DNA from: Erythrobacteraceae bacterium Alg239-R51
GTDB lineage: Bacteria > Pseudomonadota > Alphaproteobacteria > Sphingomonadales > Sphingomonadaceae
Assembly: GCA_947331495.1 (NCBI GenBank)
Contig: CAMZOI010000001.1
Location: forward strand, 1,240,001-1,304,000
Length of the DNA: 64,000 nt
Reading direction: 5' to 3'
Numbering within the stretch: position 1 is the first letter of the stretch; each line of letters begins with the position of its first letter. A program made the translations under genes and the position numbers. Below are positions 1-64,000 of the stretch, piece by piece. A model generated the notes under the pieces. The model did no database searches. It was not told the origin of the DNA and saw nothing but the letters and a program-made list of their open reading frames with translations.

Positions 1-841
1 AGCCGAAGCGCGATTGCTCGTCGAAATAGTTGTAGCCGGCGGGATAGCGAACCAGCGCACCATCGCTCAACAGGCTCTCGAAATGACCGTAGAAATGTGT
101 GATGCCGTCCACCCCCAGTTCTACTGCCTTGCGCGCATTGACCCGCTGCACACCGGGCTGGGCGAGGTGGGCGACGCTGCCCATCTGCTGTTTGTCTGCT
201 TCGTCCAGAGCGGCTTCGAGAACCTCCGGGCCGGTCGAGTTGAAGAACTTGATTCCCCAATACCCCTGCGACTTGGCCCAGCGCACCCATTCCCGCGCTT
301 CCGCTTCGTTCGATGGCGTATCGCGACCCCATTTGTCGCCGAACGCGGCATAGGGAAACAGGCGCGGCGCGGTGATGCTGTTGGCGGCGCTTCGGCGGGT
401 ATCGGAGAGATCGGCCTGGTCGGCTCCCCAGTAGAACGAGACGCCCCGAACGCTGGTGACGCCGTGGGCAAGCCAGAGCTTGTAGCCATAGGATGACTGC
501 GCGGCCTTCGCCGGGTCGCCATTGTGACCATGCGTGTCGACGAAGCCGGGCAGCACGGTCATGCCGCCGGCATCGATTACCCGCGAGGCGGAATCGCGGG
601 TCGCCGCATTCCCGGCGGACGGCACGATCTTCGCGATCCGGTTGCCCTCGATCACGATATCGAGCGGGCCTGCGGGCGGGGCACCTGACCCTTCGACGAC
701 ATTGGCGTTGTGAATAACCAGCGTCGGATAGGGGCCATCGCCCTCGGTGCGATCGGGCACGGGCTGCATGTCCGCTTGCGCCAGCGTGATCGACGACCAG
801 GCAAGAGCGAATATCGCGATAGGCAGTTTCAGCAGGTGCAT
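1..841 (-). CDS. Secreted amidohydrolase family protein (C-terminal part beyond window)
   Basis: About 280 N-terminal residues are readable on the reverse strand from the ATG at 841-839; the gene runs off the left edge. It opens with a signal peptide (hydrophobic LLKLPIAIFALAW ending near Ala-Gln-Ala). An amidohydrolase N-terminal beta domain follows (LVIHNANVVEG, then IVIEGNRIAKIVP), and then the metal-binding strand LPGFVDTHGHN with the HxH pair. Later segments GVTSVRG, GIKFFNS and AHLAQPG fit the TIM-barrel. The family hydrolyses amide or related bonds in cyclic compounds, peptides or imino-dipeptides, using one or two metals. The export signal implies periplasmic action. The substrate cannot be told from this part. 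It is divergent from the SIMPL gene across about 130 bases. Confident on family, not on substrate. Confidence 0.85.
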   Translation of the reverse strand, partial: MHLLKLPIAIFALAWSSITLAQADMQPVPDRTEGDGPYPTLVIHNANVVEGSGAPPAGPLDIVIEGNRIAKIVPSAGNAATRDSASRVIDAGGMTVLPGFVDTHGHNGDPAKAAQSSYGYKLWLAHGVTSVRGVSFYWGADQADLSDTRRSAANSITAPRLFPYAAFGDKWGRDTPSNEAEAREWVRWAKSQGYWGIKFFNSTGPEVLEAALDEADKQQMGSVAHLAQPGVQRVNARKAVELGVDGITHFYGHFESLLSDGALVRYPAGYNYFDEQSRFG

Positions 842-972
842 CTCGTCCCCCTTTTCGGCAGGGTTCCTATCGCCGCCCGGCCCGGCTGTGAAGCGCTTGC
901 GGAACGGGCGGTTCAGATGCACGAAAGCGAAACAAGGCGATGTTCGACCCGAAGCCAAGGAGTTTTTTGCTT

Positions 973-1689
973 ATGAAGGCCTACTTTGTTCCCGCTCTCG
1001 CCGCAGCGGTCGGTGCGACACCGCTCTCTGCCGCCGAAGTCCAGATCGCCGCCCAGGGTCCGGTCGTCGAACTGACCGTCATCGAACAAGTGGAAGCCGA
1101 TCCGGATCTCGTGACCGTCGGCGCGGGGGTTACGACCGAGGCGCCGACGGCGGTAGAAGCGTTGCGCCAGAATTCGATGGAAATGCGCAAGGTCATCGAG
1201 CGCATAAAGTCGCTCGGCATACCCGAACGCGATATCCAGACGACGGGCATCAATCTCAGCGCGCGCTACGACTACGATGATCGCACGCGCCAGCAGGTCT
1301 TTCGCGGCTACCAGGCCAGCAATCGCGTCAGCATCGAACTGCGCAACATCGAGGAGACCGGTCAGGTGCTCGACGCGCTCGTGGTGGCCGGGGCCACCGA
1401 TCTCGACGGCCCGCGATTCAGCCTTGAGGATGATGCGGCAGCGAAGGCTTCGGCACGCCGGAACGCCATGGAGCGGGCTCGAGACCAGGCTCTCGAATAC
1501 TCCCGACTGGCGGGATATTCCGGGCTGCGGCTGCTCGAAGTGAACGAAACGATATCCGGACGATCCCTTCCGATGCCGCAGTTCCGCGCCGCCGCGATGG
1601 ATGTCGCGGAAAGCGGGTCCGCACCGGTTCAGCCGGGACGGGTCAGCACTTCCGTCAATGTCACCGTCAAATACGAGATGACCCGCTGA
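973..1689 (+). CDS. SIMPL (DUF541) domain periplasmic protein
   Basis: A 238-residue protein. I place the start at ATG 973 because AAGGAG lies about 11 bases upstream and the product then begins with a clean signal peptide (MKAYFVPALAAAVGATPLSA). An upstream ATG at 940 would bury that signal. The mature part has the SIMPL/DUF541 layout: an N-terminal strand ELTVIEQVEADPDLVTVGAGV, the middle IPERDIQTTGINLSARYDYD, and a C-terminal VSTSVNVTVKYEM. The family includes the E. coli periplasmic protein YggE, linked to oxidative stress tolerance; its chemistry is poorly defined. The next gene lies about 75 bases downstream on the same strand, so they may or may not be co-transcribed. Confidence 0.85.
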   Translation: MKAYFVPALAAAVGATPLSAAEVQIAAQGPVVELTVIEQVEADPDLVTVGAGVTTEAPTAVEALRQNSMEMRKVIERIKSLGIPERDIQTTGINLSARYDYDDRTRQQVFRGYQASNRVSIELRNIEETGQVLDALVVAGATDLDGPRFSLEDDAAAKASARRNAMERARDQALEYSRLAGYSGLRLLEVNETISGRSLPMPQFRAAAMDVAESGSAPVQPGRVSTSVNVTVKYEMTR

Positions 1690-1763
1690 GAGCGTTGCTT
1701 AACCCCGATCCGCTTGAATATTCACACCTTGTTCAATGGGTCGGGGATAGGCATCATCGCATC

Positions 1764-2060
1764 ATGAAAAACCTGCTCGCCGCTTTTCTTGTCCTCGGTC
1801 TGACTGCCCCTCCGATGGTTGCTGCCGCGCAGTCGCGCTCCGATCAGGGCGAGGCGCGCAAGGAGATGCGCGCTGGGAACGTGCTTCCCCTGCGCAAGAT
1901 CGAAGCGCGTATCCTGCCGATGATGCAGGACGCCGAATATCTCGGTCCCGCATACGACTCGACCGCCATGGCCTACCGGCTCAAATTCATTCGTGACGGG
2001 CGGGTCATCTTCATCGATGTCGATGCTCGTACCGGCAAGATCCTACGCCGGAGCCGCTGA
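1764..2060 (+). CDS. PepSY domain secreted small protein
   Basis: A 98-residue protein from ATG 1764; the longer open frame adds a non-conserved leader before the signal peptide. It has a signal peptide (MKNLLAAFLVLGLTAPPMVA) followed by one PepSY-like module: a helix LRKIEARILPMMQDAEYLG, then the beta hairpin YRLKFIRDGRVIFIDVDARTGKILR. The pattern D-x-RTGKILR is typical. PepSY proteins of this size sit in the periplasm and often precede a two-component pair in alphaproteobacteria, where they are thought to restrain the sensor kinase. Here it lies 85 bases before such a pair, so it may feed into that kinase. That role is inference from position. Confidence 0.82.
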   Translation: MKNLLAAFLVLGLTAPPMVAAAQSRSDQGEARKEMRAGNVLPLRKIEARILPMMQDAEYLGPAYDSTAMAYRLKFIRDGRVIFIDVDARTGKILRRSR

Positions 2061-2145
2061 TTTTCGCGGCGAGAAACTCCGTTCAGGTTGACGCGTTCAT
2101 CTACATGAACGAAACGCGCAATATGCAAACGGGGAAGATATCCGC

Positions 2146-2826
2146 ATGAGGATCCTGATAGTCGAGGACGAGCCAACGCTCGGCCTGCAGCTCAAATCGA
2201 CGCTCGAACAGAACGGCTATGCGGTGGACCTGTCCACCGATGGCGAAGACGGCCATTTTCTCGGCACGACCGAGGATTACGATGCCGTCATTCTCGACCT
2301 CGGCCTGCCCGAGATCGACGGGCTAACAGTGCTGGGCATGTGGCGCAAGGAAGGACGCAAGTTTCCGGTTTTGGTGCTGACCGCGCGCGACAGCTGGTCG
2401 GACAAGGTTGCCGGGCTTGATGCCGGGGCCGACGACTATCTCGCCAAGCCGTTCCAGACCGAGGAACTGATCGCCCGCCTGCGCGCGTTGATCCGCCGTG
2501 CTTCGGGCAACACTTCCAGCGAACTGACCGCCGGTGATGTACGCCTCGACACGCGCTCGGGCCGGGTTACGCTGAAAGGCGAACCGGTCAAGCTGACGGC
2601 GCAGGAATACAAGCTGCTGAGCTACCTGATGCACCACAAGGGTAAGGTCGTCAGTCGCACCGAATTGATCGAGCATATTTATGACCAGGATTTCGACCGC
2701 GATTCCAACACGATCGAGGTCTTCGTTACCCGCATCCGCAAGAAGCTGGGCGCGGAAGTGATCACGACGATACGTGGACTCGGTTACAGCCTCGACGACC
2801 CCGCCGACGCACCCCGCGCTTCCTGA
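2146..2826 (+). CDS. OmpR/PhoB-family response regulator
   Basis: A 226-residue two-domain regulator. Residues 1-115 are a receiver domain with acidic pocket VEDEP, phospho-acceptor Asp51 in VILDLGLP, conserved Thr in LVLTARD and Lys in YLAKPFQ. Residues 125-220 form an OmpR-type winged helix (LTAQEYKLLSYLMHHKGKVV, then DSNTIEVFVTRIRKKLG and the wing ITTIRGLGYSL). It should bind DNA after phosphorylation by the kinase encoded immediately downstream, whose frame starts inside the last 53 bases of this gene. With the PepSY gene upstream this resembles PhoP/FeuP-type systems that sense envelope conditions; the signal is not visible here. Confidence 0.95.
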   Translation: MRILIVEDEPTLGLQLKSTLEQNGYAVDLSTDGEDGHFLGTTEDYDAVILDLGLPEIDGLTVLGMWRKEGRKFPVLVLTARDSWSDKVAGLDAGADDYLAKPFQTEELIARLRALIRRASGNTSSELTAGDVRLDTRSGRVTLKGEPVKLTAQEYKLLSYLMHHKGKVVSRTELIEHIYDQDFDRDSNTIEVFVTRIRKKLGAEVITTIRGLGYSLDDPADAPRAS

Positions 2827-4294
2827 AGAGGAGGACAGCAGGGCGCGCGGTGCCGCGAAGGTCTCTCAGGACGAAGTGCCTGCGGACGATGCTGTCCTGA
2901 TCCCTGCGAGCACCACCCAGCGGCGCAGCCTTGCGGCGCGCATGATGGCAATTGCCGCCGCGTGGATCGGCGTGCTTCTGCTGGGTGGAGGGTTCGCGCT
3001 TGACCGTACGCTGACCAATCTGGTCGAGGACAATTTCGACGACCAGCTTGAATATCTCCTCAACGCGATGCTGGTAGTTGCCGAAATCGGCCCGGACGGG
3101 GAGGTCTATTTCAACCGTCCGATCGGCGAGCCGCGTTTTCTCGAGCCCAATAGCGGTCTTTATTATCAGATAAGTGCCGAGGGGCAGGAGGGCTTTGCGT
3201 CCTATTCGCTCGAACCGGAACTCTCGCGGTCCTTGTGGGACAGCCCGCTTGATCTGCGTGCCGACCATGTCGACATGGAGCCGCATTTCTACGACAGCGA
3301 CCAGATTGCGAATGAGCCCCTACGGATTGTCGAGCGCAGCGTGATGCTACCCGATAGCGAGGCGCGCTGGACCTTCGCGGTCGCCGCAGCGACCGAGGAA
3401 CTGGACTTTCAGGTCAATCGCATCCGTTCGATCCTGGTCTGGAGCTTCGCCGCGCTTGGTCTGGGGCTGTTCCTTATGGCCATGCTGCAAACCTGGTACG
3501 GTCTCAGCCCGCTGCGCCGTGTGCGGGCGGCGATCCAGAACATGCGCAGCGCCGGCACGCACCGTATCACCGAACCGCTACCGACCGAGGTCGAGCCATT
3601 GGTCGACGAGATCAACGGACTGCTGGCTCACAGCGAGAAACAGGCAGAGGAAGCGCGAACCCATGCCGGAAATCTGGCGCATGCGCTGAAGACACCGCTG
3701 ACCGTTCTGACGAACGCGGCGACCGCGCATGATCCGAAACTTTCCGACCTGGTCTGCCGCCAGACGCGGATCATGCAACGCCATGTCGAACATCACCTCG
3801 CCCGCGCGCGGGCCGTTGGTCGCCGGGCCAGCGGGCTCTCGCGCGCTGAAGTCTGGCCCAGTGCGGACAGCGTGCTGCGTGCGGTGACCCGAATTTACGA
3901 GGAAACGCGCTTCGATCTCGATGGCAATCGTGCGGCAAGTGTCGGTATCGAGCGACAGGACCTTGACGAAATTCTGGGCAATCTGATCGAGAACGCGGCG
4001 AAATACGGTGGCGGCAGCGTATTTGTAACGGTGGACGCCGTTCCCGAGGACGGCGATACATGCACCATCTGGATCGAGGATGACGGAATCGGCATTCCCG
4101 ATGCCGAACGAACACGAATTTTCGATCGCGGCGCACGGCTTGATACAGGCAAACCCGGGACCGGACTCGGTCTAGCAATCGTGCGCGACGTCGTCGAAAT
4201 TTACGGCGGATCGGTCAAGCTGGGAGAAAGCGAAGACCTAGGTGGCCTGCTGGTCGAACTGACGCTTCCCCGTCCTGACAGAAAGGTTCAGTAG
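2774..4294 (+). CDS. Membrane sensor histidine kinase, partner of the upstream regulator
   Basis: A 506-residue kinase read from GTG 2774, overlapping the regulator gene by 53 bases. An internal ATG at residue 57, just before the first membrane helix, is an alternative start. Layout: a polar Pro/Glu-rich cytoplasmic leader (1-55), a TM helix (about 57-76), a periplasmic sensor of about 140 residues, a second TM (about 219-240), a HAMP linker, and the dimerisation helix LAHALKTPLTVL with His303. The ATPase domain follows, with N box LIENAAKYG, G1 DDGIGIP and G2 GTGLGLAIV. The H box form HALKTPL is the PhoQ-like variant instead of HELRTPL. It should phosphorylate the paired regulator. The overlap suggests translational coupling and a fixed ratio. 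The start codon is the least certain point. Confidence 0.92.
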   Translation: MDSVTASTTPPTHPALPEEEDSRARGAAKVSQDEVPADDAVLIPASTTQRRSLAARMMAIAAAWIGVLLLGGGFALDRTLTNLVEDNFDDQLEYLLNAMLVVAEIGPDGEVYFNRPIGEPRFLEPNSGLYYQISAEGQEGFASYSLEPELSRSLWDSPLDLRADHVDMEPHFYDSDQIANEPLRIVERSVMLPDSEARWTFAVAAATEELDFQVNRIRSILVWSFAALGLGLFLMAMLQTWYGLSPLRRVRAAIQNMRSAGTHRITEPLPTEVEPLVDEINGLLAHSEKQAEEARTHAGNLAHALKTPLTVLTNAATAHDPKLSDLVCRQTRIMQRHVEHHLARARAVGRRASGLSRAEVWPSADSVLRAVTRIYEETRFDLDGNRAASVGIERQDLDEILGNLIENAAKYGGGSVFVTVDAVPEDGDTCTIWIEDDGIGIPDAERTRIFDRGARLDTGKPGTGLGLAIVRDVVEIYGGSVKLGESEDLGGLLVELTLPRPDRKVQ

Positions 4295-4325
4295 GGGTTC
4301 AAAAGGTTCCTGCCAGAACAGCGAC

Positions 4326-4955
4326 ATGAATATTTTCAAGAACAGGTCGTTGCTTGGTCATTTCGCCATCAGACCCGCACTCGTCGGACTGGCCGCATTT
4401 GGGTTGGCGGGGTGCAGCACGCTTGGCGATCCTTACGGATATTCGGGCGTTTCGGTAGGCGTCGGATATAATAGTGGCGGTTACTACGATCCATATTACG
4501 GATGGTACGACAATTACTATTATCCCGGCATCGGTCGCTACGTTTATGATAGGCGCGGCTACCGGCATCGCTGGAACAACCGACATCAACGCTACTGGCA
4601 GACCCGGCGCGCCCGGCATCGCGGGGCGCGCGCGCATTGGGACGGCTACTCGCGAGGGCGGGACGGATACTATTCCGACCGCAGATCGGAGCGGCGGGCC
4701 GACCGACGCGAGTACCGGAGAGCTGAACGACGCGCCGACCGACGCGAGGCACGCCGAGACCGAGATCGACGCGAAGCGCGTCGCGACCGGCGGCAAGAGC
4801 GTGCCGAACGCGTCCGCGACGAACGTCGCGCCGATGTCCGACGCGATCGTGCCGAGCGCGCGCGGGACCAGCGACGCCGGGGGCGCGCCGAGCGGCCGCA
4901 ACGTCGAGTGCTGCGCGAGCGCGGAGAGCGTCGGCGGGACGTTCGCGACGACTAG
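4326..4955 (+). CDS. Lipoprotein with Tyr/Gly-rich middle and Arg-rich repetitive tail
   Basis: A 209-residue protein. A lipoprotein signal ends in the lipobox LAGC (Cys29 or so), followed by a Gly/Tyr-rich stretch (GYSGVSVGVGYNSGG, YYDPYYGWYDNYYYPG) and an RcnB-like basic patch (YRHRWNNRH). From about residue 115 the protein is almost entirely Arg, Asp, Glu and Ala in short repeats (RRADRRE, RRAERRADRREARRDRD). The matching DNA at about 4680-4930 is a degenerate tandem of CGxCGCGAx-type codons. The tail would carry many positive charges and could bind nucleic acid, lipopolysaccharide or peptidoglycan; that is speculation. I do not recognise an established family. The frame is intact and starts with a plausible lipoprotein signal, so it is probably a real gene. 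Confidence 0.65.
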   Translation: MNIFKNRSLLGHFAIRPALVGLAAFGLAGCSTLGDPYGYSGVSVGVGYNSGGYYDPYYGWYDNYYYPGIGRYVYDRRGYRHRWNNRHQRYWQTRRARHRGARAHWDGYSRGRDGYYSDRRSERRADRREYRRAERRADRREARRDRDRREARRDRRQERAERVRDERRADVRRDRAERARDQRRRGRAERPQRRVLRERGERRRDVRDD

Positions 4956-4961
4956 ATCCGG

Positions 4962-5273
4962 TTACGCTTTGCCGCGCGCCCGTTCGTGATGGCGGATGAC
5001 CTCGTCGATAATGAAGCGAAGAAATTTTTCGCTGAACTCGGGGTCTAGTTCGCTTTCTTCGGCCAGCCGGCGCAGCCGGGCAATCTGTTCCTTTTCTCGT
5101 TCCGGATCGGCTGGCGGCAGAGTAACCCTGGCCTTATACTCGCCGACCGCCTGCGTGATCCGGAACCGCTCCGCTAGCATGTGGACCACAGCTGCATCGA
5201 TATTGTCGATGCTCTTGCGATAGGCGGCCAGGGTCGGATCATCGTCCGCGTGAGATTGCGTCTCTTGCGTCAT
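4962..5273 (-). CDS. Chorismate mutase, AroQ type
   Basis: A 103-residue all-helical protein from the ATG at 5273-5271. It matches a single AroQ-class chorismate mutase domain. The first helix carries LAAYRKSIDNIDAAVVHMLAERF, with the usual Arg, Asp and Arg positions. The second part carries ITQAVGEYKAR with the catalytic Lys, then DPEREKEQIARLRRLA and a last helix FLRFIIDEVIRHH. The enzyme converts chorismate to prephenate for Phe and Tyr synthesis. The protein is stand-alone, not fused to prephenate dehydratase. It is divergent from the polyprenyl synthase gene across about 50 bases and convergent with the Arg-rich lipoprotein gene. Confidence 0.9.
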   Translation of the reverse strand: MTQETQSHADDDPTLAAYRKSIDNIDAAVVHMLAERFRITQAVGEYKARVTLPPADPEREKEQIARLRRLAEESELDPEFSEKFLRFIIDEVIRHHERARGKA

Positions 5274-5322
5274 CACTTGCCAGATTAGCGCCAAAAGTAC
5301 CCTTGCCAAGAAAGGAAGCGCA

Positions 5323-6357
5323 GTGCACGGCCAAGCTGAAATGAGCGCAGACGTCGTTCCCCTTCCGCGAAAGGCCCCGGAGCCTTCTCTCGATCCGATG
5401 CTCTCGCTGACAGCGCAGGGCATGAACCAGGTCAACCATGTCATTCTCGACCGGATGCAGAGCGAAATTCCGCTCATACCGGCACTGGCAGGTCATTTGA
5501 TCGCAGGTGGCGGGAAGCGATTGCGCCCGATGCTGACGCTCGCAGGGGCAGAACTGGTCGGCTATAACGGCACACGCCATCACAAGCTCGCCGCCGCAGT
5601 CGAGTTCATTCATACTGCGACCCTGCTTCATGACGATGTCGTCGATGGCAGCGAATTGCGCCGGGGCAAGGCGGCGGCGAACATCATCTTCGGCAATCCG
5701 GCAACCGTTCTGGTGGGCGATTTCCTGTTCAGCCGCAGCTTCGAGCTGATGGTGGAGGACGGGAGTCTGAAAGTGCTCAAGATCCTCTCGGGTGCTAGCG
5801 CGATTATCGCCGAGGGCGAAGTCGATCAGCTGACTGCCCAGCGCAGGATCGAAACCAGCGAAGAACGCTATCTTCAGATCATTCGGGCGAAAACCGCTGC
5901 ACTGTTTGCGGCCGCCAGCCGGATTTCTGCCGTGGTCGCTGAATGCGCCGAGGAAAAGGAGCAGGCGCTCGACGAATACGGGCGCAATCTGGGCGTTGCG
6001 TTCCAGTTGGTCGACGACGCGATCGATTACGATTCCGACGCATCGGCAATGGGCAAGGACCGGGGTGACGATTTCCGCGAGGGCAAGATGACGCTGCCGG
6101 TCATTCTTGCCTATGCCCGTGGTGACGAAGAGGAGCGCAGTTTTTGGAAAGCGGCGATCGGGGGCCACCGCACCAGCGATGCTGACCTTGATCATGCCAT
6201 CGCGCTGATCGGTCGCCATGATGCCGTTGCCGATACTCGAGCCCGCGCGAGGCATTTCGCCCAGCGAGCAATTGATGCATTGTCGATTTTTCCCGACAAC
6301 AAGGCGCGGCAGGCCATGACGCAAGCGGCGCTGTTCGCCGTCTCGCGGGGATATTGA
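5323..6357 (+). CDS. Polyprenyl diphosphate synthase (ubiquinone side chain)
   Basis: A 344-residue trans-isoprenyl diphosphate synthase. The first Asp-rich motif lies in LLHDDVVDGSELRRG and the second in LVDDAIDYDSD; the allylic-substrate motif GGGKRLRPML is also present. The small residues before the first motif and the length fit the long-chain (octaprenyl/decaprenyl, IspB/DdsA) class. In sphingomonads the product is normally the C50 chain of ubiquinone-10, but chain length cannot be read from sequence alone. I use GTG 5323 because AAAGGAAG lies 5-8 bases upstream. ATG 5341 would lack a ribosome-binding site. The next gene (hrpB) starts 31 bases downstream. Confidence 0.93.
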   Translation: MHGQAEMSADVVPLPRKAPEPSLDPMLSLTAQGMNQVNHVILDRMQSEIPLIPALAGHLIAGGGKRLRPMLTLAGAELVGYNGTRHHKLAAAVEFIHTATLLHDDVVDGSELRRGKAAANIIFGNPATVLVGDFLFSRSFELMVEDGSLKVLKILSGASAIIAEGEVDQLTAQRRIETSEERYLQIIRAKTAALFAAASRISAVVAECAEEKEQALDEYGRNLGVAFQLVDDAIDYDSDASAMGKDRGDDFREGKMTLPVILAYARGDEEERSFWKAAIGGHRTSDADLDHAIALIGRHDAVADTRARARHFAQRAIDALSIFPDNKARQAMTQAALFAVSRGY

Positions 6358-6388
6358 ACGAGGTATTGCGGATACCGGGGACAGATGC

Positions 6389-8833
6389 GTGAACGACCGT
6401 CTTCCCATTCGTGCTGTTCTGCCGAACTTGTTGAACGCACTGCGAGAAAATTCGAGTGCGGTGATTATCGCTCCGCCAGGCGCGGGCAAGACCACGGCAA
6501 TTGCGCCTGCCTTGCTCGACGAGGCATGGTGTTCGGGTACGATCATTCTCACCTCGCCGCGTCGTGTCGCCGCAAGAGCCGCGGCAGAGCGGATGGCGGA
6601 CATGCTTGGCGAGAAACCCGGCCAGACCGTCGGCTATCTGACCCGTCTCGATAGCAAACGTTCTGCGAAAACGCGTGTCCTCGTCGTCACCGAGGCGATT
6701 TTCGTGAATACCATCCTTGGCGGTCCGGAGTTGGACGGGGTTTCGGCAGTATTGTTCGACGAGGCTCACGAGCGGCATCTCGATACCGATATGGGGCTGG
6801 CGCTGGCGCTCGAAAGCCAGGCGATCCTACGCAATGACCTGCGCCTGCTGGTCATGTCGGCCACGATCGACGGATCGCGTTTCGCGAAGGTGATGGGTGG
6901 GCAGACCCCGGTTATCGAAAGCGAAGGCAAAGCGTATCCGCTGCGCATCGAATGGCTCGGTAGCTCGCCGCAGGACCGGATCGAGGATGCCATGGCCGGC
7001 GCGATCGCGACCGCGTGGGCGCAGGAGCAGGGCGATATTCTCGCGTTCCTGCCGGGGGTTGGCGAAATCGAGCGGACGCGAGAACGGCTGGAACAAAGAC
7101 TGGCGTCCGCGCTGATACTGCCACTGCATGGCCAGGTCCAACCAGCTGCGCAGCGCGCGGCTATTCGACGAGATCCTGAAGGCCGACGGCGCATTGTACT
7201 GGCCACTGCTATTGCGGAAACATCGCTCACTCTTGAAGGTGTTACTGTGGTAGTCGACAGCGGTCTGTCCCGCCGCGCCGAATTCGACCGTGCGGCGGGA
7301 ACCACTCATCTGGTCACGCATCGTGCCAGTCAGGCCGCAAGCGCCCAGCGGGCAGGGCGTGCAGCTCGGCAGGGGCCTGGAGTGGCCTATCGCTTGTGGG
7401 AAAAAGCGGCGCATCCCGGTAGGCCTCCGTACGATCCACCAGAAATCGATACAGCTGATCTTGGTCCGCTCGTCCTGTCACTCGCCCATTGGGGAAGCGC
7501 AGACCCAGGCGAGCATGCCTGGCTTGATCCCCCATCGGAAGCTTCCTTGGCCGCAGCGCGCCAGATGCTCCAGTCGCTCGGCGGACTGGATGAAAACGGG
7601 CGCATCACAAAACGCGGGCGAGAGCTTGCGTCGCTCCCGCTTGATCCCCGCGCGGCAGCAATGCTGCTGTTCGGCGCGAAACACGGATCTTCCAACGATG
7701 CGGCGCAGCTCGCGCTCCTGATGCAGGAACGGGGTCTTGGTGGAACAAGCGAAGATCTCGAAACGCGGTTGTCGCGCTGGAAGGGTGACAGTGGCAAGCG
7801 CGCGGAAGCCAGTCGGAAACTTGCGCGCCGCTGGGCGAACCAAGCCAATTCACTCGTTGCCACTGGTTCGTCTAGCGAAGGAGCGGTGCCGCTTGCCATC
7901 CTTCTTGCAGCGGGCAGGCCGGACTTCATTGCCAAACACCGCGATGCGAGCGGCGAGAACTGGATTGCGGCTGGCGGGCGCGGGTTCCGGATCGATCCGA
8001 CATCGCCCCTCGCACGTTCGCAGTTTCTGGTCATAGGAGATGCGCAGGGACAGGCAAAGGGTGCACGTATTACTTCCGCAATCGCGCTCGACGAGGCCGA
8101 TCTGGAACGTTGGTTGCCGAGCGGGATCGAAACGACCCACGTGCTACGCTGGACCGGAAAACGGGTGGAAGCCCGGCTCGAACGCCGGATTGGTGCCATC
8201 GTTTTGAACAGTAGCCACGATCCGGAGCCCGACCCGGACGCCATAATGGATAAGCTTGTGGACGAGGCCTTGAGAAACCTGGCCGTACTTACTCCCTCCG
8301 GCCTCGCAGCACGCGCGCACTTTGCTGACATTCGCGCGCTTTCTGAAGAGGCCTTGGCTGGACAGGCCGATATATGGCTACGACCGCTCCTAAGCGGTCG
8401 CCGTGATCTCGATTTACCGAAACGAGAACTGACCGAGTCGTTGCTCGGCCTTCTTGACTGGGATAGCCGCCAGCGGCTCGACCAGCTCGCGCCGCGCGAA
8501 TTCACCTCACCTGCGGGCACGAGCCACCGCATCGACTATACGGGCGACGACGCGCCAAGTGTGGAAGTCCGGGCGCAGGCCATGTTTGGCTTGGAACAGC
8601 ATCCGATGGTTGGAAGCACACCGCTACTGCTCAAGCTCACGAGCCCGGCCGGGCGTCCGATCCAGGCGACCCGGGACCTGCCGGGCTTCTGGCGCGGGAG
8701 CTGGGCGGATGTGCGCAAGGAGATGAAGGGGCGCTATCCCAAGCATCGCTGGCCGGAACAACCTTGGCAGGAACAACCTGGCCTGAAAACCAAAGTCGCC
8801 CATCGAAGGGAGCAGACCGCATCGAACACGTGA
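6389..8833 (+). CDS. hrpB: ATP-dependent helicase HrpB
   Basis: An 814-residue DEAH-box helicase from GTG 6389. Helicase motifs run in order: Walker A PPGAGKTTAIAP (about 29-40), motif Ia TSPRRVAARAAAERMA, motif II DEAHERH, motif III MSATID, motif V IVLATAIAETSLTL and motif VI QRAGRAARQGPG. A helicase-associated region and the HrpB-specific C-terminal domain follow (RWLPSG, WDSRQRLDQLAPREF, HPMVGSTPLLLKLTSPAGRPIQ, RYPKHRWPEQPW). The length and C-terminal block separate it from the longer HrpA. Its physiological substrate is not well established; RNA or ribosome-related unwinding is usually assumed. It follows the polyprenyl synthase gene closely and may be co-transcribed with it. Confidence 0.95.
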   Translation: MNDRLPIRAVLPNLLNALRENSSAVIIAPPGAGKTTAIAPALLDEAWCSGTIILTSPRRVAARAAAERMADMLGEKPGQTVGYLTRLDSKRSAKTRVLVVTEAIFVNTILGGPELDGVSAVLFDEAHERHLDTDMGLALALESQAILRNDLRLLVMSATIDGSRFAKVMGGQTPVIESEGKAYPLRIEWLGSSPQDRIEDAMAGAIATAWAQEQGDILAFLPGVGEIERTRERLEQRLASALILPLHGQVQPAAQRAAIRRDPEGRRRIVLATAIAETSLTLEGVTVVVDSGLSRRAEFDRAAGTTHLVTHRASQAASAQRAGRAARQGPGVAYRLWEKAAHPGRPPYDPPEIDTADLGPLVLSLAHWGSADPGEHAWLDPPSEASLAAARQMLQSLGGLDENGRITKRGRELASLPLDPRAAAMLLFGAKHGSSNDAAQLALLMQERGLGGTSEDLETRLSRWKGDSGKRAEASRKLARRWANQANSLVATGSSSEGAVPLAILLAAGRPDFIAKHRDASGENWIAAGGRGFRIDPTSPLARSQFLVIGDAQGQAKGARITSAIALDEADLERWLPSGIETTHVLRWTGKRVEARLERRIGAIVLNSSHDPEPDPDAIMDKLVDEALRNLAVLTPSGLAARAHFADIRALSEEALAGQADIWLRPLLSGRRDLDLPKRELTESLLGLLDWDSRQRLDQLAPREFTSPAGTSHRIDYTGDDAPSVEVRAQAMFGLEQHPMVGSTPLLLKLTSPAGRPIQATRDLPGFWRGSWADVRKEMKGRYPKHRWPEQPWQEQPGLKTKVAHRREQTASNT

Positions 8834-8876
8834 TAGCTTCTTCCCTCGACCGTTATCGCGGACTATGTAGCAGACC

Positions 8877-9155
8877 ATGTCAGCACGAATCTATCAGCGA
8901 CCACAGAGTGCGATGCAATCCGGCAAGGCCCGGACCGATGAATGGCTGCTCGAATTCGAACAATCCGAAGCGCGCCGTGCCGACCCGCTGATGGGCTGGA
9001 CCGGGAGCAGCGACACGCAGGCACAAGTGCAGCTGAAATTTCCGAGCAAGGAAGAGGCTAGGGCCTACGCAGAGAAGTACGGCATTGCCGCCCGGGTGCA
9101 CGCAACTCCTCCGAAGACCTTGAAGCTCCAAGCCTACGCCGACAATTTTCGGTAA
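8877..9155 (+). CDS. NDUFS4-like complex I accessory subunit
   Basis: A 92-residue soluble protein matching the ETC complex I subunit (NDUFS4/18 kDa) family. It opens with ARIYQRPQSAMQSGKARTDE, then WLLEFEQ, the conserved DPLMGWTGSSDT, then QVQLKFPSKEEARAYAEKYG and a C-terminal PKTLKLQAYADNF. Alphaproteobacteria share this subunit with mitochondria; in mitochondria it stabilises the NADH-binding module of complex I. It is encoded alone here, far from any nuo operon in this window, as is usual. The SRP RNA gene follows immediately. Confidence 0.92.
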   Translation: MSARIYQRPQSAMQSGKARTDEWLLEFEQSEARRADPLMGWTGSSDTQAQVQLKFPSKEEARAYAEKYGIAARVHATPPKTLKLQAYADNFR

Positions 9156-9186
9156 TTGATTTCTCGACGCAGCATCGCCATATGGC

Positions 9187-9280
9187 GCGCCGGGAGTCGG
9201 GTGGACGTTTGCGTTCGCTCACCGGGTCAGGTCCGGAAGGAAGCAGCCCAGGTGAATTGCTGCGGGTCGCCCGGCTCCTT
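9187..9280 (+). ncRNA. ffs: Signal recognition particle RNA, small bacterial (4.5S) type
   Basis: The diagnostic domain IV sequence GGTCAGGTCCGGAAGGAAGC is present at about 9225-9244, giving the GGAA tetraloop and the asymmetric internal loop bound by Ffh. The flanks pair as a long hairpin: GCCGGG at 9189-9194 with CCCGGC at 9270-9275, and further arms inward (GGGTGGAC with GTCGCCC-like bases). A T-rich run (9279-9290) after the stem resembles a terminator. A position between the NDUFS4-like gene and dnaX is common for ffs in this order. Exact ends are good to a few bases. Confidence 0.93.
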
Positions 9281-9303
9281 TTCGTTTTTCCCCCAGTCAC
9301 GGC

Positions 9304-11142
9304 ATGACAAGCGAAGCGCTTGTCCCTACCTACTGCTGCATGGGTGATTCATCGGACACTGTCGACGGCCTGCCGTGGAATGGCGCGGCAGAAGCGGCCG
9401 AAACAGCAAGTTCCGCCGAGCTTGAGGAGGCAGGGCAAGAAACGATGTTCGGTGGCGCGTCAGATCCATCGGACCAGCAATCACCCACAGTTAACGAGCC
9501 TGTGAAAAGCACGTCCGGTAGCGCTGCTGCGGCGCAACCCTATCGCGTTCTCGCCCGGAAATATCGCCCCCAGACCTTTGCCGAACTGATCGGCCAGGAT
9601 GCGATGGTCCGTACCCTGGCCAACGCCATTGCGCGCGACCGGCTGGCGCATGCCTTTCTGATGACCGGCGTGCGCGGGGTGGGCAAGACGTCGACCGCGC
9701 GGTTGATCGCCAAGGCACTTAATTGCATCGGACCGGACGGCCAGGGCGGTCCGACAATCAGTCCGTGCGGAGAATGCGAGCCGTGCCGCGCAATTGCCGA
9801 AGGACGTCACATCGACGTGATCGAGATGGACGCGGCATCGCATACCGGTGTCGACGACGTGCGCGAGATCATCGAGGCGGTGCGATATGCCGCCGTTTCG
9901 GCGCGCTACAAAATCTACATCATCGACGAGGTTCACATGCTTTCGCGCAATGCCTTCAACGCATTGCTCAAGACACTCGAAGAGCCACCCGCACACGTAA
10001 AATTTCTTTTCGCTACGACCGAGGTGGAGAAGCTACCGGTCACGGTCCTGAGCCGGACGCAGCGGTTCGACCTGCGGCGGATTCCAGGCGATATGCTCGA
10101 GGCTCATTTCGCGGAAATCTGCAGCAAGGAAGGCGTGGAGGCGGAAGGAGAGGCGCTGAACATAATTGCGGCGGCCGCGGAAGGATCGGTGCGGGACGGC
10201 CTATCCATCCTCGACCAGGCGATCGCGCATGCCGATCTCGACACTGAAAACAAGGTTACCGCCGAGCGCGTGCGCGAAATGCTCGGCCTCGCGGACAAAT
10301 CTGCGCAGCGCCGCATCCTCGGTCACGTATTGGCAGGCGAAGGCAAGGAACTCCTGGCCGCGGTTGATGAGCAATATTCCTTTGGCGTCGAGCCGCTGGC
10401 GCTGATCCGCGCGCAGATGGATCTCGTGCATCGTCTTGCCGTCGCGCAGATTTCAGGCTCCGAACCAGATGGTTCCAGTCCGCAGGAACGCGAACAGCTG
10501 TCCGATTGGGCTGAACGGATTTCAGTCGGCGAAATGCATCGGTTGTGGCAGCTGATGCTCAAAGGCCATGAAGAAGTTCGCATGGCGCCCGACCCGCTGG
10601 TTGCGCTGCGCATGGCTCTGCTTCGCGTGCTCTATGCAAGCAGCCTGCCTGATCCCGAAAAGCTTGCAAAGAAGCTTGCGGATCAAGGCAAGCGTTCAGC
10701 ACCTGCGACCGATGGCTCCGGTTCGTCCGGGAGCGGATCCGAGGCGTCGCTGGACTGGAGCGATCTGATCGATCAAGTCGAAATGGCGGGGCAGTTGCAA
10801 GCAGCGAACGTGATGCGCCTGCAGGTCCGCGTGGTCGAACTTGCCGACGGCAAACTGCGCTATGGCCGTCCCGACCAGTTCACGGACGATATCGGTCAGG
10901 TTCTGCGCGACGCGTTAACAACGGTCTCCGGCAAACGCTGGATGGTCGAGGAGGTGTCAGACGGGCAGGGCGCCCCGACGCTGGTAGAACGGCAGAACGC
11001 TGCCCGTGAAGCCGAAGCCGCTGCAGTTCGAGCGCATCCTTTGGTAAAAGCTGCACTCGAAACCTTTCCTGATGCGGAATTGATCGAAGATGGCGTCGAT
11101 ACCCCAGATCGGCGTGAAGTACCTTGGAGCCGAAAAGCATGA
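9304..11142 (+). CDS. dnaX: DNA polymerase III gamma/tau subunit
   Basis: The clamp-loader ATPase of the replicative polymerase. The conserved part starts at YRVLARKYRPQTFAELIGQD (about residue 79 from ATG 9304). It continues with Walker A GVRGVGKTSTAR, the four-Cys zinc module (a Cys before PCGECEPC), Walker B DEVHMLS, the SRC box LSRTQRFDLRR and sensor 2. The C-terminal third, rich in small residues, carries the tau-type part that contacts DnaB and the polymerase. The first 70-odd residues are acidic and not conserved, so the start is uncertain: ATG 9304, 9340 and 9445 are all in frame and none has a strong ribosome-binding site. The stop overlaps the ybaB start (ATGA). Confidence 0.95.
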   Translation: MTSEALVPTYCCMGDSSDTVDGLPWNGAAEAAETASSAELEEAGQETMFGGASDPSDQQSPTVNEPVKSTSGSAAAAQPYRVLARKYRPQTFAELIGQDAMVRTLANAIARDRLAHAFLMTGVRGVGKTSTARLIAKALNCIGPDGQGGPTISPCGECEPCRAIAEGRHIDVIEMDAASHTGVDDVREIIEAVRYAAVSARYKIYIIDEVHMLSRNAFNALLKTLEEPPAHVKFLFATTEVEKLPVTVLSRTQRFDLRRIPGDMLEAHFAEICSKEGVEAEGEALNIIAAAAEGSVRDGLSILDQAIAHADLDTENKVTAERVREMLGLADKSAQRRILGHVLAGEGKELLAAVDEQYSFGVEPLALIRAQMDLVHRLAVAQISGSEPDGSSPQEREQLSDWAERISVGEMHRLWQLMLKGHEEVRMAPDPLVALRMALLRVLYASSLPDPEKLAKKLADQGKRSAPATDGSGSSGSGSEASLDWSDLIDQVEMAGQLQAANVMRLQVRVVELADGKLRYGRPDQFTDDIGQVLRDALTTVSGKRWMVEEVSDGQGAPTLVERQNAAREAEAAAVRAHPLVKAALETFPDAELIEDGVDTPDRREVPWSRKA

Positions 11143-11477
11143 AATCGATGGAAGAAATGATCGCCGCAGCTCAAAAGGCTGCCGAAACGATACAGAGCCA
11201 GATGGGCGAAACGCAGGCCAAGCTCGACAATATCGAAGTCGAGGGCAGCTCTGGCGGCGGTCTGGTGAAGGTCCGCGCCACGGCGCGCGGTCGTATTCTT
11301 GGCGTTGCGATCGACGACAGCCTGATGAAGCCTGAGGAAAAGCAGATGGTCGAGGATCTGGTCGCCGCCGCCTTCAACGATGCGCGCGACAAGGCGGACC
11401 GCGTATCGGCCGAAGAAATGGCGAAGATCCAGCAGGGCATGGGTCTGCCACCGGGAATGAAATTGCCGGGTATGTAA
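11139..11477 (+). CDS. YbaB/EbfC nucleoid-associated protein
   Basis: A 112-residue protein starting at ATG 11139, which shares ATGA with the dnaX stop and so is translationally coupled to it. The pattern is typical of the family: an N-terminal helix (MEEMIAAAQKAAETIQSQM), the strand block IEVEGSSGGGLVKVRATARG, VAIDDSLMKPEEKQMVEDLV, a long C-terminal helix and a Gly/Met/Pro-rich tail (GMGLPPGMKLPGM). YbaB dimers bind DNA with little sequence preference. The dnaX-ybaB-(recR) order is widespread; recR does not follow here. Confidence 0.95.
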   Translation: MKSMEEMIAAAQKAAETIQSQMGETQAKLDNIEVEGSSGGGLVKVRATARGRILGVAIDDSLMKPEEKQMVEDLVAAAFNDARDKADRVSAEEMAKIQQGMGLPPGMKLPGM

Positions 11478-11580
11478 GTCGTATGCCGGTTATCTTGGTA
11501 AATTCCTGGGTAATGCTGGTTTAGGGTTTTCTTCAAGGGCTGCGCGTTAGAACCATGTCCGAATGGGCAAGGACGAAAGC

Positions 11581-12081
11581 GTGATCAAAAACCTGAAGAT
11601 GTCTGTCGGCCTGTCGGCTCTCGCCGGGCTGGCGCTGGCAACGCCCGTCATTGCGAATACCGGAGACATGCCCATCGAGGCCAACGTCGTGAACACATGC
11701 AGTGTATCGGCGACGGCGCTTGATTTCGGCAGGCTCGATATCGCCACGATCACGCAAAAGGATGCGAGCGCGACGGTAACGGTGTCCTGCTTCGGTGTAG
11801 CCGTCTTTAGGGTAGAGCTCGACGACGGCAGCAATGCGGCCGTCATTGGCCAGCGGCGGATGACCAATGGCCGAGGCGAATACCTGACCTACGAGGTATA
11901 TCGCAACAATCGCAGGACGCAGCGTTGGGGTCTTCGGCCAAGTTCCGCGCGCAACGGCGTGATTGTCGCGCGTGGCGGGGGTAGCACAGATCTAGAGGCC
12001 TATGGACGCGTTAGCGGCATTACTCCGGCAACCGCGACTGGAATCTATACCGATATGCTGACGGTAACGGTGACCCTGTAG
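11581..12081 (+). CDS. Spore coat U (SCPU) domain secreted protein, copy 1
   Basis: A 166-residue protein from GTG 11581, chosen because AAGGA lies 7 bases upstream and a signal peptide follows at once (MIKNLKMSVGLSALAGLALA...VIA). The mature domain matches SCPU (spore coat U): a first Cys in VVNTCSVSATALDFG, a second in TVTVSCFGVAVF, then RRMTNGRGEYLTYEVYRN, with the final strand GIYTDMLTVTVTL. SCPU proteins fold like chaperone-usher pilins and are normally encoded with an usher and a FimC-type chaperone; neither is near here. A related gene follows 72 bases downstream. The function in this organism is unknown. Confidence 0.82.
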   Translation: MIKNLKMSVGLSALAGLALATPVIANTGDMPIEANVVNTCSVSATALDFGRLDIATITQKDASATVTVSCFGVAVFRVELDDGSNAAVIGQRRMTNGRGEYLTYEVYRNNRRTQRWGLRPSSARNGVIVARGGGSTDLEAYGRVSGITPATATGIYTDMLTVTVTL

Positions 12082-12153
12082 TTCGCCCTCAAAACCTGCC
12101 GCCCGCGCGACAACCTGCGTTAACTTCTTTTTGAAGGTCCGACCCTACGACTG

Positions 12154-12666
12154 GTGAGATTGGACCGAGGGCTCCCGTTGCGAAACCCATTATTCATTCC
12201 TGTGCTTGTCGCAACCGGCCTCCTGGTTGCGGCGCCGGCACATGCTCAGTCCAATACCGGTGACATGGAACTTCTCGTCGAGGTGATCAATGGATGCACT
12301 GTCACTGCGACCGACATGCGCTTCAACATTCCACCCGGAGCGGTGGGCCCGGTCGACAGCAGCGCTACCATCGGCGTGAGGTGCAATGAGACGACCTTCT
12401 TCCGCCTCGATCTCGACCGCGGCGAGAACGCAGCTGGGACGCAGCGCCGAATGATCAGCGGCGAGGGCATTTACCTGCCTTACGCAGTTTTTAGTAACAC
12501 GGCGCGAACGAGCGACTGGGGGAGCGGGTTTTTCGGGGGTCGGTGGGGCTTGAGCGTCGGAACGCTTGTCCGGGACGTCCCGGTTTACGGCAGGATTACA
12601 ACAGTACCGGCCAGCCTTGCACCGGGTACGTATCGCGACACGATAACCGTTACGGTCGAATTCTAA
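12154..12666 (+). CDS. Spore coat U (SCPU) domain secreted protein, copy 2
   Basis: A 170-residue paralogue of the preceding protein, read from GTG 12154; TTG 12178, closer to the signal peptide, is an alternative. The signal peptide (PLFIPVLVATGLLVAAPAHAQ) is followed by NTGDMELLVEVINGCTVTAT, a second Cys in GVRCNETTFF, then RRMISGEGIYLPYAVFSN and the closing strand GTYRDTITVTVEF. The alignment with copy 1 runs along the full mature domain, including NTGDM at the start, so the pair arose by tandem duplication. Downstream, lon starts 110 bases later. No usher or chaperone is present nearby. Confidence 0.8.
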   Translation: MRLDRGLPLRNPLFIPVLVATGLLVAAPAHAQSNTGDMELLVEVINGCTVTATDMRFNIPPGAVGPVDSSATIGVRCNETTFFRLDLDRGENAAGTQRRMISGEGIYLPYAVFSNTARTSDWGSGFFGGRWGLSVGTLVRDVPVYGRITTVPASLAPGTYRDTITVTVEF

Positions 12667-12776
12667 GCCAGCCCGTATCGTCCACATCCAATTGGTCCGT
12701 ACGCATTGCAGGTAGGCGGTGCTCTCCCCATATTCCGAAACTCCAGACTTTCTTGCAGATTTCGGGTCGAGTATTC

Positions 12777-15170
12777 ATGGCATCCCAGTTCCCCCTTCTT
12801 CCTCTTCGAGACATCGTGGTCTTTCCCGACATGGTCGTTCCGCTCTTCGTCGGACGCGACAAGTCGGTTGCTGCACTGGAAGCCGCCATGGATGGTTCGA
12901 AGGATATCCTGTTGCTCGCCCAGCTCGATCCCGGCTGCGACGATCCGGAGAGCGATGATCTCTACGACATCGGCGTCGTGGCACAGGTCCTGCAGCTTTT
13001 GAAGTTGCCGGATGGAACCGTGCGTGTTCTCGTTCAAGGCACTGCCCGCGCTTCCGTCGAAGAACTGACGGATCGCGACGGTTATGTCGAAGCGCAAGTT
13101 TCGATGCATGACGAGATCACTGCTGCGGGCAGCGAAGTGGTCGCGATGATGCGCCAGGTGGTCGAACAGTTCGGCGAATACGCCAAGCTCGACAAGAAGC
13201 TGGGCGAAGATGCCGCCGACCAGCTCGGCGATATCGACGATGCCGGCGAACTGGCAGATACCATTGCCGCGGCGTTAAGCGCCAAGGTGTCCGACAAGCA
13301 GGCGCTGCTGGTCGAACGCGATCCACTCAAGCGGCTCGAAATGGTGATGTCTTTCATGGAAGGCGAATTGTCGGTACTCCAGGTGGAGCGACGCATCCGC
13401 GGCCGTGTGAAGCGCCAGATGGAGAAGACCCAGCGCGAATATTATCTCAACGAACAGTTGAAAGCGATCCAGAACGAGCTTGGCGGTGACGACGAAGGGG
13501 GCGACGAGATTGCCGAACTGACCGAACAGATTGCCAAGACCAAGCTGTCCAAGGAAGCGCGCGAAAAGGCTGAGAGCGAGCTGAAAAAGCTTAAAAGCAT
13601 GCAGCCGATGAGTGCCGAAGCGACGGTTATCCGCAACTACCTCGACGTGCTTCTGGGCCTTCCCTGGGGCAAGAAGAGCAAGGTGAAGAAAGATATCGGC
13701 AAGGCGCAGGAAGTGCTCGATGCCGACCATTATGGGCTTGAGAAAGTCAAGGACCGGATCATTGAATATCTTGCTGTCCAGGCGCGTACTCGCAAGCTCA
13801 AGGGGCCGATCCTTTGCCTGGTGGGTCCGCCGGGAGTCGGAAAGACCTCGCTGGGCAAGAGCATCGCCAAGGCGACGGGTCGTGAATTCGTGCGTCAGTC
13901 ATTGGGGGGCGTGCGCGACGAGGCCGAAATCCGCGGTCATCGGCGCACCTATATTGGTTCGCTTCCCGGGAAGATCGTCAGCAATCTGAAGAAAGCGGGA
14001 AAGATCAACCCGCTGTTCCTCCTCGACGAAATCGACAAGCTCGGTCAGGATTTCCGCGGTGACCCAGCCTCGGCGCTGCTCGAAGTACTCGATCCGGAAC
14101 AGAATTCGAAATTCCAGGACCATTATCTTGAACTGGATCTTGACCTGTCGGACATCATGTTCGTGACCACCGCCAATAGTCTCAACCTGCCGCAGCCTTT
14201 GTTGGACCGGATGGAGATCATCCGCCTGGAGGGTTATACCGAGGACGAGAAAGTCGAGATCGCCAAGCGCCATCTGCTGAGCAAACAGATCGACGAGCAC
14301 GGGTTGAAGAAGGGTGAGTTCGAGTTGACCGAGGACGGTCTGCGCGATCTGATCCGCTATTACACCCGCGAAGCCGGCGTGAGGACACTGGAACGTGAGC
14401 TGGCACGGTTGGCACGCAAGAGCCTGCGCAAGATTCTGGAAGGCGAAGTCGAAAGTGTCAGGATTACACCCGACAACCTTGCCGAGTTTGCCGGCGTGCG
14501 AAAATTCAAGCACGGTATGGGTGAAGACGAAGCGCAGGTCGGCGCGGTGACCGGACTGGCCTGGACCGAAGTCGGCGGCGAATTGCTAACGATCGAAAGC
14601 GTCACCACTCCGGGCAAGGGCGAGATCAAGACCACGGGAAAGCTCGGCGAGGTGATGAACGAGAGCGTTGCCGCGGCTTTCAGTTTCGTCAAGGCGCGCG
14701 CTCCGCATTACGGCATCAAACCAAGTCTGTTCCATCGCAAGAACATTCACATCCATCTGCCCGAAGGGGCTGTGCCTAAAGATGGGCCGAGTGCCGGTGT
14801 CGGCATGGTGACATCGATTGTCTCGACATTGTCTGGCGTGCCCGTTCGCCCTGACGTCGCCATGACTGGCGAGGTGACCTTGCGCGGCCGGGTGCTGGCT
14901 ATCGGTGGATTGAAGGAAAAGCTGCTTGCCGCGTTACGCGGGGGCATAAAGAAAGTGCTCATTCCCGAAGAGAACGTGAAGGATCTTGTCGAAATCCCTT
15001 CGAACGTGACCGACGGCCTCGAAATCGTGCCGGTCAGTCACGTCGATGAAGTGCTTGAACATGCTTTGACAAGTCTTCCGCAGGCGATTGAATGGACCGA
15101 GGCCGATGATCTTGCCAGTCAGCCTGATCACTCGCACGCAACCGCAGGTCCGAACCAGACCGCGCACTGA
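12777..15170 (+). CDS. lon: ATP-dependent protease Lon
   Basis: A 797-residue LonA protease from ATG 12777 (MASQFPLLPLRDIVVFP); the frame is open upstream, but the family begins at this Pro-Leu-Arg-Asp block. It has an N-terminal substrate-binding domain to about residue 200 and a coiled linker (REYYLNEQLKAIQNELG). The AAA+ module has Walker A GPPGVGKTSLGKS, Walker B FLLDEIDKLG and sensor/arginine finger residues. The C-terminal protease carries catalytic Ser in PKDGPSAGVGM and Lys in GGLKEKLLAALRGG. Lon degrades misfolded and regulatory proteins in the cytoplasm, including cell-cycle factors in alphaproteobacteria. I see no convincing heat-shock promoter in the 110 bases upstream. Confidence 0.97.
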   Translation: MASQFPLLPLRDIVVFPDMVVPLFVGRDKSVAALEAAMDGSKDILLLAQLDPGCDDPESDDLYDIGVVAQVLQLLKLPDGTVRVLVQGTARASVEELTDRDGYVEAQVSMHDEITAAGSEVVAMMRQVVEQFGEYAKLDKKLGEDAADQLGDIDDAGELADTIAAALSAKVSDKQALLVERDPLKRLEMVMSFMEGELSVLQVERRIRGRVKRQMEKTQREYYLNEQLKAIQNELGGDDEGGDEIAELTEQIAKTKLSKEAREKAESELKKLKSMQPMSAEATVIRNYLDVLLGLPWGKKSKVKKDIGKAQEVLDADHYGLEKVKDRIIEYLAVQARTRKLKGPILCLVGPPGVGKTSLGKSIAKATGREFVRQSLGGVRDEAEIRGHRRTYIGSLPGKIVSNLKKAGKINPLFLLDEIDKLGQDFRGDPASALLEVLDPEQNSKFQDHYLELDLDLSDIMFVTTANSLNLPQPLLDRMEIIRLEGYTEDEKVEIAKRHLLSKQIDEHGLKKGEFELTEDGLRDLIRYYTREAGVRTLERELARLARKSLRKILEGEVESVRITPDNLAEFAGVRKFKHGMGEDEAQVGAVTGLAWTEVGGELLTIESVTTPGKGEIKTTGKLGEVMNESVAAAFSFVKARAPHYGIKPSLFHRKNIHIHLPEGAVPKDGPSAGVGMVTSIVSTLSGVPVRPDVAMTGEVTLRGRVLAIGGLKEKLLAALRGGIKKVLIPEENVKDLVEIPSNVTDGLEIVPVSHVDEVLEHALTSLPQAIEWTEADDLASQPDHSHATAGPNQTAH

Positions 15171-15311
15171 CAATAGCGATGGTGCACTGCAGCGACTCGT
15201 CGGTGCGAAATTCGCCACGAACCGGCTTTGCGGGAATTCTGCATTGCCAGATCTGTGATATTGGAACTGTTCATCCCGCAAACGGGTCAATTAGGTTCAA
15301 AAACCGCCTGA

Positions 15312-15394
15312 TTGACCCGACTTTGCCTTTGACAGGGGCGGTAAAAACCCCTCAATTCGTCGGCCTTCGGTCGAGCCGATTCACCGAATTGACA
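15312..15394 (+). promoter_or_regulatory. Candidate promoter region of the HU gene
   Basis: The 254-base gap between lon and the HU gene holds three -35-like boxes in 83 bases: TTGACC at 15312, TTGACA at 15329 and TTGACA at 15389. None has a good -10 at 17 bases. Between them, AGGGG and CCCCT around 15335-15352 form a short hairpin that could terminate lon or sit in the HU leader. Tentative. Confidence 0.3.
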
Positions 15395-15424
15395 TTCACG
15401 ATAAAAACGAGGGGGTTCCCACAG

Positions 15425-15697
15425 ATGAACAAGAACGACCTGATTAGCGCAGTCGCCGAGTCCAGCGGTCTTTCCAAGAACGATGCATCGAGCGCCGTCG
15501 AAGGCGTTTTCGACGCGATTACCAAGACTCTCTCGAAGGGCGATGAAGTGCGCTTGGTCGGCTTTGGCACTTTCTCGGTCGCTCGCCGGAAGGCGTCCAC
15601 AGGTCGCAACCCGCGCACTGGAGAGCCGATGACCATCAAGGCTTCGAACCAGCCGAAGTTCAAGGCCGGCAAAGGCCTCAAGGATGCGGTGAACTGA
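15425..15697 (+). CDS. DNA-binding protein HU
   Basis: A 90-residue histone-like protein from ATG 15425; the frame is open far upstream but only this start gives the family N-terminus. The helical dimer part is MNKNDLISAVAESSGLSKND through FDAITKTLSKG. The core strand VRLVGFGTFSVARRKA and the DNA-clamping beta arm RNPRTGEPMTIKAS with its tip Pro follow, ending FKAGKGLKDAV. HU bends and compacts DNA with little sequence preference. The order lon then HU is conserved in many proteobacteria (lon-hupB). A strong terminator follows. Confidence 0.96.
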   Translation: MNKNDLISAVAESSGLSKNDASSAVEGVFDAITKTLSKGDEVRLVGFGTFSVARRKASTGRNPRTGEPMTIKASNQPKFKAGKGLKDAVN

Positions 15698-15753
15698 GTC
15701 ACGTCCACGTTGCAAAAGCCATATAAATCGTGGCCGATGCAATATATGAATGG

Positions 15754-15787
15754 CGCCGCGCTTCCCGCAGGAAGTGCGGCGTTTTTC
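15754..15787 (+). terminator. Rho-independent terminator after HU
   Basis: CGCCGCGCTTCC at 15754-15765 pairs with GGAAGTGCGGCG at 15770-15781 (one mismatch or wobble), with loop CGCA and then TTTTT. It is well formed and oriented for the HU transcript. On the other strand there is no T-run for the convergent methyltransferase gene. Confidence 0.88.
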
Positions 15788-15789
15788 TT

Positions 15790-16590
15790 TCAGGGTCGTC
15801 GGGTCGCGATGGCGTATAGTGCGATCGCTGCCGCGTTCGACACGTTCAGGCTTTCGATCTCGTCGCCAATTGGAAGCCGCGCCAACGCATCGCAGTGCCC
15901 TTCGATATTGTTGCGCATCCCTTCGCCCTCGGCACCCAACACCAAGGCGACCGGGCCTGAGGGAAGAGCATCGACAAGGGTTGTTGTAGCGGCGCCTGTG
16001 AGGCCGATGCGCCAATATCCTGCCTCTGCTATTTGCTCGAGCGACCGGGCGAGGTTGACGACCCGCACCCAGGGCAGCGCCTCCAGAGCGCCCGAGGCCG
16101 CTTTGGCCAGAACCCCTCCCTCGGGCGGAGCATGACGGTCTTGCGTCACGATTGCGGAAGCTCCGAAGGCAGCGGCCGACCGCATGATAGCCCCCACATT
16201 GTGCGGATCTGTCACCTGATCGAGGACGACGATCGGGCGGTCGGCCTTGTCACGCAAGGCATCGTCGAGAAACACATCTTCAAGCGCAGCGCATTCGAGC
16301 ACCAGTCCTTGATGCGGGGCATCCTTCGTCACCAGTCGCGCAAGGTCCTGCACATCTGCATATTCGACCGGGAAATCAGCCGGTAATTCGCCGTCGAGCG
16401 AGTCCACGCCCTCGCGCGTGGCCCATAGCTTCCGGTGAACACGGTTAGGGTTCTTCAACGCAGCTTCTACCGCGTGCCGACCCCATAGTCGCACCTGCCC
16501 CGTGCTCGCCCGACCGCTTCCGCGTCCGCCCTTCATGCGGCCCGCGCGCCCTCGCAGCGCTCGTTTTCGTTCGCCCTTTGCCATGTTCAT
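15790..16590 (-). CDS. TrmH/SpoU family rRNA 2'-O-methyltransferase (RlmB-like)
   Basis: A 266-residue SPOUT methyltransferase read from the ATG at 16590 (MNMAKGERKR); ATG 16584 is equally possible. A basic Arg/Gly tail (residues 1-35) precedes the RNA-binding domain (VRLWGRHAVEAALKNP). The SAM-binding knot follows, with motif 1 DQVTDPHNVGAIMRSAAAFG, motif 2 ALVLGAEGEGMR and motif 3 LPIGDEIESLNVSNAAAIAL. RlmB methylates G2251 of 23S rRNA in E. coli; close relatives act on tRNA, so the target is inferred. It is convergent with HU and divergent from tRNA-Tyr. Confidence 0.88.
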   Translation of the reverse strand: MNMAKGERKRALRGRAGRMKGGRGSGRASTGQVRLWGRHAVEAALKNPNRVHRKLWATREGVDSLDGELPADFPVEYADVQDLARLVTKDAPHQGLVLECAALEDVFLDDALRDKADRPIVVLDQVTDPHNVGAIMRSAAAFGASAIVTQDRHAPPEGGVLAKAASGALEALPWVRVVNLARSLEQIAEAGYWRIGLTGAATTTLVDALPSGPVALVLGAEGEGMRNNIEGHCDALARLPIGDEIESLNVSNAAAIALYAIATRRP

Positions 16591-16736
16591 GTCCTGTCCG
16601 TACAACCGTTTGCGGCTCCTGCCAGCGAGGCCATTGACAGGCAAGCGCCGCTTCGCCAAATGGGCGCCTCTCGGCACGGGACCCTAGGGGGTTCCCAGCG
16701 ATTTCTCTCCGTGAGCGAGAACAGGCGAGCCCGTGT

Positions 16737-16822
16737 GGACAGGTGGCCGAGTGGTTAAAGGCAGCAGACTGTAAATCTGCCCGCGCAAGCGTACGCTGGT
16801 TCGAATCCAGCCCTGTCCACCA
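16737..16822 (+). tRNA. tRNA-Tyr (GUA)
   Basis: An 86-base type II tRNA with CCA encoded. Acceptor GGACAGG pairs with CCTGTCC, discriminator A then CCA. The D arm is GCCGAGTGGTTAAAGGC, the anticodon stem-loop CAGACTGTAAATCTG has GTA, there is a long variable arm, and the T arm is GCTGGTTCGAATCCAGC. A TTGACA at 16634 is a possible -35, but its -10 is weak. Confidence 0.96.
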
Positions 16823-16880
16823 CTCTCGCGACTAGCCTCATGGACTTGTCGGCGAGCCTCGCCAAGTTTACGCAGCAATC

Positions 16881-18020
16881 ATGTTACACGATGCATTGAC
16901 CAAACACCCGGTGATTTCGGCAACCGGGTTGTACACTCCCGAACACAGCATTTCGAACCAGGAACTGGTCGAGAGCTTCAACACCTTCGTCGAGCTTCAC
17001 AATTCGCGCAACGCCGATGCGATCGCTTCCGGCGAAGTCGAAGCATTGCATCCGAGTTCGGTCGAATTCATCGAGAAGGCGAGCGGGATCAAGGCGCGCC
17101 ATGTGATGGACAAGAAACCGGTACTCGATCCCGAGATAATGGGGCCGCGCTGGCGCGAACGCACAAACGATGAACTCTCGCTAATGGCCGAAATCGGTGT
17201 GAATGCTGCGCGTGATGCACTGGACCGAGCGGGGCGCCTACCCGGTGATGTCGACGCGGTCCTATGCGCCGCATCGAACATGGAACGTCCCTATCCGGCC
17301 ATGGCGGTAGAAATACAGCAGGCGCTGAAAATCGACGGCTTCGGTTTCGATATGAACGTCGCGTGCTCTTCGGCCACTTTTGGCATTCAGACCGCCGCCG
17401 ACTATATCCGTGCCGGCAATGCCAGGAGCGTGCTGGTGGTCAGCCCGGAAATCACGAGCGGGCATTTGAACTGGCGTGACCGTGACAGCCATTTCATCTT
17501 CGGCGACGTCGCCACCGCCGTCCTGGTCGAAGATGCGGCCATGGCACCGAGCGCACACTGGGATATCCTTGGAACCAAGCTCAAGACAGTCTTTTCCAAC
17601 AATATTCGCAACAATTTCGGCTTTCTCAATCGTGCGTCGCCGGAAGGCGAGGGCAAAGCTGACAAGCTTTTCGTCCAAGAAGGGCGCAAGGTATTCAAGG
17701 AGGTCGTCCCGATGGTCGCCGACATGATTATCGAAGAAGCCGATCGCTTGCAGATCGATCCGCAGTCTCTGCGCCGGCTGTGGCTTCACCAGGCAAATGC
17801 CGGAATGAACCGTCTGATCGCACAGCGTGTGCTGGGTCACGAGGCCGATGCAGATGAAAGTCCGACCGTGCTCGACACCTACGGCAACACGTCCAGCGCC
17901 GGATCGATCATCGCCTTCCATTTGCATAGCAAGGATCTGTCCCCGGGCGACACCGGCCTGATCTGCAGCTTCGGAGCAGGTTATTCCGCGGGTACAGTGT
18001 TCGTTCGCAAGGCGGCTTGA
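16881..18020 (+). CDS. Long beta-ketoacyl-ACP synthase III-like enzyme
   Basis: A 379-residue thiolase-fold condensing enzyme. The catalytic triad of the KAS III class is complete: Cys162 in NVACSSATFG, His303 in LWLHQANAGMN and Asn336 in YGNTSSAGS. It is about 60 residues longer than E. coli FabH. The extra material is mostly in the first 110 residues (VESFNTFVELHNSRN...VEALHPSSVEFIEKASGIKARHV) and in the loop around 235-270. That long form is shared with a KAS III branch that includes alkylresorcinol-type (DarB/StlD-like) synthases as well as enzymes starting ordinary fatty acid synthesis in alphaproteobacteria. It precedes psd-pssA, so a lipid role is likely. The exact acyl substrate cannot be told from sequence. 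Confidence 0.85.
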   Translation: MLHDALTKHPVISATGLYTPEHSISNQELVESFNTFVELHNSRNADAIASGEVEALHPSSVEFIEKASGIKARHVMDKKPVLDPEIMGPRWRERTNDELSLMAEIGVNAARDALDRAGRLPGDVDAVLCAASNMERPYPAMAVEIQQALKIDGFGFDMNVACSSATFGIQTAADYIRAGNARSVLVVSPEITSGHLNWRDRDSHFIFGDVATAVLVEDAAMAPSAHWDILGTKLKTVFSNNIRNNFGFLNRASPEGEGKADKLFVQEGRKVFKEVVPMVADMIIEEADRLQIDPQSLRRLWLHQANAGMNRLIAQRVLGHEADADESPTVLDTYGNTSSAGSIIAFHLHSKDLSPGDTGLICSFGAGYSAGTVFVRKAA

Positions 18021-18059
18021 CGGCTTGTGACCGACGCCTGCAACGCCTAAGCCCGCGCA

Positions 18060-18812
18060 ATGGCAGGTGACCTTCTCGACAATCGCGGGCGCGGGGATGT
18101 GCGCTGGTCGTTTCCCCCGATACATCCTGAAGGGCGCAAGTTCGGCTTAATTGCCGTGGCCGCCAGCCTGTTTTTTCTGATCCTGCTCGACTGGGAAATT
18201 GTCGGCTGGCCCTTGCTCATCCTGTCGCTGGGCGTGTTCGGCTTCTTCCGCGACCCTGAACGTGTCGTGCCCCAGGACGACCGCACGATCCTTTCGCCAG
18301 CGGACGGACGCGTGTCGCAAATCGCCGAGGTCAAACCGCCTAAAGAGCTGTCGATGGACGACGGCAGCGGAGAAAACGGGTTATCTCCAGATACCGTGAC
18401 TAGAGTTTCGATCTTCATTTCCGTTTTCGACGTTCATATCAATCGCACGCCGATCGCCGGAACCATCCAGCGGGTGATCTACATACCCGGCAGCTTCGCC
18501 GACGCGTCGCTCGACAAGGCGAGCGAGGAAAATGAACGTCAACACATTCTTGTCGAACGGATGGACGGGGTGAAGATCGGCTTTACGCAGATCGCCGGCC
18601 TCGTTGCACGCCGGATCGTTCCTTTCGTCAAACCGGGCGATATCGTCGGCGCCGGGCAGCGCATCGGTCTGATCCGGTTCGGCAGCAGGGTCGACGTGTA
18701 TCTTCCGTCCGGCACCGGATCGAAGGTCTTGCTGGGTCAGCGTGTTGTCGCGGGTGAGACGGCGTTGGCCGAAGTCGGCGAAGCCGCACTACTTGAGGGA
18801 GTTACACAATGA
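18060..18812 (+). CDS. psd: Phosphatidylserine decarboxylase proenzyme
   Basis: A 250-residue membrane-associated decarboxylase of the short bacterial type. Hydrophobic segments ([33 protein letters not shown]) anchor the N-terminus. The motifs [17 protein letters not shown] and FDVHINRTP are present. The self-cleavage site is Gly208-Ser209 in [13 protein letters not shown], where Ser becomes the pyruvoyl group. It turns phosphatidylserine into phosphatidylethanolamine. The stop overlaps the pssA start by four bases, so the two steps of the pathway are encoded as a coupled unit. Confidence 0.95.
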
Positions 18813-19633
18813 GCCTGTTGCCGCCGCGTCGTACGGATGAACCGGAGGAGCGCGCCCGGCTCGGTCCGAAAGCGGCGGAGGACGAGACGCCCGTAATGGG
18901 TCGTTCCCGGGCCCTGACTCTGCGCGTCATGGTGCCTAACGCGATTACCGCTGCGGCACTGTGTTCCGGGTTGACCGGCATCCGCTTCGCCATTTCGGAA
19001 AACTGGGGTGCGGCAGTGATAGCCATCATTGTGGCCGGAATTCTCGACGGCATGGATGGTCGCGTCGCTCGGGCGCTCAAGGCGCAATCAAGGTTCGGCG
19101 CCGAACTCGATAGTCTGGCCGATTCGCTTAGCTTCGGCACCGCGCCCGCGATCATCATCTACCTCTGGTCGCTTTCGGTCGACCCGCGTCTTGGATGGTT
19201 TGCGGCGCTCGCCTTCGCAATTTGCTGCGCCCTGCGACTGGCGCGGTTCAATGCCCAGATAGATACCACGGAGCAGCCGCACAAATCGCTCGGGTTTCTG
19301 ACCGGTGTACCGGCCCCTCTGGGGGCAGGGCTCGCTTTCGCGCCGTTCTATCTATGGATGGCAACCGGACTGGATGCTTTTCGCGAACCGCTTGCGGTCG
19401 GTCTTTGGCTTACGCTCATCGCGATCCTGATGATCTCGAACATGGCGACGCCGAGCTGGGCCTCCTTGCGACCAAGGCGCGGCGTGCGGCTGACCGTGCT
19501 GGCGTTCGTCGGTTTGTTGTTCGCTGCGCTGCTCGTCGAACCGTGGTGGTCACTCAGCGCGATTTGCGTCGGCTACCTTGTTCTTTTGCCCTACTCGCTA
19601 ATCCGTTACGCGAAGGTCAGGCGGCGCGTTTGA
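18809..19633 (+). CDS. pssA: CDP-diacylglycerol--serine O-phosphatidyltransferase
   Basis: A 274-residue integral membrane enzyme. The CDP-alcohol phosphatidyltransferase signature spans [18 protein letters not shown] then AELDSLADS, with all the metal-binding Asp residues. Several TM helices surround it ([45 protein letters not shown], and a C-terminal pair). It makes phosphatidylserine from CDP-diacylglycerol and serine, the substrate of Psd. It starts inside the psd stop (ATGA) and overlaps the convergent small gene by 17 bases at its end. Confidence 0.95.
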
Positions 19634-19856
19634 TCGCGCCACAGAGCCGCGACCGGGCTTTATTTCGATTAGAACGAAAGTGAGTTCCGCTCACCGACGG
19701 GCGTGGCAGGGGTGGGAATTGCGCACCTGCGGCGTTCGCCAGGTCGTTACGTATCGCGCCAAGAGCAGACCACCAGCGCAATCCGCTATCGGCCAACACA
19801 GCTGTCGCTGCACAGGCGATCAGGGCAACTAGACCAATCAACAAGAGTGTGAACAT
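19617..19856 (-). CDS. Small single-pass membrane protein, unknown
   Basis: A 79-residue product from the ATG at 19856, preceded by GGAG about 9 bases away; the longer frame lacks such a site. A hydrophobic segment MFTLLLIGLVALIACAATAV is followed by ADSGLRWWSALGAIRNDLA, and then a basic tail (RSNRNKARSRLCG). No family is recognised. Its 3' end runs into the end of pssA on the other strand. It could be a real small membrane protein or a chance frame; the ribosome-binding site and TM-first layout favour the former. Confidence 0.5.
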   Translation of the reverse strand: MFTLLLIGLVALIACAATAVLADSGLRWWSALGAIRNDLANAAGAQFPPLPRPSVSGTHFRSNRNKARSRLCGAIKRAA

Positions 19857-20205
19857 CTCGAATTCTCCAGCTCCGGCCATTGACAATCCTGTCGACAAGG
19901 CGGGGATATGATGAGGGAAACTCCACAAGCCAGCCTGTAGTTCCAATAGAGAGGTATGTTCCCTATCTGTTCCGCTCGGTCAAGTCCTAATCGTGCTCGC
20001 GTTTCGATATTTCTGGGATGAATTGGGTCTGGCGTTCAGGTTGAACTTCGTTTATGGGCGGCGCGTTCGTTCGGGACACGGCCATTCCGGCTGGCCTTGA
20101 ACGGGCAAATCCACATGGAAGGCGCACATACCGGTGCCCGAAGCGGGACATGACCGCATCCGGGTTTCCAGTCTTCCAGAGGCACAACCGGAAAGGAATT
20201 GAACT
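19857..20205 (+). other. Gap upstream of rpsB (349 bases)
   Basis: No convincing gene here. A TTGACA at 19880-19885 with TATGAT at 19907-19912 (spacing 21, too long for a good promoter) may contribute to rpsB expression. The last 150 bases are leader-like, and GGAAAGG sits just before the rpsB ATG. I could not assign a known ribosomal-protein leader structure. Confidence 0.4.
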
Positions 20206-20958
20206 ATGGCGGCTCCTACCGTCACGATGCAGCAATTGATCGAAGCCGGATCGCATTTCGGCCACCAGACCCACCGTTGGAACCCACGCATGAAGCCGTA
20301 TATTTTCGGCGCTCGCAACGGGGTCCACATTATCGATCTGTCTCAGACCGTGCCCTTGTTCGCACGCGCTCTCGACTTTATCAGCCAGGCTTCGCGCTCG
20401 GGCGGAAAAGTCCTTTTCGTCGGTACCAAGCGCCAGGCGCAGGATGCCGTTCGCGAAGCCGCATTGTCTTCGGGCCAGCATTTTGTGAACCATCGCTGGC
20501 TTGGCGGCATGCTGACTAACTGGAAAACCATCAGCCAGTCGATCAAACGTCTCAAGACGCTGGACGAGCAGCTTTCGGGCGAAATGTCGGGTCTCACCAA
20601 GAAGGAAGTCCTTCAGCTTACGCGCGAGCGTGACAAGCTGGAAATGTCGCTTGGCGGCATCCGCGACATGGGCGGTATTCCCGATGTTATGTTTGTGATC
20701 GACGCGAACAAGGAAGATCTTGCTATCAAGGAGGCCAACGTATTGGGCATCCCGGTGGTTGCGGTTCTCGATACCAATGTCGATCCCGAAGGTATCGCCT
20801 TCCCGATCCCCGGTAACGACGATGCTGCTCGAGCGATCAAGCTCTATTGCGACGCAGTCGCCGAAGCAGCCCGTTCCGGCCGGGGCGAGGGCGTACAGGA
20901 TTCAGGTGCCGATGTCGGCGCAATGGAAAGTCCGCCGGCGGAAACTGCCGCGGCCTGA
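20206..20958 (+). CDS. rpsB: 30S ribosomal protein S2
   Basis: A 250-residue S2 protein with a strong GGAAAGG ribosome-binding site. Family blocks are in order: [92 protein letters not shown] and [20 protein letters not shown]. The tail ([16 protein letters not shown]) is variable, as usual. It is followed by tsf, the near-universal rpsB-tsf pair. Confidence 0.98.
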
Positions 20959-21069
20959 TCCCGATCACGAACGGTCGTGGCGACACGTCCGCTACACTGC
21001 GAAGTCAAGCGCCGGACCGCTCAATAGAGCTGGTCCGGTGCCCGCACTATTTGAAGAAGGAATACGAAC

Positions 21070-21996
21070 ATGGCTGCATTCACTGCCGCTGACGTGAAAG
21101 CCCTGCGCGAGAAGACCGGCGCGGGAATGATGGATGCCAAGAAGGCGCTCGAAGGGGCCAATGGCGATGTCGAGGCCGCAGTCGACGCGCTGCGCGCCAA
21201 AGGTCTGGCCACGGCGCAGAAGAAGTCGAGCCGTACCGCCGCCGAAGGTCTTGTCGGCCTCGCCGTCGAAGGGACCACCGGCGTTGCCGTCGAGGTCAAT
21301 TCGGAAACGGATTTTGTTGCCAAGAACGACAAGTTCCAGGATTTTGTCCGCAAGACCACGCAAGTCGCGCTTAACGATGACATTACGGATGTCGAGGCGC
21401 TCAAGACTGCCGACTATCCTGATGGCGGCACGGTCGGCGAGAAGCTGACCGACAATGTCGCCACCATTGGCGAGAACCAGCAGGTTCGTCGCATGAAGAC
21501 GGTATCGGTGAACAATGGCGTCGTCGTTCCCTACATGCACAACGCGGTCGCGCCAGACCTCGGCAAGATCGGCGTGCTCGTCGCACTGGAAAGCGAAGGT
21601 GATCAGGACAAGCTGGCCGAACTCGGCAAGAAGCTCGGAATGCACATCGCCGCAGCCTTTCCGCAGGCGTTGACCGCAGACGGTCTGGACGCAGATACGA
21701 TCGAGCGCGAGCGCAAGATCGCACAGGAGAAAGCCGCCGAGAGCGGCAAGCCAGACAACGTCCAGGAAAAGATGGTCGACGGGGCTATCGCCAAGTTCGC
21801 CAAGGAAAACGCGCTACTCAGCCAGGTTTACGTCATCGACAACAAGACGCCGATCGCGCAGGTCGTTGAGGGCGCAGGTAAAGATATCGGTGCCAAGGTC
21901 GAGTTGGTGGACTACGTCCGTTTCCAGCTGGGTGAAGGCATTGAGAAGGAAGAAAGCGATTTCGCCGCCGAAGTGGCTGCCGCTGCTGCGGGCTGA
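21070..21996 (+). CDS. tsf: Translation elongation factor Ts
   Basis: A 308-residue nucleotide exchange factor for EF-Tu. The N-terminal UBA-like domain ([19 protein letters not shown]) is followed by the core with the EF-Tu contact [14 protein letters not shown] and two subdomains ([20 protein letters not shown]). The end, [21 protein letters not shown], is that of the full-length bacterial protein. It lies 110 bases after rpsB on the same strand with its own AAGAAGGAA ribosome-binding site. A strong terminator follows. Confidence 0.98.
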
Positions 21997-22013
21997 GCGA
22001 TTAAGGCTTTTTG

Positions 22014-22049
22014 AAAAAGGCCGTCGAACTCCGGTTCGGCGGCCTTTTT
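22014..22049 (+). terminator. Rho-independent terminator after tsf
   Basis: AAAAAGGCCG at 22014-22023 pairs with the CGGCCTTTTT end of the hairpin, with an inner stem TCGAAC/GGTTCG. It ends in TTTTT and closes the rpsB-tsf transcript. The A-run on the 5' side means it may also act for the opposite-strand peroxiredoxin gene. Confidence 0.92.
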
Positions 22050-22140
22050 CGTAAGTGCCACGCGGCTGGCGGGAATTCAGACGCAATCAACACGTCGCGG
22101 ACCCTGTCCATTCCGCTCTACCCATTGCGAAGCCGAATGA

Positions 22141-22620
22141 TCAGAGCTGGCCCAGCATATGTTCTGCGCTGGAAACGGAGTAATCACCCGGCTGTTCGAC
22201 GTTAAGTTGCTTCACCACGCCATCCTCAACCAGCATGGAGTAGCGCTGTCCGCGCTTACCCATTCCGAAACCGGACCCGTCCATCGTCAGACCTACCGCT
22301 TCGGCGAAGTCGCCATTGCCATCGGCCAGCATGGTAATATCCTGACTGCCGGCTGCCTGGTTCCAGGCTCCCATCACGAAAGCGTCGTTGACGGCAGTCC
22401 CGACGATTTCGTCGACTCCCTTGGATTTAAGATCGTCTGCCTTCTCGACGAAACCGGGCAAGTGCTTGGCCGAACAAGTTGGCGTAAACGCGCCCGGGAC
22501 CGAGAACAGCGCGACTTTCTTGCCCTTGAAATACTCGCCTGATTGGACCTGCTCGGGTCCGTCGGCCGTTGCCTTGACCAGCTTCACATCAGGCAGCTTG
22601 TCACCCACCGAAATCGTCAT
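22141..22620 (-). CDS. Peroxiredoxin, Prx5 type
   Basis: A 159-residue thiol peroxidase from the ATG at 22620 (MTISVGDKLPDVKL). Peroxidatic Cys49 lies in VPGAFTPTCSAKHLPGF, the Prx5 motif P-G-A-F-T-P-T-C. Further blocks are VNDAFVMGAWNQ, DGNGDFAEAVGLTMD and GMGKRGQRYSMLVEDG. It reduces hydrogen peroxide or alkyl hydroperoxides with a thiol donor such as glutaredoxin or thioredoxin. No fused glutaredoxin domain is present. It is divergent from ahcY; the 173 bases between them carry one palindrome that could serve either gene. Confidence 0.93.
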   Translation of the reverse strand: MTISVGDKLPDVKLVKATADGPEQVQSGEYFKGKKVALFSVPGAFTPTCSAKHLPGFVEKADDLKSKGVDEIVGTAVNDAFVMGAWNQAAGSQDITMLADGNGDFAEAVGLTMDGSGFGMGKRGQRYSMLVEDGVVKQLNVEQPGDYSVSSAEHMLGQL

Positions 22621-22695
22621 TGCGCAATATCCTTTCGTATTGGTCCCCATCCGCGCCCGATATACGCCTCGTGGGACGTGCGACAACCGCCAAGG

Positions 22696-22715
22696 ATATA
22701 AAGATGTCTTTATAT
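22696..22715. promoter_or_regulatory. 20-base palindrome, likely repressor operator before ahcY
   Basis: ATATAAAGAT followed by GTCTTTATAT is a near-perfect inverted repeat (9 of 10 pairs). It lies 78 bases before the ahcY start and about 75 bases from the divergent peroxiredoxin start. AT-rich half-sites of the form ATAAAGAT in this setting suit a dimeric winged-helix regulator. An ArsR-type S-adenosylhomocysteine sensor (SahR-like) is my guess from general knowledge of methionine-cycle regulation. No such regulator gene is in the window. Confidence 0.6.
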
Positions 22716-22793
22716 TTGCGTCGAGCAGGCCAAATCGCTAGTGCGCTATGCGACAGGCGTTCTACTGGCGCCACACAGTTTCAGGAGCATTAA

Positions 22794-24203
22794 GTGTCCG
22801 AATTCAACGATTACGTCATCAAGGATATCGCGCTGGCTGATTACGGTCGCGCCGAGATTGCCATCGCCGAAACCGAAATGCCAGGTCTGATGGCCACGCG
22901 CGAAGAATATGGAGCCGCCCAGCCACTGAAAGGCGCCCGAATCGTCGGTTCGCTGCATATGACGATCCAGACGGCCGTTCTTATCGAAACCCTTATAGCA
23001 TTGGGCGCCGAAGTCCGTTGGGCAACCTGCAATATCTTCTCGACGCAGGACCACGCTGCCGCGGCGATCGCCGCACAAGACATTCCGGTTTTCGCGGTCA
23101 AGGGCGAGAGCCTGGCAGATTACTGGGATTATGTCGGCAAGATCTTCGACTGGTCGAGTGAGGGCGACGAAGATCTGACCGCAAACCTCATCCTTGATGA
23201 TGGCGGCGATGCGACGATGTTCGCGCTTTGGGGCGCGCGGATCGAGGCAGGTGAGGAAATCCCCGAGCCGCAGAACGCCGAAGAAATTGAGATGCAACGC
23301 GCGCTCAAGGACTTCCTGAACCGCAAACCGGGCTATCTCACCAAGTCGGTCAAGGCCATCAAGGGCGTGTCTGAAGAAACGACGACCGGCGTTCACAGGC
23401 TTTATCACCTTGCGAAGCAGGGCAAGCTGCCGTTCCCGGCGATCAATGTGAACGACAGCGTGACCAAGTCGAAATTCGACAACCTGTACGGCTGTCGTGA
23501 ATCCCTCGTCGACGCGATCCGCCGTGCAACCGACGTGATGCTTTCGGGCAAGGTCGCACTGGTTGCAGGTTATGGCGATGTCGGCAAAGGTTCGGCGCAG
23601 TCGCTGCGCAATGGCGGCGCACGCGTGCTCGTGACTGAGATCGATCCGATCTGCGCATTGCAGGCGGCGATGGAAGGCTATGAGGTCGTGACAATGGAGG
23701 ACGGCGTGCAGCGCGCCGACATCTTCGTGACCACCACCGGCAATGAGGGTGTCATTACCGCCGAGCACATGAAGGCAATGAAGCCGATGAGCATCGTGTG
23801 CAATATCGGCCACTTCGACAGCGAAATACAGATTTCGGCGCTCGATAATTACGAATGGACCGAACTGAAGCCCGGTACTGATCTGGTGAAGTTCCCCGAT
23901 GGCAAGGAAATCATTCTGCTTGCGAAGGGTCGACTGGTGAATCTCGCTTGCGCGACGGGTCATCCAAGCTTCGTGATGAGCTGCTCCTTCACCAACCAGG
24001 TGCTGGCCCAGATCGAACTTTGGAAGAATGCTGGCGATTACCAGAACGACGTGTACGTGCTGCCAAAGCATCTCGACGAGAAGGTCGCAGCGCTGCATCT
24101 CGACAAGCTCGGCGTGAAGCTGACGAAACTTAGCCAGAAGCAGGCGGACTATATCGGCGTCCCGGTCGACGGGCCGTTCAAACCCGAACATTACCGCTAC
24201 TGA
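22794..24203 (+). CDS. ahcY: Adenosylhomocysteinase
   Basis: A 469-residue NAD-dependent enzyme from GTG 22794, preceded by CAGGAG. It hydrolyses S-adenosylhomocysteine to adenosine and homocysteine, keeping methylation reactions running. Visible blocks: the substrate-binding [14 protein letters not shown] and [14 protein letters not shown], the catalytic region [13 protein letters not shown], then the signature [20 protein letters not shown]. The NAD-binding Rossmann loop [14 protein letters not shown] follows, and the C-terminal Lys/Tyr end PFKPEHYRY. An insertion of about 40 residues near 110-160 is typical of the long proteobacterial form. The palindrome upstream probably controls it. Confidence 0.97.
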
Positions 24204-24287
24204 GCGGCATCTGCATTCGGGCGATTGATGTAGAGGCTGGCCGGGGAGGCATTGCATCCCCGCCATCCTCCGCATAGCTGGCAGGTG

Positions 24288-26627
24288 ATGGACTCGCCCG
24301 CCCTTCTGGCCGTTTTCGGACTGTTGATTGCCTTGTGGACCGCCGGGGCGGTCTGGGTGATGTTGCGCGCCAGCGGACGCGAGCAGAAAAGCGCGGCAAG
24401 CCGTAGGGCAGCGCAGCGCCTTTCCCGGATGATCGAGGAATCACCCGCCATCCCGCTCTTGGTAAGAGCGGATGGTAGGATCGAGGCACCGGATCGGTTG
24501 GCACGATGGATCGGGCTCGACCGCGTGCCGGAATATCTGAGCGAATTGGCCGGCAGTGACGGGAACGGTTTGAGCGAGGACCAGATCGAGGATCTGACGC
24601 GCAACGTCCGCCGTACGCAAAAAACCGCCAAGCCATTCCGGATGGCAATCGTTCCACCCCGGTCAAACAAGGCCTTACAATTGCAAGGGTCGCTGGCGGA
24701 TCCAGGTGTCTCCCCGAGTGGAGCGGCCCTGGTCTGGATCTTCGACTTCACCGAAAGTCAGTCCGAGCTGTCCAGGCTTCGCGAAGATGCCAATCGCGCG
24801 CGCGACGATTTCGGAGCGCTTGTCGGCCTGATCGAGGCAGCACCCATGCCGATGTGGTTCCGCGGAGCCGACATGAAGCTGCGCCTTGTAAACAAGGCCT
24901 ATGTCTATGCCGTCGGTTCGGAAAGCGCGGACAAGGTGGTGGCCGACCAGATCGAACTGGTCGAAACCGTCGGGGGGCGAACGGCGGCAGAAGTCGCTCA
25001 GCAGGCAGCCGACCGCCGCCAGCCAATCGAACGTATCGTCTCGGCCACGATCGACAATGCCCGGCGCACCATTCGCGTCACTGACTTGCCGCTGATGAGC
25101 GAAGGCATTGCCGGATACGCGGTCGATATAGAAGAGATGGAAGAGCAAGCCCGAGAATTCCGTGCTTTTCGCGAAGCTCAGCGTTCCATGCTCGACCAGC
25201 TTTCGATTGGCGTGGCTCAGTTCGATGCACGACATCGGATGACTTTCGCCAACCAGCCCTTTCACCGCGTCTTTTCCCTGCCTCCCGGCGTTGTCAACGA
25301 TCGGACCACGTTCGAACAGATGCTGCTCGTCGCGCGCGAGAACGGGCGCATTCCCGAAGTTCGCGATTTCCCCGCCTGGCGCAACGAACTGGCGCAGTGG
25401 TTTTTGATGGACGATCCGCACGAAGAAGCCTGGTCGCTGTCTGACAGCACGCACCTGCGGGTCGTTGCCCAACCTCTGCCTGATGGTGGACTGGTGATGA
25501 TTGCCGAGGATCGGACCGAGCAACTTGCCCTATCCGCGACGCGCGATACGCTTTTGCGAACCCGTACGGCGACGTTTGACAGCCTGTTCGAAGCGTTGGC
25601 GGTGTTCGCCCCCGATGGACATCTGGAATTATGGAATCGCGGCTTCGCGGGTGTATGGGGTATCGATCCCGAAGTGCTCGACGGGCATCCGCAGGCAGAG
25701 GATCTGCTCGAAGCGATCGCGAACAATCTTGCCGACCGGAAAAACGTCACAGGCGTAAACCACGTTATTCGCGCCGCGACCCTTGATCGCAAGAAACGCG
25801 AGGGGCGCATTGAATTGCTGGACGGTCGAACACTGGATTTTGCAGGTGTGCCACTACCTGACGGCAATGGCTTGCTGACCGTTCTGGATGTGACTGCATC
25901 GCAGCAGGCCGAAGAGGCACTGCGCGAACGCAATCGTGCACTGGAAGAGGCGGACGCAGTGATGACGCGGTTCCTTGCCAATATGAGCTACGAGTTCCGT
26001 ACACCGCTCACATCGATTGGCGGGTTTGCCGAATTGCTGACCAGCGGCGTCGCAGGCGATCTCAGTGCGCAGGCGAAGGAATATGCGCAGGCCATTACAA
26101 CATCCGTTGGCAAGCTGACCGAGCAAGTCGAGAATGTACTCGACCTGTCGCAGAGCGAGGCTGGTCTGATGCCATTGAGCAAGAGCCGGGTGGAACTGCT
26201 TCCTTTCGTCACGCAGATTGTCCGCAAGCAGGAGCAGCGTATCGTGGACGCTGGACTCACACTTGATCTCAAGGGCGATCCGGGAAAAACGGTCTTTGCC
26301 GATCCGCAGCAATTGCGCCGCGCAATCTCTCAGCTGCTGGACAACGCAATCAATGGCACACCGCGCGGAGGGCGCATTGTCGTGGACATTGGCAAAAAGC
26401 GCGGAGCGACCAGGATTGTCATCTCGGACAACGGGACGGGAATGAGCCAGCACGAACTTGCGCGCGCGCTCGAAGGCATACGCATGTCGGACGACGGCAA
26501 GGGCATCGAACGGCGGCAGGGGTTGGGCATCCCTCTGGCGCGCCAGCTTGTCGAAGCCCATGACGGAAGCCTTGAAATCCAGAGTCGCAAGAACGGCGGA
26601 ACCACCGTGACGATCAACCTGCCATGA
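24288..26627 (+). CDS. divL: DivL-type PAS kinase with Tyr in place of the phospho-acceptor His
   Basis: A 779-residue protein from ATG 24288. One N-terminal membrane helix (LLAVFGLLIALWTAGAVWVML) is followed by several PAS-like segments (about 50-540). The dimerisation motif reads LANMSYEFRTPLTSIGG: the invariant His is replaced by Tyr568 (codon TAC at 25989-25991). The ATPase domain keeps N box LLDNAINGTP, G1 SDNGTGMS and a modified G2 (RRQGLGIPLARQLVEAHDG). This Tyr substitution and the overall size match DivL of Caulobacter (Tyr550), which works as a pseudo-kinase modulating CckA and hence CtrA. The following genes tsaE-amgK-murU-addBA match my recollection of the divL neighbourhood in other alphaproteobacteria. 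The tsaE start overlaps its stop. Confidence 0.88.
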   Translation: MDSPALLAVFGLLIALWTAGAVWVMLRASGREQKSAASRRAAQRLSRMIEESPAIPLLVRADGRIEAPDRLARWIGLDRVPEYLSELAGSDGNGLSEDQIEDLTRNVRRTQKTAKPFRMAIVPPRSNKALQLQGSLADPGVSPSGAALVWIFDFTESQSELSRLREDANRARDDFGALVGLIEAAPMPMWFRGADMKLRLVNKAYVYAVGSESADKVVADQIELVETVGGRTAAEVAQQAADRRQPIERIVSATIDNARRTIRVTDLPLMSEGIAGYAVDIEEMEEQAREFRAFREAQRSMLDQLSIGVAQFDARHRMTFANQPFHRVFSLPPGVVNDRTTFEQMLLVARENGRIPEVRDFPAWRNELAQWFLMDDPHEEAWSLSDSTHLRVVAQPLPDGGLVMIAEDRTEQLALSATRDTLLRTRTATFDSLFEALAVFAPDGHLELWNRGFAGVWGIDPEVLDGHPQAEDLLEAIANNLADRKNVTGVNHVIRAATLDRKKREGRIELLDGRTLDFAGVPLPDGNGLLTVLDVTASQQAEEALRERNRALEEADAVMTRFLANMSYEFRTPLTSIGGFAELLTSGVAGDLSAQAKEYAQAITTSVGKLTEQVENVLDLSQSEAGLMPLSKSRVELLPFVTQIVRKQEQRIVDAGLTLDLKGDPGKTVFADPQQLRRAISQLLDNAINGTPRGGRIVVDIGKKRGATRIVISDNGTGMSQHELARALEGIRMSDDGKGIERRQGLGIPLARQLVEAHDGSLEIQSRKNGGTTVTINLP

Positions 26628-27061
26628 AACTGTCGCTTCCAGATCTTGCTTCAATGGAAGAATTCGGGGCTCGGCTCGCCTCAAGGTTGAAAATCGGCGA
26701 CGTGGTGGCACTGTCCGGTAACCTCGGGACTGGTAAGACAACTCTGGCGCGGGCGATCATCTCTGCCTTGGGTCATTCCGGCGAAGTTCCGTCTCCGACG
26801 TATACGATTGTCGAGACCTATGATGAATTGCCTTTCCCCTTGGTGCATGCCGATTTCTACAGATTGGAAAACCCGGCCGAAGCCGAGGAGATAGGTTTGG
26901 CCGATTATCGCGAGGGTGCAGTCCTGATTGCCGAATGGCCTGATCACGCTGGGGGGTTCGGGCACGAGCCCTCCTGCCTGTCCATCACTTTGGAAAAAGT
27001 GGGTTACGGGCGCGAAGCCATTGTCGAACCGGGCGAGGATTGGCAAAGCCGCCTGCCATGA
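26624..27061 (+). CDS. tsaE: tRNA threonylcarbamoyladenosine biosynthesis ATPase TsaE
   Basis: A 145-residue P-loop ATPase starting inside the divL stop (ATGA). Walker A is SGNLGTGKTTLARAII. The family motifs VPSPTYTIVETYD, VHADFYRLENPAEAEEIGLADY and LIAEWPDHAG follow in the normal order. TsaE works with TsaB, TsaC and TsaD to place the t6A modification at position 37 of ANN-decoding tRNAs. None of those partners is in this window. It overlaps the next gene by four bases. Confidence 0.95.
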   Translation: MKLSLPDLASMEEFGARLASRLKIGDVVALSGNLGTGKTTLARAIISALGHSGEVPSPTYTIVETYDELPFPLVHADFYRLENPAEAEEIGLADYREGAVLIAEWPDHAGGFGHEPSCLSITLEKVGYGREAIVEPGEDWQSRLP

Positions 27062-28047
27062 GCGACACGCTTCTCGACGATATTCAAGACTTTCTTCGCG
27101 GAACCCAATGGGACGGTGCTGAGATCGCACCGCTCGTGGGCGATGCTTCGTTTCGCCGGTTTTTCCGTATCACGTCTGGTGGAAAGACAGCCATGCTGAT
27201 GCATGCGCCGCCACCACATGAAAATCCGCGACCGTTTCTGAAAGTAGCGCAATGGCTGGACGAGCGAGGTATGCGCGCCCCGGCGATATTCGCGCAGGAT
27301 CCTGCCACCGGTTGGGTGTTGACCGAGGATTTCGGCGATCAGCGCATGCGGGAATGGATCGATGACAATCCCGAGGACGAACGCGAAGTTTATGCGACGG
27401 CGATCGATACGCTCGTCCGGTTGCATGATCTTCCGCCGGGGCCTTTCATGCGGTACGACATGTCGGTTTATCTTCGCGAGGTCATGTTGTTCGTCGAGTG
27501 GTACTGTCCGGCGATGCAACTGGAAGTCGACGAAGCAGGTTACAGAAGCGCCTGGAAGGAAGCGCTCGAACCTCTGATGCCCCGTCAATCGCCGGGCGTG
27601 ACTGTCCTGCGCGACTACCACGCCGAGAACATAATGCTGCTGAACGCCGGTAAAAAAGGAGGTACGCAGGGTCTGATCGATTTTCAGGACGCGCTGGTCG
27701 GCCACCGCGCGTATGATCTGGTCAGCCTGTTGCAGGATGCGCGGCGCGATGTCTCCGTCGCACTCGAACGCGAGATGCTCCAGCGCTACCGGGATGCGGT
27801 AGAAGTAGCGGACGATTTCGAAGGCGATTACGCGCGACTGGGTGCGCAGCGGAATGCGAAGATTGTCGGCATATTCACCCGGTTGGCCAAGCGTGATGGC
27901 AAGGTCCGTTACCTGTCGATGATACCACGGGTCTGGAAATTGATGGAACGGGATCTGGAGCATGAAGCACTCGCTCCCGTAGCGAAGTGGTTCGACACGA
28001 ATATTCCCCGGGAAGTTCGGAACAGTTCGGGAGGCGAGTTGCGATGA
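27058..28047 (+). CDS. amgK: Cell-wall sugar anomeric kinase (AmgK-like phosphotransferase)
   Basis: A 329-residue APH-fold kinase starting inside the tsaE stop. Features: an N-terminal lobe (LVGDASFRRFFRI, then TAMLMHAPPPHENPRPF), the hinge WVLTEDFGDQRM, the catalytic loop TVLRDYHAENIMLL with Asp and Asn, and the metal-binding Asp in LIDFQDALVGHRAYDL. In Pseudomonas, AmgK phosphorylates N-acetylmuramic acid at C1 and MurU then makes UDP-MurNAc, a recycling route that bypasses MurA. The nucleotidyltransferase gene follows at once, which supports this assignment over other phosphotransferases. Confidence 0.88.
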   Translation: MSDTLLDDIQDFLRGTQWDGAEIAPLVGDASFRRFFRITSGGKTAMLMHAPPPHENPRPFLKVAQWLDERGMRAPAIFAQDPATGWVLTEDFGDQRMREWIDDNPEDEREVYATAIDTLVRLHDLPPGPFMRYDMSVYLREVMLFVEWYCPAMQLEVDEAGYRSAWKEALEPLMPRQSPGVTVLRDYHAENIMLLNAGKKGGTQGLIDFQDALVGHRAYDLVSLLQDARRDVSVALEREMLQRYRDAVEVADDFEGDYARLGAQRNAKIVGIFTRLAKRDGKVRYLSMIPRVWKLMERDLEHEALAPVAKWFDTNIPREVRNSSGGELR

Positions 28048-28766
28048 GCAATCTCGTATCGGACACCGCGATGGTCATGGCGGCAGGTCTGGGCAAGCGC
28101 ATGCGCCCCCTGACGGCATCGACACCGAAACCGCTGGTGCGGGTGGCGGGCAAGCCACTGATCGATCGCGCGCTCGATCGTCTGGACGAAGCGGGCGTCA
28201 GCAAGGCGGTCGTGAACGTCCACTACCTGGCCGGGTCGCTCGAGGCGCATCTGGCTGCAAGACAACGGCCGGCAATCACCTTTTCCGACGAGCGCGAACT
28301 GCTGCTGGAAACCGGTGGGGGCATGGTCAAGGCAAACGACGAGGGTCTCCTTCCCGATCCCTTTTTCGCCTGCAATGCCGACAGCATCTGGCTGGATGGT
28401 CCGCGCAACGCCTTTCGCGATCTGTCGGAGCATTGGGATGCCGATAGAATGGACGCATTGCTGCTGGTCGTGACCCATGCCCGGGCGCGCAACTTCAACG
28501 GCACGGGCGATTTCTACATGAACGGCGAGGGCCAGTTGACCCGCAAATTGCCCGGCCGTGTCGCGCCTTTCATCTATACCGGTATTCAACTGGTTTCGCG
28601 CCGCCTGCTGCGCGAAGCTCCGGAAGGCGCGTTCTCGACCAACGTCTTGTGGGACCGTGCGATAGACGAAGGCCGTCTGTTCGGCGTCGCTTTTACCGGA
28701 GAATGGTTCGAGGTCGGGACGCCGCATCACATCAAGCCGACCGAGGAAGCGCTGGCGGGTGGCTGA
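28044..28766 (+). CDS. murU: MurNAc-1-phosphate uridylyltransferase (MurU-like)
   Basis: A 240-residue nucleotidyltransferase from ATG 28044, overlapping the kinase stop. The signature MAAGLGKRMRPLTASTPKPL holds the nucleotide-binding Gly loop and the catalytic Lys. Further blocks are VAGKPLIDRALDRL, VVNVHYLAGSLEAHL, ETGGGMVKA and FACNADSIW with the metal-binding Asp. The product is short, with no acetyltransferase domain, as in MurU instead of GlmU. With AmgK it would complete peptidoglycan sugar recycling in the cytoplasm. Its end overlaps addB by eight bases. Confidence 0.88.
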   Translation: MSNLVSDTAMVMAAGLGKRMRPLTASTPKPLVRVAGKPLIDRALDRLDEAGVSKAVVNVHYLAGSLEAHLAARQRPAITFSDERELLLETGGGMVKANDEGLLPDPFFACNADSIWLDGPRNAFRDLSEHWDADRMDALLLVVTHARARNFNGTGDFYMNGEGQLTRKLPGRVAPFIYTGIQLVSRRLLREAPEGAFSTNVLWDRAIDEGRLFGVAFTGEWFEVGTPHHIKPTEEALAGG

Positions 28767-31700
28767 GCGAAGCGGGCCGAAAATCTACAGCATTGCAGCC
28801 CATCGCGGGTTCGCCGACGCTTTGGTGGCTGGGTTGGTCCCGCGCTACGCCGAACCGGATTTCGGCCTGGCGCGGATGGTGCTGTTGCTGCCAAGCACCC
28901 GCGCCCGTCGGACTGTTTCGGAAGCGTTCGTTCGCCACGCCGGGCAGGGCGGTTTGGCAGGGTTGCTGATGCCGCGCATGGTGACTGTCGGCGACCTGGA
29001 TCTCGACGAAGCTCTCGGCTCGCTCCTCGATCCACTCGCCGCGAGCGATATTCCGCCCTCCGTCGATCCGCAGCGACGCCTGTTCGCGCTCGCCCAATTG
29101 ATTGCCGAGGAGATGGGCGAAGAAGCTCCGACAGGGGCCAGGCTGCTTCGCCTGGCGCGCGAAACCGGCGCCACGATGGACCGCCTGCTGGTCGAGGATA
29201 TCGGTCCCGAGCAGCTTGTCGACGAAACGGTCGTAGGGATCTATCCCGATCTTTCCGGGCATTGGCAGAAGTCTCTGCGTTTGTTCGCAAAGGTTCAGGC
29301 CAAGTGGCTTGCCTGGCTTGGCGAAAACGGCGTGCTCGATGCTGCCGCGCGGCGCAACCGCCTGTTCGATCATGCCGCCAGAAGCTGGAAGGTCACTCCC
29401 CCCACGACCCCGATCGTAGCCGCGGGAGTGACCAGCGCGGCACCCGCGCTGGCGAGATTGCTGCGTGTGGTAAGCGAACTGCCGAACGGGGCAGTCATCC
29501 TGCCGGATTTCGATCTCACCATGTCCGATGACGTGTGGGAGGAACTTGGCCGGGCAGGCAATCCGCCGTCCCCTGAAGACACCCCCTTCGCTCGCGACGA
29601 TGCGGTTACGCACCCGCAGTATCATCTCAAGTTGTTGCTGAACCGGATCAGCATCGCACGCGCCGAGGTTCGAGCCTGGCACCGCAAGGGAATGACGGCG
29701 GCGCCGCCGGAGCGAAGCCACGCGATCGCGGCGATGTTCCTGCCACCGGATGCGAGCAGGGCCTGGGTTGATCTGCCAAGTTCGAACCGTCGGTTTGCGG
29801 ACGTTCGCTTGATGCAGGCCACCGATCCGGAAGAGGAAGCGCAAGCGATCGCCGTACTCGTTCGTGAGGCCCTTGAGGCACCCGAGAAGCGGGTCGCCGT
29901 TGTCACTCCGGATCGCTCGCTTGCTCGTCGCGTGGTTCACCATCTTGCGCGCTGGAACATCATTGCGGACGATTCGGCCGGGCGACCACTGTCGCATACA
30001 GCCGCGGGTCGCGCCTTTCTGCTGTGCGCGGAAGTTCTGGCGGAACGGGCTCCAACCGTATCGCTGATGGCTTTGCTCGGGCACCCGCTCGCAAATGGCG
30101 GGATGGAACGCGGGGCTTGGCTGCGAAAGTTACGACGGGTCGAGCGCGAACTCCGCGGTCCGCGCGTCGAGCCTGGCCTGGACCCAGTCCGGAATGCCGT
30201 TTCGAGGCTTGCGACTTCGGACCCTTTGTTCGGGAATTGGCTGGAATGCGTCGAGACGGTCGTTGCGCCCTTGCTGGAACCGGATGTCGGGACACCCGCA
30301 TCCTTGGCCGGCCTGATCGACATTCTAACGGCGAGCGCGGAAAATCTGTGTGGAGAAGCAATCTGGGCGCGCGAGGATGGACGCGCGCTGGCGCAGTTTG
30401 TCGAGGATTTCCGTCTCCATGCGCGCGAGGTTCGGTTCGCGGTAGACCCGCGCGATGTCGCGAGTGTGCTGAAAGATGCGATGGAAGGGTTCGCCGTGCG
30501 GCCACCCTATGGTGGTCACGCCCGTGTGCAAGTTCTCGGACTGCTGGAAGCACGCACGAACCGCGCCGATCTCGTCATCTGCGGCGGGTTGAACGAGGGC
30601 GTCTGGCCGGCGCGCGGCGGGGTCGATGCCTTGCTGGCTCCACCGGTCATGCGGGCGCTGGGCGTGCCGGGAAGTGATTTTCGCACTGGACTTTCGGCAC
30701 ATGATCTTGCTGGTGCACTCGGCGCGCCGGAGGTGGTGTTGAGCCGGTCGGTTCGCGATGAGAGCGGACCGGCAATACCGTCCCGTTTCCTGCTGCGGGT
30801 ACAGGCGCTGTTATACGATTCACGGCGGGACCACGATCTTTCAGACAGACATCGCGAGGTAAGAGCGATCGAGCTGGCGCGCGCGTTGAACCGGGCCGGG
30901 GAAGCGCGGCGCTATCCGCGACCGGAACCGATGCCCGCGCCCGAACAGCGGCGGGTGGACATATCGGCAACCGCGCTCGATCGCCTGCGCGGCGATCCCT
31001 ACCAGTTTTTTGCATCCAAGATCCTGAACCTCACCAGTCTCGACGCCTTGGACGCCGAACCGTCGGCAGCCTGGCAGGGTGAGGTGGCGCATGAAATACT
31101 GGAACGATGGCACAAAGACGGTGAAGGCCGATCGATTGCCGAAATGATGGACCGAGTGTTCCGGGAGCGCAACGTGCATCCGCTCATGCGCGGACTATGG
31201 CAGCCGCGTCTCGAAGCGGCACTGCGATGGGTCGAAAGCGAGATCGGCAGCTATCACGATCGCAAGGTGGCCGCCGTCGAGGCATGGGGGGAAATGCATG
31301 TCGACGGGGTTAGGGTACACGGCAAGATTGACCGGCTTGATCGGCTTGCGGACGGCAGCTTGGGCATCATCGATTACAAGACCGGATCCCCTCCTTCGAC
31401 GACCATGGTGGCTGAAGGATACGCGCTTCAGCTCGGCGTGCTTGGCATGATGGCTGAGCGTGGTGGTTTCGAAGGTGTTTCCGGCAAGGCGAGCGGCTTT
31501 GAATACTGGTCGCTCGGCAAAGCAAAGAGCCAGGCCAATGCTCATGGTTTCGGTTATGTCGAAACGCCGCTGAAAAGCGGCAAGAAGCGAAGCGGCATGG
31601 AACCTTGCGAGTTCCTGCCGAAGACGGAAGAATATCTGGCGAATGCAATCGCGCGGTGGATTACAGGCAACGAACCTTTCACTGCGAGGCTCAATCCTGA

Positions 31701-31785
31701 TTACCCGGCCTACGATACCTATGATCAACTGATGCGCCTGGAAGAGTGGCTGCCGCATCTGGATAGCGAGGATCCCGAACTGTGA
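28759..31785 (+). CDS. addB: Double-strand break repair protein AddB
   Basis: A 1008-residue subunit of the alphaproteobacterial AddAB helicase-nuclease, from GTG 28759 (eight-base overlap with murU). The N-terminal half is a degenerate helicase-like part (MVLLLPSTRARRTVSEAF). The centre holds NRADLVICGGLNEGVWPA and RTGLSAHDLAGALGAPEVVL. The last 250 residues are a RecB-type nuclease (ISATALDRLRGDPYQFFASK, GKIDRLDRLADGSLGIIDYK). The complex resects broken DNA ends and loads RecA. The match to the long AddB form is by overall layout and position directly before addA. Confidence 0.94.
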   Translation: MAERSGPKIYSIAAHRGFADALVAGLVPRYAEPDFGLARMVLLLPSTRARRTVSEAFVRHAGQGGLAGLLMPRMVTVGDLDLDEALGSLLDPLAASDIPPSVDPQRRLFALAQLIAEEMGEEAPTGARLLRLARETGATMDRLLVEDIGPEQLVDETVVGIYPDLSGHWQKSLRLFAKVQAKWLAWLGENGVLDAAARRNRLFDHAARSWKVTPPTTPIVAAGVTSAAPALARLLRVVSELPNGAVILPDFDLTMSDDVWEELGRAGNPPSPEDTPFARDDAVTHPQYHLKLLLNRISIARAEVRAWHRKGMTAAPPERSHAIAAMFLPPDASRAWVDLPSSNRRFADVRLMQATDPEEEAQAIAVLVREALEAPEKRVAVVTPDRSLARRVVHHLARWNIIADDSAGRPLSHTAAGRAFLLCAEVLAERAPTVSLMALLGHPLANGGMERGAWLRKLRRVERELRGPRVEPGLDPVRNAVSRLATSDPLFGNWLECVETVVAPLLEPDVGTPASLAGLIDILTASAENLCGEAIWAREDGRALAQFVEDFRLHAREVRFAVDPRDVASVLKDAMEGFAVRPPYGGHARVQVLGLLEARTNRADLVICGGLNEGVWPARGGVDALLAPPVMRALGVPGSDFRTGLSAHDLAGALGAPEVVLSRSVRDESGPAIPSRFLLRVQALLYDSRRDHDLSDRHREVRAIELARALNRAGEARRYPRPEPMPAPEQRRVDISATALDRLRGDPYQFFASKILNLTSLDALDAEPSAAWQGEVAHEILERWHKDGEGRSIAEMMDRVFRERNVHPLMRGLWQPRLEAALRWVESEIGSYHDRKVAAVEAWGEMHVDGVRVHGKIDRLDRLADGSLGIIDYKTGSPPSTTMVAEGYALQLGVLGMMAERGGFEGVSGKASGFEYWSLGKAKSQANAHGFGYVETPLKSGKKRSGMEPCEFLPKTEEYLANAIARWITGNEPFTARLNPDYPAYDTYDQLMRLEEWLPHLDSEDPEL

Positions 31786-34700
31786 GCGGGGCGGTCTATC
31801 CTCTTGTCGGGCATCAACGCGATGCAGTCGACCCACGGGAAAGCGTTTGGCTTTCCGCGAGCGCGGGAACTGGCAAGACTCAAGTGCTGTCGGCGCGGGT
31901 GCTACGATTGTTGCTCGAACCCGGAGCCGACCCCTCGCAAATACTGTGTCTCACCTTCACCAAAGCCGGCGCGGCGGAGATGGCCGTGCGAGTCAACGAA
32001 GTGCTGGCGCGATGGGTGCGGCTGCCCGATACGCGGCTTGCCGATGAACTTGGCAATCTCGGCGCGGCGACCGATCCTGAAACGCGTGCCCGCGCTCGCT
32101 CGATGTTTGCGCGTGTGCTTGACTGCCCGGGTGGCGGTCTACGGATCGATACCATCCACGCCTTCGCCCAATATCTTCTGGCTGCTTTTCCCACCGAAGC
32201 GGAATTGCTACCCGGGAGTCAGCCGATGGAAGATCGCGACCGCGACCTGTTGAGCCGGGACGTCCTTGCCGAATTGCTCGATAGGGATGAGGGGCGGTTC
32301 CGCGAAGCGGTGGCTGAAATGAGCCGCCGCAAGGGCTCGGATGCGGTGCTTGCGTGGCTTCTGAAATGTGCCGGCTTTCTTGATCTGTGGTACGAAACTG
32401 ATTGGCAGGGCAATCTGGATGCGCCGGTTCGGCGTGCGCTGACCATTCCTTCAAACGCGGACGAGCATTGGGTCAGCGAAGCTTGTTCGGACGAGGTTTT
32501 CCCCGTCGACGCATTGCAATCATGCAGTCGGGCCAACGCCGATTGGGGCACCAAGACCGGGTTGACGAACGCGGACTTTGCCGCCGACTGGCTCGCCGCT
32601 TCAGCAGCAAAACGATTGGCTGAACTCGACGGATTTTACGGCACCCTGCTGACAAAGAAAGGCGAGCCTGGCCGGCTTGCCAATCTTGAAAAGATCGACT
32701 CCGGTTACGGCGTTTCGATTGCCGAACTGGTTGAGGGTATCGAGCGGGTCGCCGAGCGTCGGGCACTGCTCGACCTCGCTGAATTTCTCGCCCCCCAACT
32801 CGAGGCGGGCCGAGCCTTTGCCCTCGCATGGCGGGAAGCAAAGGCACGCGAAGGATGGGTCGATTTCGATGACCTCATCGCGCGTGCGGCACACCTTCTT
32901 TCCAACAACGCGATGGCTGACTGGATCCGCTACAAGCTCGACCGCAGTTTCGACCATATTCTTGTCGATGAAGCCCAGGATACGAACCAGGCGCAATGGC
33001 AAATCATCGAAGCCCTGACCGACGATTTCTTCAGTGGCGAGGGTGCCCGGGGCGACGCCATCCGTACGATCTTCACCGTCGGCGACTACAAGCAGGCGAT
33101 CTTCGGCTTTCAGGGCACATCGCCGCAAAACTTCCGCGCGGCGCGCGATCGCTATGCCGAACGAATGCGACGTACTGCCGAAGCCGCGAGCGAGGCGCGA
33201 CGCGGGCCCGATCCGCGCTATCTGCGCGAATATGGACTGGGCCAGAGCTTTCGCACGGCCGATGCCGTGCTCGACTTCGTGGACAAGGCCATCGACACGA
33301 TCGGTGCGGAGGGTCTTGGACTCGAGCGCGAAGCCGATACCCATGAAGGCCAGAACCGCCCCGGTCTCGTAACCCTGTGGAACACCATTCACGCTGATAG
33401 CGGGATGGAAGATGACGATGCCGATGAAAGCTGGCTCGCGCGTCACGATCGCAGGCTTGCGGACACTATTGCCCGCCAGGTCAAGCGCTGGATGGATCGA
33501 GGTTTTCCGCTGGTCAAAGGTGATTCCCCCCGCCGTGCAGGGCCGGGCGACGTCATGGTGCTTGTGCGAAAACGTCGCGAACTGGCCGGTCTCATCGTTG
33601 CGCGGCTTTATCGACATGGCGTGCCGGTTGCAGGGGTCGACCGGCTTCGGCTCGGCAATCCGTTGGCCGTAAAAGACCTCATGGCGGCACTACGCTTTGC
33701 GGCCCAGCCACTCGATGATCTGACGCTCGCCTGTCTGTTGGTTTCCCCCCTGATCGGCTGGAGTCAGGAAGAATTGCTGGAATACGGTTACCGCGCAAAG
33801 GGCACTCGCTTGTGGGATCATTTGCGCACGAGCGAAAATTCGCGGGTGACCGATACAATGGACACGCTTCGCGAAATCCTGCGTCGGGCGGATTTCGATA
33901 GCCCTCAGCAATTGCTGCACTGGATGTTGGTCGGTCCGATCGACGGCCGGCGTCAACTCGTCGCCCGCCTTGGCCGCGAGGCCAACGATCCAATCAATGA
34001 ATTGCTCAACGCAGCCAACGCATATGCCGCAAACCACGTTGCCAGCCTGCAGGGCTTTATCCGGTGGTTCGATGCGGGCGAAGGCGAAATAAAGCGCGAG
34101 GCAGGCGAGGGCGGGGACCAGGTAAGGGTGTTGACCGTACATGGCTCGAAGGGCTTGCAAGCCCCGATCGTGATACTTGCCGATGCTGCCATCGGACCCG
34201 ATGGATCGGGCGATCTTGAAATTGAGCCCCGATCATTGGGAGGAGAAACCGATCGACGAATTCCTCTTCCCAGCCTGACGAAAGACCAGAAAGTCGGTCC
34301 GCTGCGTACTGCAGAAGAGTCAGCTTTCGCCGCAGCGATGCAAGAGCACTGGCGCTTGCTTTACGTGGCCATGACCCGCGCCGAGGAAGCTCTTTTCATC
34401 GCGGGTTCGCTGGGGCCGCGTGATGCGACGAAAGGGCCGCCGGAAGAAAGCTGGTATGCGCGGCTCAAGCCGTTGTTTCCAAGCGATGGACTGGAAGATG
34501 ACCTTTGGGGCTCGCGCTGGGAATGGGGCGCTCTCGCTGAAGAAATTCCTCCGCGTAACGCGCGCGACGAAGCGCCCGGTGGCGAACTTCCTGCTTGGGC
34601 AGAAAAACCGATCGGGCCCGAACCGCGTCCGCCCAAGCCGCTTGCGCCCTCGGGCCTGGGAGAAAGGGAGGGAAGCGACCCGCCGTTTCCTGCCGAGATA

Positions 34701-35246
34701 GCTGCCAGCGCTGCTCGCCGGGGGGTGTTGATCCACGCCCTCCTCGAACGCCTCCCGGACGCGCCACTTGCCGACCGGGAGCACCGAGCCGGTTCGTGGC
34801 TTGAAAGCCAAGCCCCCGACCTGAGCGAAACCGATCGACGCGATATTTATGAGAACGCGCGGGCGGTGCTTGATATGCCGGAATTTGCGGAAGTTTTTGG
34901 TCCGAGCGCCTTGGCCGAAGTACCGTTGGCAGCGATCGTCCACGGACAAGTGATAATGGGGACGGTGGACCGCCTTCTGGTATCAGCCGACACGATAACC
35001 GTTGTCGATTTCAAGACGGCGCGTTGGCCACCGCTTTCGATTGAAAAAATACCTGACACCACGTTGCGGCAGATGGCTGCCTATGTTTCGGCGCTCGAGG
35101 AAATATATCCGGACCGTCTAGTCAACGCCGCCGTGCTATATACCCAAACGCCGCAACTGTTCGCTTTGCCGCCAGACCGGCTCGATCGATTCAAGGCCGA
35201 GTTGTCCTCTTCGCAGGAAAGCTTTGCCTTGCCGCCCGTTGAGTAA
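31782..35246 (+). CDS. addA: Double-strand break repair helicase-nuclease AddA
   Basis: A 1154-residue UvrD-type helicase with a fused nuclease, from GTG 31782 inside the addB stop. Motifs: Walker A SASAGTGKTQVLSARVL, motif Ia LCLTFTKAGAAEMA, motif II ILVDEAQDTNQAQW, motif III VGDYKQAIFGFQG, and motif V/VI LTVHGSKGLQAPIV and RLLYVAMTRAEEALF. The C-terminal nuclease has VPLAAIVHGQVIMGTVDRLL and VVDFKTARWPP. AddA drives unwinding 3' to 5' and cuts one strand; AddB cuts the other. The next gene, trxA, starts 51 bases downstream with its own ribosome-binding site. Confidence 0.96.
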   Translation: MSGAVYPLVGHQRDAVDPRESVWLSASAGTGKTQVLSARVLRLLLEPGADPSQILCLTFTKAGAAEMAVRVNEVLARWVRLPDTRLADELGNLGAATDPETRARARSMFARVLDCPGGGLRIDTIHAFAQYLLAAFPTEAELLPGSQPMEDRDRDLLSRDVLAELLDRDEGRFREAVAEMSRRKGSDAVLAWLLKCAGFLDLWYETDWQGNLDAPVRRALTIPSNADEHWVSEACSDEVFPVDALQSCSRANADWGTKTGLTNADFAADWLAASAAKRLAELDGFYGTLLTKKGEPGRLANLEKIDSGYGVSIAELVEGIERVAERRALLDLAEFLAPQLEAGRAFALAWREAKAREGWVDFDDLIARAAHLLSNNAMADWIRYKLDRSFDHILVDEAQDTNQAQWQIIEALTDDFFSGEGARGDAIRTIFTVGDYKQAIFGFQGTSPQNFRAARDRYAERMRRTAEAASEARRGPDPRYLREYGLGQSFRTADAVLDFVDKAIDTIGAEGLGLEREADTHEGQNRPGLVTLWNTIHADSGMEDDDADESWLARHDRRLADTIARQVKRWMDRGFPLVKGDSPRRAGPGDVMVLVRKRRELAGLIVARLYRHGVPVAGVDRLRLGNPLAVKDLMAALRFAAQPLDDLTLACLLVSPLIGWSQEELLEYGYRAKGTRLWDHLRTSENSRVTDTMDTLREILRRADFDSPQQLLHWMLVGPIDGRRQLVARLGREANDPINELLNAANAYAANHVASLQGFIRWFDAGEGEIKREAGEGGDQVRVLTVHGSKGLQAPIVILADAAIGPDGSGDLEIEPRSLGGETDRRIPLPSLTKDQKVGPLRTAEESAFAAAMQEHWRLLYVAMTRAEEALFIAGSLGPRDATKGPPEESWYARLKPLFPSDGLEDDLWGSRWEWGALAEEIPPRNARDEAPGGELPAWAEKPIGPEPRPPKPLAPSGLGEREGSDPPFPAEIAASAARRGVLIHALLERLPDAPLADREHRAGSWLESQAPDLSETDRRDIYENARAVLDMPEFAEVFGPSALAEVPLAAIVHGQVIMGTVDRLLVSADTITVVDFKTARWPPLSIEKIPDTTLRQMAAYVSALEEIYPDRLVNAAVLYTQTPQLFALPPDRLDRFKAELSSSQESFALPPVE

Positions 35247-35297
35247 TCGACCGTAGGCCCCACATCGAGCGCAACCGACGCTTTCAGGAGAGAATCC

Positions 35298-35618
35298 ATG
35301 GCCACCACCGCCGTAACCGACGCCAGTTTCCAGTCCGACGTACTAGACAGCGACACGCCTGTCCTGGTCGATTTCTGGGCCGAATGGTGCGGACCGTGCA
35401 AGATGATCGCACCTGCCCTCGAGGAATTGTCGGACGAGATGAGCGATCAGGTAAAGATTGCCAAGATGGACATCATGGAAAACACGGGCGTACCGGGCGA
35501 GATGGGGGTACAGTCGATTCCATATCTGGTATTGTTCAAGGATGGCCAGCCGGCTGCACAAATGCGCGGTGCTGCTCCCAAAGGTCAGCTTAAACAGTGG
35601 CTTGAAAGCAACCTTTAA
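35298..35618 (+). CDS. trxA: Thioredoxin
   Basis: A 106-residue thioredoxin with a strong AGGAGAG ribosome-binding site. The active site is WCGPCK (Cys31 and Cys34), preceded by PVLVDFWAE, with the cis-Pro in VQSIPYLVLF and the C-terminal helix LKQWLESNL. It reduces disulfides in cytoplasmic proteins using thioredoxin reductase. It ends the divL-addA series and overlaps the convergent phosphatase gene by four bases at its stop. Confidence 0.97.
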   Translation: MATTAVTDASFQSDVLDSDTPVLVDFWAEWCGPCKMIAPALEELSDEMSDQVKIAKMDIMENTGVPGEMGVQSIPYLVLFKDGQPAAQMRGAAPKGQLKQWLESNL

Positions 35619-36415
35619 TCAAGCTTGTCATAGAGTTCGGCGAGATCGTCCCATAAATCGGGACTGGCAGCCGCCAGCATCCCAGTTCGGTCCCGCTCGT
35701 CGACGCGGTATTGCGATCCGTCGGGTCGCGCTGCCTTGCCGCCCGCTTCGTTCAGCCACAGCGCCCCCGCGGCATGATCCCAGGCCAGGGTTCGCTCGAA
35801 AATCGATACATCGTTCACCCCAAGTGCAAGGCGCGGATACTGCTCTGCAGCGCAGTAGGGAATATCGACGAGTTCGTAGCTTGGCGAAATATGCCGACAT
35901 GTTGCCTCGCGACGTTCTTCGCTCATAAATACGAGCGAAATTGCGGCGATGGGCGGAGTGCGTCCGGTCGTTTTCGCGGTCACCTGTTCTCCGTCCACGG
36001 TCGCCCCTTGCGCGTAATGCGCGACGCAGAAGCGCTGCGTCAGGCAGTCGTAGATCCATCCCGAGCGCGCTACACCGTCTTCGGCCCGCGCAATGATAAT
36101 ACCGAATGGCGGTTTGCCGGTCGCAAAATTCCTCGTGCCGTCTATAGGATCTACAATCCAGCAGGGCTCTGCGAGACTATCGAGAACAGCGGGGTTTTCG
36201 TGAGCAGCTTCTTCTCCGACGAAGGCAAGCGACCCATCGATTTGAGCAAGCCCGTCTCGCAACAGGGTTTCGCTGTCCTTGTCGGCTACCGTGACCGGAT
36301 CATTGCCGCCCTTGTCTTCGACTTCGCCGTCGGCAAGGTTGCGATAGCGAGGCAGGATCGCCTGCTCCGTAACACGCCGCACCAAGGAAAGGATTGCTGT
36401 GTCGAGCGCCGTCAT
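35615..36415 (-). CDS. Inositol monophosphatase family, probably histidinol-phosphatase
   Basis: A 266-residue Mg-dependent phosphatase from the ATG at 36415, which overlaps the argJ stop (ATGA). Metal-site motifs are all present: FVGEEAAHEN (Glu), WIVDPIDGTRNFATGKP (the DPIDGT motif) and WDHAAGALWLNEAGG (the WDxAAG motif). The early segment GGNDPVTVADKDSETLLRDG is typical of the family. In actinobacteria and many alphaproteobacteria members of this branch are HisN histidinol-phosphatases. The pairing with argJ (arginine synthesis) fits an amino-acid role, but inositol or nucleotide phosphates cannot be excluded. The longer upstream frame overlaps argJ coding sequence and is not used. Confidence 0.87.
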   Translation of the reverse strand: MTALDTAILSLVRRVTEQAILPRYRNLADGEVEDKGGNDPVTVADKDSETLLRDGLAQIDGSLAFVGEEAAHENPAVLDSLAEPCWIVDPIDGTRNFATGKPPFGIIIARAEDGVARSGWIYDCLTQRFCVAHYAQGATVDGEQVTAKTTGRTPPIAAISLVFMSEERREATCRHISPSYELVDIPYCAAEQYPRLALGVNDVSIFERTLAWDHAAGALWLNEAGGKAARPDGSQYRVDERDRTGMLAAASPDLWDDLAELYDKLD

Positions 36416-37638
36416 GATCGATAGTCCGCATTGATTGCGATGTAACCGTTCGTCAGGTCGCAGGTCCATACTGTAGCTCGTCCCTCGCCAATGCCCAGAT
36501 CAACCTCGATCGTCACTTCTTCGCCTGCAAGATGTTTCGTGACCGGAGTTTCATCGTATTCAGGCAGCGGCTGTCCTTCGCGCGCGGCCCAGATGCCGCC
36601 GAAACCAACCGACAGCCTGTCACGGTCCGCCGGTTCGCCAGCCTTTCCCACAGCCATGACGACGCGCCCCCAATTGGCATCGCCACCAGCAATTGCTGTT
36701 TTTACCAATGGCGAATTGCCGATGGACAATCCCACCCGGCGCGCGCTTTCATTGCTATCAGCACCCGTGACCGTAATAGCGACAAACTTCTGGGCACCCT
36801 CGCCATCGCGAACCACGAGTTGCGCCAGTTCGCGACAAACGCCGAGAAGCGCAGAATAAAACGCATCGGCGCCGGGGCTTTCCCAGTCGGCCAGCAATTC
36901 GCCATTTGCCTTGCCGGTTGCAAAGCAAAGCACCGTGTCGCTGGTTGAGGTGTCACCGTCCACGGTAATGCAGGAAAACGTGTCCGCATTGGCTCTGCAA
37001 AGCATCTCCTGAAGAAAGCCGGGATCGACTTTTGCATCCGTGAAAACGTAACCCAGCATCGTTGCCATATCGGGTGCGATCATGCCGCTGCCCTTGATGA
37101 TCCCGCTCAGGTGCACACGAGTGTTGCCAAGCATTGCCGAGGCACAGGCCCCCTTCGGGAAGGTGTCGGTCGTGCCAATTGCGTGGGCGACATCGACCCA
37201 TCCGCAAGTCTCTGCTTCCAGCGCGGCGTTCAAGCCGTAGCGGGCCTTGTCGAGCGGCAAGAGGACACCGATAACGCCGGTTGAGGATACGAAGATCTCG
37301 TTCGGCTCACAGTCGAGCGCCTTGGCCACCTGAGCCATGATCTGTTCGACTGCCTCGCGTCCGCCCCTTCCGGTAAAGGCGTTGGAATTACCGGCATTGA
37401 CCACCAACGCACGCGCACGCCCTAATTTTGCCTGTTCGCGACCCAGTTCGACTTCGCTTGATGCGCATGCACTTCGGGTGAAAACGCCCGCGACAGTGGT
37501 ACCCTTAGCAAGTTCGACCAAGGTCAGATCGCAGCGATCCCAATCCTTATACCCAGCCCGGGAAACCCGCAGCTTGGTGCCGTCGATAGGCGGTAATAGT
37601 GGAAAGGGGCGGGCAAGAGGGGAGATCGTCAGGTCCAT
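36412..37638 (-). CDS. argJ: Bifunctional glutamate N-acetyltransferase/amino-acid acetyltransferase ArgJ
   Basis: A 408-residue proenzyme from the ATG at 37638. It transfers acetyl from N-acetylornithine to glutamate in the arginine cycle, and may also use acetyl-CoA. The self-cleavage region KGSGMIAPDMATMLGYVFTD is complete; cleavage before Thr in ATML yields alpha and beta chains. Other blocks are ALVVNAGNSNAFTGRGG, VSSTGVIGVLLP, TVDGDTSTSDT and GGDANWGRVVMAVG. It is co-directional and overlapping with the phosphatase gene, and divergent from the small secreted protein gene. A short in-frame extension upstream (Val start at 37644 or earlier) cannot be excluded. Confidence 0.96.
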   Translation of the reverse strand: MDLTISPLARPFPLLPPIDGTKLRVSRAGYKDWDRCDLTLVELAKGTTVAGVFTRSACASSEVELGREQAKLGRARALVVNAGNSNAFTGRGGREAVEQIMAQVAKALDCEPNEIFVSSTGVIGVLLPLDKARYGLNAALEAETCGWVDVAHAIGTTDTFPKGACASAMLGNTRVHLSGIIKGSGMIAPDMATMLGYVFTDAKVDPGFLQEMLCRANADTFSCITVDGDTSTSDTVLCFATGKANGELLADWESPGADAFYSALLGVCRELAQLVVRDGEGAQKFVAITVTGADSNESARRVGLSIGNSPLVKTAIAGGDANWGRVVMAVGKAGEPADRDRLSVGFGGIWAAREGQPLPEYDETPVTKHLAGEEVTIEVDLGIGEGRATVWTCDLTNGYIAINADYRS

Positions 37639-37725
37639 CTTCACTCGGATAGCACCTTTGCAGCACGGGTAAACGGCCAAGCCGGACTGGACGAAAGCCG
37701 GGTTAGCGCTTATCTCATCACGGCA

Positions 37726-37998
37726 ATGCTACGTCGTCTGCTCGCCTGCCTCGTGTTGATTTCTGGCCTAACCGCCATCGGAACCCCCGCGCATGCGAAC
37801 ATCGTGGAAGCCGTTGGCACTACGATCGAGCAAGCCGAGCGCGGCGAGAAGGACGCCAGGCGAGTACTCCCCTCCTGTGTAGAACGCCAGCGCGAACAGC
37901 GCGCGAGGGGTGACAAGGTCACGCCCTGCAAGCCGGACGAGACTGTAGCGATCTTGGTTCCCCGGGTGATGTTCGGCATCGACCGCGCTTACGAATAG
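37726..37998 (+). CDS. Small secreted protein, unknown
   Basis: A 90-residue product with a clear signal peptide ([19 protein letters not shown]...AHA) and a mature region of about 65 residues. That region is rich in Glu, Arg and Lys ([20 protein letters not shown]) and has two Cys (PSCVERQ, VTPCKP) that could form one disulfide. No family is recognised. It lies between argJ (divergent) and secA (92 bases downstream), probably on its own promoter. The intact signal peptide makes it likely to be real. Confidence 0.65.
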
Positions 37999-38090
37999 CG
38001 CGCCAGCGTTTTATTCGATTGGCGATCCACCCCCGCATCGTCAGCATGCGCGGGTACTTCTTCAAAAATTTACTAAGGGCCCAGCACCCG

Positions 38091-40853
38091 ATGCTCGATA
38101 ATCTCATGAAATCCGTCTTCGGCTCGTCGAACGATCGTTACGTCAAGTCGCTCGGCAAGATCGTCAATCAGATCAACGCACTTGAATCGCAAATCGAGGA
38201 TTTTTCCGACGCGGAACTGCAGGCGCAAACCGAGAAGTTCCGCTCACAGCTGAGCGAAGGGAAATCGCTCGACGACCTTCTGCCCGAAGCCTTCGCTACG
38301 GTCCGCGAAGCATCGGTTCGTGTGCTCGGCATGCGCCATTTCGATGTCCAGATGGTTGGCGGCATTGTTCTCCACCGCGGCGAGATCGCGGAAATGAAGA
38401 CCGGTGAAGGCAAGACGCTGGTCGCCACTCTGGCCACCTATCTCAATGCGATCGAGGGCAAGGGTGTGCATGTCGTGACCGTCAACGACTACCTAGCCAA
38501 GCGCGACGCCGAATGGATGGGACGTCTCCATCAGTTCCTGGGCCTGACTGTCGGCGTCATCGTTCCGAACATGGGCGAGAGCGATCGCCGTGCCGCCTAT
38601 AATTGTGACATCACCTATTCGACGAACAACGAACTCGGCTTCGACTATCTGCGCGACAACATGAAGCACGAACGCGGGCAGATGGTGCAACGTCCGTTCA
38701 ATTTTGCGATCATCGACGAGGTCGATTCCATCCTGATCGACGAAGCTCGAACGCCGTTGATCATCTCCGGTCCCACCGAAGACAAGTCCGATCTGTATGT
38801 CTCGCTGGACGAGGTCGTGAAGACCTTTCCCGAGGAATGGTACGACAAGGACGAGAAAACCCGCAGCATTCAATTGAATGAGGACGGCCACGAAGAGGTC
38901 GAAAAGCTGCTGATAGAGAAGGGCCTGCTCGAAACCGAAAACCTCTACGACGTCGAGAATACGCAGGTCGTCCACCATCTCGACCAGGCCTTGCGCGCGG
39001 TCCATATGTTCAAGCGCGATACCGATTACATCGTCAAGGACGAGAAGGTCGTCATCATCGATGAATTCACCGGCCGAATGATGGAGGGCCGGCGCTGGTC
39101 CAACGGCCTTCACCAGGCGGTCGAAGCGAAGGAAGATGTGAAGATCGAGCCGGAAAATCAGACCCTTGCTTCGATCACCTTCCAGAATTACTTCCGTATG
39201 TATCCCAAGCTTTCGGGCATGACCGGTACTGCGGCCACAGAAGCAGCCGAGTTCTGGGACATCTACAAGATGAATGTGGTGGAGATCCCTACCAACGTCC
39301 CGGTCGGGCGCATCGACGAGGATGACGAGTTCTACAAGAACACGCAGGACAAGTTCAAAGCGATCGCAAAGGGAATCCGCGAAAAGAACGAGATCGGGCA
39401 ACCGGTGCTGGTCGGGACTGTTTCGATCGAGAAGTCGGAAATGCTCAGCGCATTCTTGGATCAGGAAGGGGTAAAACACGAAGTGCTGAACGCCCGCCAG
39501 CACGAACGCGAAGCGCATATCGTGGCGCAGGCGGGCCGTATTGGAGCGGTGACGATCGCCACCAACATGGCGGGTCGCGGCACCGATATTCAGCTTGGCG
39601 GCAATGTCGATTTCCGAATTGATGACGAACTTTCCGAAATGGCGGAAGACGATCCGAAACGCGCGCTCGAGATCGACCGGATCAAGGCGGAAGTGGCGGC
39701 CGAAAAGCAGCGTGTGCTCGATGCAGGAGGCCTGTTCGTACTGGGCACCGAACGCCACGAAAGTCGGCGCATTGACAACCAGCTGCGGGGTCGTTCCGGC
39801 CGTCAAGGTGACCCGGGACTGAGCCGGTTCTACCTCTGCCTAGAAGATGATCTTCTCCGTATTTTCGGGCCCGATACCCTGTTCTCGCGGATGATGAATT
39901 CGAATCTTGAAGATGGCGAGGCGATTGGCTCGAAATGGTTGTCCAAGGCCATCGAGACCGCGCAGAAGAAGGTCGAGGCGAGAAACTACGAGATCCGCAA
40001 ACAGGTCGTTCAGTACGACGACGTGATGAACGATCAACGCAAGGTCATTTACGAACAGCGCGCCGAAATCATGGATAGCGAGGCGGTCGACGACGTGGTT
40101 GTCGACATGCGCCATGACGCCGTCAATTCGATCGTCGGGGAAAACTGCCCCCCAGGCTCGTATCCGGAACAGTGGAATGTCGAAGGGCTCAAGGAACGGG
40201 TAGAAGAGGTCTTCGGCCTTACTCCGCCTATCGACGACTGGCTGGAAGAAGAAGCGGTCGAGCCCGAGATAATCGAGGAACGGATCGCCACCGAGACCGA
40301 TTCGATCATGGACAACAAGATCGCTGCAGCCGATCCGGAGCTCTGGCGCCGGATCGAAAAGAGCGTTCTGCTTCAGGAACTCGACGGGCAGTGGAAGGAT
40401 CACCTCGCGACGCTCGATGCGCTTCGTCAGGTCGTAGGCCTGCGAGCCCATGCGCAGAAACAGCCGCTCAACGAGTACAAGCAGGAAGCTTTCACCCTGT
40501 TCGAAAGCATGCTCGAGAAGCTGCGCGAGACGGTGACAAGCAAGCTCATTCGTCTTGAGTTGCGCGAGCCGCAGCCGATGCCGCAGATGGAACTGCCCGA
40601 GCTGCCCGACTTCCTGACAGGCCATATCGATCCGCTTTCGGGGATCGAAAATTCCGACGATGATGACGGTTCGGCAACGCGCGCGGCCATGTTCGGCGCA
40701 CTTGCTGGCAGCCCACGGGCGGCCTCAGGACCGGGCGGCTCAGCGGGCGAAAATCCCTACGCCAACATGGATATCAGCCGAAATTCGCCCTGTCCGTGCG
40801 GTTCCGGCAGCAAGTACAAGCACTGCCACGGAGCAATCGGCGCCAACGTGTGA
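38091..40853 (+). CDS. secA: Protein translocase ATPase SecA
   Basis: A 920-residue preprotein translocase motor from ATG 38091; Met 38106 is also possible, and the upstream open frame is not conserved. Walker A is [16 protein letters not shown], the DEAD-like motif lies in [20 protein letters not shown], the crosslinking domain follows, and the second helicase lobe has [17 protein letters not shown] and [13 protein letters not shown]. The C-terminus has the zinc module [14 protein letters not shown] that binds SecB and phospholipid. SecA pushes unfolded exported proteins through SecYEG, so it serves the curli parts, lipoproteins and other secreted products seen in this window. Confidence 0.98.
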
Positions 40854-40882
40854 AGAACAGATTTTAAGGCGAAGGTGACGCA

Positions 40883-41623
40883 ATGGCCTGGTTGGTAGCG
40901 GGCTTTTTCGTTACCGCGCTGCTGTATGCTAGCGTCGGTTTCGGTGGCGGGTCGACCTATAGCGCTCTGCTTGCACTGGCCGAAGTCGACTATCGCGTCC
41001 TTCCGTTGATATCGCTGTGCTGCAATATCGTGGTGGTCGCAGGCAGCACGGTGCGATTCATGAGCGCCAGTATGGTGCCTTGGCGTGGGGCGCTGGGGCT
41101 GACTTGCCTGGCAGCGCCAGCCGCGCTGCTTGGCGGTCTGACGCCGATTGATCAGGGTTCCTTCCTAACGGTCCTAGGCTTCAGCCTTCTATTTGCGGGT
41201 GCGACTCTTCTTTTCCCTGTAAACGGTCAGCGAGCGCAGACACCGCATCGACTTGCCCGTCTCGCTCCGTTGGCAGCTGTTCCGCTTGGCTATCTCGCCG
41301 GGCTGGTCGGTATTGGAGGAGGGATTTTTCTGGCGCCTTTTCTCCACCTCACGCAGTGGGACGAGACGCGTCGCGTCGCCGCGGCAACGAGCGTATTTAT
41401 CCTCGTGAATTCGGCCTTCGGCATTATCGGCCAATTGCTCAAAGGCGGGTTCGACCGGCTGGAAACAGCGGTGGCGTTCGGCCTGCCGCTGCTTGTGGCA
41501 GTCGCTATTGGCGGTCAGATCGGAAGCTTTTTCGCCCTACGCCTGTTCCCGGTCCAGGTGATCCGGCTGCTGACGGCTGCCTTGACGATATGGATAGGAG
41601 CGCGCCTCGTCCTGACCAGCTAA
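40883..41623 (+). CDS. TauE/SafE family membrane exporter
   Basis: A 246-residue integral membrane protein with about eight hydrophobic helices. The two repeated family signatures are visible: LLYASVGFGGGSTYSALLAL near the start, and YLAGLVGIGGGIFLAPFLHL in the middle. The family moves small anions (sulfite, sulfonates, sulfoacetate) outward across the inner membrane; which one is used here cannot be told. It follows secA by 30 bases but has its own AAGGTGA ribosome-binding site. tRNA-Asn lies convergently just downstream. Confidence 0.88.
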   Translation: MAWLVAGFFVTALLYASVGFGGGSTYSALLALAEVDYRVLPLISLCCNIVVVAGSTVRFMSASMVPWRGALGLTCLAAPAALLGGLTPIDQGSFLTVLGFSLLFAGATLLFPVNGQRAQTPHRLARLAPLAAVPLGYLAGLVGIGGGIFLAPFLHLTQWDETRRVAAATSVFILVNSAFGIIGQLLKGGFDRLETAVAFGLPLLVAVAIGGQIGSFFALRLFPVQVIRLLTAALTIWIGARLVLTS

Positions 41624-41668
41624 CTGCCTAGCACAGGACCGCAAACGACCGCGCTTGAAAAAGCGAAG

Positions 41669-41743
41669 TGGCTCCCCGAGTTGGATTCGAACCAACGACC
41701 AAGTGATTAACAGTCACCTACTCTACCGCTGAGCTATCGGGGA
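41669..41743 (-). tRNA. tRNA-Asn (GUU)
   Basis: Read on the reverse strand. Acceptor TCCCCGA pairs with TCGGGGA, followed by GCCA with CCA encoded. The D arm is GCTCAGCGGTAGAGT, the anticodon loop CTGTTAA holds GTT, and the T arm is GTTGGTTCGAATCCAAC. It is 75 bases long and canonical. A good promoter lies 23 bases upstream. Confidence 0.97.
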
Positions 41744-41765
41744 GCAGCCTGTACGGCAGGGTGCG

Positions 41766-41794
41766 CCTATATGTGCGCGACTGCGGTTTGACAA
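41766..41794 (-). promoter_or_regulatory. Promoter of tRNA-Asn
   Basis: On the reverse strand, TTGTCA (41794-41789) and TATAGG (41771-41766) are separated by exactly 17 bases. That would start transcription near 41759, about 16 bases before the mature tRNA 5' end. It is the best housekeeping-type promoter I can see in the window. Confidence 0.6.
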
Positions 41795-41824
41795 GCGGGC
41801 AATTTGTGAAAAATGGGCCTGCTT

Positions 41825-42607
41825 TCAGAAAACGAACTGTTCGGAGACGATCCGCTCGTCGAGTGCATGGCCAGGATCGAACAGAAGCGTGAGTTCCTTC
41901 TCCCGGTCGATGGCGAGACTGACTTCAGCAACATCGCGCAGCTCGCGCTGGTCTGCCACGGCAGAAACCGGACGTTTTACCGATTCTATGACGCGAAACG
42001 TCACCTGGCTGCGATCCGGAAGGATCGCTCCCTTCCATCGACGTGGTCGAAACGCAGAGATCGGCGTAAGCGCGAGCAACTGGGAATCGAGGGGCAGGAT
42101 GGGACCGTCGGCCGACAGGTTGTATGCCGTCGAGCCAGCCGGCGTGGCCAGTAAGACGCCATCGCAGACCAGTTCCTTGATCCTGACCTTGTCATCGACC
42201 GCGACCTCCAGCTTCGCCGTCTGCCGGGTCTCACGCAACAGCGAGACTTCATTGATCGCATTGAACCGGTGCGTCTTGCCATCCTGCGTTCGCGCTTCCA
42301 TTGCCAGCGGGGCGATCCGATGCGGTTTGGCCCGCGCAATGCGCGAAAGAAGCGTATCCGGGTTGCGATTGCGGTTCATCAGGAAACCGACCGTGCCGAG
42401 ATTTAGCCCGTACACGGGAATGATTCGCTTCCGGTCGAGCATTGCGTGCAGCATCTGCAGCATGAAACCGTCCCCCCCGATCACCACGGCAGCGTCGGCG
42501 TCATCGAGCGGAACCCAATTAGTGAGTTCGCGAAAGGCGGTATCGGCAGCCTCCTGAGCCCTTTCGGAATCCGATACCACCAGCGCGAGGCGATTGTGTT
42601 CCGACAT
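41825..42607 (-). CDS. nadK: NAD kinase
   Basis: A 260-residue kinase from the ATG at 42607. The nucleotide-binding GGDG motif is in AVVIGGDGFMLQMLH, followed by VYGLNLGTVGFLMNR. The second conserved region is INEVSLLRETRQTAKLEVAV, with DGVLLATPAGSTAYNLSADG and LALTPISAFRPRRWKGA. It phosphorylates NAD to NADP using ATP. It is somewhat shorter than E. coli NadK (292), as common in alphaproteobacteria. It is divergent from the GGDEF-EAL gene. Confidence 0.95.
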   Translation of the reverse strand: MSEHNRLALVVSDSERAQEAADTAFRELTNWVPLDDADAAVVIGGDGFMLQMLHAMLDRKRIIPVYGLNLGTVGFLMNRNRNPDTLLSRIARAKPHRIAPLAMEARTQDGKTHRFNAINEVSLLRETRQTAKLEVAVDDKVRIKELVCDGVLLATPAGSTAYNLSADGPILPLDSQLLALTPISAFRPRRWKGAILPDRSQVTFRVIESVKRPVSAVADQRELRDVAEVSLAIDREKELTLLFDPGHALDERIVSEQFVF

Positions 42608-42726
42608 CAAAGCTCCCGTTCCCCGTCGAACTACGTGAGTGTGCGGGTCCTATGAAGGTCCGTGCCATTTGGCAACAGACCGGAATTACTGGCAAACCGC
42701 GCGCAAGAAATGGATAAGAGGGGGCG

Positions 42727-44046
42727 ATGGCCACTTTACCTGACCCTGCCACGGACAGGCGAGACCCGCTGACCGGTCTTGCCAATCCTGCTCACGCGCG
42801 AGATGCAATAGTGCGGTGGCAACGGGACTGGCCGCGCGATACCATCGCCTGCCCGATGCACGCGATGCTGATTACGCTGGGCCGGATCGACACGGTCAAT
42901 GTCGCTTTCGGCGAGAGCGCCGGAGACGGTGCGCTGGTGGAAATCGCGCAGCGAATCAAGCACTTTGCAGCCGACGAACTGGAAAGCAGCAGCGCCTGGC
43001 TGGCCGCCCGCATGTCCGGCGGCAATTTTCTGCTGGTCGCGCGTCAGGAATGCAGTCGCGAACGATGGCAATGGCTTGCCGAGGCGTTAGCCGACGCGAT
43101 TGCCATGCCGATCGCCAACCCGGACGGCGGAGCCAGCCTGCGTTTATGGCCGCGGATTGCGTTGATGCGGGTCACCGAGAACGACGATCCGGACCGCATT
43201 TTCGACCGTTTGTCGGAAGTTGCGACACAAATCCGGGGAAGCAATCGCAGACGGATCGACTGGTCCACCGGCGAAGTGGCGCGCGCCGGTCGGTCGAACC
43301 AGCAGCTCGAGGCCGATCTGCTGGCTGCGATCGACAATAACGAGATCGAGATACTGTTCCAGCCTCAGTACGGGCTCGCTGATGATCGCTTGATCGGGGC
43401 CGAAGCGCTTGCGCGGTGGGATCATCCCATCGTCGGACGCATCGGGGCCGGGACCTTGTTTCAGATTGCCGACCGCGCCGACCATGTCGCGCACCTCTCC
43501 CGACATATTGCACGGCGATCGATCGAGAAAGCCATCGCGTGGCCTGCCCATCTCAAACTGTCGCTCAATGTAACCCCAGCCGATCTGGCGGCCGACAATT
43601 TCGCGATCGATTTCGCGCGGATGGCGGAAAAAGTGGGATTTTCTCTCGAACGCATCACGCTCGAACTGGTCGAACAGGTGTTGCTGGCCGACCTCGATCG
43701 GGTCGGCTCCGTCCTCGATCAGCTCAAACTGTTCGGTTTGCAGATCGCGCTCGATGATTTCGGCGCAGGTTTCTGCAACTTCCGTTACCTCAAAGTTCTT
43801 CCGATCGACATCATCAAGCTCGACCGGCTGATGATAGATGGCGTGTTGGAGGATGAACGCGATCTGGCCGTGTTTCGGGCCATCGTCGCCATGGCGGCGG
43901 CCCTCGCGCTCAAGGTAGTGGTCGAAGGCATCGAAACCGAAGGCCAGCGCGATCTCGTGGCACGCGAAGGCTGCGAATATTACCAGGGATTCCTGCGCGC
44001 CGAACCCATGCCCGCAGACAAGTTTCTCTCGCTCGCTACGAACTAG
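42727..44046 (+). CDS. Degenerate GGDEF plus EAL domain phosphodiesterase
   Basis: A 439-residue soluble protein. Residues 15-175 look like a GGDEF domain (DPLTGLANPAHARDAI) whose active site reads SGGNF in place of GGDEF, so cyclase activity is unlikely. Residues 190-435 are an EAL domain with LIGAEALARWDHP, LSLNVTPADLA, LERITLELVEQ, LDDFGAGFCNFRYLK, IIKLDRLMIDG and VVVEGIETEGQ; the metal-binding and catalytic residues appear intact. It probably hydrolyses cyclic di-GMP, with the GGDEF part as a GTP sensor or scaffold. No TM or sensory domain is visible. Its end overlaps mfd (convergent) by four bases. Confidence 0.9.
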   Translation: MATLPDPATDRRDPLTGLANPAHARDAIVRWQRDWPRDTIACPMHAMLITLGRIDTVNVAFGESAGDGALVEIAQRIKHFAADELESSSAWLAARMSGGNFLLVARQECSRERWQWLAEALADAIAMPIANPDGGASLRLWPRIALMRVTENDDPDRIFDRLSEVATQIRGSNRRRIDWSTGEVARAGRSNQQLEADLLAAIDNNEIEILFQPQYGLADDRLIGAEALARWDHPIVGRIGAGTLFQIADRADHVAHLSRHIARRSIEKAIAWPAHLKLSLNVTPADLAADNFAIDFARMAEKVGFSLERITLELVEQVLLADLDRVGSVLDQLKLFGLQIALDDFGAGFCNFRYLKVLPIDIIKLDRLMIDGVLEDERDLAVFRAIVAMAAALALKVVVEGIETEGQRDLVAREGCEYYQGFLRAEPMPADKFLSLATN

Positions 44047-47000
44047 GCGGTTGCGTCGCTTCGTTTTTTCTTCTTTGCGGCAACGCCTGACAGGCCCTTG
44101 GTCAGTTGAAAGAGTCCGTTAAGCCGGCTTTCGGGCGAACCCCAGGCGCGACTGATTACAAGCTTCATGTCCGGCCGCAAGCGAGCCGTACCCTTGAGCC
44201 GGTCGACATAGTCGATCAGGCCGGGACCATCGGGGAAGTCGTCATTGTGGAAGGTGACCAGGGTGCCCTGCGCCCCGACATCGATCTTGGCGATGTTGGC
44301 CTGGATCGCCTGATGCTTGATCTCGATCAATCTGACGAGGTTCGCTGTGGCAGGGGGCAGATCGCCGAACCGGTCGATCATCTCGGCGGCCAGCGCTTCA
44401 ATCTCCGCCTTGTCCGCGGCATCGTTCAGGCGGCGATAAAGCGCCATGCGAACCGCGAGATCCGGAACGTAGTCCTCGGGGATCATGATCGGTGCATCGA
44501 CAGTGATTTGCGGACTCACCGTTTCGGGCTTGGCTTCCAGCCCGAGTTCGCCAGCCTTGGCCGCGAGGATCGCGTCCTCCAGCATCGACTGGTAGAGTTC
44601 GAAACCGACTTCGCGGATATGCCCCGACTGTTCGTCGCCCAGCAGATTACCGGCCCCGCGAATATCAAGATCATGGCTGGCAAGCTGGAACCCGGCGCCC
44701 AGACTGTCGAGATCGCCCAGAACCTTCAGACGCTTTTCGGCGACTTCGGAAAGCTGGGTGTCCTTTTCGTAGGTCAGGTAGGCGTAGGCCCGCAACTTGG
44801 CTCGGCCGACCCGTCCGCGCAACTGGTATAGCTGCGCAAGTCCGAAGATATCGGCACGGTGGATAATTATCGTGTTCGCGCTGGGCAGATCGAGCCCGCT
44901 CTCGACGATAGTGGTAGCTAGCAGAACATCGTATTTGCCTTCATAGAAGGCGCTCATCCGTTCTTCGATTTCGCCCGCGTTCATTTGGCCGTGGGCCGCC
45001 ACGAATTTCACTTCCGGCACGTTCTCGTGGAGCCAATCCGAAATGCTTTCCATGTCGGAAATACGCGGCACGACAATGAAGCTTTGGCCACCACGGTGAT
45101 GTTCGCGGAGCAACGCCTCGCGCATCACCATATTGTCCCATTCCATCACATATGTGCGCACGGCAAGCCGGTCGACCGGCGGTGTCTGGATGGTCGACAA
45201 TTCGCGCAACCCCGTCATTGCCATCTGCAAGGTACGCGGAATCGGTGTTGCAGTTAGCGTGAGCATATGAACGTCGGCGCGAAGTTGCTTCAGCTTCTCC
45301 TTGTGAGTCACGCCGAAACGCTGCTCCTCGTCGACGATCACGAGGCCGAGATTTTCGAAGCTCGTGTTCTTGGAAAGGATCGCATGTGTGCCCACGACAA
45401 TGTCGATATCGCCCTTTTTCAAGCCCTCGCGGGTGTTCTTCATTTCCTTTGCCGGAACGAGACGCGACAGGCGCCCTACATTGAGAGGAAAACCGGAAAA
45501 GCGTTGCGAGAAATTCTCGAAATGCTGGCGGGCAAGAAGCGTAGTCGGCGCCACCACGGCAACCTGTTGTCCGTTCATCGCCGCAACGAAAGCAGCGCGC
45601 AGTGCGACCTCGGTCTTGCCGAAGCCGACATCGCCGCACACCAGACGGTCCATCGGCCTGCCACTTTCCAAGTCGCGCAGAACGTCCTCGATCGCCCGTT
45701 CCTGATCGTCCGTTTCCTCCCACGGGAATCGGTCGAGAAACTGGTTATACGGTCCTTCTTCGGCCTCGAGGACGGGCGCCTTCTTCAGCGCACGTTCGGC
45801 TGCGACCTTCATCAGGTCGCCAGCGATCTCCAGGATCCGTTCTTTCAGCCGGGCCCGGCGTTTTTGCCAAGCCTCGCCGCCGAGCCTATCGAGCTGAACC
45901 GCTTCTTCAGATGAGCCGTAGCGGCTAAGGACGTCGATGTTCTCGACAGGGATGAAAAGCTTGTCGCCGCCGCGATATTCAAGCTGTACGCAATCGTGTT
46001 TCGATTTTCCGACCGGTATCGGTTCCAAGCCAAGATATTTGCCGATGCCGTGTTCGGTGTGGACGATAAGATCGCCGACGCTGAGCGCCTGCAGTTCGGC
46101 GAGAAAGGCGTCCGCATCGCGACGCTTTTTCTTGCGGCGGACGAGGCGATCGCCGAGAATGTCCTGCTCTGTGAGCAGTTCCATCTCATCATTTGCGAAA
46201 CTTGCTTCCAGTGGAAGGATCATCGCGACCGGCTTGCCCTTGGCGGAAAGTCCCAGCGCTTCCTGCCAAGTTTCGGCGAGGGCTACAGATACGCCGGCCT
46301 CGTCGAGAATGGAGACGATACGCGAACGGCTGCCCTTGGAATAGGCTGCCAGTAGTGGGCGCTTGTCCGCTTTTCCCAAAGACGCCAGGTAATCGGCCAG
46401 GACCGGATAGACATTGTCGCCGCGCGCGCGCTCCGGAGCGAAATCGCGGCCCGAGCGGAAACCAAAATCGACGACGCTATCACTCTCTGGCTCGTCGAAC
46501 GGAGTGGCGCGATGGGCCGGAATCTTTGCAAGAGCGGCTTTGAATTCATCTTCGCCCAGATAGAGTGCCTCGGGCTCAATCGGACGATAACTGCCTTTCG
46601 CCTGCCCGGTGGACGCCTTGCGCTGTTCGAAGTAGTCGCCAACGTCCTTGATGCGTTCATCTGCTGCGGCGAGTGACGCCTGATCGATGACCACGAGATC
46701 ATTGTCGCCAAGATGATCGAACACGCTGACCAAACGGTCTTCGAACAGGGGCAGCCAATGCTCGACCCCTGCCAATCTTCGCCCTTCGCTGATCGCCTCA
46801 TACAAGGGGTCCTGCGTTGCATTGGCGCCAAACATCTCGCGATAGCGTGTTCGGAACCGCTTGATGCTTCCCTCGTCGAGAAGAGCTTCGCTCGCGGGCA
46901 GAAGCAGGTGACTATCAAGCCGCCCCGTGCTCATCTGCGTGCTTGGATCGAAGCTGCGCAGGCTTTCCAGCTCGTCTCCGAAGAAGTCGAGCCTTAGCGC

Positions 47001-47534
47001 CTGGTCCATTCCGCTCGGGAAGACATCCACGATGGATCCGCGCACTGCGTATTCGCCCTTGTCGATGACCGTATCGGTGCGAGAATAGCCTTGGCGCTGG
47101 AGAAGCGCAGCGAGGCTTTCGCGGCCAATTTCCATTCCTGGCTTGAACTCGCGCACGCTCTCGCGGATCCGAAAGGGGGTCAGCACGCGCTGCAGGACTG
47201 CATTGGCGGTCGTGACGACGAGCTGGGTTTTTACGTTGCTCGCCTGAAGCCGGTGCAGCGCTGCCAGTCTGCGCGCACTGACCGTAAGGGCAGGGCTAGC
47301 CCGATCGTAAGGCAACGAATCCCAGGCCGGGAACTCAATGACTTCCAGCTCGGGGGCAAAAAAATGTGCCGCGTCCGTAACGCTGCGCATCGCCGCATCG
47401 TCCGGCGCGATGAACACCGCGCGGCCAGTGCCAGCACGCGCGAGGTCGGCCATGACCAGCGGTTGCGCACCGCGGGCAACCCGCGCCAGAGTGAACGGCT
47501 TGTCGGAGTTCAGGATACGGGAGAAATCAGGCAT
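44043..47534 (-). CDS. mfd: Transcription-repair coupling factor Mfd
   Basis: A 1163-residue ATPase from the ATG at 47534 (GTG 47543 is possible). Layout: a UvrB-like N-terminal region (VFPSGMDQALRLDFFGDELE), the RNA polymerase-interaction domain (VGDLIVHTEHGIGKYLGLEP) and a RecG-like motor. The motor has Walker A GDVGFGKTEVALRAAF, VAPTTLLARQH, DEEQRFGVTHKEKLK and LTATPIPRTLQMAM. The TRG motif region is LASHDLDIRGAGNLLGDEQSG, and the C-terminal regulatory domain starts near PEDYVPDLAVRMALYRRLND. Mfd removes stalled RNA polymerase at lesions and recruits UvrA. Confidence 0.97.
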   Translation of the reverse strand: MPDFSRILNSDKPFTLARVARGAQPLVMADLARAGTGRAVFIAPDDAAMRSVTDAAHFFAPELEVIEFPAWDSLPYDRASPALTVSARRLAALHRLQASNVKTQLVVTTANAVLQRVLTPFRIRESVREFKPGMEIGRESLAALLQRQGYSRTDTVIDKGEYAVRGSIVDVFPSGMDQALRLDFFGDELESLRSFDPSTQMSTGRLDSHLLLPASEALLDEGSIKRFRTRYREMFGANATQDPLYEAISEGRRLAGVEHWLPLFEDRLVSVFDHLGDNDLVVIDQASLAAADERIKDVGDYFEQRKASTGQAKGSYRPIEPEALYLGEDEFKAALAKIPAHRATPFDEPESDSVVDFGFRSGRDFAPERARGDNVYPVLADYLASLGKADKRPLLAAYSKGSRSRIVSILDEAGVSVALAETWQEALGLSAKGKPVAMILPLEASFANDEMELLTEQDILGDRLVRRKKKRRDADAFLAELQALSVGDLIVHTEHGIGKYLGLEPIPVGKSKHDCVQLEYRGGDKLFIPVENIDVLSRYGSSEEAVQLDRLGGEAWQKRRARLKERILEIAGDLMKVAAERALKKAPVLEAEEGPYNQFLDRFPWEETDDQERAIEDVLRDLESGRPMDRLVCGDVGFGKTEVALRAAFVAAMNGQQVAVVAPTTLLARQHFENFSQRFSGFPLNVGRLSRLVPAKEMKNTREGLKKGDIDIVVGTHAILSKNTSFENLGLVIVDEEQRFGVTHKEKLKQLRADVHMLTLTATPIPRTLQMAMTGLRELSTIQTPPVDRLAVRTYVMEWDNMVMREALLREHHRGGQSFIVVPRISDMESISDWLHENVPEVKFVAAHGQMNAGEIEERMSAFYEGKYDVLLATTIVESGLDLPSANTIIIHRADIFGLAQLYQLRGRVGRAKLRAYAYLTYEKDTQLSEVAEKRLKVLGDLDSLGAGFQLASHDLDIRGAGNLLGDEQSGHIREVGFELYQSMLEDAILAAKAGELGLEAKPETVSPQITVDAPIMIPEDYVPDLAVRMALYRRLNDAADKAEIEALAAEMIDRFGDLPPATANLVRLIEIKHQAIQANIAKIDVGAQGTLVTFHNDDFPDGPGLIDYVDRLKGTARLRPDMKLVISRAWGSPESRLNGLFQLTKGLSGVAAKKKKRSDATA

Positions 47535-47588
47535 GGAAGGCACAGCGCGATAACGGTCAGCCCGTTCCCGTCAACGAAGACTTGCCGC

Positions 47589-47867
47589 TCAACGCGGAAT
47601 TTCGACGTAGTCGAGGCTTTTCATCTTTTCTATCAGCGGTCCTTCGAAGCGTGGCGGGGTCGGCTGGGTCTGCAGGGCCCACGCCATGACATCGACATCG
47701 TCTTCTTCCAACAGCGCTTCGAACCAAGCCAGTTCGCTTTCGCTCCAGCTTACCTGATACCGGTCGAAGAAGCCACCTATCATGAAATCGGCTTCGCGTG
47801 TTCCACGATGCCAAGCGCGAAACCGGGCGCGTTGCTTGCGGCCTTCGAAAGTCAGGGGATCGACCAT
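47589..47867 (-). CDS. sdhE: Succinate dehydrogenase flavinylation factor SdhE
   Basis: A 92-residue small helical protein of the SdhE/Sdh5 family. The family signature RGTREADFMIGGFFD holds the RGxxE motif needed to attach FAD to SdhA. SESELAWFEALLEEDDVDVMAWA follows, with the typical acidic stretch. It lies 54 bases from the mfd start on the same strand and probably precedes it in a transcript. It is divergent from recG, with only 53 bases between starts. Confidence 0.93.
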   Translation of the reverse strand: MVDPLTFEGRKQRARFRAWHRGTREADFMIGGFFDRYQVSWSESELAWFEALLEEDDVDVMAWALQTQPTPPRFEGPLIEKMKSLDYVEIPR

Positions 47868-47920
47868 CAGGACGGGCTAGGGCACTCGCAAAGAGCGTGC
47901 AAGCGGCTATAGCGACGCGC

Positions 47921-49984
47921 ATGCGCCCGCAGGTTCTCAATCCGCTGTTTGCCGAAACCGAAACGCTCGACGGTGTTGGCCCCAAGCTCAAGAAGCCGTT
48001 GGAACGGCTTGGGCTCAGACGGGTCAAGGACATTGCCTATCACTTGCCCGAACGTTTCGTGACCCGACGGGTTATCAACACGGTCGACGATGCGGGTGAG
48101 GGCGAACAGATCATCGTCAAGCTGACTGTCACTGAACACCGGGGCGGACGCGGAGGGCGGACCCCTTACCGGGTGCTGGCACAGGACGGAGCGGGCAATG
48201 TGATTGCTCTGACCTATTTCGGACGCGCGTCTTTCAGTGCGAAGAAACAACTGCCCGTCGGCACGACAAGGTGGGTGGCGGGAAAGCTCGAGCGTTACGG
48301 CGATATGCTTCAGATTGTTCATCCCGATCACGTCGTGGAGGAGGGAAGCGATACGGTTCAGCGGCTCTGCGAGCCGGTCTATCGGCTGTCCGAAGGGCTG
48401 ACTCAGCCAAAAATCGCCGGTTTGGTCGAGCAGGCTTTGGCCACAGCTCCCGAACTGCCAGAATGGATCGAGCGAAGCCATGCAGACGCAACAGGCTGGC
48501 CCGATTGGCGCGAAGCCCTTCGTCTTGCGCACAGGAGCGAGCACAGCGAGGCCCGCAACCGGCTCGCTTATGACGAGCTGCTGGCCAACAGTCTTGCGCT
48601 GATGCTGGTTCGCGCGGACAACCGCAAACGCATGGGACAGCCCTTGCGCGGCGACGGTTCCTATCGCGGCAAGCTCGATCTGCCATTCCCGCTGACCGGT
48701 GCTCAGAAGCGGTCGATTGCTGAAATTGAGGATGACATGGCGCAAGAAGCACCGATGCTTCGCCTGCTGCAAGGCGATGTGGGCGCGGGCAAGACGGTTG
48801 TTGCGCTCGAAGCGATGCTCATCGCTGTCGAAGCGGGTGCACAGGCGGCAATGCTGGCTCCAACCGAGATCCTTGCCCGCCAGCATTACGAAAGCGTGCG
48901 TCGTATGGCGGAACCGACCGGCGCGCGGATCGCATTGCTGACCGGGCGCGACAAGGGCAAAGCACGAGAAGCGACCCTGATTGCTCTGCTTGACGGCAGC
49001 ATCGATATCGTGATCGGCACCCATGCAATCTTTCAGGACAAGGTGGCCTATCGCAATCTGGCCATGGTGGTGATCGACGAGCAGCATCGCTTCGGCGTCG
49101 GCCAGCGCTTGATGCTCGCCAGCAAGGGTAAGCGCGCTCCGCATGTCCTCGCGATGACAGCCACCCCGATCCCTCGAACGCTGACTTTGGCGCAATATGG
49201 CGAATTGGACGTCAGCAAGCTCGACGAACTGCCACCGGGTCGTCAGGCGATCGACACGGTGGTGATGGGTCCGGAAAAAATCGGATTACTGGTTGATCGG
49301 CTCGCTGCGCAGATGGCCGAAGGTCGCCAGTCCTACTGGGTGTGCCCGATGGTTCGCGAAACGGAAGGACCAGAGGAGATCGCTGCCGCTGAGGCTCGTT
49401 TCGCGTCTCTTGAACAGCGGTTCGGTTCCGATGTGGTTCTGGTCCATGGTCAGCTGTCACCTGAGACCAAGGACGCGGCGATGGAGCGGTTCGCTCGCGG
49501 TGATGCCAAGCTGCTGGTCGCGACAACGGTGATCGAGGTCGGTGTCGACGTGCCGAACGCCACACTGATGGTGATCGAACAGGCGGAGCGTTTCGGTCTT
49601 TCACAACTGCACCAGCTGCGCGGCCGGGTGGGGCGCGGAAGCGAACGATCCGTCTGTATTCTGCTGAGGGGCGACACGTTGTCAGAAACCGCGCGTGAAC
49701 GTCTCTCCCTCATGCGTGAAACGCAGGACGGTTTCCAGCTAGCCGAAGAAGACCTTCGCCTGCGCGGTGGCGGGGAACTGCTTGGCACGCGGCAGTCGGG
49801 TGACACGCCGTTCACCATCGCAAGCTTGGAACAGATGTCGCAATTGCTTCCCAAAGCCTATGACGACGCGCGCGTAATGATGGAACGGGACGGGGGACTG
49901 GAGGGAAAACGCGGCGAGGCTGCGCGCATCCTGCTTTATCTTTTCGAGCGGGATTTCGGCGTGAGGACGTTGCGCGGTGGCTAG
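47921..49984 (+). CDS. recG: ATP-dependent DNA helicase RecG
   Basis: A 687-residue branch-migration helicase from ATG 47921; the open frame extends upstream over the sdhE antisense region, which is not conserved. The wedge/OB domain is at 50-150 (VKLTVTEHRGGRG). The motor has Walker A GDVGAGKTVVALEAML, LAPTEILARQHYES, DEQHRFGVGQRL, MTATPIPRTLTL, VATTVIEVGVDVPNATLMV and QLRGRVGRG. The TRG region is DGFQLAEEDLRLRGGGELLG. RecG reverses stalled forks and processes Holliday junctions. It sits back to back with mfd-sdhE, a repair-rich neighbourhood. Confidence 0.97.
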   Translation: MRPQVLNPLFAETETLDGVGPKLKKPLERLGLRRVKDIAYHLPERFVTRRVINTVDDAGEGEQIIVKLTVTEHRGGRGGRTPYRVLAQDGAGNVIALTYFGRASFSAKKQLPVGTTRWVAGKLERYGDMLQIVHPDHVVEEGSDTVQRLCEPVYRLSEGLTQPKIAGLVEQALATAPELPEWIERSHADATGWPDWREALRLAHRSEHSEARNRLAYDELLANSLALMLVRADNRKRMGQPLRGDGSYRGKLDLPFPLTGAQKRSIAEIEDDMAQEAPMLRLLQGDVGAGKTVVALEAMLIAVEAGAQAAMLAPTEILARQHYESVRRMAEPTGARIALLTGRDKGKAREATLIALLDGSIDIVIGTHAIFQDKVAYRNLAMVVIDEQHRFGVGQRLMLASKGKRAPHVLAMTATPIPRTLTLAQYGELDVSKLDELPPGRQAIDTVVMGPEKIGLLVDRLAAQMAEGRQSYWVCPMVRETEGPEEIAAAEARFASLEQRFGSDVVLVHGQLSPETKDAAMERFARGDAKLLVATTVIEVGVDVPNATLMVIEQAERFGLSQLHQLRGRVGRGSERSVCILLRGDTLSETARERLSLMRETQDGFQLAEEDLRLRGGGELLGTRQSGDTPFTIASLEQMSQLLPKAYDDARVMMERDGGLEGKRGEAARILLYLFERDFGVRTLRGG

Positions 49985-50028
49985 AAGCCGAACCGCTTTG
50001 TAGCTCGCCCGAAAACAGAATTGCGGCG

Positions 50029-50494
50029 TTAGTTGGCCTCGTCGATCAGGATCGCGACCAACGCTTCGGCCGCCGCTTTCACATCGAGCCACGTCGCACG
50101 AAAATTGTCTTCGCCGCCGTACCAAGGATCCGAAACCTCGCGCCCTGCCGATCCCGCGACGATGTCCAACAGCATGGCTGTCTTCGCCTTTCCATCTCCG
50201 GGGTCGACCTGCTCGATATGCTCCATGTTTGAGCGGTCCATGCCAAAAATGTAGTCGAACTCATGAAAATCCGCGGCTGTCAGCTGGCGTCCGCGGTACG
50301 AGCTGATGTCCAGGCCGTGGCCACGTGCCTCCGCAATGCTGCGCGGATCGGGCGGTTCGCCAATATGGTAGTCGGCCGTGCCCGCGCTATCGACCTTGAC
50401 GTGGAGGTCGGCTTTGGCTGCAGCGTCGCGAAAAGCGGCCTCCGCCAAGGGAGAGCGGCATATGTTGCCGAGGCACACGAAGAGAACTTGCGAA

Positions 50495-50502
<8 letters not shown>
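50029..50502 (-). CDS. Low-molecular-weight protein tyrosine phosphatase
   Basis: A 157-residue phosphatase. The P-loop C10LGNICRS is the CxxxxxR(S) signature, and the general-acid Asp lies in VSDPWYGG near residue 120. [15 protein letters not shown] is also typical. The family removes phosphate from tyrosine, and in bacteria often acts on exopolysaccharide kinases. It overlaps the acs stop by eight bases and is likely co-translated with it. A tyrosine kinase partner is not seen in this window. Confidence 0.94.
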
Positions 50503-52462
<1,960 letters not shown>

Positions 52463-52816
52463 CAATCGATCTCCTCGGCTTACGAGGGTATGGCGAGGAC
52501 TGACCGGAAGCAAGTGATCGGAGCCTCGGAAGGGGCGATGAATACAAGAGAAACCGTCGTCTTTCTCAACTCTTCCGCGATTGAGAATCGGACGCCGCAT
52601 ACGCCGCCCCCACTCGCTTGGTCAAAAGAAAAGGGCGTTAAGTCAGTCCGTTCCAATATGGAGCAGAGTGGGAAAAATAGTCACATCCCTCTTCAGGCGA
52701 AACGGTTAATCGGCTAGCAACCCTTCATCGAGTCGCATCGAACTGGGCAAACCCGGTCGAAACACAATCAAGCATCATGCATGGAATGGGATCCTTGCGC
52801 GATTCGAGGAGGGGGC
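52463..52816 (+). other. Gap between acs and the curli cluster (354 bases)
   Basis: No gene supported. It must hold divergent promoters for acs and csgF. I see no clear -35/-10 pair or long inverted repeat. TTAA half-sites (about 52655 and 52706) are too weak to call CtrA boxes. GAGGAGG at 52806 is the csgF ribosome-binding site. Confidence 0.4.
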
Positions 52817-53242
52817 GTGCTTACTTTGAAATTTCGTTTGGTCGTAGGGCTGCTATGTGCGGCGGGTACAGTATCCGCTTCGGCGCAGGATCTGGTGCAT
52901 GAGCCGATCAGTCCCACTTTCGGGGGCAATCCGTTCAATTCCAATCATATCCTTGGCACTGCCAACGCGCAGAACGATTACCGTGACCCCAGGTCCTCGA
53001 CCACCAGTTCGCAGGCCGATATATTTTCCCGCCAGCTACAGTCCCGGTTGCTTTCCGCCCTGTCGTCACAGGTCGTCGACGCGATTTTCGGGGACAATCC
53101 TCAGGAACAGGGGGTCATCAGTTTCGGTGGTCAGACGATCGAGTTCTTCCGCTCGCTTGATTCGGTGACGCTTGTCATCAGAAACGACGAAACGGGCGAG
53201 GAAACCCGCATCGTGGTGCCTTTGTTCGTCGAGGTCGACTGA
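52817..53242 (+). CDS. csgF: Curli assembly protein CsgF
   Basis: A 141-residue protein from GTG 52817, supported by the GAGGAGG ribosome-binding site just upstream. After a signal peptide (LTLKFRLVVGLLCAAGTVSA) the mature N-terminus carries the CsgF signature PISPTFGGNPFNSNHILGTA followed by NAQNDY. In E. coli this region inserts into the CsgG pore. A helix (IFSRQLQSRLLSALSSQVV) and a beta part (QTIEFFRSLDSVTLVIRNDE) follow. CsgF couples curlin secretion to nucleation at the cell surface. Its stop overlaps the csgG start (TGATG). Confidence 0.92.
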   Translation: MLTLKFRLVVGLLCAAGTVSASAQDLVHEPISPTFGGNPFNSNHILGTANAQNDYRDPRSSTTSSQADIFSRQLQSRLLSALSSQVVDAIFGDNPQEQGVISFGGQTIEFFRSLDSVTLVIRNDETGEETRIVVPLFVEVD

Positions 53243-54219
53243 TGGGTCGGATCGTCAGAACTGCTCTGGCCATAGCCAGCTGCATCGGCCTTGCGGGCTG
53301 CATGTCCGTGACTGAACATGGGCGCGATTTTCTGCCCACGGACACGAGCCTGGCCTACTTCCCCAAGCGGACGCAAACGCAGGTTCTGCTGCAGAACCTG
53401 CCGGCCCCGCAACGCGAAGTCGCCGTGGCCGTTTACGGATTCACCGACCAGACCGGTCAGTTCAAACCGACCGAAGCAGGTCAGACATTGTCGCGCGCGG
53501 TAACGCAGGGCGCCAGTTCCATGCTGGTCAAGGCGCTTCAGGACGCCGGCACCCGCCAGTGGTTCACGATCGTGGAGCGCGAGCGGCTGGATAACCTGTT
53601 GAAGGAACGACAGATCATCTCCGAGATGCGCAAGCGCTATCTGGGAGAAGAAGAGGTCAATGCCGGCGCATTGCCTGCGTTGCTGTTTGCCGGCGTTCTG
53701 CTCGAAGGTGGCATCGTCGGATACGATACGAACACGGTCACCGGGGGGGCGGGCGCGGCCTTTCTTGGAATTGGCGGCAGCACCCAGTACCGGCAGGACA
53801 CTGTTACGGTCTATCTGCGCGCCGTATCCGTGCGCACCGGCGAAGTGCTGACGACAGTGACGGCATCCAAGACAATCGCCTCGCGGGCGATCGGAGCCAG
53901 CGCCTATCGCTTCGTGGCATTCAAGGAATTGCTCGAGGCGGAGATCGGTTTCACGACCAACGAGCCGGACCAGGTTGCTCTGCAACAGGCTGTCGAAAAG
54001 GCCGTCTTCGGGCTAGTGATGGAAGGGGTCGAACTCAATTTGTGGCAGTTTGCCGACATGCGTTCCGCAACCCCCTTGCTGGATCTTTATCGCAAGGAAC
54101 GCGATGGAATTTACGAGGCACGCGATGTGCAGAGGGCGGTCCGCAAGGCGGGTTCGTTCGGCGCGCTCAGCGTTGTCGAGGACGACGATGAGGACGAGGA
54201 GAGAAGAGGAGAGTCCTGA
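53242..54219 (+). CDS. csgG: Curli secretion channel lipoprotein CsgG
   Basis: A 325-residue outer-membrane lipoprotein with lipobox LAGC at about 17-20. Family regions include VAVAVYGFTDQTGQFKP and GTRQWFTIVERERLDNLLKERQ. There is also GGIVGYDTNTVTGGAGAAFLG, the long transmembrane-hairpin and constriction part, then QDTVTVYLRAVSVRTGEVL and a C-terminal ELNLWQFADM. CsgG forms the nonameric pore through which curlin subunits leave unfolded. Compared with E. coli (277 residues) it has an acidic tail (VEDDDEDEERRGES) of unknown purpose. It contains a seven-G run at about 53746. A hairpin follows before the first curlin gene. Confidence 0.93.
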   Translation: MGRIVRTALAIASCIGLAGCMSVTEHGRDFLPTDTSLAYFPKRTQTQVLLQNLPAPQREVAVAVYGFTDQTGQFKPTEAGQTLSRAVTQGASSMLVKALQDAGTRQWFTIVERERLDNLLKERQIISEMRKRYLGEEEVNAGALPALLFAGVLLEGGIVGYDTNTVTGGAGAAFLGIGGSTQYRQDTVTVYLRAVSVRTGEVLTTVTASKTIASRAIGASAYRFVAFKELLEAEIGFTTNEPDQVALQQAVEKAVFGLVMEGVELNLWQFADMRSATPLLDLYRKERDGIYEARDVQRAVRKAGSFGALSVVEDDDEDEERRGES

Positions 54220-54280
54220 TCGAAATGAGCTTTAACGACGCGCAGAATTCATAAGGGCGTCGAGAAGGTCGCAAAAGAAC

Positions 54281-54312
54281 GCACGCCCGGAAGCGGCAAC
54301 TCCCGGACGTGC
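54281..54312 (+). repeat. Hairpin between csgG and first curlin gene
   Basis: GCACGCCCGG (54281-54290) pairs with CCGGACGTGC (54303-54312), one mismatch, 12-base loop, no T-run after it. It may stabilise the curlin message or slow transcription. The 185-base gap could also hold a second promoter for the subunit genes. Confidence 0.5.
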
Positions 54313-54404
54313 AAGTAAGTAGGCTGCGATAACCTGGTGATGCCCGGCGTCTCATGCGCCGTGGTCGACGATGGTTATCGCCTTAAACACAAGGTGATGC
54401 AACC

Positions 54405-56357
54405 ATGAAGAACGTACTACTCTATACCGCTTCGGCCGCCGCGCTTGCGCTGGCCCTTCCTGCAATGGCGCAAACCTATACGGGCCAGCAGTCCGACATT
54501 GACCAAACTGGCAACGATAATACCGCGGTGGTTGGCCAGACTGGCAACGAAAACGTCTCGGACATTCTGCAGGATGGTAATGACAACCGTGCAGAAGTCA
54601 CGCAGTCCGATACGCAGCCCGGCTCGGTGGGCTATTCGATCCCGGCAAATCAATCGGACATCAACCAGCAGGGTGATGGCGGTTTTGCTCGGGTCGCTCA
54701 GACTAACGGCGTCGCTGGCGGCGACGGCAATTCGGCCGATATCGACCAGTACAGCGTCGAAGGCTCCGCCACAGGCGGCGCGAATGACACTCCGCCAGCG
54801 GTAACCGTCACTACTTCCGACGGTGTGAGCGCTTCTTTCAACAACGCTGCAACCATCGCCCAGACCGCTGGTAGCGCTGGCGGTCCAAACAGCGCCACAA
54901 TCAAGCAAGGTGATGTAGGTGCGGCGGTTTACGGCAATAACGCCACGATCGACCAGGCAGGCGACGGCAACACCGCAGACCTGTCGCAGCAGGCGCTGGG
55001 TGCCAGCGCGACTGCGATCCAGAATGGCTCGGGAAACACCGCTACGGTGACGCAATCCGATACCACTCTCCTGCAGTCAATCGGTACTGACCCTGACAAG
55101 CCGTACGACCCGGAAGCATATGTCGTTCAGAACGGCAACGATAACACTGCCACCGTTCGCCAGACGGCTGACGTAGGCTCACGCAACATCGTTGCTGACG
55201 TCAACCAGACGAATAATGACAATACGCTTGACCTGACGCAGAACGCGTTGGGCGGAAACGGCTTTTCAGGCACTCTGCGCTCAACCGTGGACCAGTTCGG
55301 CAACTCGAACGCCACGATCCTTCAGGACGCGCAGGTCACGGGCGCGAAGAACTTTTCCGTCGATGTCAACCAGACCGATTCGAACGCCACAATCACTCAG
55401 ACTGGTACAGGCAATGAATCGAAGTGGCTGAAAGCCAACGTTAGTCAGACCGGTGGCTCTACCGCAACGGTGACGCAGACCGCTAATGGAGACGATACTT
55501 CCAACATTGATGCGAACGTAACTCAGGCGAATGGTGCGACTTCGACCACCACACAGACTGCCAATGGTAATGATTCGAACAACATGGACATTATCGTCAT
55601 TCAGGACGGGGCATCGACCTCGACGGTTACTCAGAACTTCGACAATGTCGGCGCAAACACTTTCCTGGCGACCGTAAACCAGACCGGCGACGGCCACAGT
55701 TCGACAATCGATCAGGATGATAAAGCGCCGACCTTCCAGGCCGACTCCGGGTTGACGGCAACAGTCACACAAACTGGTGACCGCAACCGTTCGAACATCG
55801 AGCAAGATAACAAGAGCGCCATTGCAGTCGTCAACCAGAGCGATAGCGACAACAAGGTCGATATCCTTCAGGACGGCGCTGGTCTTAACGCGAACGTTCT
55901 GCAAGCTGGAATATTCAATGATGCCTATGTCAGCCAAATTGGCGGCCTCAATTCGAGCGCAGATATCGACCAGCTGGGTGATAACAGCCGTGCAAATATC
56001 TACCAAGATGCAAGTTCGCGTGACGATACGGCCACTATTCGCCAGCTGATAGGTTCAGACAACAATACCTCGACGATCAATCAGAATGGCCTTTCGGACT
56101 CGCAGTCCTTCAGCATCGCGGTCTCCGAACAGGGTGGTTTCGACAGTGAGTCGACCATTACCCAGAGCGGTCTGAGCAATGAAGCCTATGTCGGACAGTA
56201 CGGTTCAGACAACACCAGCATCGTGACGCAGGTCGGTCTGGGCGGCGGCAACCTCGCCACGGTCGATCAGTACTCCGACAACAACTACTCGAGTGTGTCC
56301 CAGAACGGCGACGGCAATAGTGCCACCGTCACTCAGGGCATGCCCTCGGGAATGTGA
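54405..56357 (+). CDS. Giant curlin-repeat amyloid subunit
   Basis: A 650-residue secreted protein: a signal peptide (NVLLYTASAAALALALPAMA) followed by about 45 short strand units. Each is centred on a Gln flanked by hydrophobic residues, with a G-x-x-N turn (IDQTGNDN, VGQTGNEN, ILQDGNDN, VTQTGDRN, VSQNGDGN). This is the curlin pattern of stacked strand-turn-strand repeats. E. coli CsgA has five repeats in 151 residues; here there are the equivalent of some 20. Acidic residues are common (pI should be very low) and there is no Cys. It should be secreted by CsgG and form the amyloid fibre. It has a C-terminal block nearly the same as that of the next protein, showing duplication. Confidence 0.9.
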   Translation: MKNVLLYTASAAALALALPAMAQTYTGQQSDIDQTGNDNTAVVGQTGNENVSDILQDGNDNRAEVTQSDTQPGSVGYSIPANQSDINQQGDGGFARVAQTNGVAGGDGNSADIDQYSVEGSATGGANDTPPAVTVTTSDGVSASFNNAATIAQTAGSAGGPNSATIKQGDVGAAVYGNNATIDQAGDGNTADLSQQALGASATAIQNGSGNTATVTQSDTTLLQSIGTDPDKPYDPEAYVVQNGNDNTATVRQTADVGSRNIVADVNQTNNDNTLDLTQNALGGNGFSGTLRSTVDQFGNSNATILQDAQVTGAKNFSVDVNQTDSNATITQTGTGNESKWLKANVSQTGGSTATVTQTANGDDTSNIDANVTQANGATSTTTQTANGNDSNNMDIIVIQDGASTSTVTQNFDNVGANTFLATVNQTGDGHSSTIDQDDKAPTFQADSGLTATVTQTGDRNRSNIEQDNKSAIAVVNQSDSDNKVDILQDGAGLNANVLQAGIFNDAYVSQIGGLNSSADIDQLGDNSRANIYQDASSRDDTATIRQLIGSDNNTSTINQNGLSDSQSFSIAVSEQGGFDSESTITQSGLSNEAYVGQYGSDNTSIVTQVGLGGGNLATVDQYSDNNYSSVSQNGDGNSATVTQGMPSGM

Positions 56358-56366
56358 TGACTGATC

Positions 56367-56402
56367 ATCCGGCGGGGGAGTGTTCCCCCGTCGGATTTTC
56401 TT
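56367..56402 (+). terminator. Terminator-like hairpin after first curlin gene
   Basis: ATCCGGCGGGGGA (56367-56379) pairs with TCCCCCGTCGGAT (56384-56396), one mismatch, loop GTGT, then TTTTC. It is strong, but sits only about 25 bases before the next start codon, so it probably acts as a partial terminator within the operon. Confidence 0.8.
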
Positions 56403-56424
56403 TCAGTCCAATAGGGGAATAAAA

Positions 56425-57882
56425 ATGAACAAAGTTCTCACCATGTCCGCTTCGGCGCTTGCGCTTTCTCTCGCCGGCCCCGCCATGGCCCAGCTTTCGC
56501 CAGGTCTTGCCGATTGTGTCGGCGGCACCGCAAACTGCTCGGATATCGACCAGACCGGCAACAACGATGTCGCCACCGTTACGCAGATCGGATCTCGCTC
56601 CGTATCGGATATCGATCAGGCCGGAGCCGGCGCGACGAACTCCGCGACGGTCAAGCAGACTGGCACTGACGCCTCGAATGCCAATGAATCGCTTATCGCA
56701 CAGACCGTGGGGTCCGAAGGCAACAGCGCCTCTGTGACGCAAGAGGGTGAAGGCAACCTTTCAGACGTCTTCCAGGCGGGAGACGACTCGTCCATCGCCG
56801 TTCTGCAGCAAGGCGCAGGCAACAGTTCCGAGGTGGCGCAATCGGACGGAACCAGCAATGGCAGCACCGCGACGGTCAACCAGAACGGTTCGGCCAACAT
56901 CTCGGCCGTGGCACAGCTTGCATCCGATTCCGACGTGACCGTCAATCAAGGCCAGGATGGTGTGACGTCAAGCAGCGGCAATGACAGCTTCGTCGGTCAA
57001 ACAGCTGCGGGTTCGAGTGTGGCCGTTACTCAGGACGGTATCGACAACACCTCGGACGTGTATCAGCTGACGGGTGCCGCCGATATCAATGTGGTACAGT
57101 TCGGCACCGGCAACGCATCCACTGTTCTTCAAGCCGGTCTCTTCTCCACGGTGGATGTAAACCAACAGGGAACCACCAACGTATCGCGCGTTGGTCAGAT
57201 CGCCATCGGCTCGGTCGTCGATGTCGATCAGAACGGCACCAGCAACGATGCCTTGGTCGGTCAGCTTTCGGCCGGTACGGTGGCCAAGGTCGATCAGAAC
57301 GGCACCAACAATGATGCTGCCATTGGCCAGTTGGGCGTAGGCGATTTCGACTACTTCAGCGATCCGACTTACTTCGATATCGATAACAACAGCGACAATT
57401 TCTTCGCCGATATCCAGCAGGTGAACTCGAATAACAGCCTTGTCGCAGGGCAGCTCGGAATCGACAACGAATTGACCGTGCGCCAGACCGGATCCAACAA
57501 CACCGCTGGTGAACGCTGGACCTCGGTTGGTATCGCCCAGATCGGTGAGTTGCAAAAAGCCAGCCTTAACCAAGGCGGAAACTTCAACTCTTCCACGATC
57601 TATCAAGGTCTTGGGGATGGCGGTTCGAGCTTCGACAATATCGCTACCGTTATTCAGGACGGTGATCGGGGCGAGTCGTTCCTTTCGCAGAACGGCTCGG
57701 GCAACGACGCTACGCTGACGCAGCACCTCGGCGGCGACGATAATGTCTCGTCGATCAGCCAGGTTGGCGCGAACAACACAGCGAATGTCGATCAATATTC
57801 GAGCAATAACAGCTCGACGATCAACCAGAACGGAACTGGCAACAGCGCCACCGTTGTTCAGGGTGTCGCACCGACTTCCTGA
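56425..57882 (+). CDS. Second long curlin-repeat amyloid subunit
   Basis: A 485-residue secreted protein from ATG 56425, with AGGGGAAT upstream; an earlier frame start lies within the terminator hairpin. After the signal peptide (KVLTMSASALALSLAGPAMA) there are about 36 Gln-centred strand units (VTQIGSRS, VLQQGAGN, VNQQGTTN, VDQNGTSN, INQNGTGN). One Cys pair occurs near the mature N-terminus (LADCVGGTANCSDID) and is absent from the longer paralogue. An insert FDYFSDPTYFDIDNNSDNFF breaks the repeat near the middle. It is a curlin of major-subunit type. The relative roles of the three subunits cannot be told from sequence. Confidence 0.9.
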   Translation: MNKVLTMSASALALSLAGPAMAQLSPGLADCVGGTANCSDIDQTGNNDVATVTQIGSRSVSDIDQAGAGATNSATVKQTGTDASNANESLIAQTVGSEGNSASVTQEGEGNLSDVFQAGDDSSIAVLQQGAGNSSEVAQSDGTSNGSTATVNQNGSANISAVAQLASDSDVTVNQGQDGVTSSSGNDSFVGQTAAGSSVAVTQDGIDNTSDVYQLTGAADINVVQFGTGNASTVLQAGLFSTVDVNQQGTTNVSRVGQIAIGSVVDVDQNGTSNDALVGQLSAGTVAKVDQNGTNNDAAIGQLGVGDFDYFSDPTYFDIDNNSDNFFADIQQVNSNNSLVAGQLGIDNELTVRQTGSNNTAGERWTSVGIAQIGELQKASLNQGGNFNSSTIYQGLGDGGSSFDNIATVIQDGDRGESFLSQNGSGNDATLTQHLGGDDNVSSISQVGANNTANVDQYSSNNSSTINQNGTGNSATVVQGVAPTS

Positions 57883-57896
57883 CCGAAGCGAAACAG

Positions 57897-57921
57897 GTCG
57901 GGCGGCTTAAGGTCGCCCGAC
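57897..57921 (+). terminator. Hairpin after second curlin gene
   Basis: GTCGGGCG (57897-57904) pairs perfectly with CGCCCGAC (57914-57921), loop GCTTAAGGT, followed by AATTTCTTG. The T-run is weak, so it is perhaps an attenuator or 3'-end stabiliser inside the operon. Confidence 0.65.
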
Positions 57922-57962
57922 AATTTCTTGAATAGGCCTACCCTTTCTATTGGAGAGCGCAG

Positions 57963-58730
57963 ATGACATTCGGAAGCTCACTCAAGATTGCATTCGGTGT
58001 CGCGCTATTCGCAATAACCACACCCATATCTGCGCAGACTGGCCTTAGCGGTGGCGGGGCGGGTACCCACGTTCCCCCCGGCGATCCCTGCGGCAACGGA
58101 CCGGGACGCGGCACGGGCAACCCCTGCGGAGGCAATAACGGCAATTCCGGTGCCAACGGGAATGCAGCGACACCCTTCGTTCCGGACGAAATCGCAATTC
58201 CCGATCAGGACGACCGCGGGGTCTTCATCACCCAGGTCGGAGCTGGCAACTCCGCTCGAGCCACACAGGACAATTCGCGAAGCTACGCGCGCGTGATCCA
58301 GCAGGGCGACGACAATGACGCCAGCCTCACGCAGCGCGACGGCGATCATTATGCGAAGATCGCGCAGGATGGCGATTCCAATACGGCAAACCTCGTACAG
58401 GAAGGTACGCAGACGGTTTTGATGTTGGCCCAGCAAGGCGAGGCGAACATCACCAATGTTTCTCAGACCGAACTTGGCAACAGCTACTCGGCCGCCGCAA
58501 TCAGCCAGAGCGGCGCAGCAAATAGTCTCACGCTCGTCCAGGACGGGACCGACAACCAGGCCCGGCTGACGCAGAATGGCACCGGCAATGCCATGACAGC
58601 GACGCAATTCGGGTCTAGCAATCGTCTTGACTGGACTCAGAACGGCGACGGATTGTCCGACCTTCAGATCGAGCAAACCGGAAATGGCGCTCTGCTGATT
58701 TCGCAGTCCAACTCTGCCGGGGGCGGTTAA
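57963..58730 (+). CDS. Short curlin-repeat protein, possibly nucleator-like
   Basis: A 255-residue secreted protein. A signal peptide (LKIAFGVALFAITTPISAQ) is followed by a Gly/Asn/Pro-rich linker with two Cys (HVPPGDPCGNGPGRGTGNPC, about residues 36-56). About 15 Gln-centred curlin units follow (ITQVGAGN, VIQQGDDN, IAQDGDSN, LTQNGTGN, WTQNGDGL). It is shorter, more regular and more varied at surface positions than the two big paralogues. It carries a unique non-repeat head that could contact CsgF or the membrane, as CsgB does when it starts fibres in E. coli. The nucleator role is inference. It is 11 bases before the next gene. Confidence 0.87.
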   Translation: MTFGSSLKIAFGVALFAITTPISAQTGLSGGGAGTHVPPGDPCGNGPGRGTGNPCGGNNGNSGANGNAATPFVPDEIAIPDQDDRGVFITQVGAGNSARATQDNSRSYARVIQQGDDNDASLTQRDGDHYAKIAQDGDSNTANLVQEGTQTVLMLAQQGEANITNVSQTELGNSYSAAAISQSGAANSLTLVQDGTDNQARLTQNGTGNAMTATQFGSSNRLDWTQNGDGLSDLQIEQTGNGALLISQSNSAGGG

Positions 58731-58741
58731 GGAGCTTCGAC

Positions 58742-59344
58742 ATGACTATGATCGCCACAGCGCTTTTGATGCTTGTCGCTCAGCCGGCGGTCGGCGTCGA
58801 TCAGGTCGGGTCGAGCGCAGAACGGCCTGAGCGCGAGGCAATCGAACAGGTCGGACCCACCGAACGATCGGTCGATCCCATATATGTACAACCGGACACC
58901 GAACAGGAAGCCGACGCGGTTGCACAGATAAGTGCCCGGGAAGTCGAAATCGAACTCGCAACTGTCGAAGGAATTGATCGTTGCAGTGCCGAATTGCTTA
59001 CCGCTCGAGACGCGGAATACTGCGCTCGACGGATCGAAGCGCGGTCAGAGGAATTCGTGACCGACAACGAAGCGAAGCTTACGGCCGAGCAGGTTCTTAT
59101 CGGTGAAAGATTCAGCAATCTTGCGCGTTCGGGTGATATTGCGGGGGCATCGCGCAACGCCGGACGCCGCGATATTTCTGCGGAGGATACAGAATTGCAG
59201 GCACTGGCCTCTCTGACGCTCGTGACCCCTTCCGAACCAGCGACGGTCAGCGAGGAACCCGGCGCGGATGGCGACCTATCGACGGAGACGCAGGCTTTGA
59301 TCGAAGCGATCGTCGAAAATCTGGCAAATCCTGGAGGCGGTTGA
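58742..59344 (+). CDS. Secreted protein of unknown function in the curli operon
   Basis: A 200-residue acidic protein. It has a short hydrophobic start (MTMIATALLMLVAQPAVG), then a low-complexity acidic region. A helical core has two Cys about 15 residues apart (IDRCSAELLTARDAEYCARR), followed by a Glu/Ala-rich helix (ARSEEFVTDNEAKLTAEQVL). No family is recognised. It is encoded 11 bases after the short curlin gene and overlaps the csgH start (TGATG), so it is almost certainly part of the curli operon. By position it could be a chaperone, a fibre cap or an assembly factor replacing the missing CsgE. That is only a hypothesis. Confidence 0.75.
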   Translation: MTMIATALLMLVAQPAVGVDQVGSSAERPEREAIEQVGPTERSVDPIYVQPDTEQEADAVAQISAREVEIELATVEGIDRCSAELLTARDAEYCARRIEARSEEFVTDNEAKLTAEQVLIGERFSNLARSGDIAGASRNAGRRDISAEDTELQALASLTLVTPSEPATVSEEPGADGDLSTETQALIEAIVENLANPGGG

Positions 59345-59682
59345 TGAAAATAGTTTCGGCCCTGATTTTCTCGCTAGGAGCAACGATGCCTGTTTCGCAG
59401 ACTGACGATCACCGCGCAGTAAAACTGTCGGTGGAAGAAAAGGCGGGCGCGGTCGAGGTCATCCTGACCGGTGAGTCGCAGGTCGACCAGCAGGTCGCCT
59501 ACGAATTGCTCATGAAGGGGCGATCCACAAGCCGGCACAAAGGAAAGACGAGCTTGCGGGCCAACCATTCAGCCGTTTTGTCGACCATGCGGATGGATGC
59601 GTCGGAAGAGTGGTGCGTAACGGTAAAGGTAGTCGAATCCGAAGGGTCGACCTACGAATACAGCGAAGGTAATTGCGTCTGA
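59344..59682 (+). CDS. csgH: CsgH-like curli chaperone
   Basis: A 112-residue protein from ATG 59344, which overlaps the upstream stop. A signal peptide (MKIVSALIFSLGATMPVS) is followed by an immunoglobulin-like beta domain with the CsgH/CsgC pattern. That pattern comprises VKLSVEEKAGAVEVILTGES, VAYELLMKGRSTSRHKGKTS, LRANHSAVLSTMRM, then EWCVTVKVVESEGSTYEYSE ending in NCV. Two Cys may form a disulfide. CsgH of alphaproteobacteria is the counterpart of CsgC and stops curlin from forming amyloid too early in the periplasm. Its 3' end overlaps the convergent gene by 31 bases. Confidence 0.82.
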   Translation: MKIVSALIFSLGATMPVSQTDDHRAVKLSVEEKAGAVEVILTGESQVDQQVAYELLMKGRSTSRHKGKTSLRANHSAVLSTMRMDASEEWCVTVKVVESEGSTYEYSEGNCV

Positions 59683-60512
59683 TCGGCCGTTTCGGAGGCT
59701 TCGTCAGCCGCGACATCCGTGGATAGAACCAGCTCGTCATAAACCGGGTCGTAGGAGATCGGGATCCCGGCGATTGCCAGTTGATCGACGGGTACAAAGG
59801 CCATTGCAGCGGGTGAATTCACCAAGCTTTCGTATTCGTCGGGCGGGAATCGATCTTGCAGGAGTTCGAGAAGCGAACTTAGCCTGACAGACATAGTCTG
59901 ATCGGCATCGCTAAATTCCAATTGGCCAACGGAAACGCCATCGACCAAGGCAGCCAAATGCGTTTTGCCGCCAAGGTTGGTCTCGGCAGCAGGAGTAAAC
60001 TCCAGTGGCCTGTGGCGAAGCGTCCCGAAGCTGTCGGTCTTTTCTGCCGGCGCCTTTGCGATATCTACTTTTTCGTCTGAGGATCCGGTTGGTAAGCTGT
60101 CCGTACGTTCTCCAGGTATCTGCCCGATCTGTCCGACCGGAAGTGCAGCCTGAGAGCCCACAGGAATACCTCTCTTAGCGACCGGTTCGTTATTGTTTAT
60201 CGTTGGCGGAGCGTCGGTTTGTATCCCAGCCTCACTGAATGGGATAGTCGATTTCGAGTTTCCCGCTATTTCGCTTGTTCGCGCTGCCTCTGCCGATGTG
60301 GAAGGCAATTCAGGAATATCGGCAGCAGCGCTCCCGACGCAAACAGCCATAGCGCAGGCCGATACATTCAATGTATTACGTACCCACGGTTTGCGCGGTG
60401 CAGGATTAACCAGTCTGTAACCCGGGAAGTTTGCAACCAGAACGTCGACTTCAGTGACGGTCGCAAAGACGCGAAAATCGTCGAATTCGCTGACACGAAA
60501 TGTTCCGTGCAT
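59652..60512 (-). CDS. Membrane-anchored protein of unknown function facing the curli operon
   Basis: A 286-residue product from the ATG at 60512, chosen because GGAGGG lies 8 bases upstream; the open frame reaches 60848 but that part overlaps the gap. About 50 polar residues (MHGTFRVSEFDDFRVFATVT) precede one hydrophobic segment (VRNTLNVSACAMAVCVGSAA). A long Ser/Pro/Glu linker (about 80-165) follows, then a compact C-terminal domain (THLAALVDGVSVGQLEF, MSVRLSSLLELLQDRFPPDE, FVPVDQLAIAGIPISYDPVY). This looks like an inner-membrane anchor with a periplasmic domain. No family is recognised. Its overlap with csgH suggests a link with curli, but it could be unrelated. Confidence 0.6.
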   Translation of the reverse strand: MHGTFRVSEFDDFRVFATVTEVDVLVANFPGYRLVNPAPRKPWVRNTLNVSACAMAVCVGSAAADIPELPSTSAEAARTSEIAGNSKSTIPFSEAGIQTDAPPTINNNEPVAKRGIPVGSQAALPVGQIGQIPGERTDSLPTGSSDEKVDIAKAPAEKTDSFGTLRHRPLEFTPAAETNLGGKTHLAALVDGVSVGQLEFSDADQTMSVRLSSLLELLQDRFPPDEYESLVNSPAAMAFVPVDQLAIAGIPISYDPVYDELVLSTDVAADEASETADQTQLPSLYS

Positions 60513-60777
60513 TGCACATCCCTCCGTTTCCCGGCGTGATAGCACAAAAACCGCAGGCCCCAAACAAGCTAGTTCCAGCTCGCTTGGTCCATACACCCGG
60601 GGTTCTAATCGAAGGATGAGGCGCATTTCTTGCGCATCTTCGACCGAGGTCCGCAAAAGCCGGACCAATGCCTTGCATCCTATCGCGAAACCAGGCCTTT
60701 CGATCGTACGTGGAAAGCCTGAACGAATATCGCTATCCTGAACCGAAGACGAGGCCGATCTTGGGGGGGGGCGCACC
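60513..60777 (+). other. Gap with nine-G tract before the hydrolase gene
   Basis: No gene is supported in these 265 bases, which must hold divergent promoters. A run of nine G at 60763-60771 lies six bases before the hydrolase ATG, exactly where the ribosome-binding site should be. Confidence 0.5.
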
Positions 60778-61605
60778 ATGAACTCATGCTTCCACATCGT
60801 GGCGATAAACGGGCTGCAAATGAACGTCTTGATGGCGGGCGAGGGCACGCCACTGTTGATGCTTCATGGTTTTCCCGACTCGAGCAAACTGTGGCGCAAG
60901 CTCATTCCGGCTCTCACGACTGAAGGTTTTCGCGTAGTCGCGCCAGACCAGCGCGGATTCGGCTTGACCGAAGCACCTGTCGGAAAATCCGAGTATACGA
61001 TCGACCGTATCGCTGCCGACGCGATTGCGTTGCTCGATAAGCTTGGAATAGAGCGGGCCGCCCTCATGGGCCACGACTGGGGCGCGGCAGTCGGGTGGTG
61101 GCTAGCGGGGACGTATCCCGATCGCTTTTCGTGCTTCGCCGCGTTGTCTGTCGGTCATCCCAATGCTGTGCGGCACGCTGGTTTGCGCCAGAAATTGAAA
61201 AGTTGGTATTTCATCCTGTTTCTGCTGCCCGGCATCGGGGAGGTCATCGTCCGGGCGTTCGACTTCGCCGCGTTCAAGCGCATGACTCGCGACGACCCGG
61301 AAATAGCAAATTGGCGCCTCGACCTTGCTCGGCCAGGCCGGTTGACCGCCGCAATGAATTGGTACCGCGCCAATCTGAAAACAATGGCGGACGGCTCGTT
61401 TCCTAGTGCACAAGTCCCCGCTCTGGGGTTGGTGGGAAGCGATGACGTGGCACTAGGAACTGAGCAAATGGCGAGATCACGCGACTATGCAGAGGTGTCG
61501 TTTGATTACGCATTGATCGAGGGCGCCGGGCACTGGATGCCCCTAATTGCGCCGGCTGAACTGGCGACCCACTTGCTGCCATTCCTCCAAGATCACGCAG
61601 TATGA
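60778..61605 (+). CDS. Alpha/beta hydrolase, epoxide hydrolase/dehalogenase-like
   Basis: A 275-residue soluble enzyme from ATG 60778. The oxyanion motif is HGFPDSSKLW. The nucleophile is Asp100 in MGHDWGAAVGWW, which points to the epoxide hydrolase or haloalkane dehalogenase branch, not a serine esterase. The catalytic His252 lies in EGAGHWMPLIAP. A cap domain covers about 125-205. The substrate is unknown. The homopolymeric G tract at its ribosome-binding position could make expression variable. It lies 67 bases before the catalase-family gene on the same strand. Confidence 0.9.
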   Translation: MNSCFHIVAINGLQMNVLMAGEGTPLLMLHGFPDSSKLWRKLIPALTTEGFRVVAPDQRGFGLTEAPVGKSEYTIDRIAADAIALLDKLGIERAALMGHDWGAAVGWWLAGTYPDRFSCFAALSVGHPNAVRHAGLRQKLKSWYFILFLLPGIGEVIVRAFDFAAFKRMTRDDPEIANWRLDLARPGRLTAAMNWYRANLKTMADGSFPSAQVPALGLVGSDDVALGTEQMARSRDYAEVSFDYALIEGAGHWMPLIAPAELATHLLPFLQDHAV

Positions 61606-61672
61606 TCCCTTTGACTTTTGGCCGCTTCCGCGTACCTTCCTGATCGGATCGCGCAGTAGGGAGGGAAATCCC

Positions 61673-62692
61673 ATGGCTGAACGCGACATGGCCCGGCACC
61701 TGGTCGATGCGGTGATCGCCGACTCTCCCGATCACAAACGCGGAACCCGCCCGGCGCACACGATCGGTATTGGTGTGAAGGGGCACTTCAGAGCCTCTCC
61801 CGTCGCGCGCGACTGGTGCGTGGCCGAGCATTTCTGTGGGCGGGAGGTCGAAGCATCGGTGCGGTTTTCCAACAGCTCGGGCAGCCCTGTCCAGCATGAC
61901 GGATGGTCAGATGCGCGCGGCATGGCGACCCGCTTTCATCTGAGTGGCGGGGGCGCGACCGACTTGCTCGCGATGACATTGCGAGAATTTTTTTCGGCTA
62001 CTCCGGAAGATTTCCTCGCCTTTGCCCAGGCCGCGATACCCCGCCCGGTCGAACCGCCTCGCCCATGGCGCAAAATCGCCGACATGTTGCGGCTGTTTCC
62101 GCCGCTTCCCGATCCCTACCCTGGCCAGAGGACCAGTTCGGTTGGCGGTTCGATGGCTTATTCCGGCCTGCACAGCGCATCGCAACTCGCGGCCTTCGAT
62201 GCGAGTTTCCTCGGCGCGCCGGTCAGCTACGCCCGCGCGACATACAATGCGGTGCACACCTTCATTGTCACCGCGCCTGATGGCACCGAGCGCTACGTCC
62301 GGTTTTTCTGGCAGCCGGCCGCCGGGGTCGAGATGGTAAATCCCGACCTGCCGCCGATCGACAATTACCTGCAAGCCGAACTTCGCGACCGGATTGCGAA
62401 CTGGCCGGTGGAATTTCTTCTGCTCATGACTGTGGGCGAGATGGGCGACCCGCTCACCGATCCGACCAAGGCATGGCCGCTTCATAGAATGCGGATAAAC
62501 ATGGGAACGCTGTGCCTGACCGAGGTGCCGGATGACCAGCAGGCGCACTGTGAACAGCTTGCCTTCAATCCGGGCCGACTGACTGACGGTATTGCCATGT
62601 CCGACGATCCCGTCCTCATCGCGCGCAAGGCTGCCTACGAGCTGTCGCGGGAATTGCGTGGAGGGGCGGCATGTCCGTTCGACGCCGTATGA
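61673..62692 (+). CDS. Catalase-family haem protein (SrpA-like)
   Basis: A 339-residue protein from ATG 61673, with AGGGAGG upstream. It fits the short catalase-like family: the distal His in TRPAHTIGIGVKGHF, the conserved VRFSNSSGSP then DARGMATRFHL, and FFSATPEDFLAF. The probable proximal Tyr lies in RKAAYELSREL near the C-terminus. True catalases have about 480 or more residues; short members often act as peroxidases, hydroperoxide lyases or allene-oxide-type enzymes. There is no signal peptide. The following gene begins inside its last 22 bases, and a DyP peroxidase comes after, so the three are probably one functional unit. Confidence 0.87.
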   Translation: MAERDMARHLVDAVIADSPDHKRGTRPAHTIGIGVKGHFRASPVARDWCVAEHFCGREVEASVRFSNSSGSPVQHDGWSDARGMATRFHLSGGGATDLLAMTLREFFSATPEDFLAFAQAAIPRPVEPPRPWRKIADMLRLFPPLPDPYPGQRTSSVGGSMAYSGLHSASQLAAFDASFLGAPVSYARATYNAVHTFIVTAPDGTERYVRFFWQPAAGVEMVNPDLPPIDNYLQAELRDRIANWPVEFLLLMTVGEMGDPLTDPTKAWPLHRMRINMGTLCLTEVPDDQQAHCEQLAFNPGRLTDGIAMSDDPVLIARKAAYELSRELRGGAACPFDAV

Positions 62693-63414
62693 ACCAATTG
62701 GTGCCCAGAAGAGCTTCGTTAAACGACCTCGTAAACTCTATGTCGAAAAGCCGGTTGTTCGGCTGGCTCGCCGGACATGTCCTTGTGCCGTACTGGGCGC
62801 GCAAAACGCCGGTGCATAAACAGCCCGGCGGCGCGCGCGCGACGGTACAGCCGGGTGACAACGTCCAGCGCATGATGAACCTCATTCTGCCGCTCAAGGA
62901 CAAGACTGCTGTTGGTCGCGCCAAGGCGGCAATGGCGATTGCTTCCAATCTCGACGAAATTTATGCCGGGCTCGATAACGTCGGTACCGTGCACTTCGCG
63001 CGGTTCGTCATCATCGAAAACAACATGTGCATGATCTCCTGCTATGATGGGGATTTTTCGAACTACATCCGCGACTTCGTGGCGCAGCTGGGTACCGTGT
63101 TCGATAGCGTGATTGCGCTGATCGAGGATGGCGAGGCGATGATCCCGACGCGCGACAACATCGATACATTTATCAACTGGGTTCACGATCGTGACGTTTA
63201 CCAGATACCCGATACTGCGACCGAGCTTCTGCACTACGGCACGATCGGGCAGCCGGCGGTCAAGTCGGGCGAAGTGGCGGACTTGCGGTTGATCGCTCGC
63301 GCGCTGATCCTGCAACTGCACGCCAACCCCAACGCGCTGCTCGGCAGCGGTTATCGCGGCTACCCCGGCATTTCCGCTGCCCGGATACGTGACAAGATGG
63401 GGTTCGGCTGGTGA
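62671..63414 (+). CDS. Unknown protein linking catalase-like and DyP-type genes
   Basis: A 247-residue protein from ATG 62671, with GGAGGGG five bases before it; it overlaps the catalase-family gene by 22 bases. A basic N-terminus (VRRRMNQLVPRR) is followed by LFGWLAGHVLVPYWARKTP and then a compact alpha/beta domain. That domain includes VHFARFVIIENNMCMISCYD, FSNYIRDFVAQLG and DVYQIPDTATELLHYG. I know no family name for it. VHFARFVII plus the Tyr-Asp-Gly pattern recalls domains fused or paired with DyP-type peroxidases. Its stop overlaps the peroxidase start by four bases. Confidence 0.75.
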   Translation: MSVRRRMNQLVPRRASLNDLVNSMSKSRLFGWLAGHVLVPYWARKTPVHKQPGGARATVQPGDNVQRMMNLILPLKDKTAVGRAKAAMAIASNLDEIYAGLDNVGTVHFARFVIIENNMCMISCYDGDFSNYIRDFVAQLGTVFDSVIALIEDGEAMIPTRDNIDTFINWVHDRDVYQIPDTATELLHYGTIGQPAVKSGEVADLRLIARALILQLHANPNALLGSGYRGYPGISAARIRDKMGFGW

Positions 63415-64000
63415 TCGAAACCGATCGCGACAATTCCTTCGACCCCAAGTGCGTACAGGGCAATATTCTTCGCGGCTATCACTATGCCCGCGTACGGCAT
63501 CTGGTGCTCGAGGTCGTCAATGCTGCACTTGCGCGACGCTGGCTCAGCCAAGCTACGGACGGCAGCGGCGCCGCGCCGGCGATTACGACCGAAGAGGAAT
63601 GGCTCATCAAGCCGGCCAGCTGCTTTAATCTGGGTTTTACTTATGACGGGCTGAAGGCGCTCGGCGTGCCAAACGCCTCGCTCGCCTCGTTTGCCCCAGA
63701 ATTCAAGGCTGGGATTGCGCGCCGTGCGGTCAAGATCAACGATGTGGGCGAAAGCGCCCCGGAAAACTGGGCTTCACCGTTCGATACACCAGACCGCGTA
63801 CACATCATCGCATCTGTCTATGCCGAAGAACTCGAAGAGCTCGACCGAGTGGAGCGGCAGGTGGCCGATGGCCTTGGCGGAGATGGGTTCGCGATCCTCG
63901 GCAGGCATGACGGCTGGAACTTCGATACCGATCATGTCCATTTCGGGTACCGCGACAGTATGTCGCAGCCGCGATTCGTCGGCGTGCACGATTCCGACAG
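63411..64000 (+). CDS. DyP-type peroxidase (partial, cut by the window end)
   Basis: About 196 residues are readable from GTG 63411, which overlaps the previous stop. The N-terminal ferredoxin-like domain begins with FDPKCVQGNILRGY and continues with LVLEVVNAALARRWLS and CFNLGFTYDGLKALGVP. The distal-site motif is GYRDSMSQPRFVG near the window end: the catalytic Asp is kept, though the usual GxxDG has Ser at the last position. DyP enzymes use haem and peroxide to oxidise dyes, lignin fragments or unknown cell substrates. There is no signal peptide. The proximal His lies beyond the window. Confidence 0.88.
   Translation, partial: MIETDRDNSFDPKCVQGNILRGYHYARVRHLVLEVVNAALARRWLSQATDGSGAAPAITTEEEWLIKPASCFNLGFTYDGLKALGVPNASLASFAPEFKAGIARRAVKINDVGESAPENWASPFDTPDRVHIIASVYAEELEELDRVERQVADGLGGDGFAILGRHDGWNFDTDHVHFGYRDSMSQPRFVGVHDSD

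What the first reader, a model, noticed from the sequence alone, without database searches (positions are those of the whole stretch)
52817..59682. Compact alphaproteobacterial curli locus with three curlins and no csgE or csgD
Seen: csgF, csgG, three curlin-repeat genes, an unknown gene and a csgH-like gene run in one direction with overlaps or short gaps (TGATG twice). Known: the E. coli system is two divergent operons with csgD, csgE, csgF, csgG and csgB, csgA, csgC. Inferred: secretion in this organism works without CsgE, or the 200-residue unknown takes its part.
Basis: partly seen in the sequence, partly recalled or inferred. Interest (0 to 1): 0.7.

Follow-up and report, generated by a model that had tools for sequence, protein, structure and literature searches.

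The report
Curli locus with unnamed assembly partners
This bacterium has a curli (amyloid fibre) gene locus with no match to the usual helper CsgE, and its unnamed 200-residue protein belongs to an undescribed family that we found only beside such loci in the genomes sampled and that likely helps to handle fibre subunits on their way out of the cell.

Summary
In detail: csgF, csgG, three curlin genes, a 200-aa unknown and csgH run in one direction at 52817-59682. CsgE has no match in this genome, in 296 genomes sampled from its order, or in 289 from its class. That absence is not new; a 2012 survey reported it for Alphaproteobacteria.

The unknown is the news. It founds an undescribed family (at least 118 database proteins; no Pfam, NCBIfam or PDB family) with two invariant cysteines and an acidic pI. 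All 21 order genomes with it are among the 30 with CsgF. In 26 of 26 loci of one well-supported CsgG clade it follows the last curlin, including loci where csgH was not detected. I infer an exported curlin-handling accessory. It is not a CsgE by sequence; its fold is undetermined.

A second candidate lies just outside the finding: a convergent gene (59652-60512) whose C-terminal domain resembles usher N-terminal domains. Its strong form is in 20 of 33 CsgF-bearing and 0 of 33 CsgF-negative genomes.

T-tailed hairpins lie in 20 of 57 scored curlin-curlin gaps (0.2 expected), suggesting graded expression. No function was tested.

The parts
52817..53242 (+). csgF
   Evidence: PF10614 E 1.2e-30
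53242..54219 (+). csgG, outer-membrane export channel subunit
   Evidence: PF03783 E 1.8e-61; CsgG tree
54405..56357 (+). curlin 1, 650 aa
   Evidence: PF07012, 11 stretches
56367..56396 (+). terminator-like hairpin after curlin 1 (13 pairs, T-rich tail)
   Evidence: RNA fold z -5.87; such hairpins in 20 of 57 curlin-curlin gaps
56425..57882 (+). curlin 2, 485 aa
   Evidence: PF07012, 15 stretches
57897..57921 (+). terminator-like hairpin after curlin 2 (11 pairs)
   Evidence: RNA fold z -2.70, 1 of 200 shuffles as good
57963..58730 (+). curlin 3, 255 aa, short curlin of a distinct type that precedes the unknown in relatives
   Evidence: PF07012, 4 stretches; relatives
58742..59344 (+). 200-aa protein of a new family; signal peptide read by eye; cysteines 81 and 94
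   Evidence: no Pfam, NCBIfam or PDB family
59344..59682 (+). csgH, curlin chaperone homologue
   Evidence: NF041112 42.8 bits, cut-off 35
59652..60512 (-). convergent gene (outside the finding): hydrophobic segment, low-confidence Pro-rich arm, C-terminal usher-N-terminal-domain-like domain

Best explanation
This is a curli (type VIII secretion) locus in a genome with no match to the CsgE model, and its 200-residue protein is a conserved accessory of one CsgG clade that likely is exported to the periplasm and handles curlin subunits before or during their passage through CsgG. Shown: gene content and order; no CsgE match; one CsgG clade in which every locus examined carries the new family next to a curlin; invariant cysteine pair; acidic composition. 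Inferred: Sec export, a C81-C94 disulphide, and binding of curlins (most likely the adjacent short curlin) so that they reach CsgG unaggregated, in series with CsgH where CsgH exists. That would cover part of CsgE's job in E. coli with an unrelated protein.
For: 21 of 296 order genomes carry the family and all 21 are among the 30 with CsgF (Fisher p 1.9e-25, which ignores phylogeny). In 25 of 25 loci compared it directly follows a curlin, at under 25 nt in 20, and csgH follows in 17. Its bearers are one CsgG clade, 26 of 26 rows, support 100/98. It persists in a small plasmid-borne locus with two curlins. Cysteines 81 and 94 are invariant in 122 aligned members. CsgE is not strictly required for export in E. 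coli: more CsgG restores the phenotype (PMC6957492 passages).
Against: No assay. AlphaFold2 gives no confident fold (pLDDT 66). A test for curlin-like strands in its arm failed. Loci L091 and L099 have neither CsgE nor this family. The acidic protein (pI about 4.2) would have to bind acidic curlins (pI about 4.1), unlike the positively charged faces of CsgC, CsgH and CsgE.
Confidence: 0.42

Rival explanations
1. The 200-residue protein is itself exported and becomes a minor part of the fibre (cap, anchor or decoration), working outside the cell rather than in the periplasm.
For: It is encoded directly after the short curlin in 25 of 25 loci compared and kept in 6 of those 25 where csgH was not detected, so it need not act with the chaperone. 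Its flexible-looking, glutamine-motif arm suits attachment to a fibre.
Against: No curlin repeat is detected in it and the arm is not curlin-like beyond shuffles.
Confidence: 0.28
2. CsgE's step is taken by the convergent gene's usher-like domain, tethered on its arm, and the 200-residue protein has another role.
For: Strong form in 20 of 33 CsgF-bearing and 0 of 33 CsgF-negative genomes. Foldseek's eight best matches are usher N-terminal domains, which bind chaperone-subunit complexes (the binding role is recalled). 16 of 20 genomes with the strong form have no usher match.
Confidence: 0.12
3. Nothing replaces CsgE: CsgG of this clade exports curlins by itself with CsgH as the only periplasmic helper, and the 200-residue protein is a dispensable or regulatory add-on.
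For: Loci without CsgE and without the family exist (L091, L099). CsgG overexpression bypasses CsgE loss in E. coli (PMC6957492 passages).
Against: The family was never seen without CsgF in 296 order genomes and persists where csgH was not detected.
Confidence: 0.18

Closest known systems
Escherichia coli curli / type VIII secretion (csgDEFG, csgBAC)
   Same: CsgF, CsgG and curlin-repeat proteins by Pfam; CsgH is the CsgC-like chaperone (PMC4838910 passages).
   Different: No csgE match in the genome, no csgD in the locus, genes in one direction, three curlins of 255-650 aa, plus the unknown.
Alphaproteobacterial csgH curli loci (Dueholm et al. 2012, PMC3521004)
   Same: Lack of csgC, csgD and csgE, csgH next to the curlins, long curlins.
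   Different: The text parts and passages that I saw mention no further conserved gene between curlin and csgH; the order-wide linked family is the addition. I did not see their figures or supplements.
CsgE (PF10627)
   Same: Possible role only: an accessory of curlin export.
   Different: No sequence match; two invariant cysteines and acidic pI against no cysteine and a positive face in CsgE.
Usher N-terminal domain (FimD, Caf1A), for the convergent gene only
   Different: Stands alone at the end of a low-confidence arm with no usher barrel.

Membership tests
Curli / type VIII secretion system | CsgG channel and CsgF | tested here: met
   PF03783 and PF10614 well over cut-off
Curli / type VIII secretion system | Curlin-repeat subunits | tested here: met
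   PF07012 in three genes
Curli / type VIII secretion system | CsgE accessory | tested here: not met
   No PF10627 match in the genome; control rings. In print as absent in Alphaproteobacteria, so I treat it as not defining outside them
Curli / type VIII secretion system | Amyloid fibres made by these genes | not testable with these tools
   Needs Congo red, microscopy and mutants
CsgC/CsgH chaperones (gene 59344-59682) | Match to the CsgH model | tested here: met
   NF041112 42.8 bits over 35; no PDB sequence match with a single-sequence search
CsgE (200-residue protein) | Sequence match to PF10627 | tested here: not met
   No match (37 members scanned)
CsgE (200-residue protein) | Anticodon-binding-like alpha/beta fold | tested here: inconclusive
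   Model pLDDT 66, pTM 0.26, no strands; structural comparison had 4 usable chains
CsgE (200-residue protein) | Caps CsgG and binds curlins | not testable with these tools
   Needs pull-downs or a complex structure
Usher N-terminal domain (convergent gene) | Fold | tested here: inconclusive
Usher N-terminal domain (convergent gene) | Match to a Pfam usher family | tested here: not met
   None for the window protein at E 1 or five relatives at E 0.1
Usher N-terminal domain (convergent gene) | Fused to an outer-membrane usher barrel | tested here: not met
   No PF00577 match in the protein; domain at the C-terminus of a 286-aa protein

The most novel reading that the evidence does not exclude
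Sphingomonad curli run a chaperone-usher-like hand-off in place of CsgE: the Ig-fold chaperone CsgH and the disulphide-stapled 200-residue adaptor present curlins to a detached usher-type N-terminal domain on an inner-membrane-tethered arm, which delivers them to CsgG. Two unrelated fibre export pathways, curli and chaperone-usher, would share a docking module.
Probability: 0.1. Interest if true: 0.88.

Novelty: new variant of a known kind. Interest (0 to 1): 0.58.

Why it matters
CsgE is treated as a core export factor of curli, yet none of the 34 genomes with a CsgF match in the two samples searched has a CsgE match. This work names two concrete candidates for what stands in: a new family that is constant in one curli clade, and a detached usher-like domain. 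Both can be tested by single gene deletions. If either takes over CsgE's step, it shows a second way of moving an amyloid-prone protein through the envelope without aggregation, and adds to the short list of known curli amyloid-control proteins (CsgC, CsgE, CsgF, CsgH).

Tried and rejected
Curlin mimicry of the 200-residue protein's N-terminal arm: a position matrix from 1339 curlin half repeats scored the arms of 37 members no better than shuffles (median p 0.23; 3 of 37 below 0.05). I dropped it as an argument.

Family libraries and PDB sequences gave nothing for the unknown beyond scattered matches in one or two members each. Eight paper searches listed no paper that describes it.

A hidden csgE: PF10627 in the own genome, 296 order and 289 class genomes, none found at E 0.001. 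A very divergent CsgE is not excluded.

Convergent gene as part of an ordinary chaperone-usher system: 16 of 20 genomes with its strong form have no PF00577 match. The window's own genome has one, about 1.16 Mb away. Of 4 ushers found independently by PF00577, one (L188, itself below the PF00577 cut-off) carries the domain at its N-terminus (E 4.6e-5) and three do not. The comparison with usher N-termini (98.3%) is partly circular, since its four rows were found with the same profile; of those four long proteins three match PF00577, one over cut-off.

Same-slot genes in other loci: L110 and L165 hold a diverged protein with glutamine motifs and a cysteine pair before csgH (18-19 bits; hhalign 86.9% over 64 columns), probably distant kin. 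L102/L103 hold a protein without the cysteines, kinship unproven. Aureimonas L167 holds a curlin-like protein there.

Simple promoter and terminator scans of the locus were not above chance in number (4 against 2.3, sd 1.4; 9 against 6.9, sd 3.0); only the two long hairpins, and their recurrence in relatives, are used.

Rows left out: the 122-row alignment omits 11 of the 133 proteins (short, truncated or close to others). The CsgG tree omits L113-L115 (no CsgG found) and L165 (CsgG split over two annotated frames; not given).

Full report
What is there. The locus reads csgF, csgG, curlin 1, curlin 2, curlin 3, unknown, csgH, all on the + strand from 52817 to 59682. CsgF, CsgG and the curlins pass Pfam cut-offs; CsgH passes NCBIfam's (42.8 against 35 bits). 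The unknown has no family. csgF/csgG and unknown/csgH overlap as TGATG. All 12 curlin-repeat matches of the genome lie here.

CsgE and CsgD. PF10627 has no match in the 2.91 Mb genome, in 296 genomes of the order or in 289 of the class; the E. coli control rings each time. CsgF matches in 30 of the 296 (29 over cut-off) and in 5 of the 289 (4 over cut-off). So the absence is a property of the sampled Alphaproteobacteria, as Dueholm et al. 2012 reported (PMC3521004; I read parts 1 and 2 of 5 and search passages; their sentence is inconsistent about csgE within itself). No csgD lies in the locus; the genome has seven LuxR-type HTH matches, none in the window. In three relatives (L087, L088, L089) and in the decayed locus L113 a LuxR-type gene over the PF00196 cut-off sits just upstream of csgF, so part of the order has a neighbour in a CsgD-like place.

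The unknown is a new family. A first search gave 30 proteins, the window's own included. A profile search gave 118, of which only the candidates sharing most words were scored, so this is a lower bound. Where a source names one it is hypothetical or uncharacterised. Named hosts include Qipengyuania, Sphingopyxis, Sphingomonas and Tsuneonella. Pfam, NCBIfam and PDB sequences give no family (37 members). In 122 aligned members Q21, G77, D79, C81, C94, E99, R101, E116, Q153 and A156 are invariant. Eleven or 12 residues separate the cysteines; pI beyond residue 20 is 4.05-5.30; no lipobox-like motif in 122. A signal peptide is my reading of the N-terminus and comes from no predictor.

Linkage. Of 296 order genomes 21 have the family at E 0.001, all among the 30 with CsgF. 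A local search of fetched loci adds G007, so 22 of 30. The other eight are G054, G095, G138, G218, G248, G278 (deletion scar that keeps the family's C-terminus), G290 (diverged relative in the same slot) and G291. Three further same-genus genomes have it (G002, G012, G032). In 25 of 25 loci compared (24 fetched plus the window) it directly follows a curlin; csgH follows in 17, and the NCBIfam model adds G285 (35.0 bits, at its cut-off) and G100 (28.3, below it). In six of the 25 csgH was not detected. The Sphingomonas NY01 plasmid locus has the family (63.8 bits) and no annotated csgH; my single-sequence csgH search found none there, but that search found none of the annotated csgH genes of L167 and L169 and at most one weak match in L168. 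A CsgG tree of 35 rows puts all 26 bearers in one clade, support 100/98. Long branches outside the clade make the placing of those rows unsure.

How it most likely works. In E. coli CsgE binds curlin repeats and CsgG, and its loss can be bypassed by more CsgG (PMC6957492 passages). CsgH inhibits amyloid formation (PMC4838910 passages). A probably exported, acidic, cysteine-paired protein that is encoded directly after a curlin and, where csgH exists, before it fits a subunit-handling role in the periplasm. This is inference. It is no CsgE by sequence, and its fold is undetermined. My specific idea that its arm imitates curlin strands failed its test.

Expression. T-tailed hairpins lie in 20 of 57 curlin-curlin gaps of 25-700 nt against 0.2 expected from base-shuffled gaps, and in 0 of 25 csgG-curlin gaps; 15 curlin gaps outside those lengths were not scored and curlin frames of 500 nt or less were left out. 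The window's two fold with z -5.87 and -2.70. They likely lower expression of the genes downstream of curlin 1; this is untested.

Known and not known. CsgE-less curli with CsgH in alphas are known. Very long curlins are known (up to 62 repeats, PMC10192328 passages). For the 200-residue family, its clade-wide linkage and the usher-like neighbour I found nothing in print with the searches, which cover open-licence PMC papers only.

Noticed in passing
window 59652-60512 (-) and relatives: Convergent gene with a usher-N-terminal-domain-like C-terminal domain; strong form in 20 of 33 CsgF-bearing and 0 of 33 CsgF-negative genomes.
   Followed up: partly
window 56367-56396, 57897-57921 and relatives: Stable T-tailed hairpins between curlin genes, in 20 of 57 scored gaps: possible graded expression.
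   Followed up: partly
L113 3804-4424 (genome G278): One open frame joins the first part of CsgF (PF10614 residues 14-110) to the C-terminal part of the unknown family: a deletion scar of a lost curli locus.
   Followed up: partly
L134 9502-13226 (NZ_CP101724.1, Sphingomonas sp. NY01 plasmid p2): Small plasmid-borne curli locus: csgF, csgG, two short curlins and the unknown, no annotated csgH.
   Followed up: partly
L165 (AP027320.1, Sphingobium sp. TomTYG42): Plasmid-borne curli-type locus with csgH and a diverged relative of the unknown; csgG is annotated as two overlapping frames.
   Followed up: partly
L087, L088, L089, L113 upstream of csgF; L110 at the far end: LuxR-type regulators over the PF00196 cut-off beside curli genes, a possible CsgD counterpart in part of the order.
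   Followed up: partly
L092 3182-4315, L094 9441-10568: A 375-377-aa gene right after the unknown looks by eye like a LuxR/autoinducer-binding protein; Pfam matches are below cut-off or absent.
   Followed up: partly
L123 (NZTV01000008.1): A MAG labelled Microbacterium sp. shows the same start and match scores for the unknown as Qipengyuania flava: probably mislabelled.
   Followed up: no
genus of the window: CsgF in 6 of 24 same-genus genomes of the order sample, and same-genus CsgGs (L089, L099, L101) fall in distant parts of the tree: transfer or differential loss.
   Followed up: no
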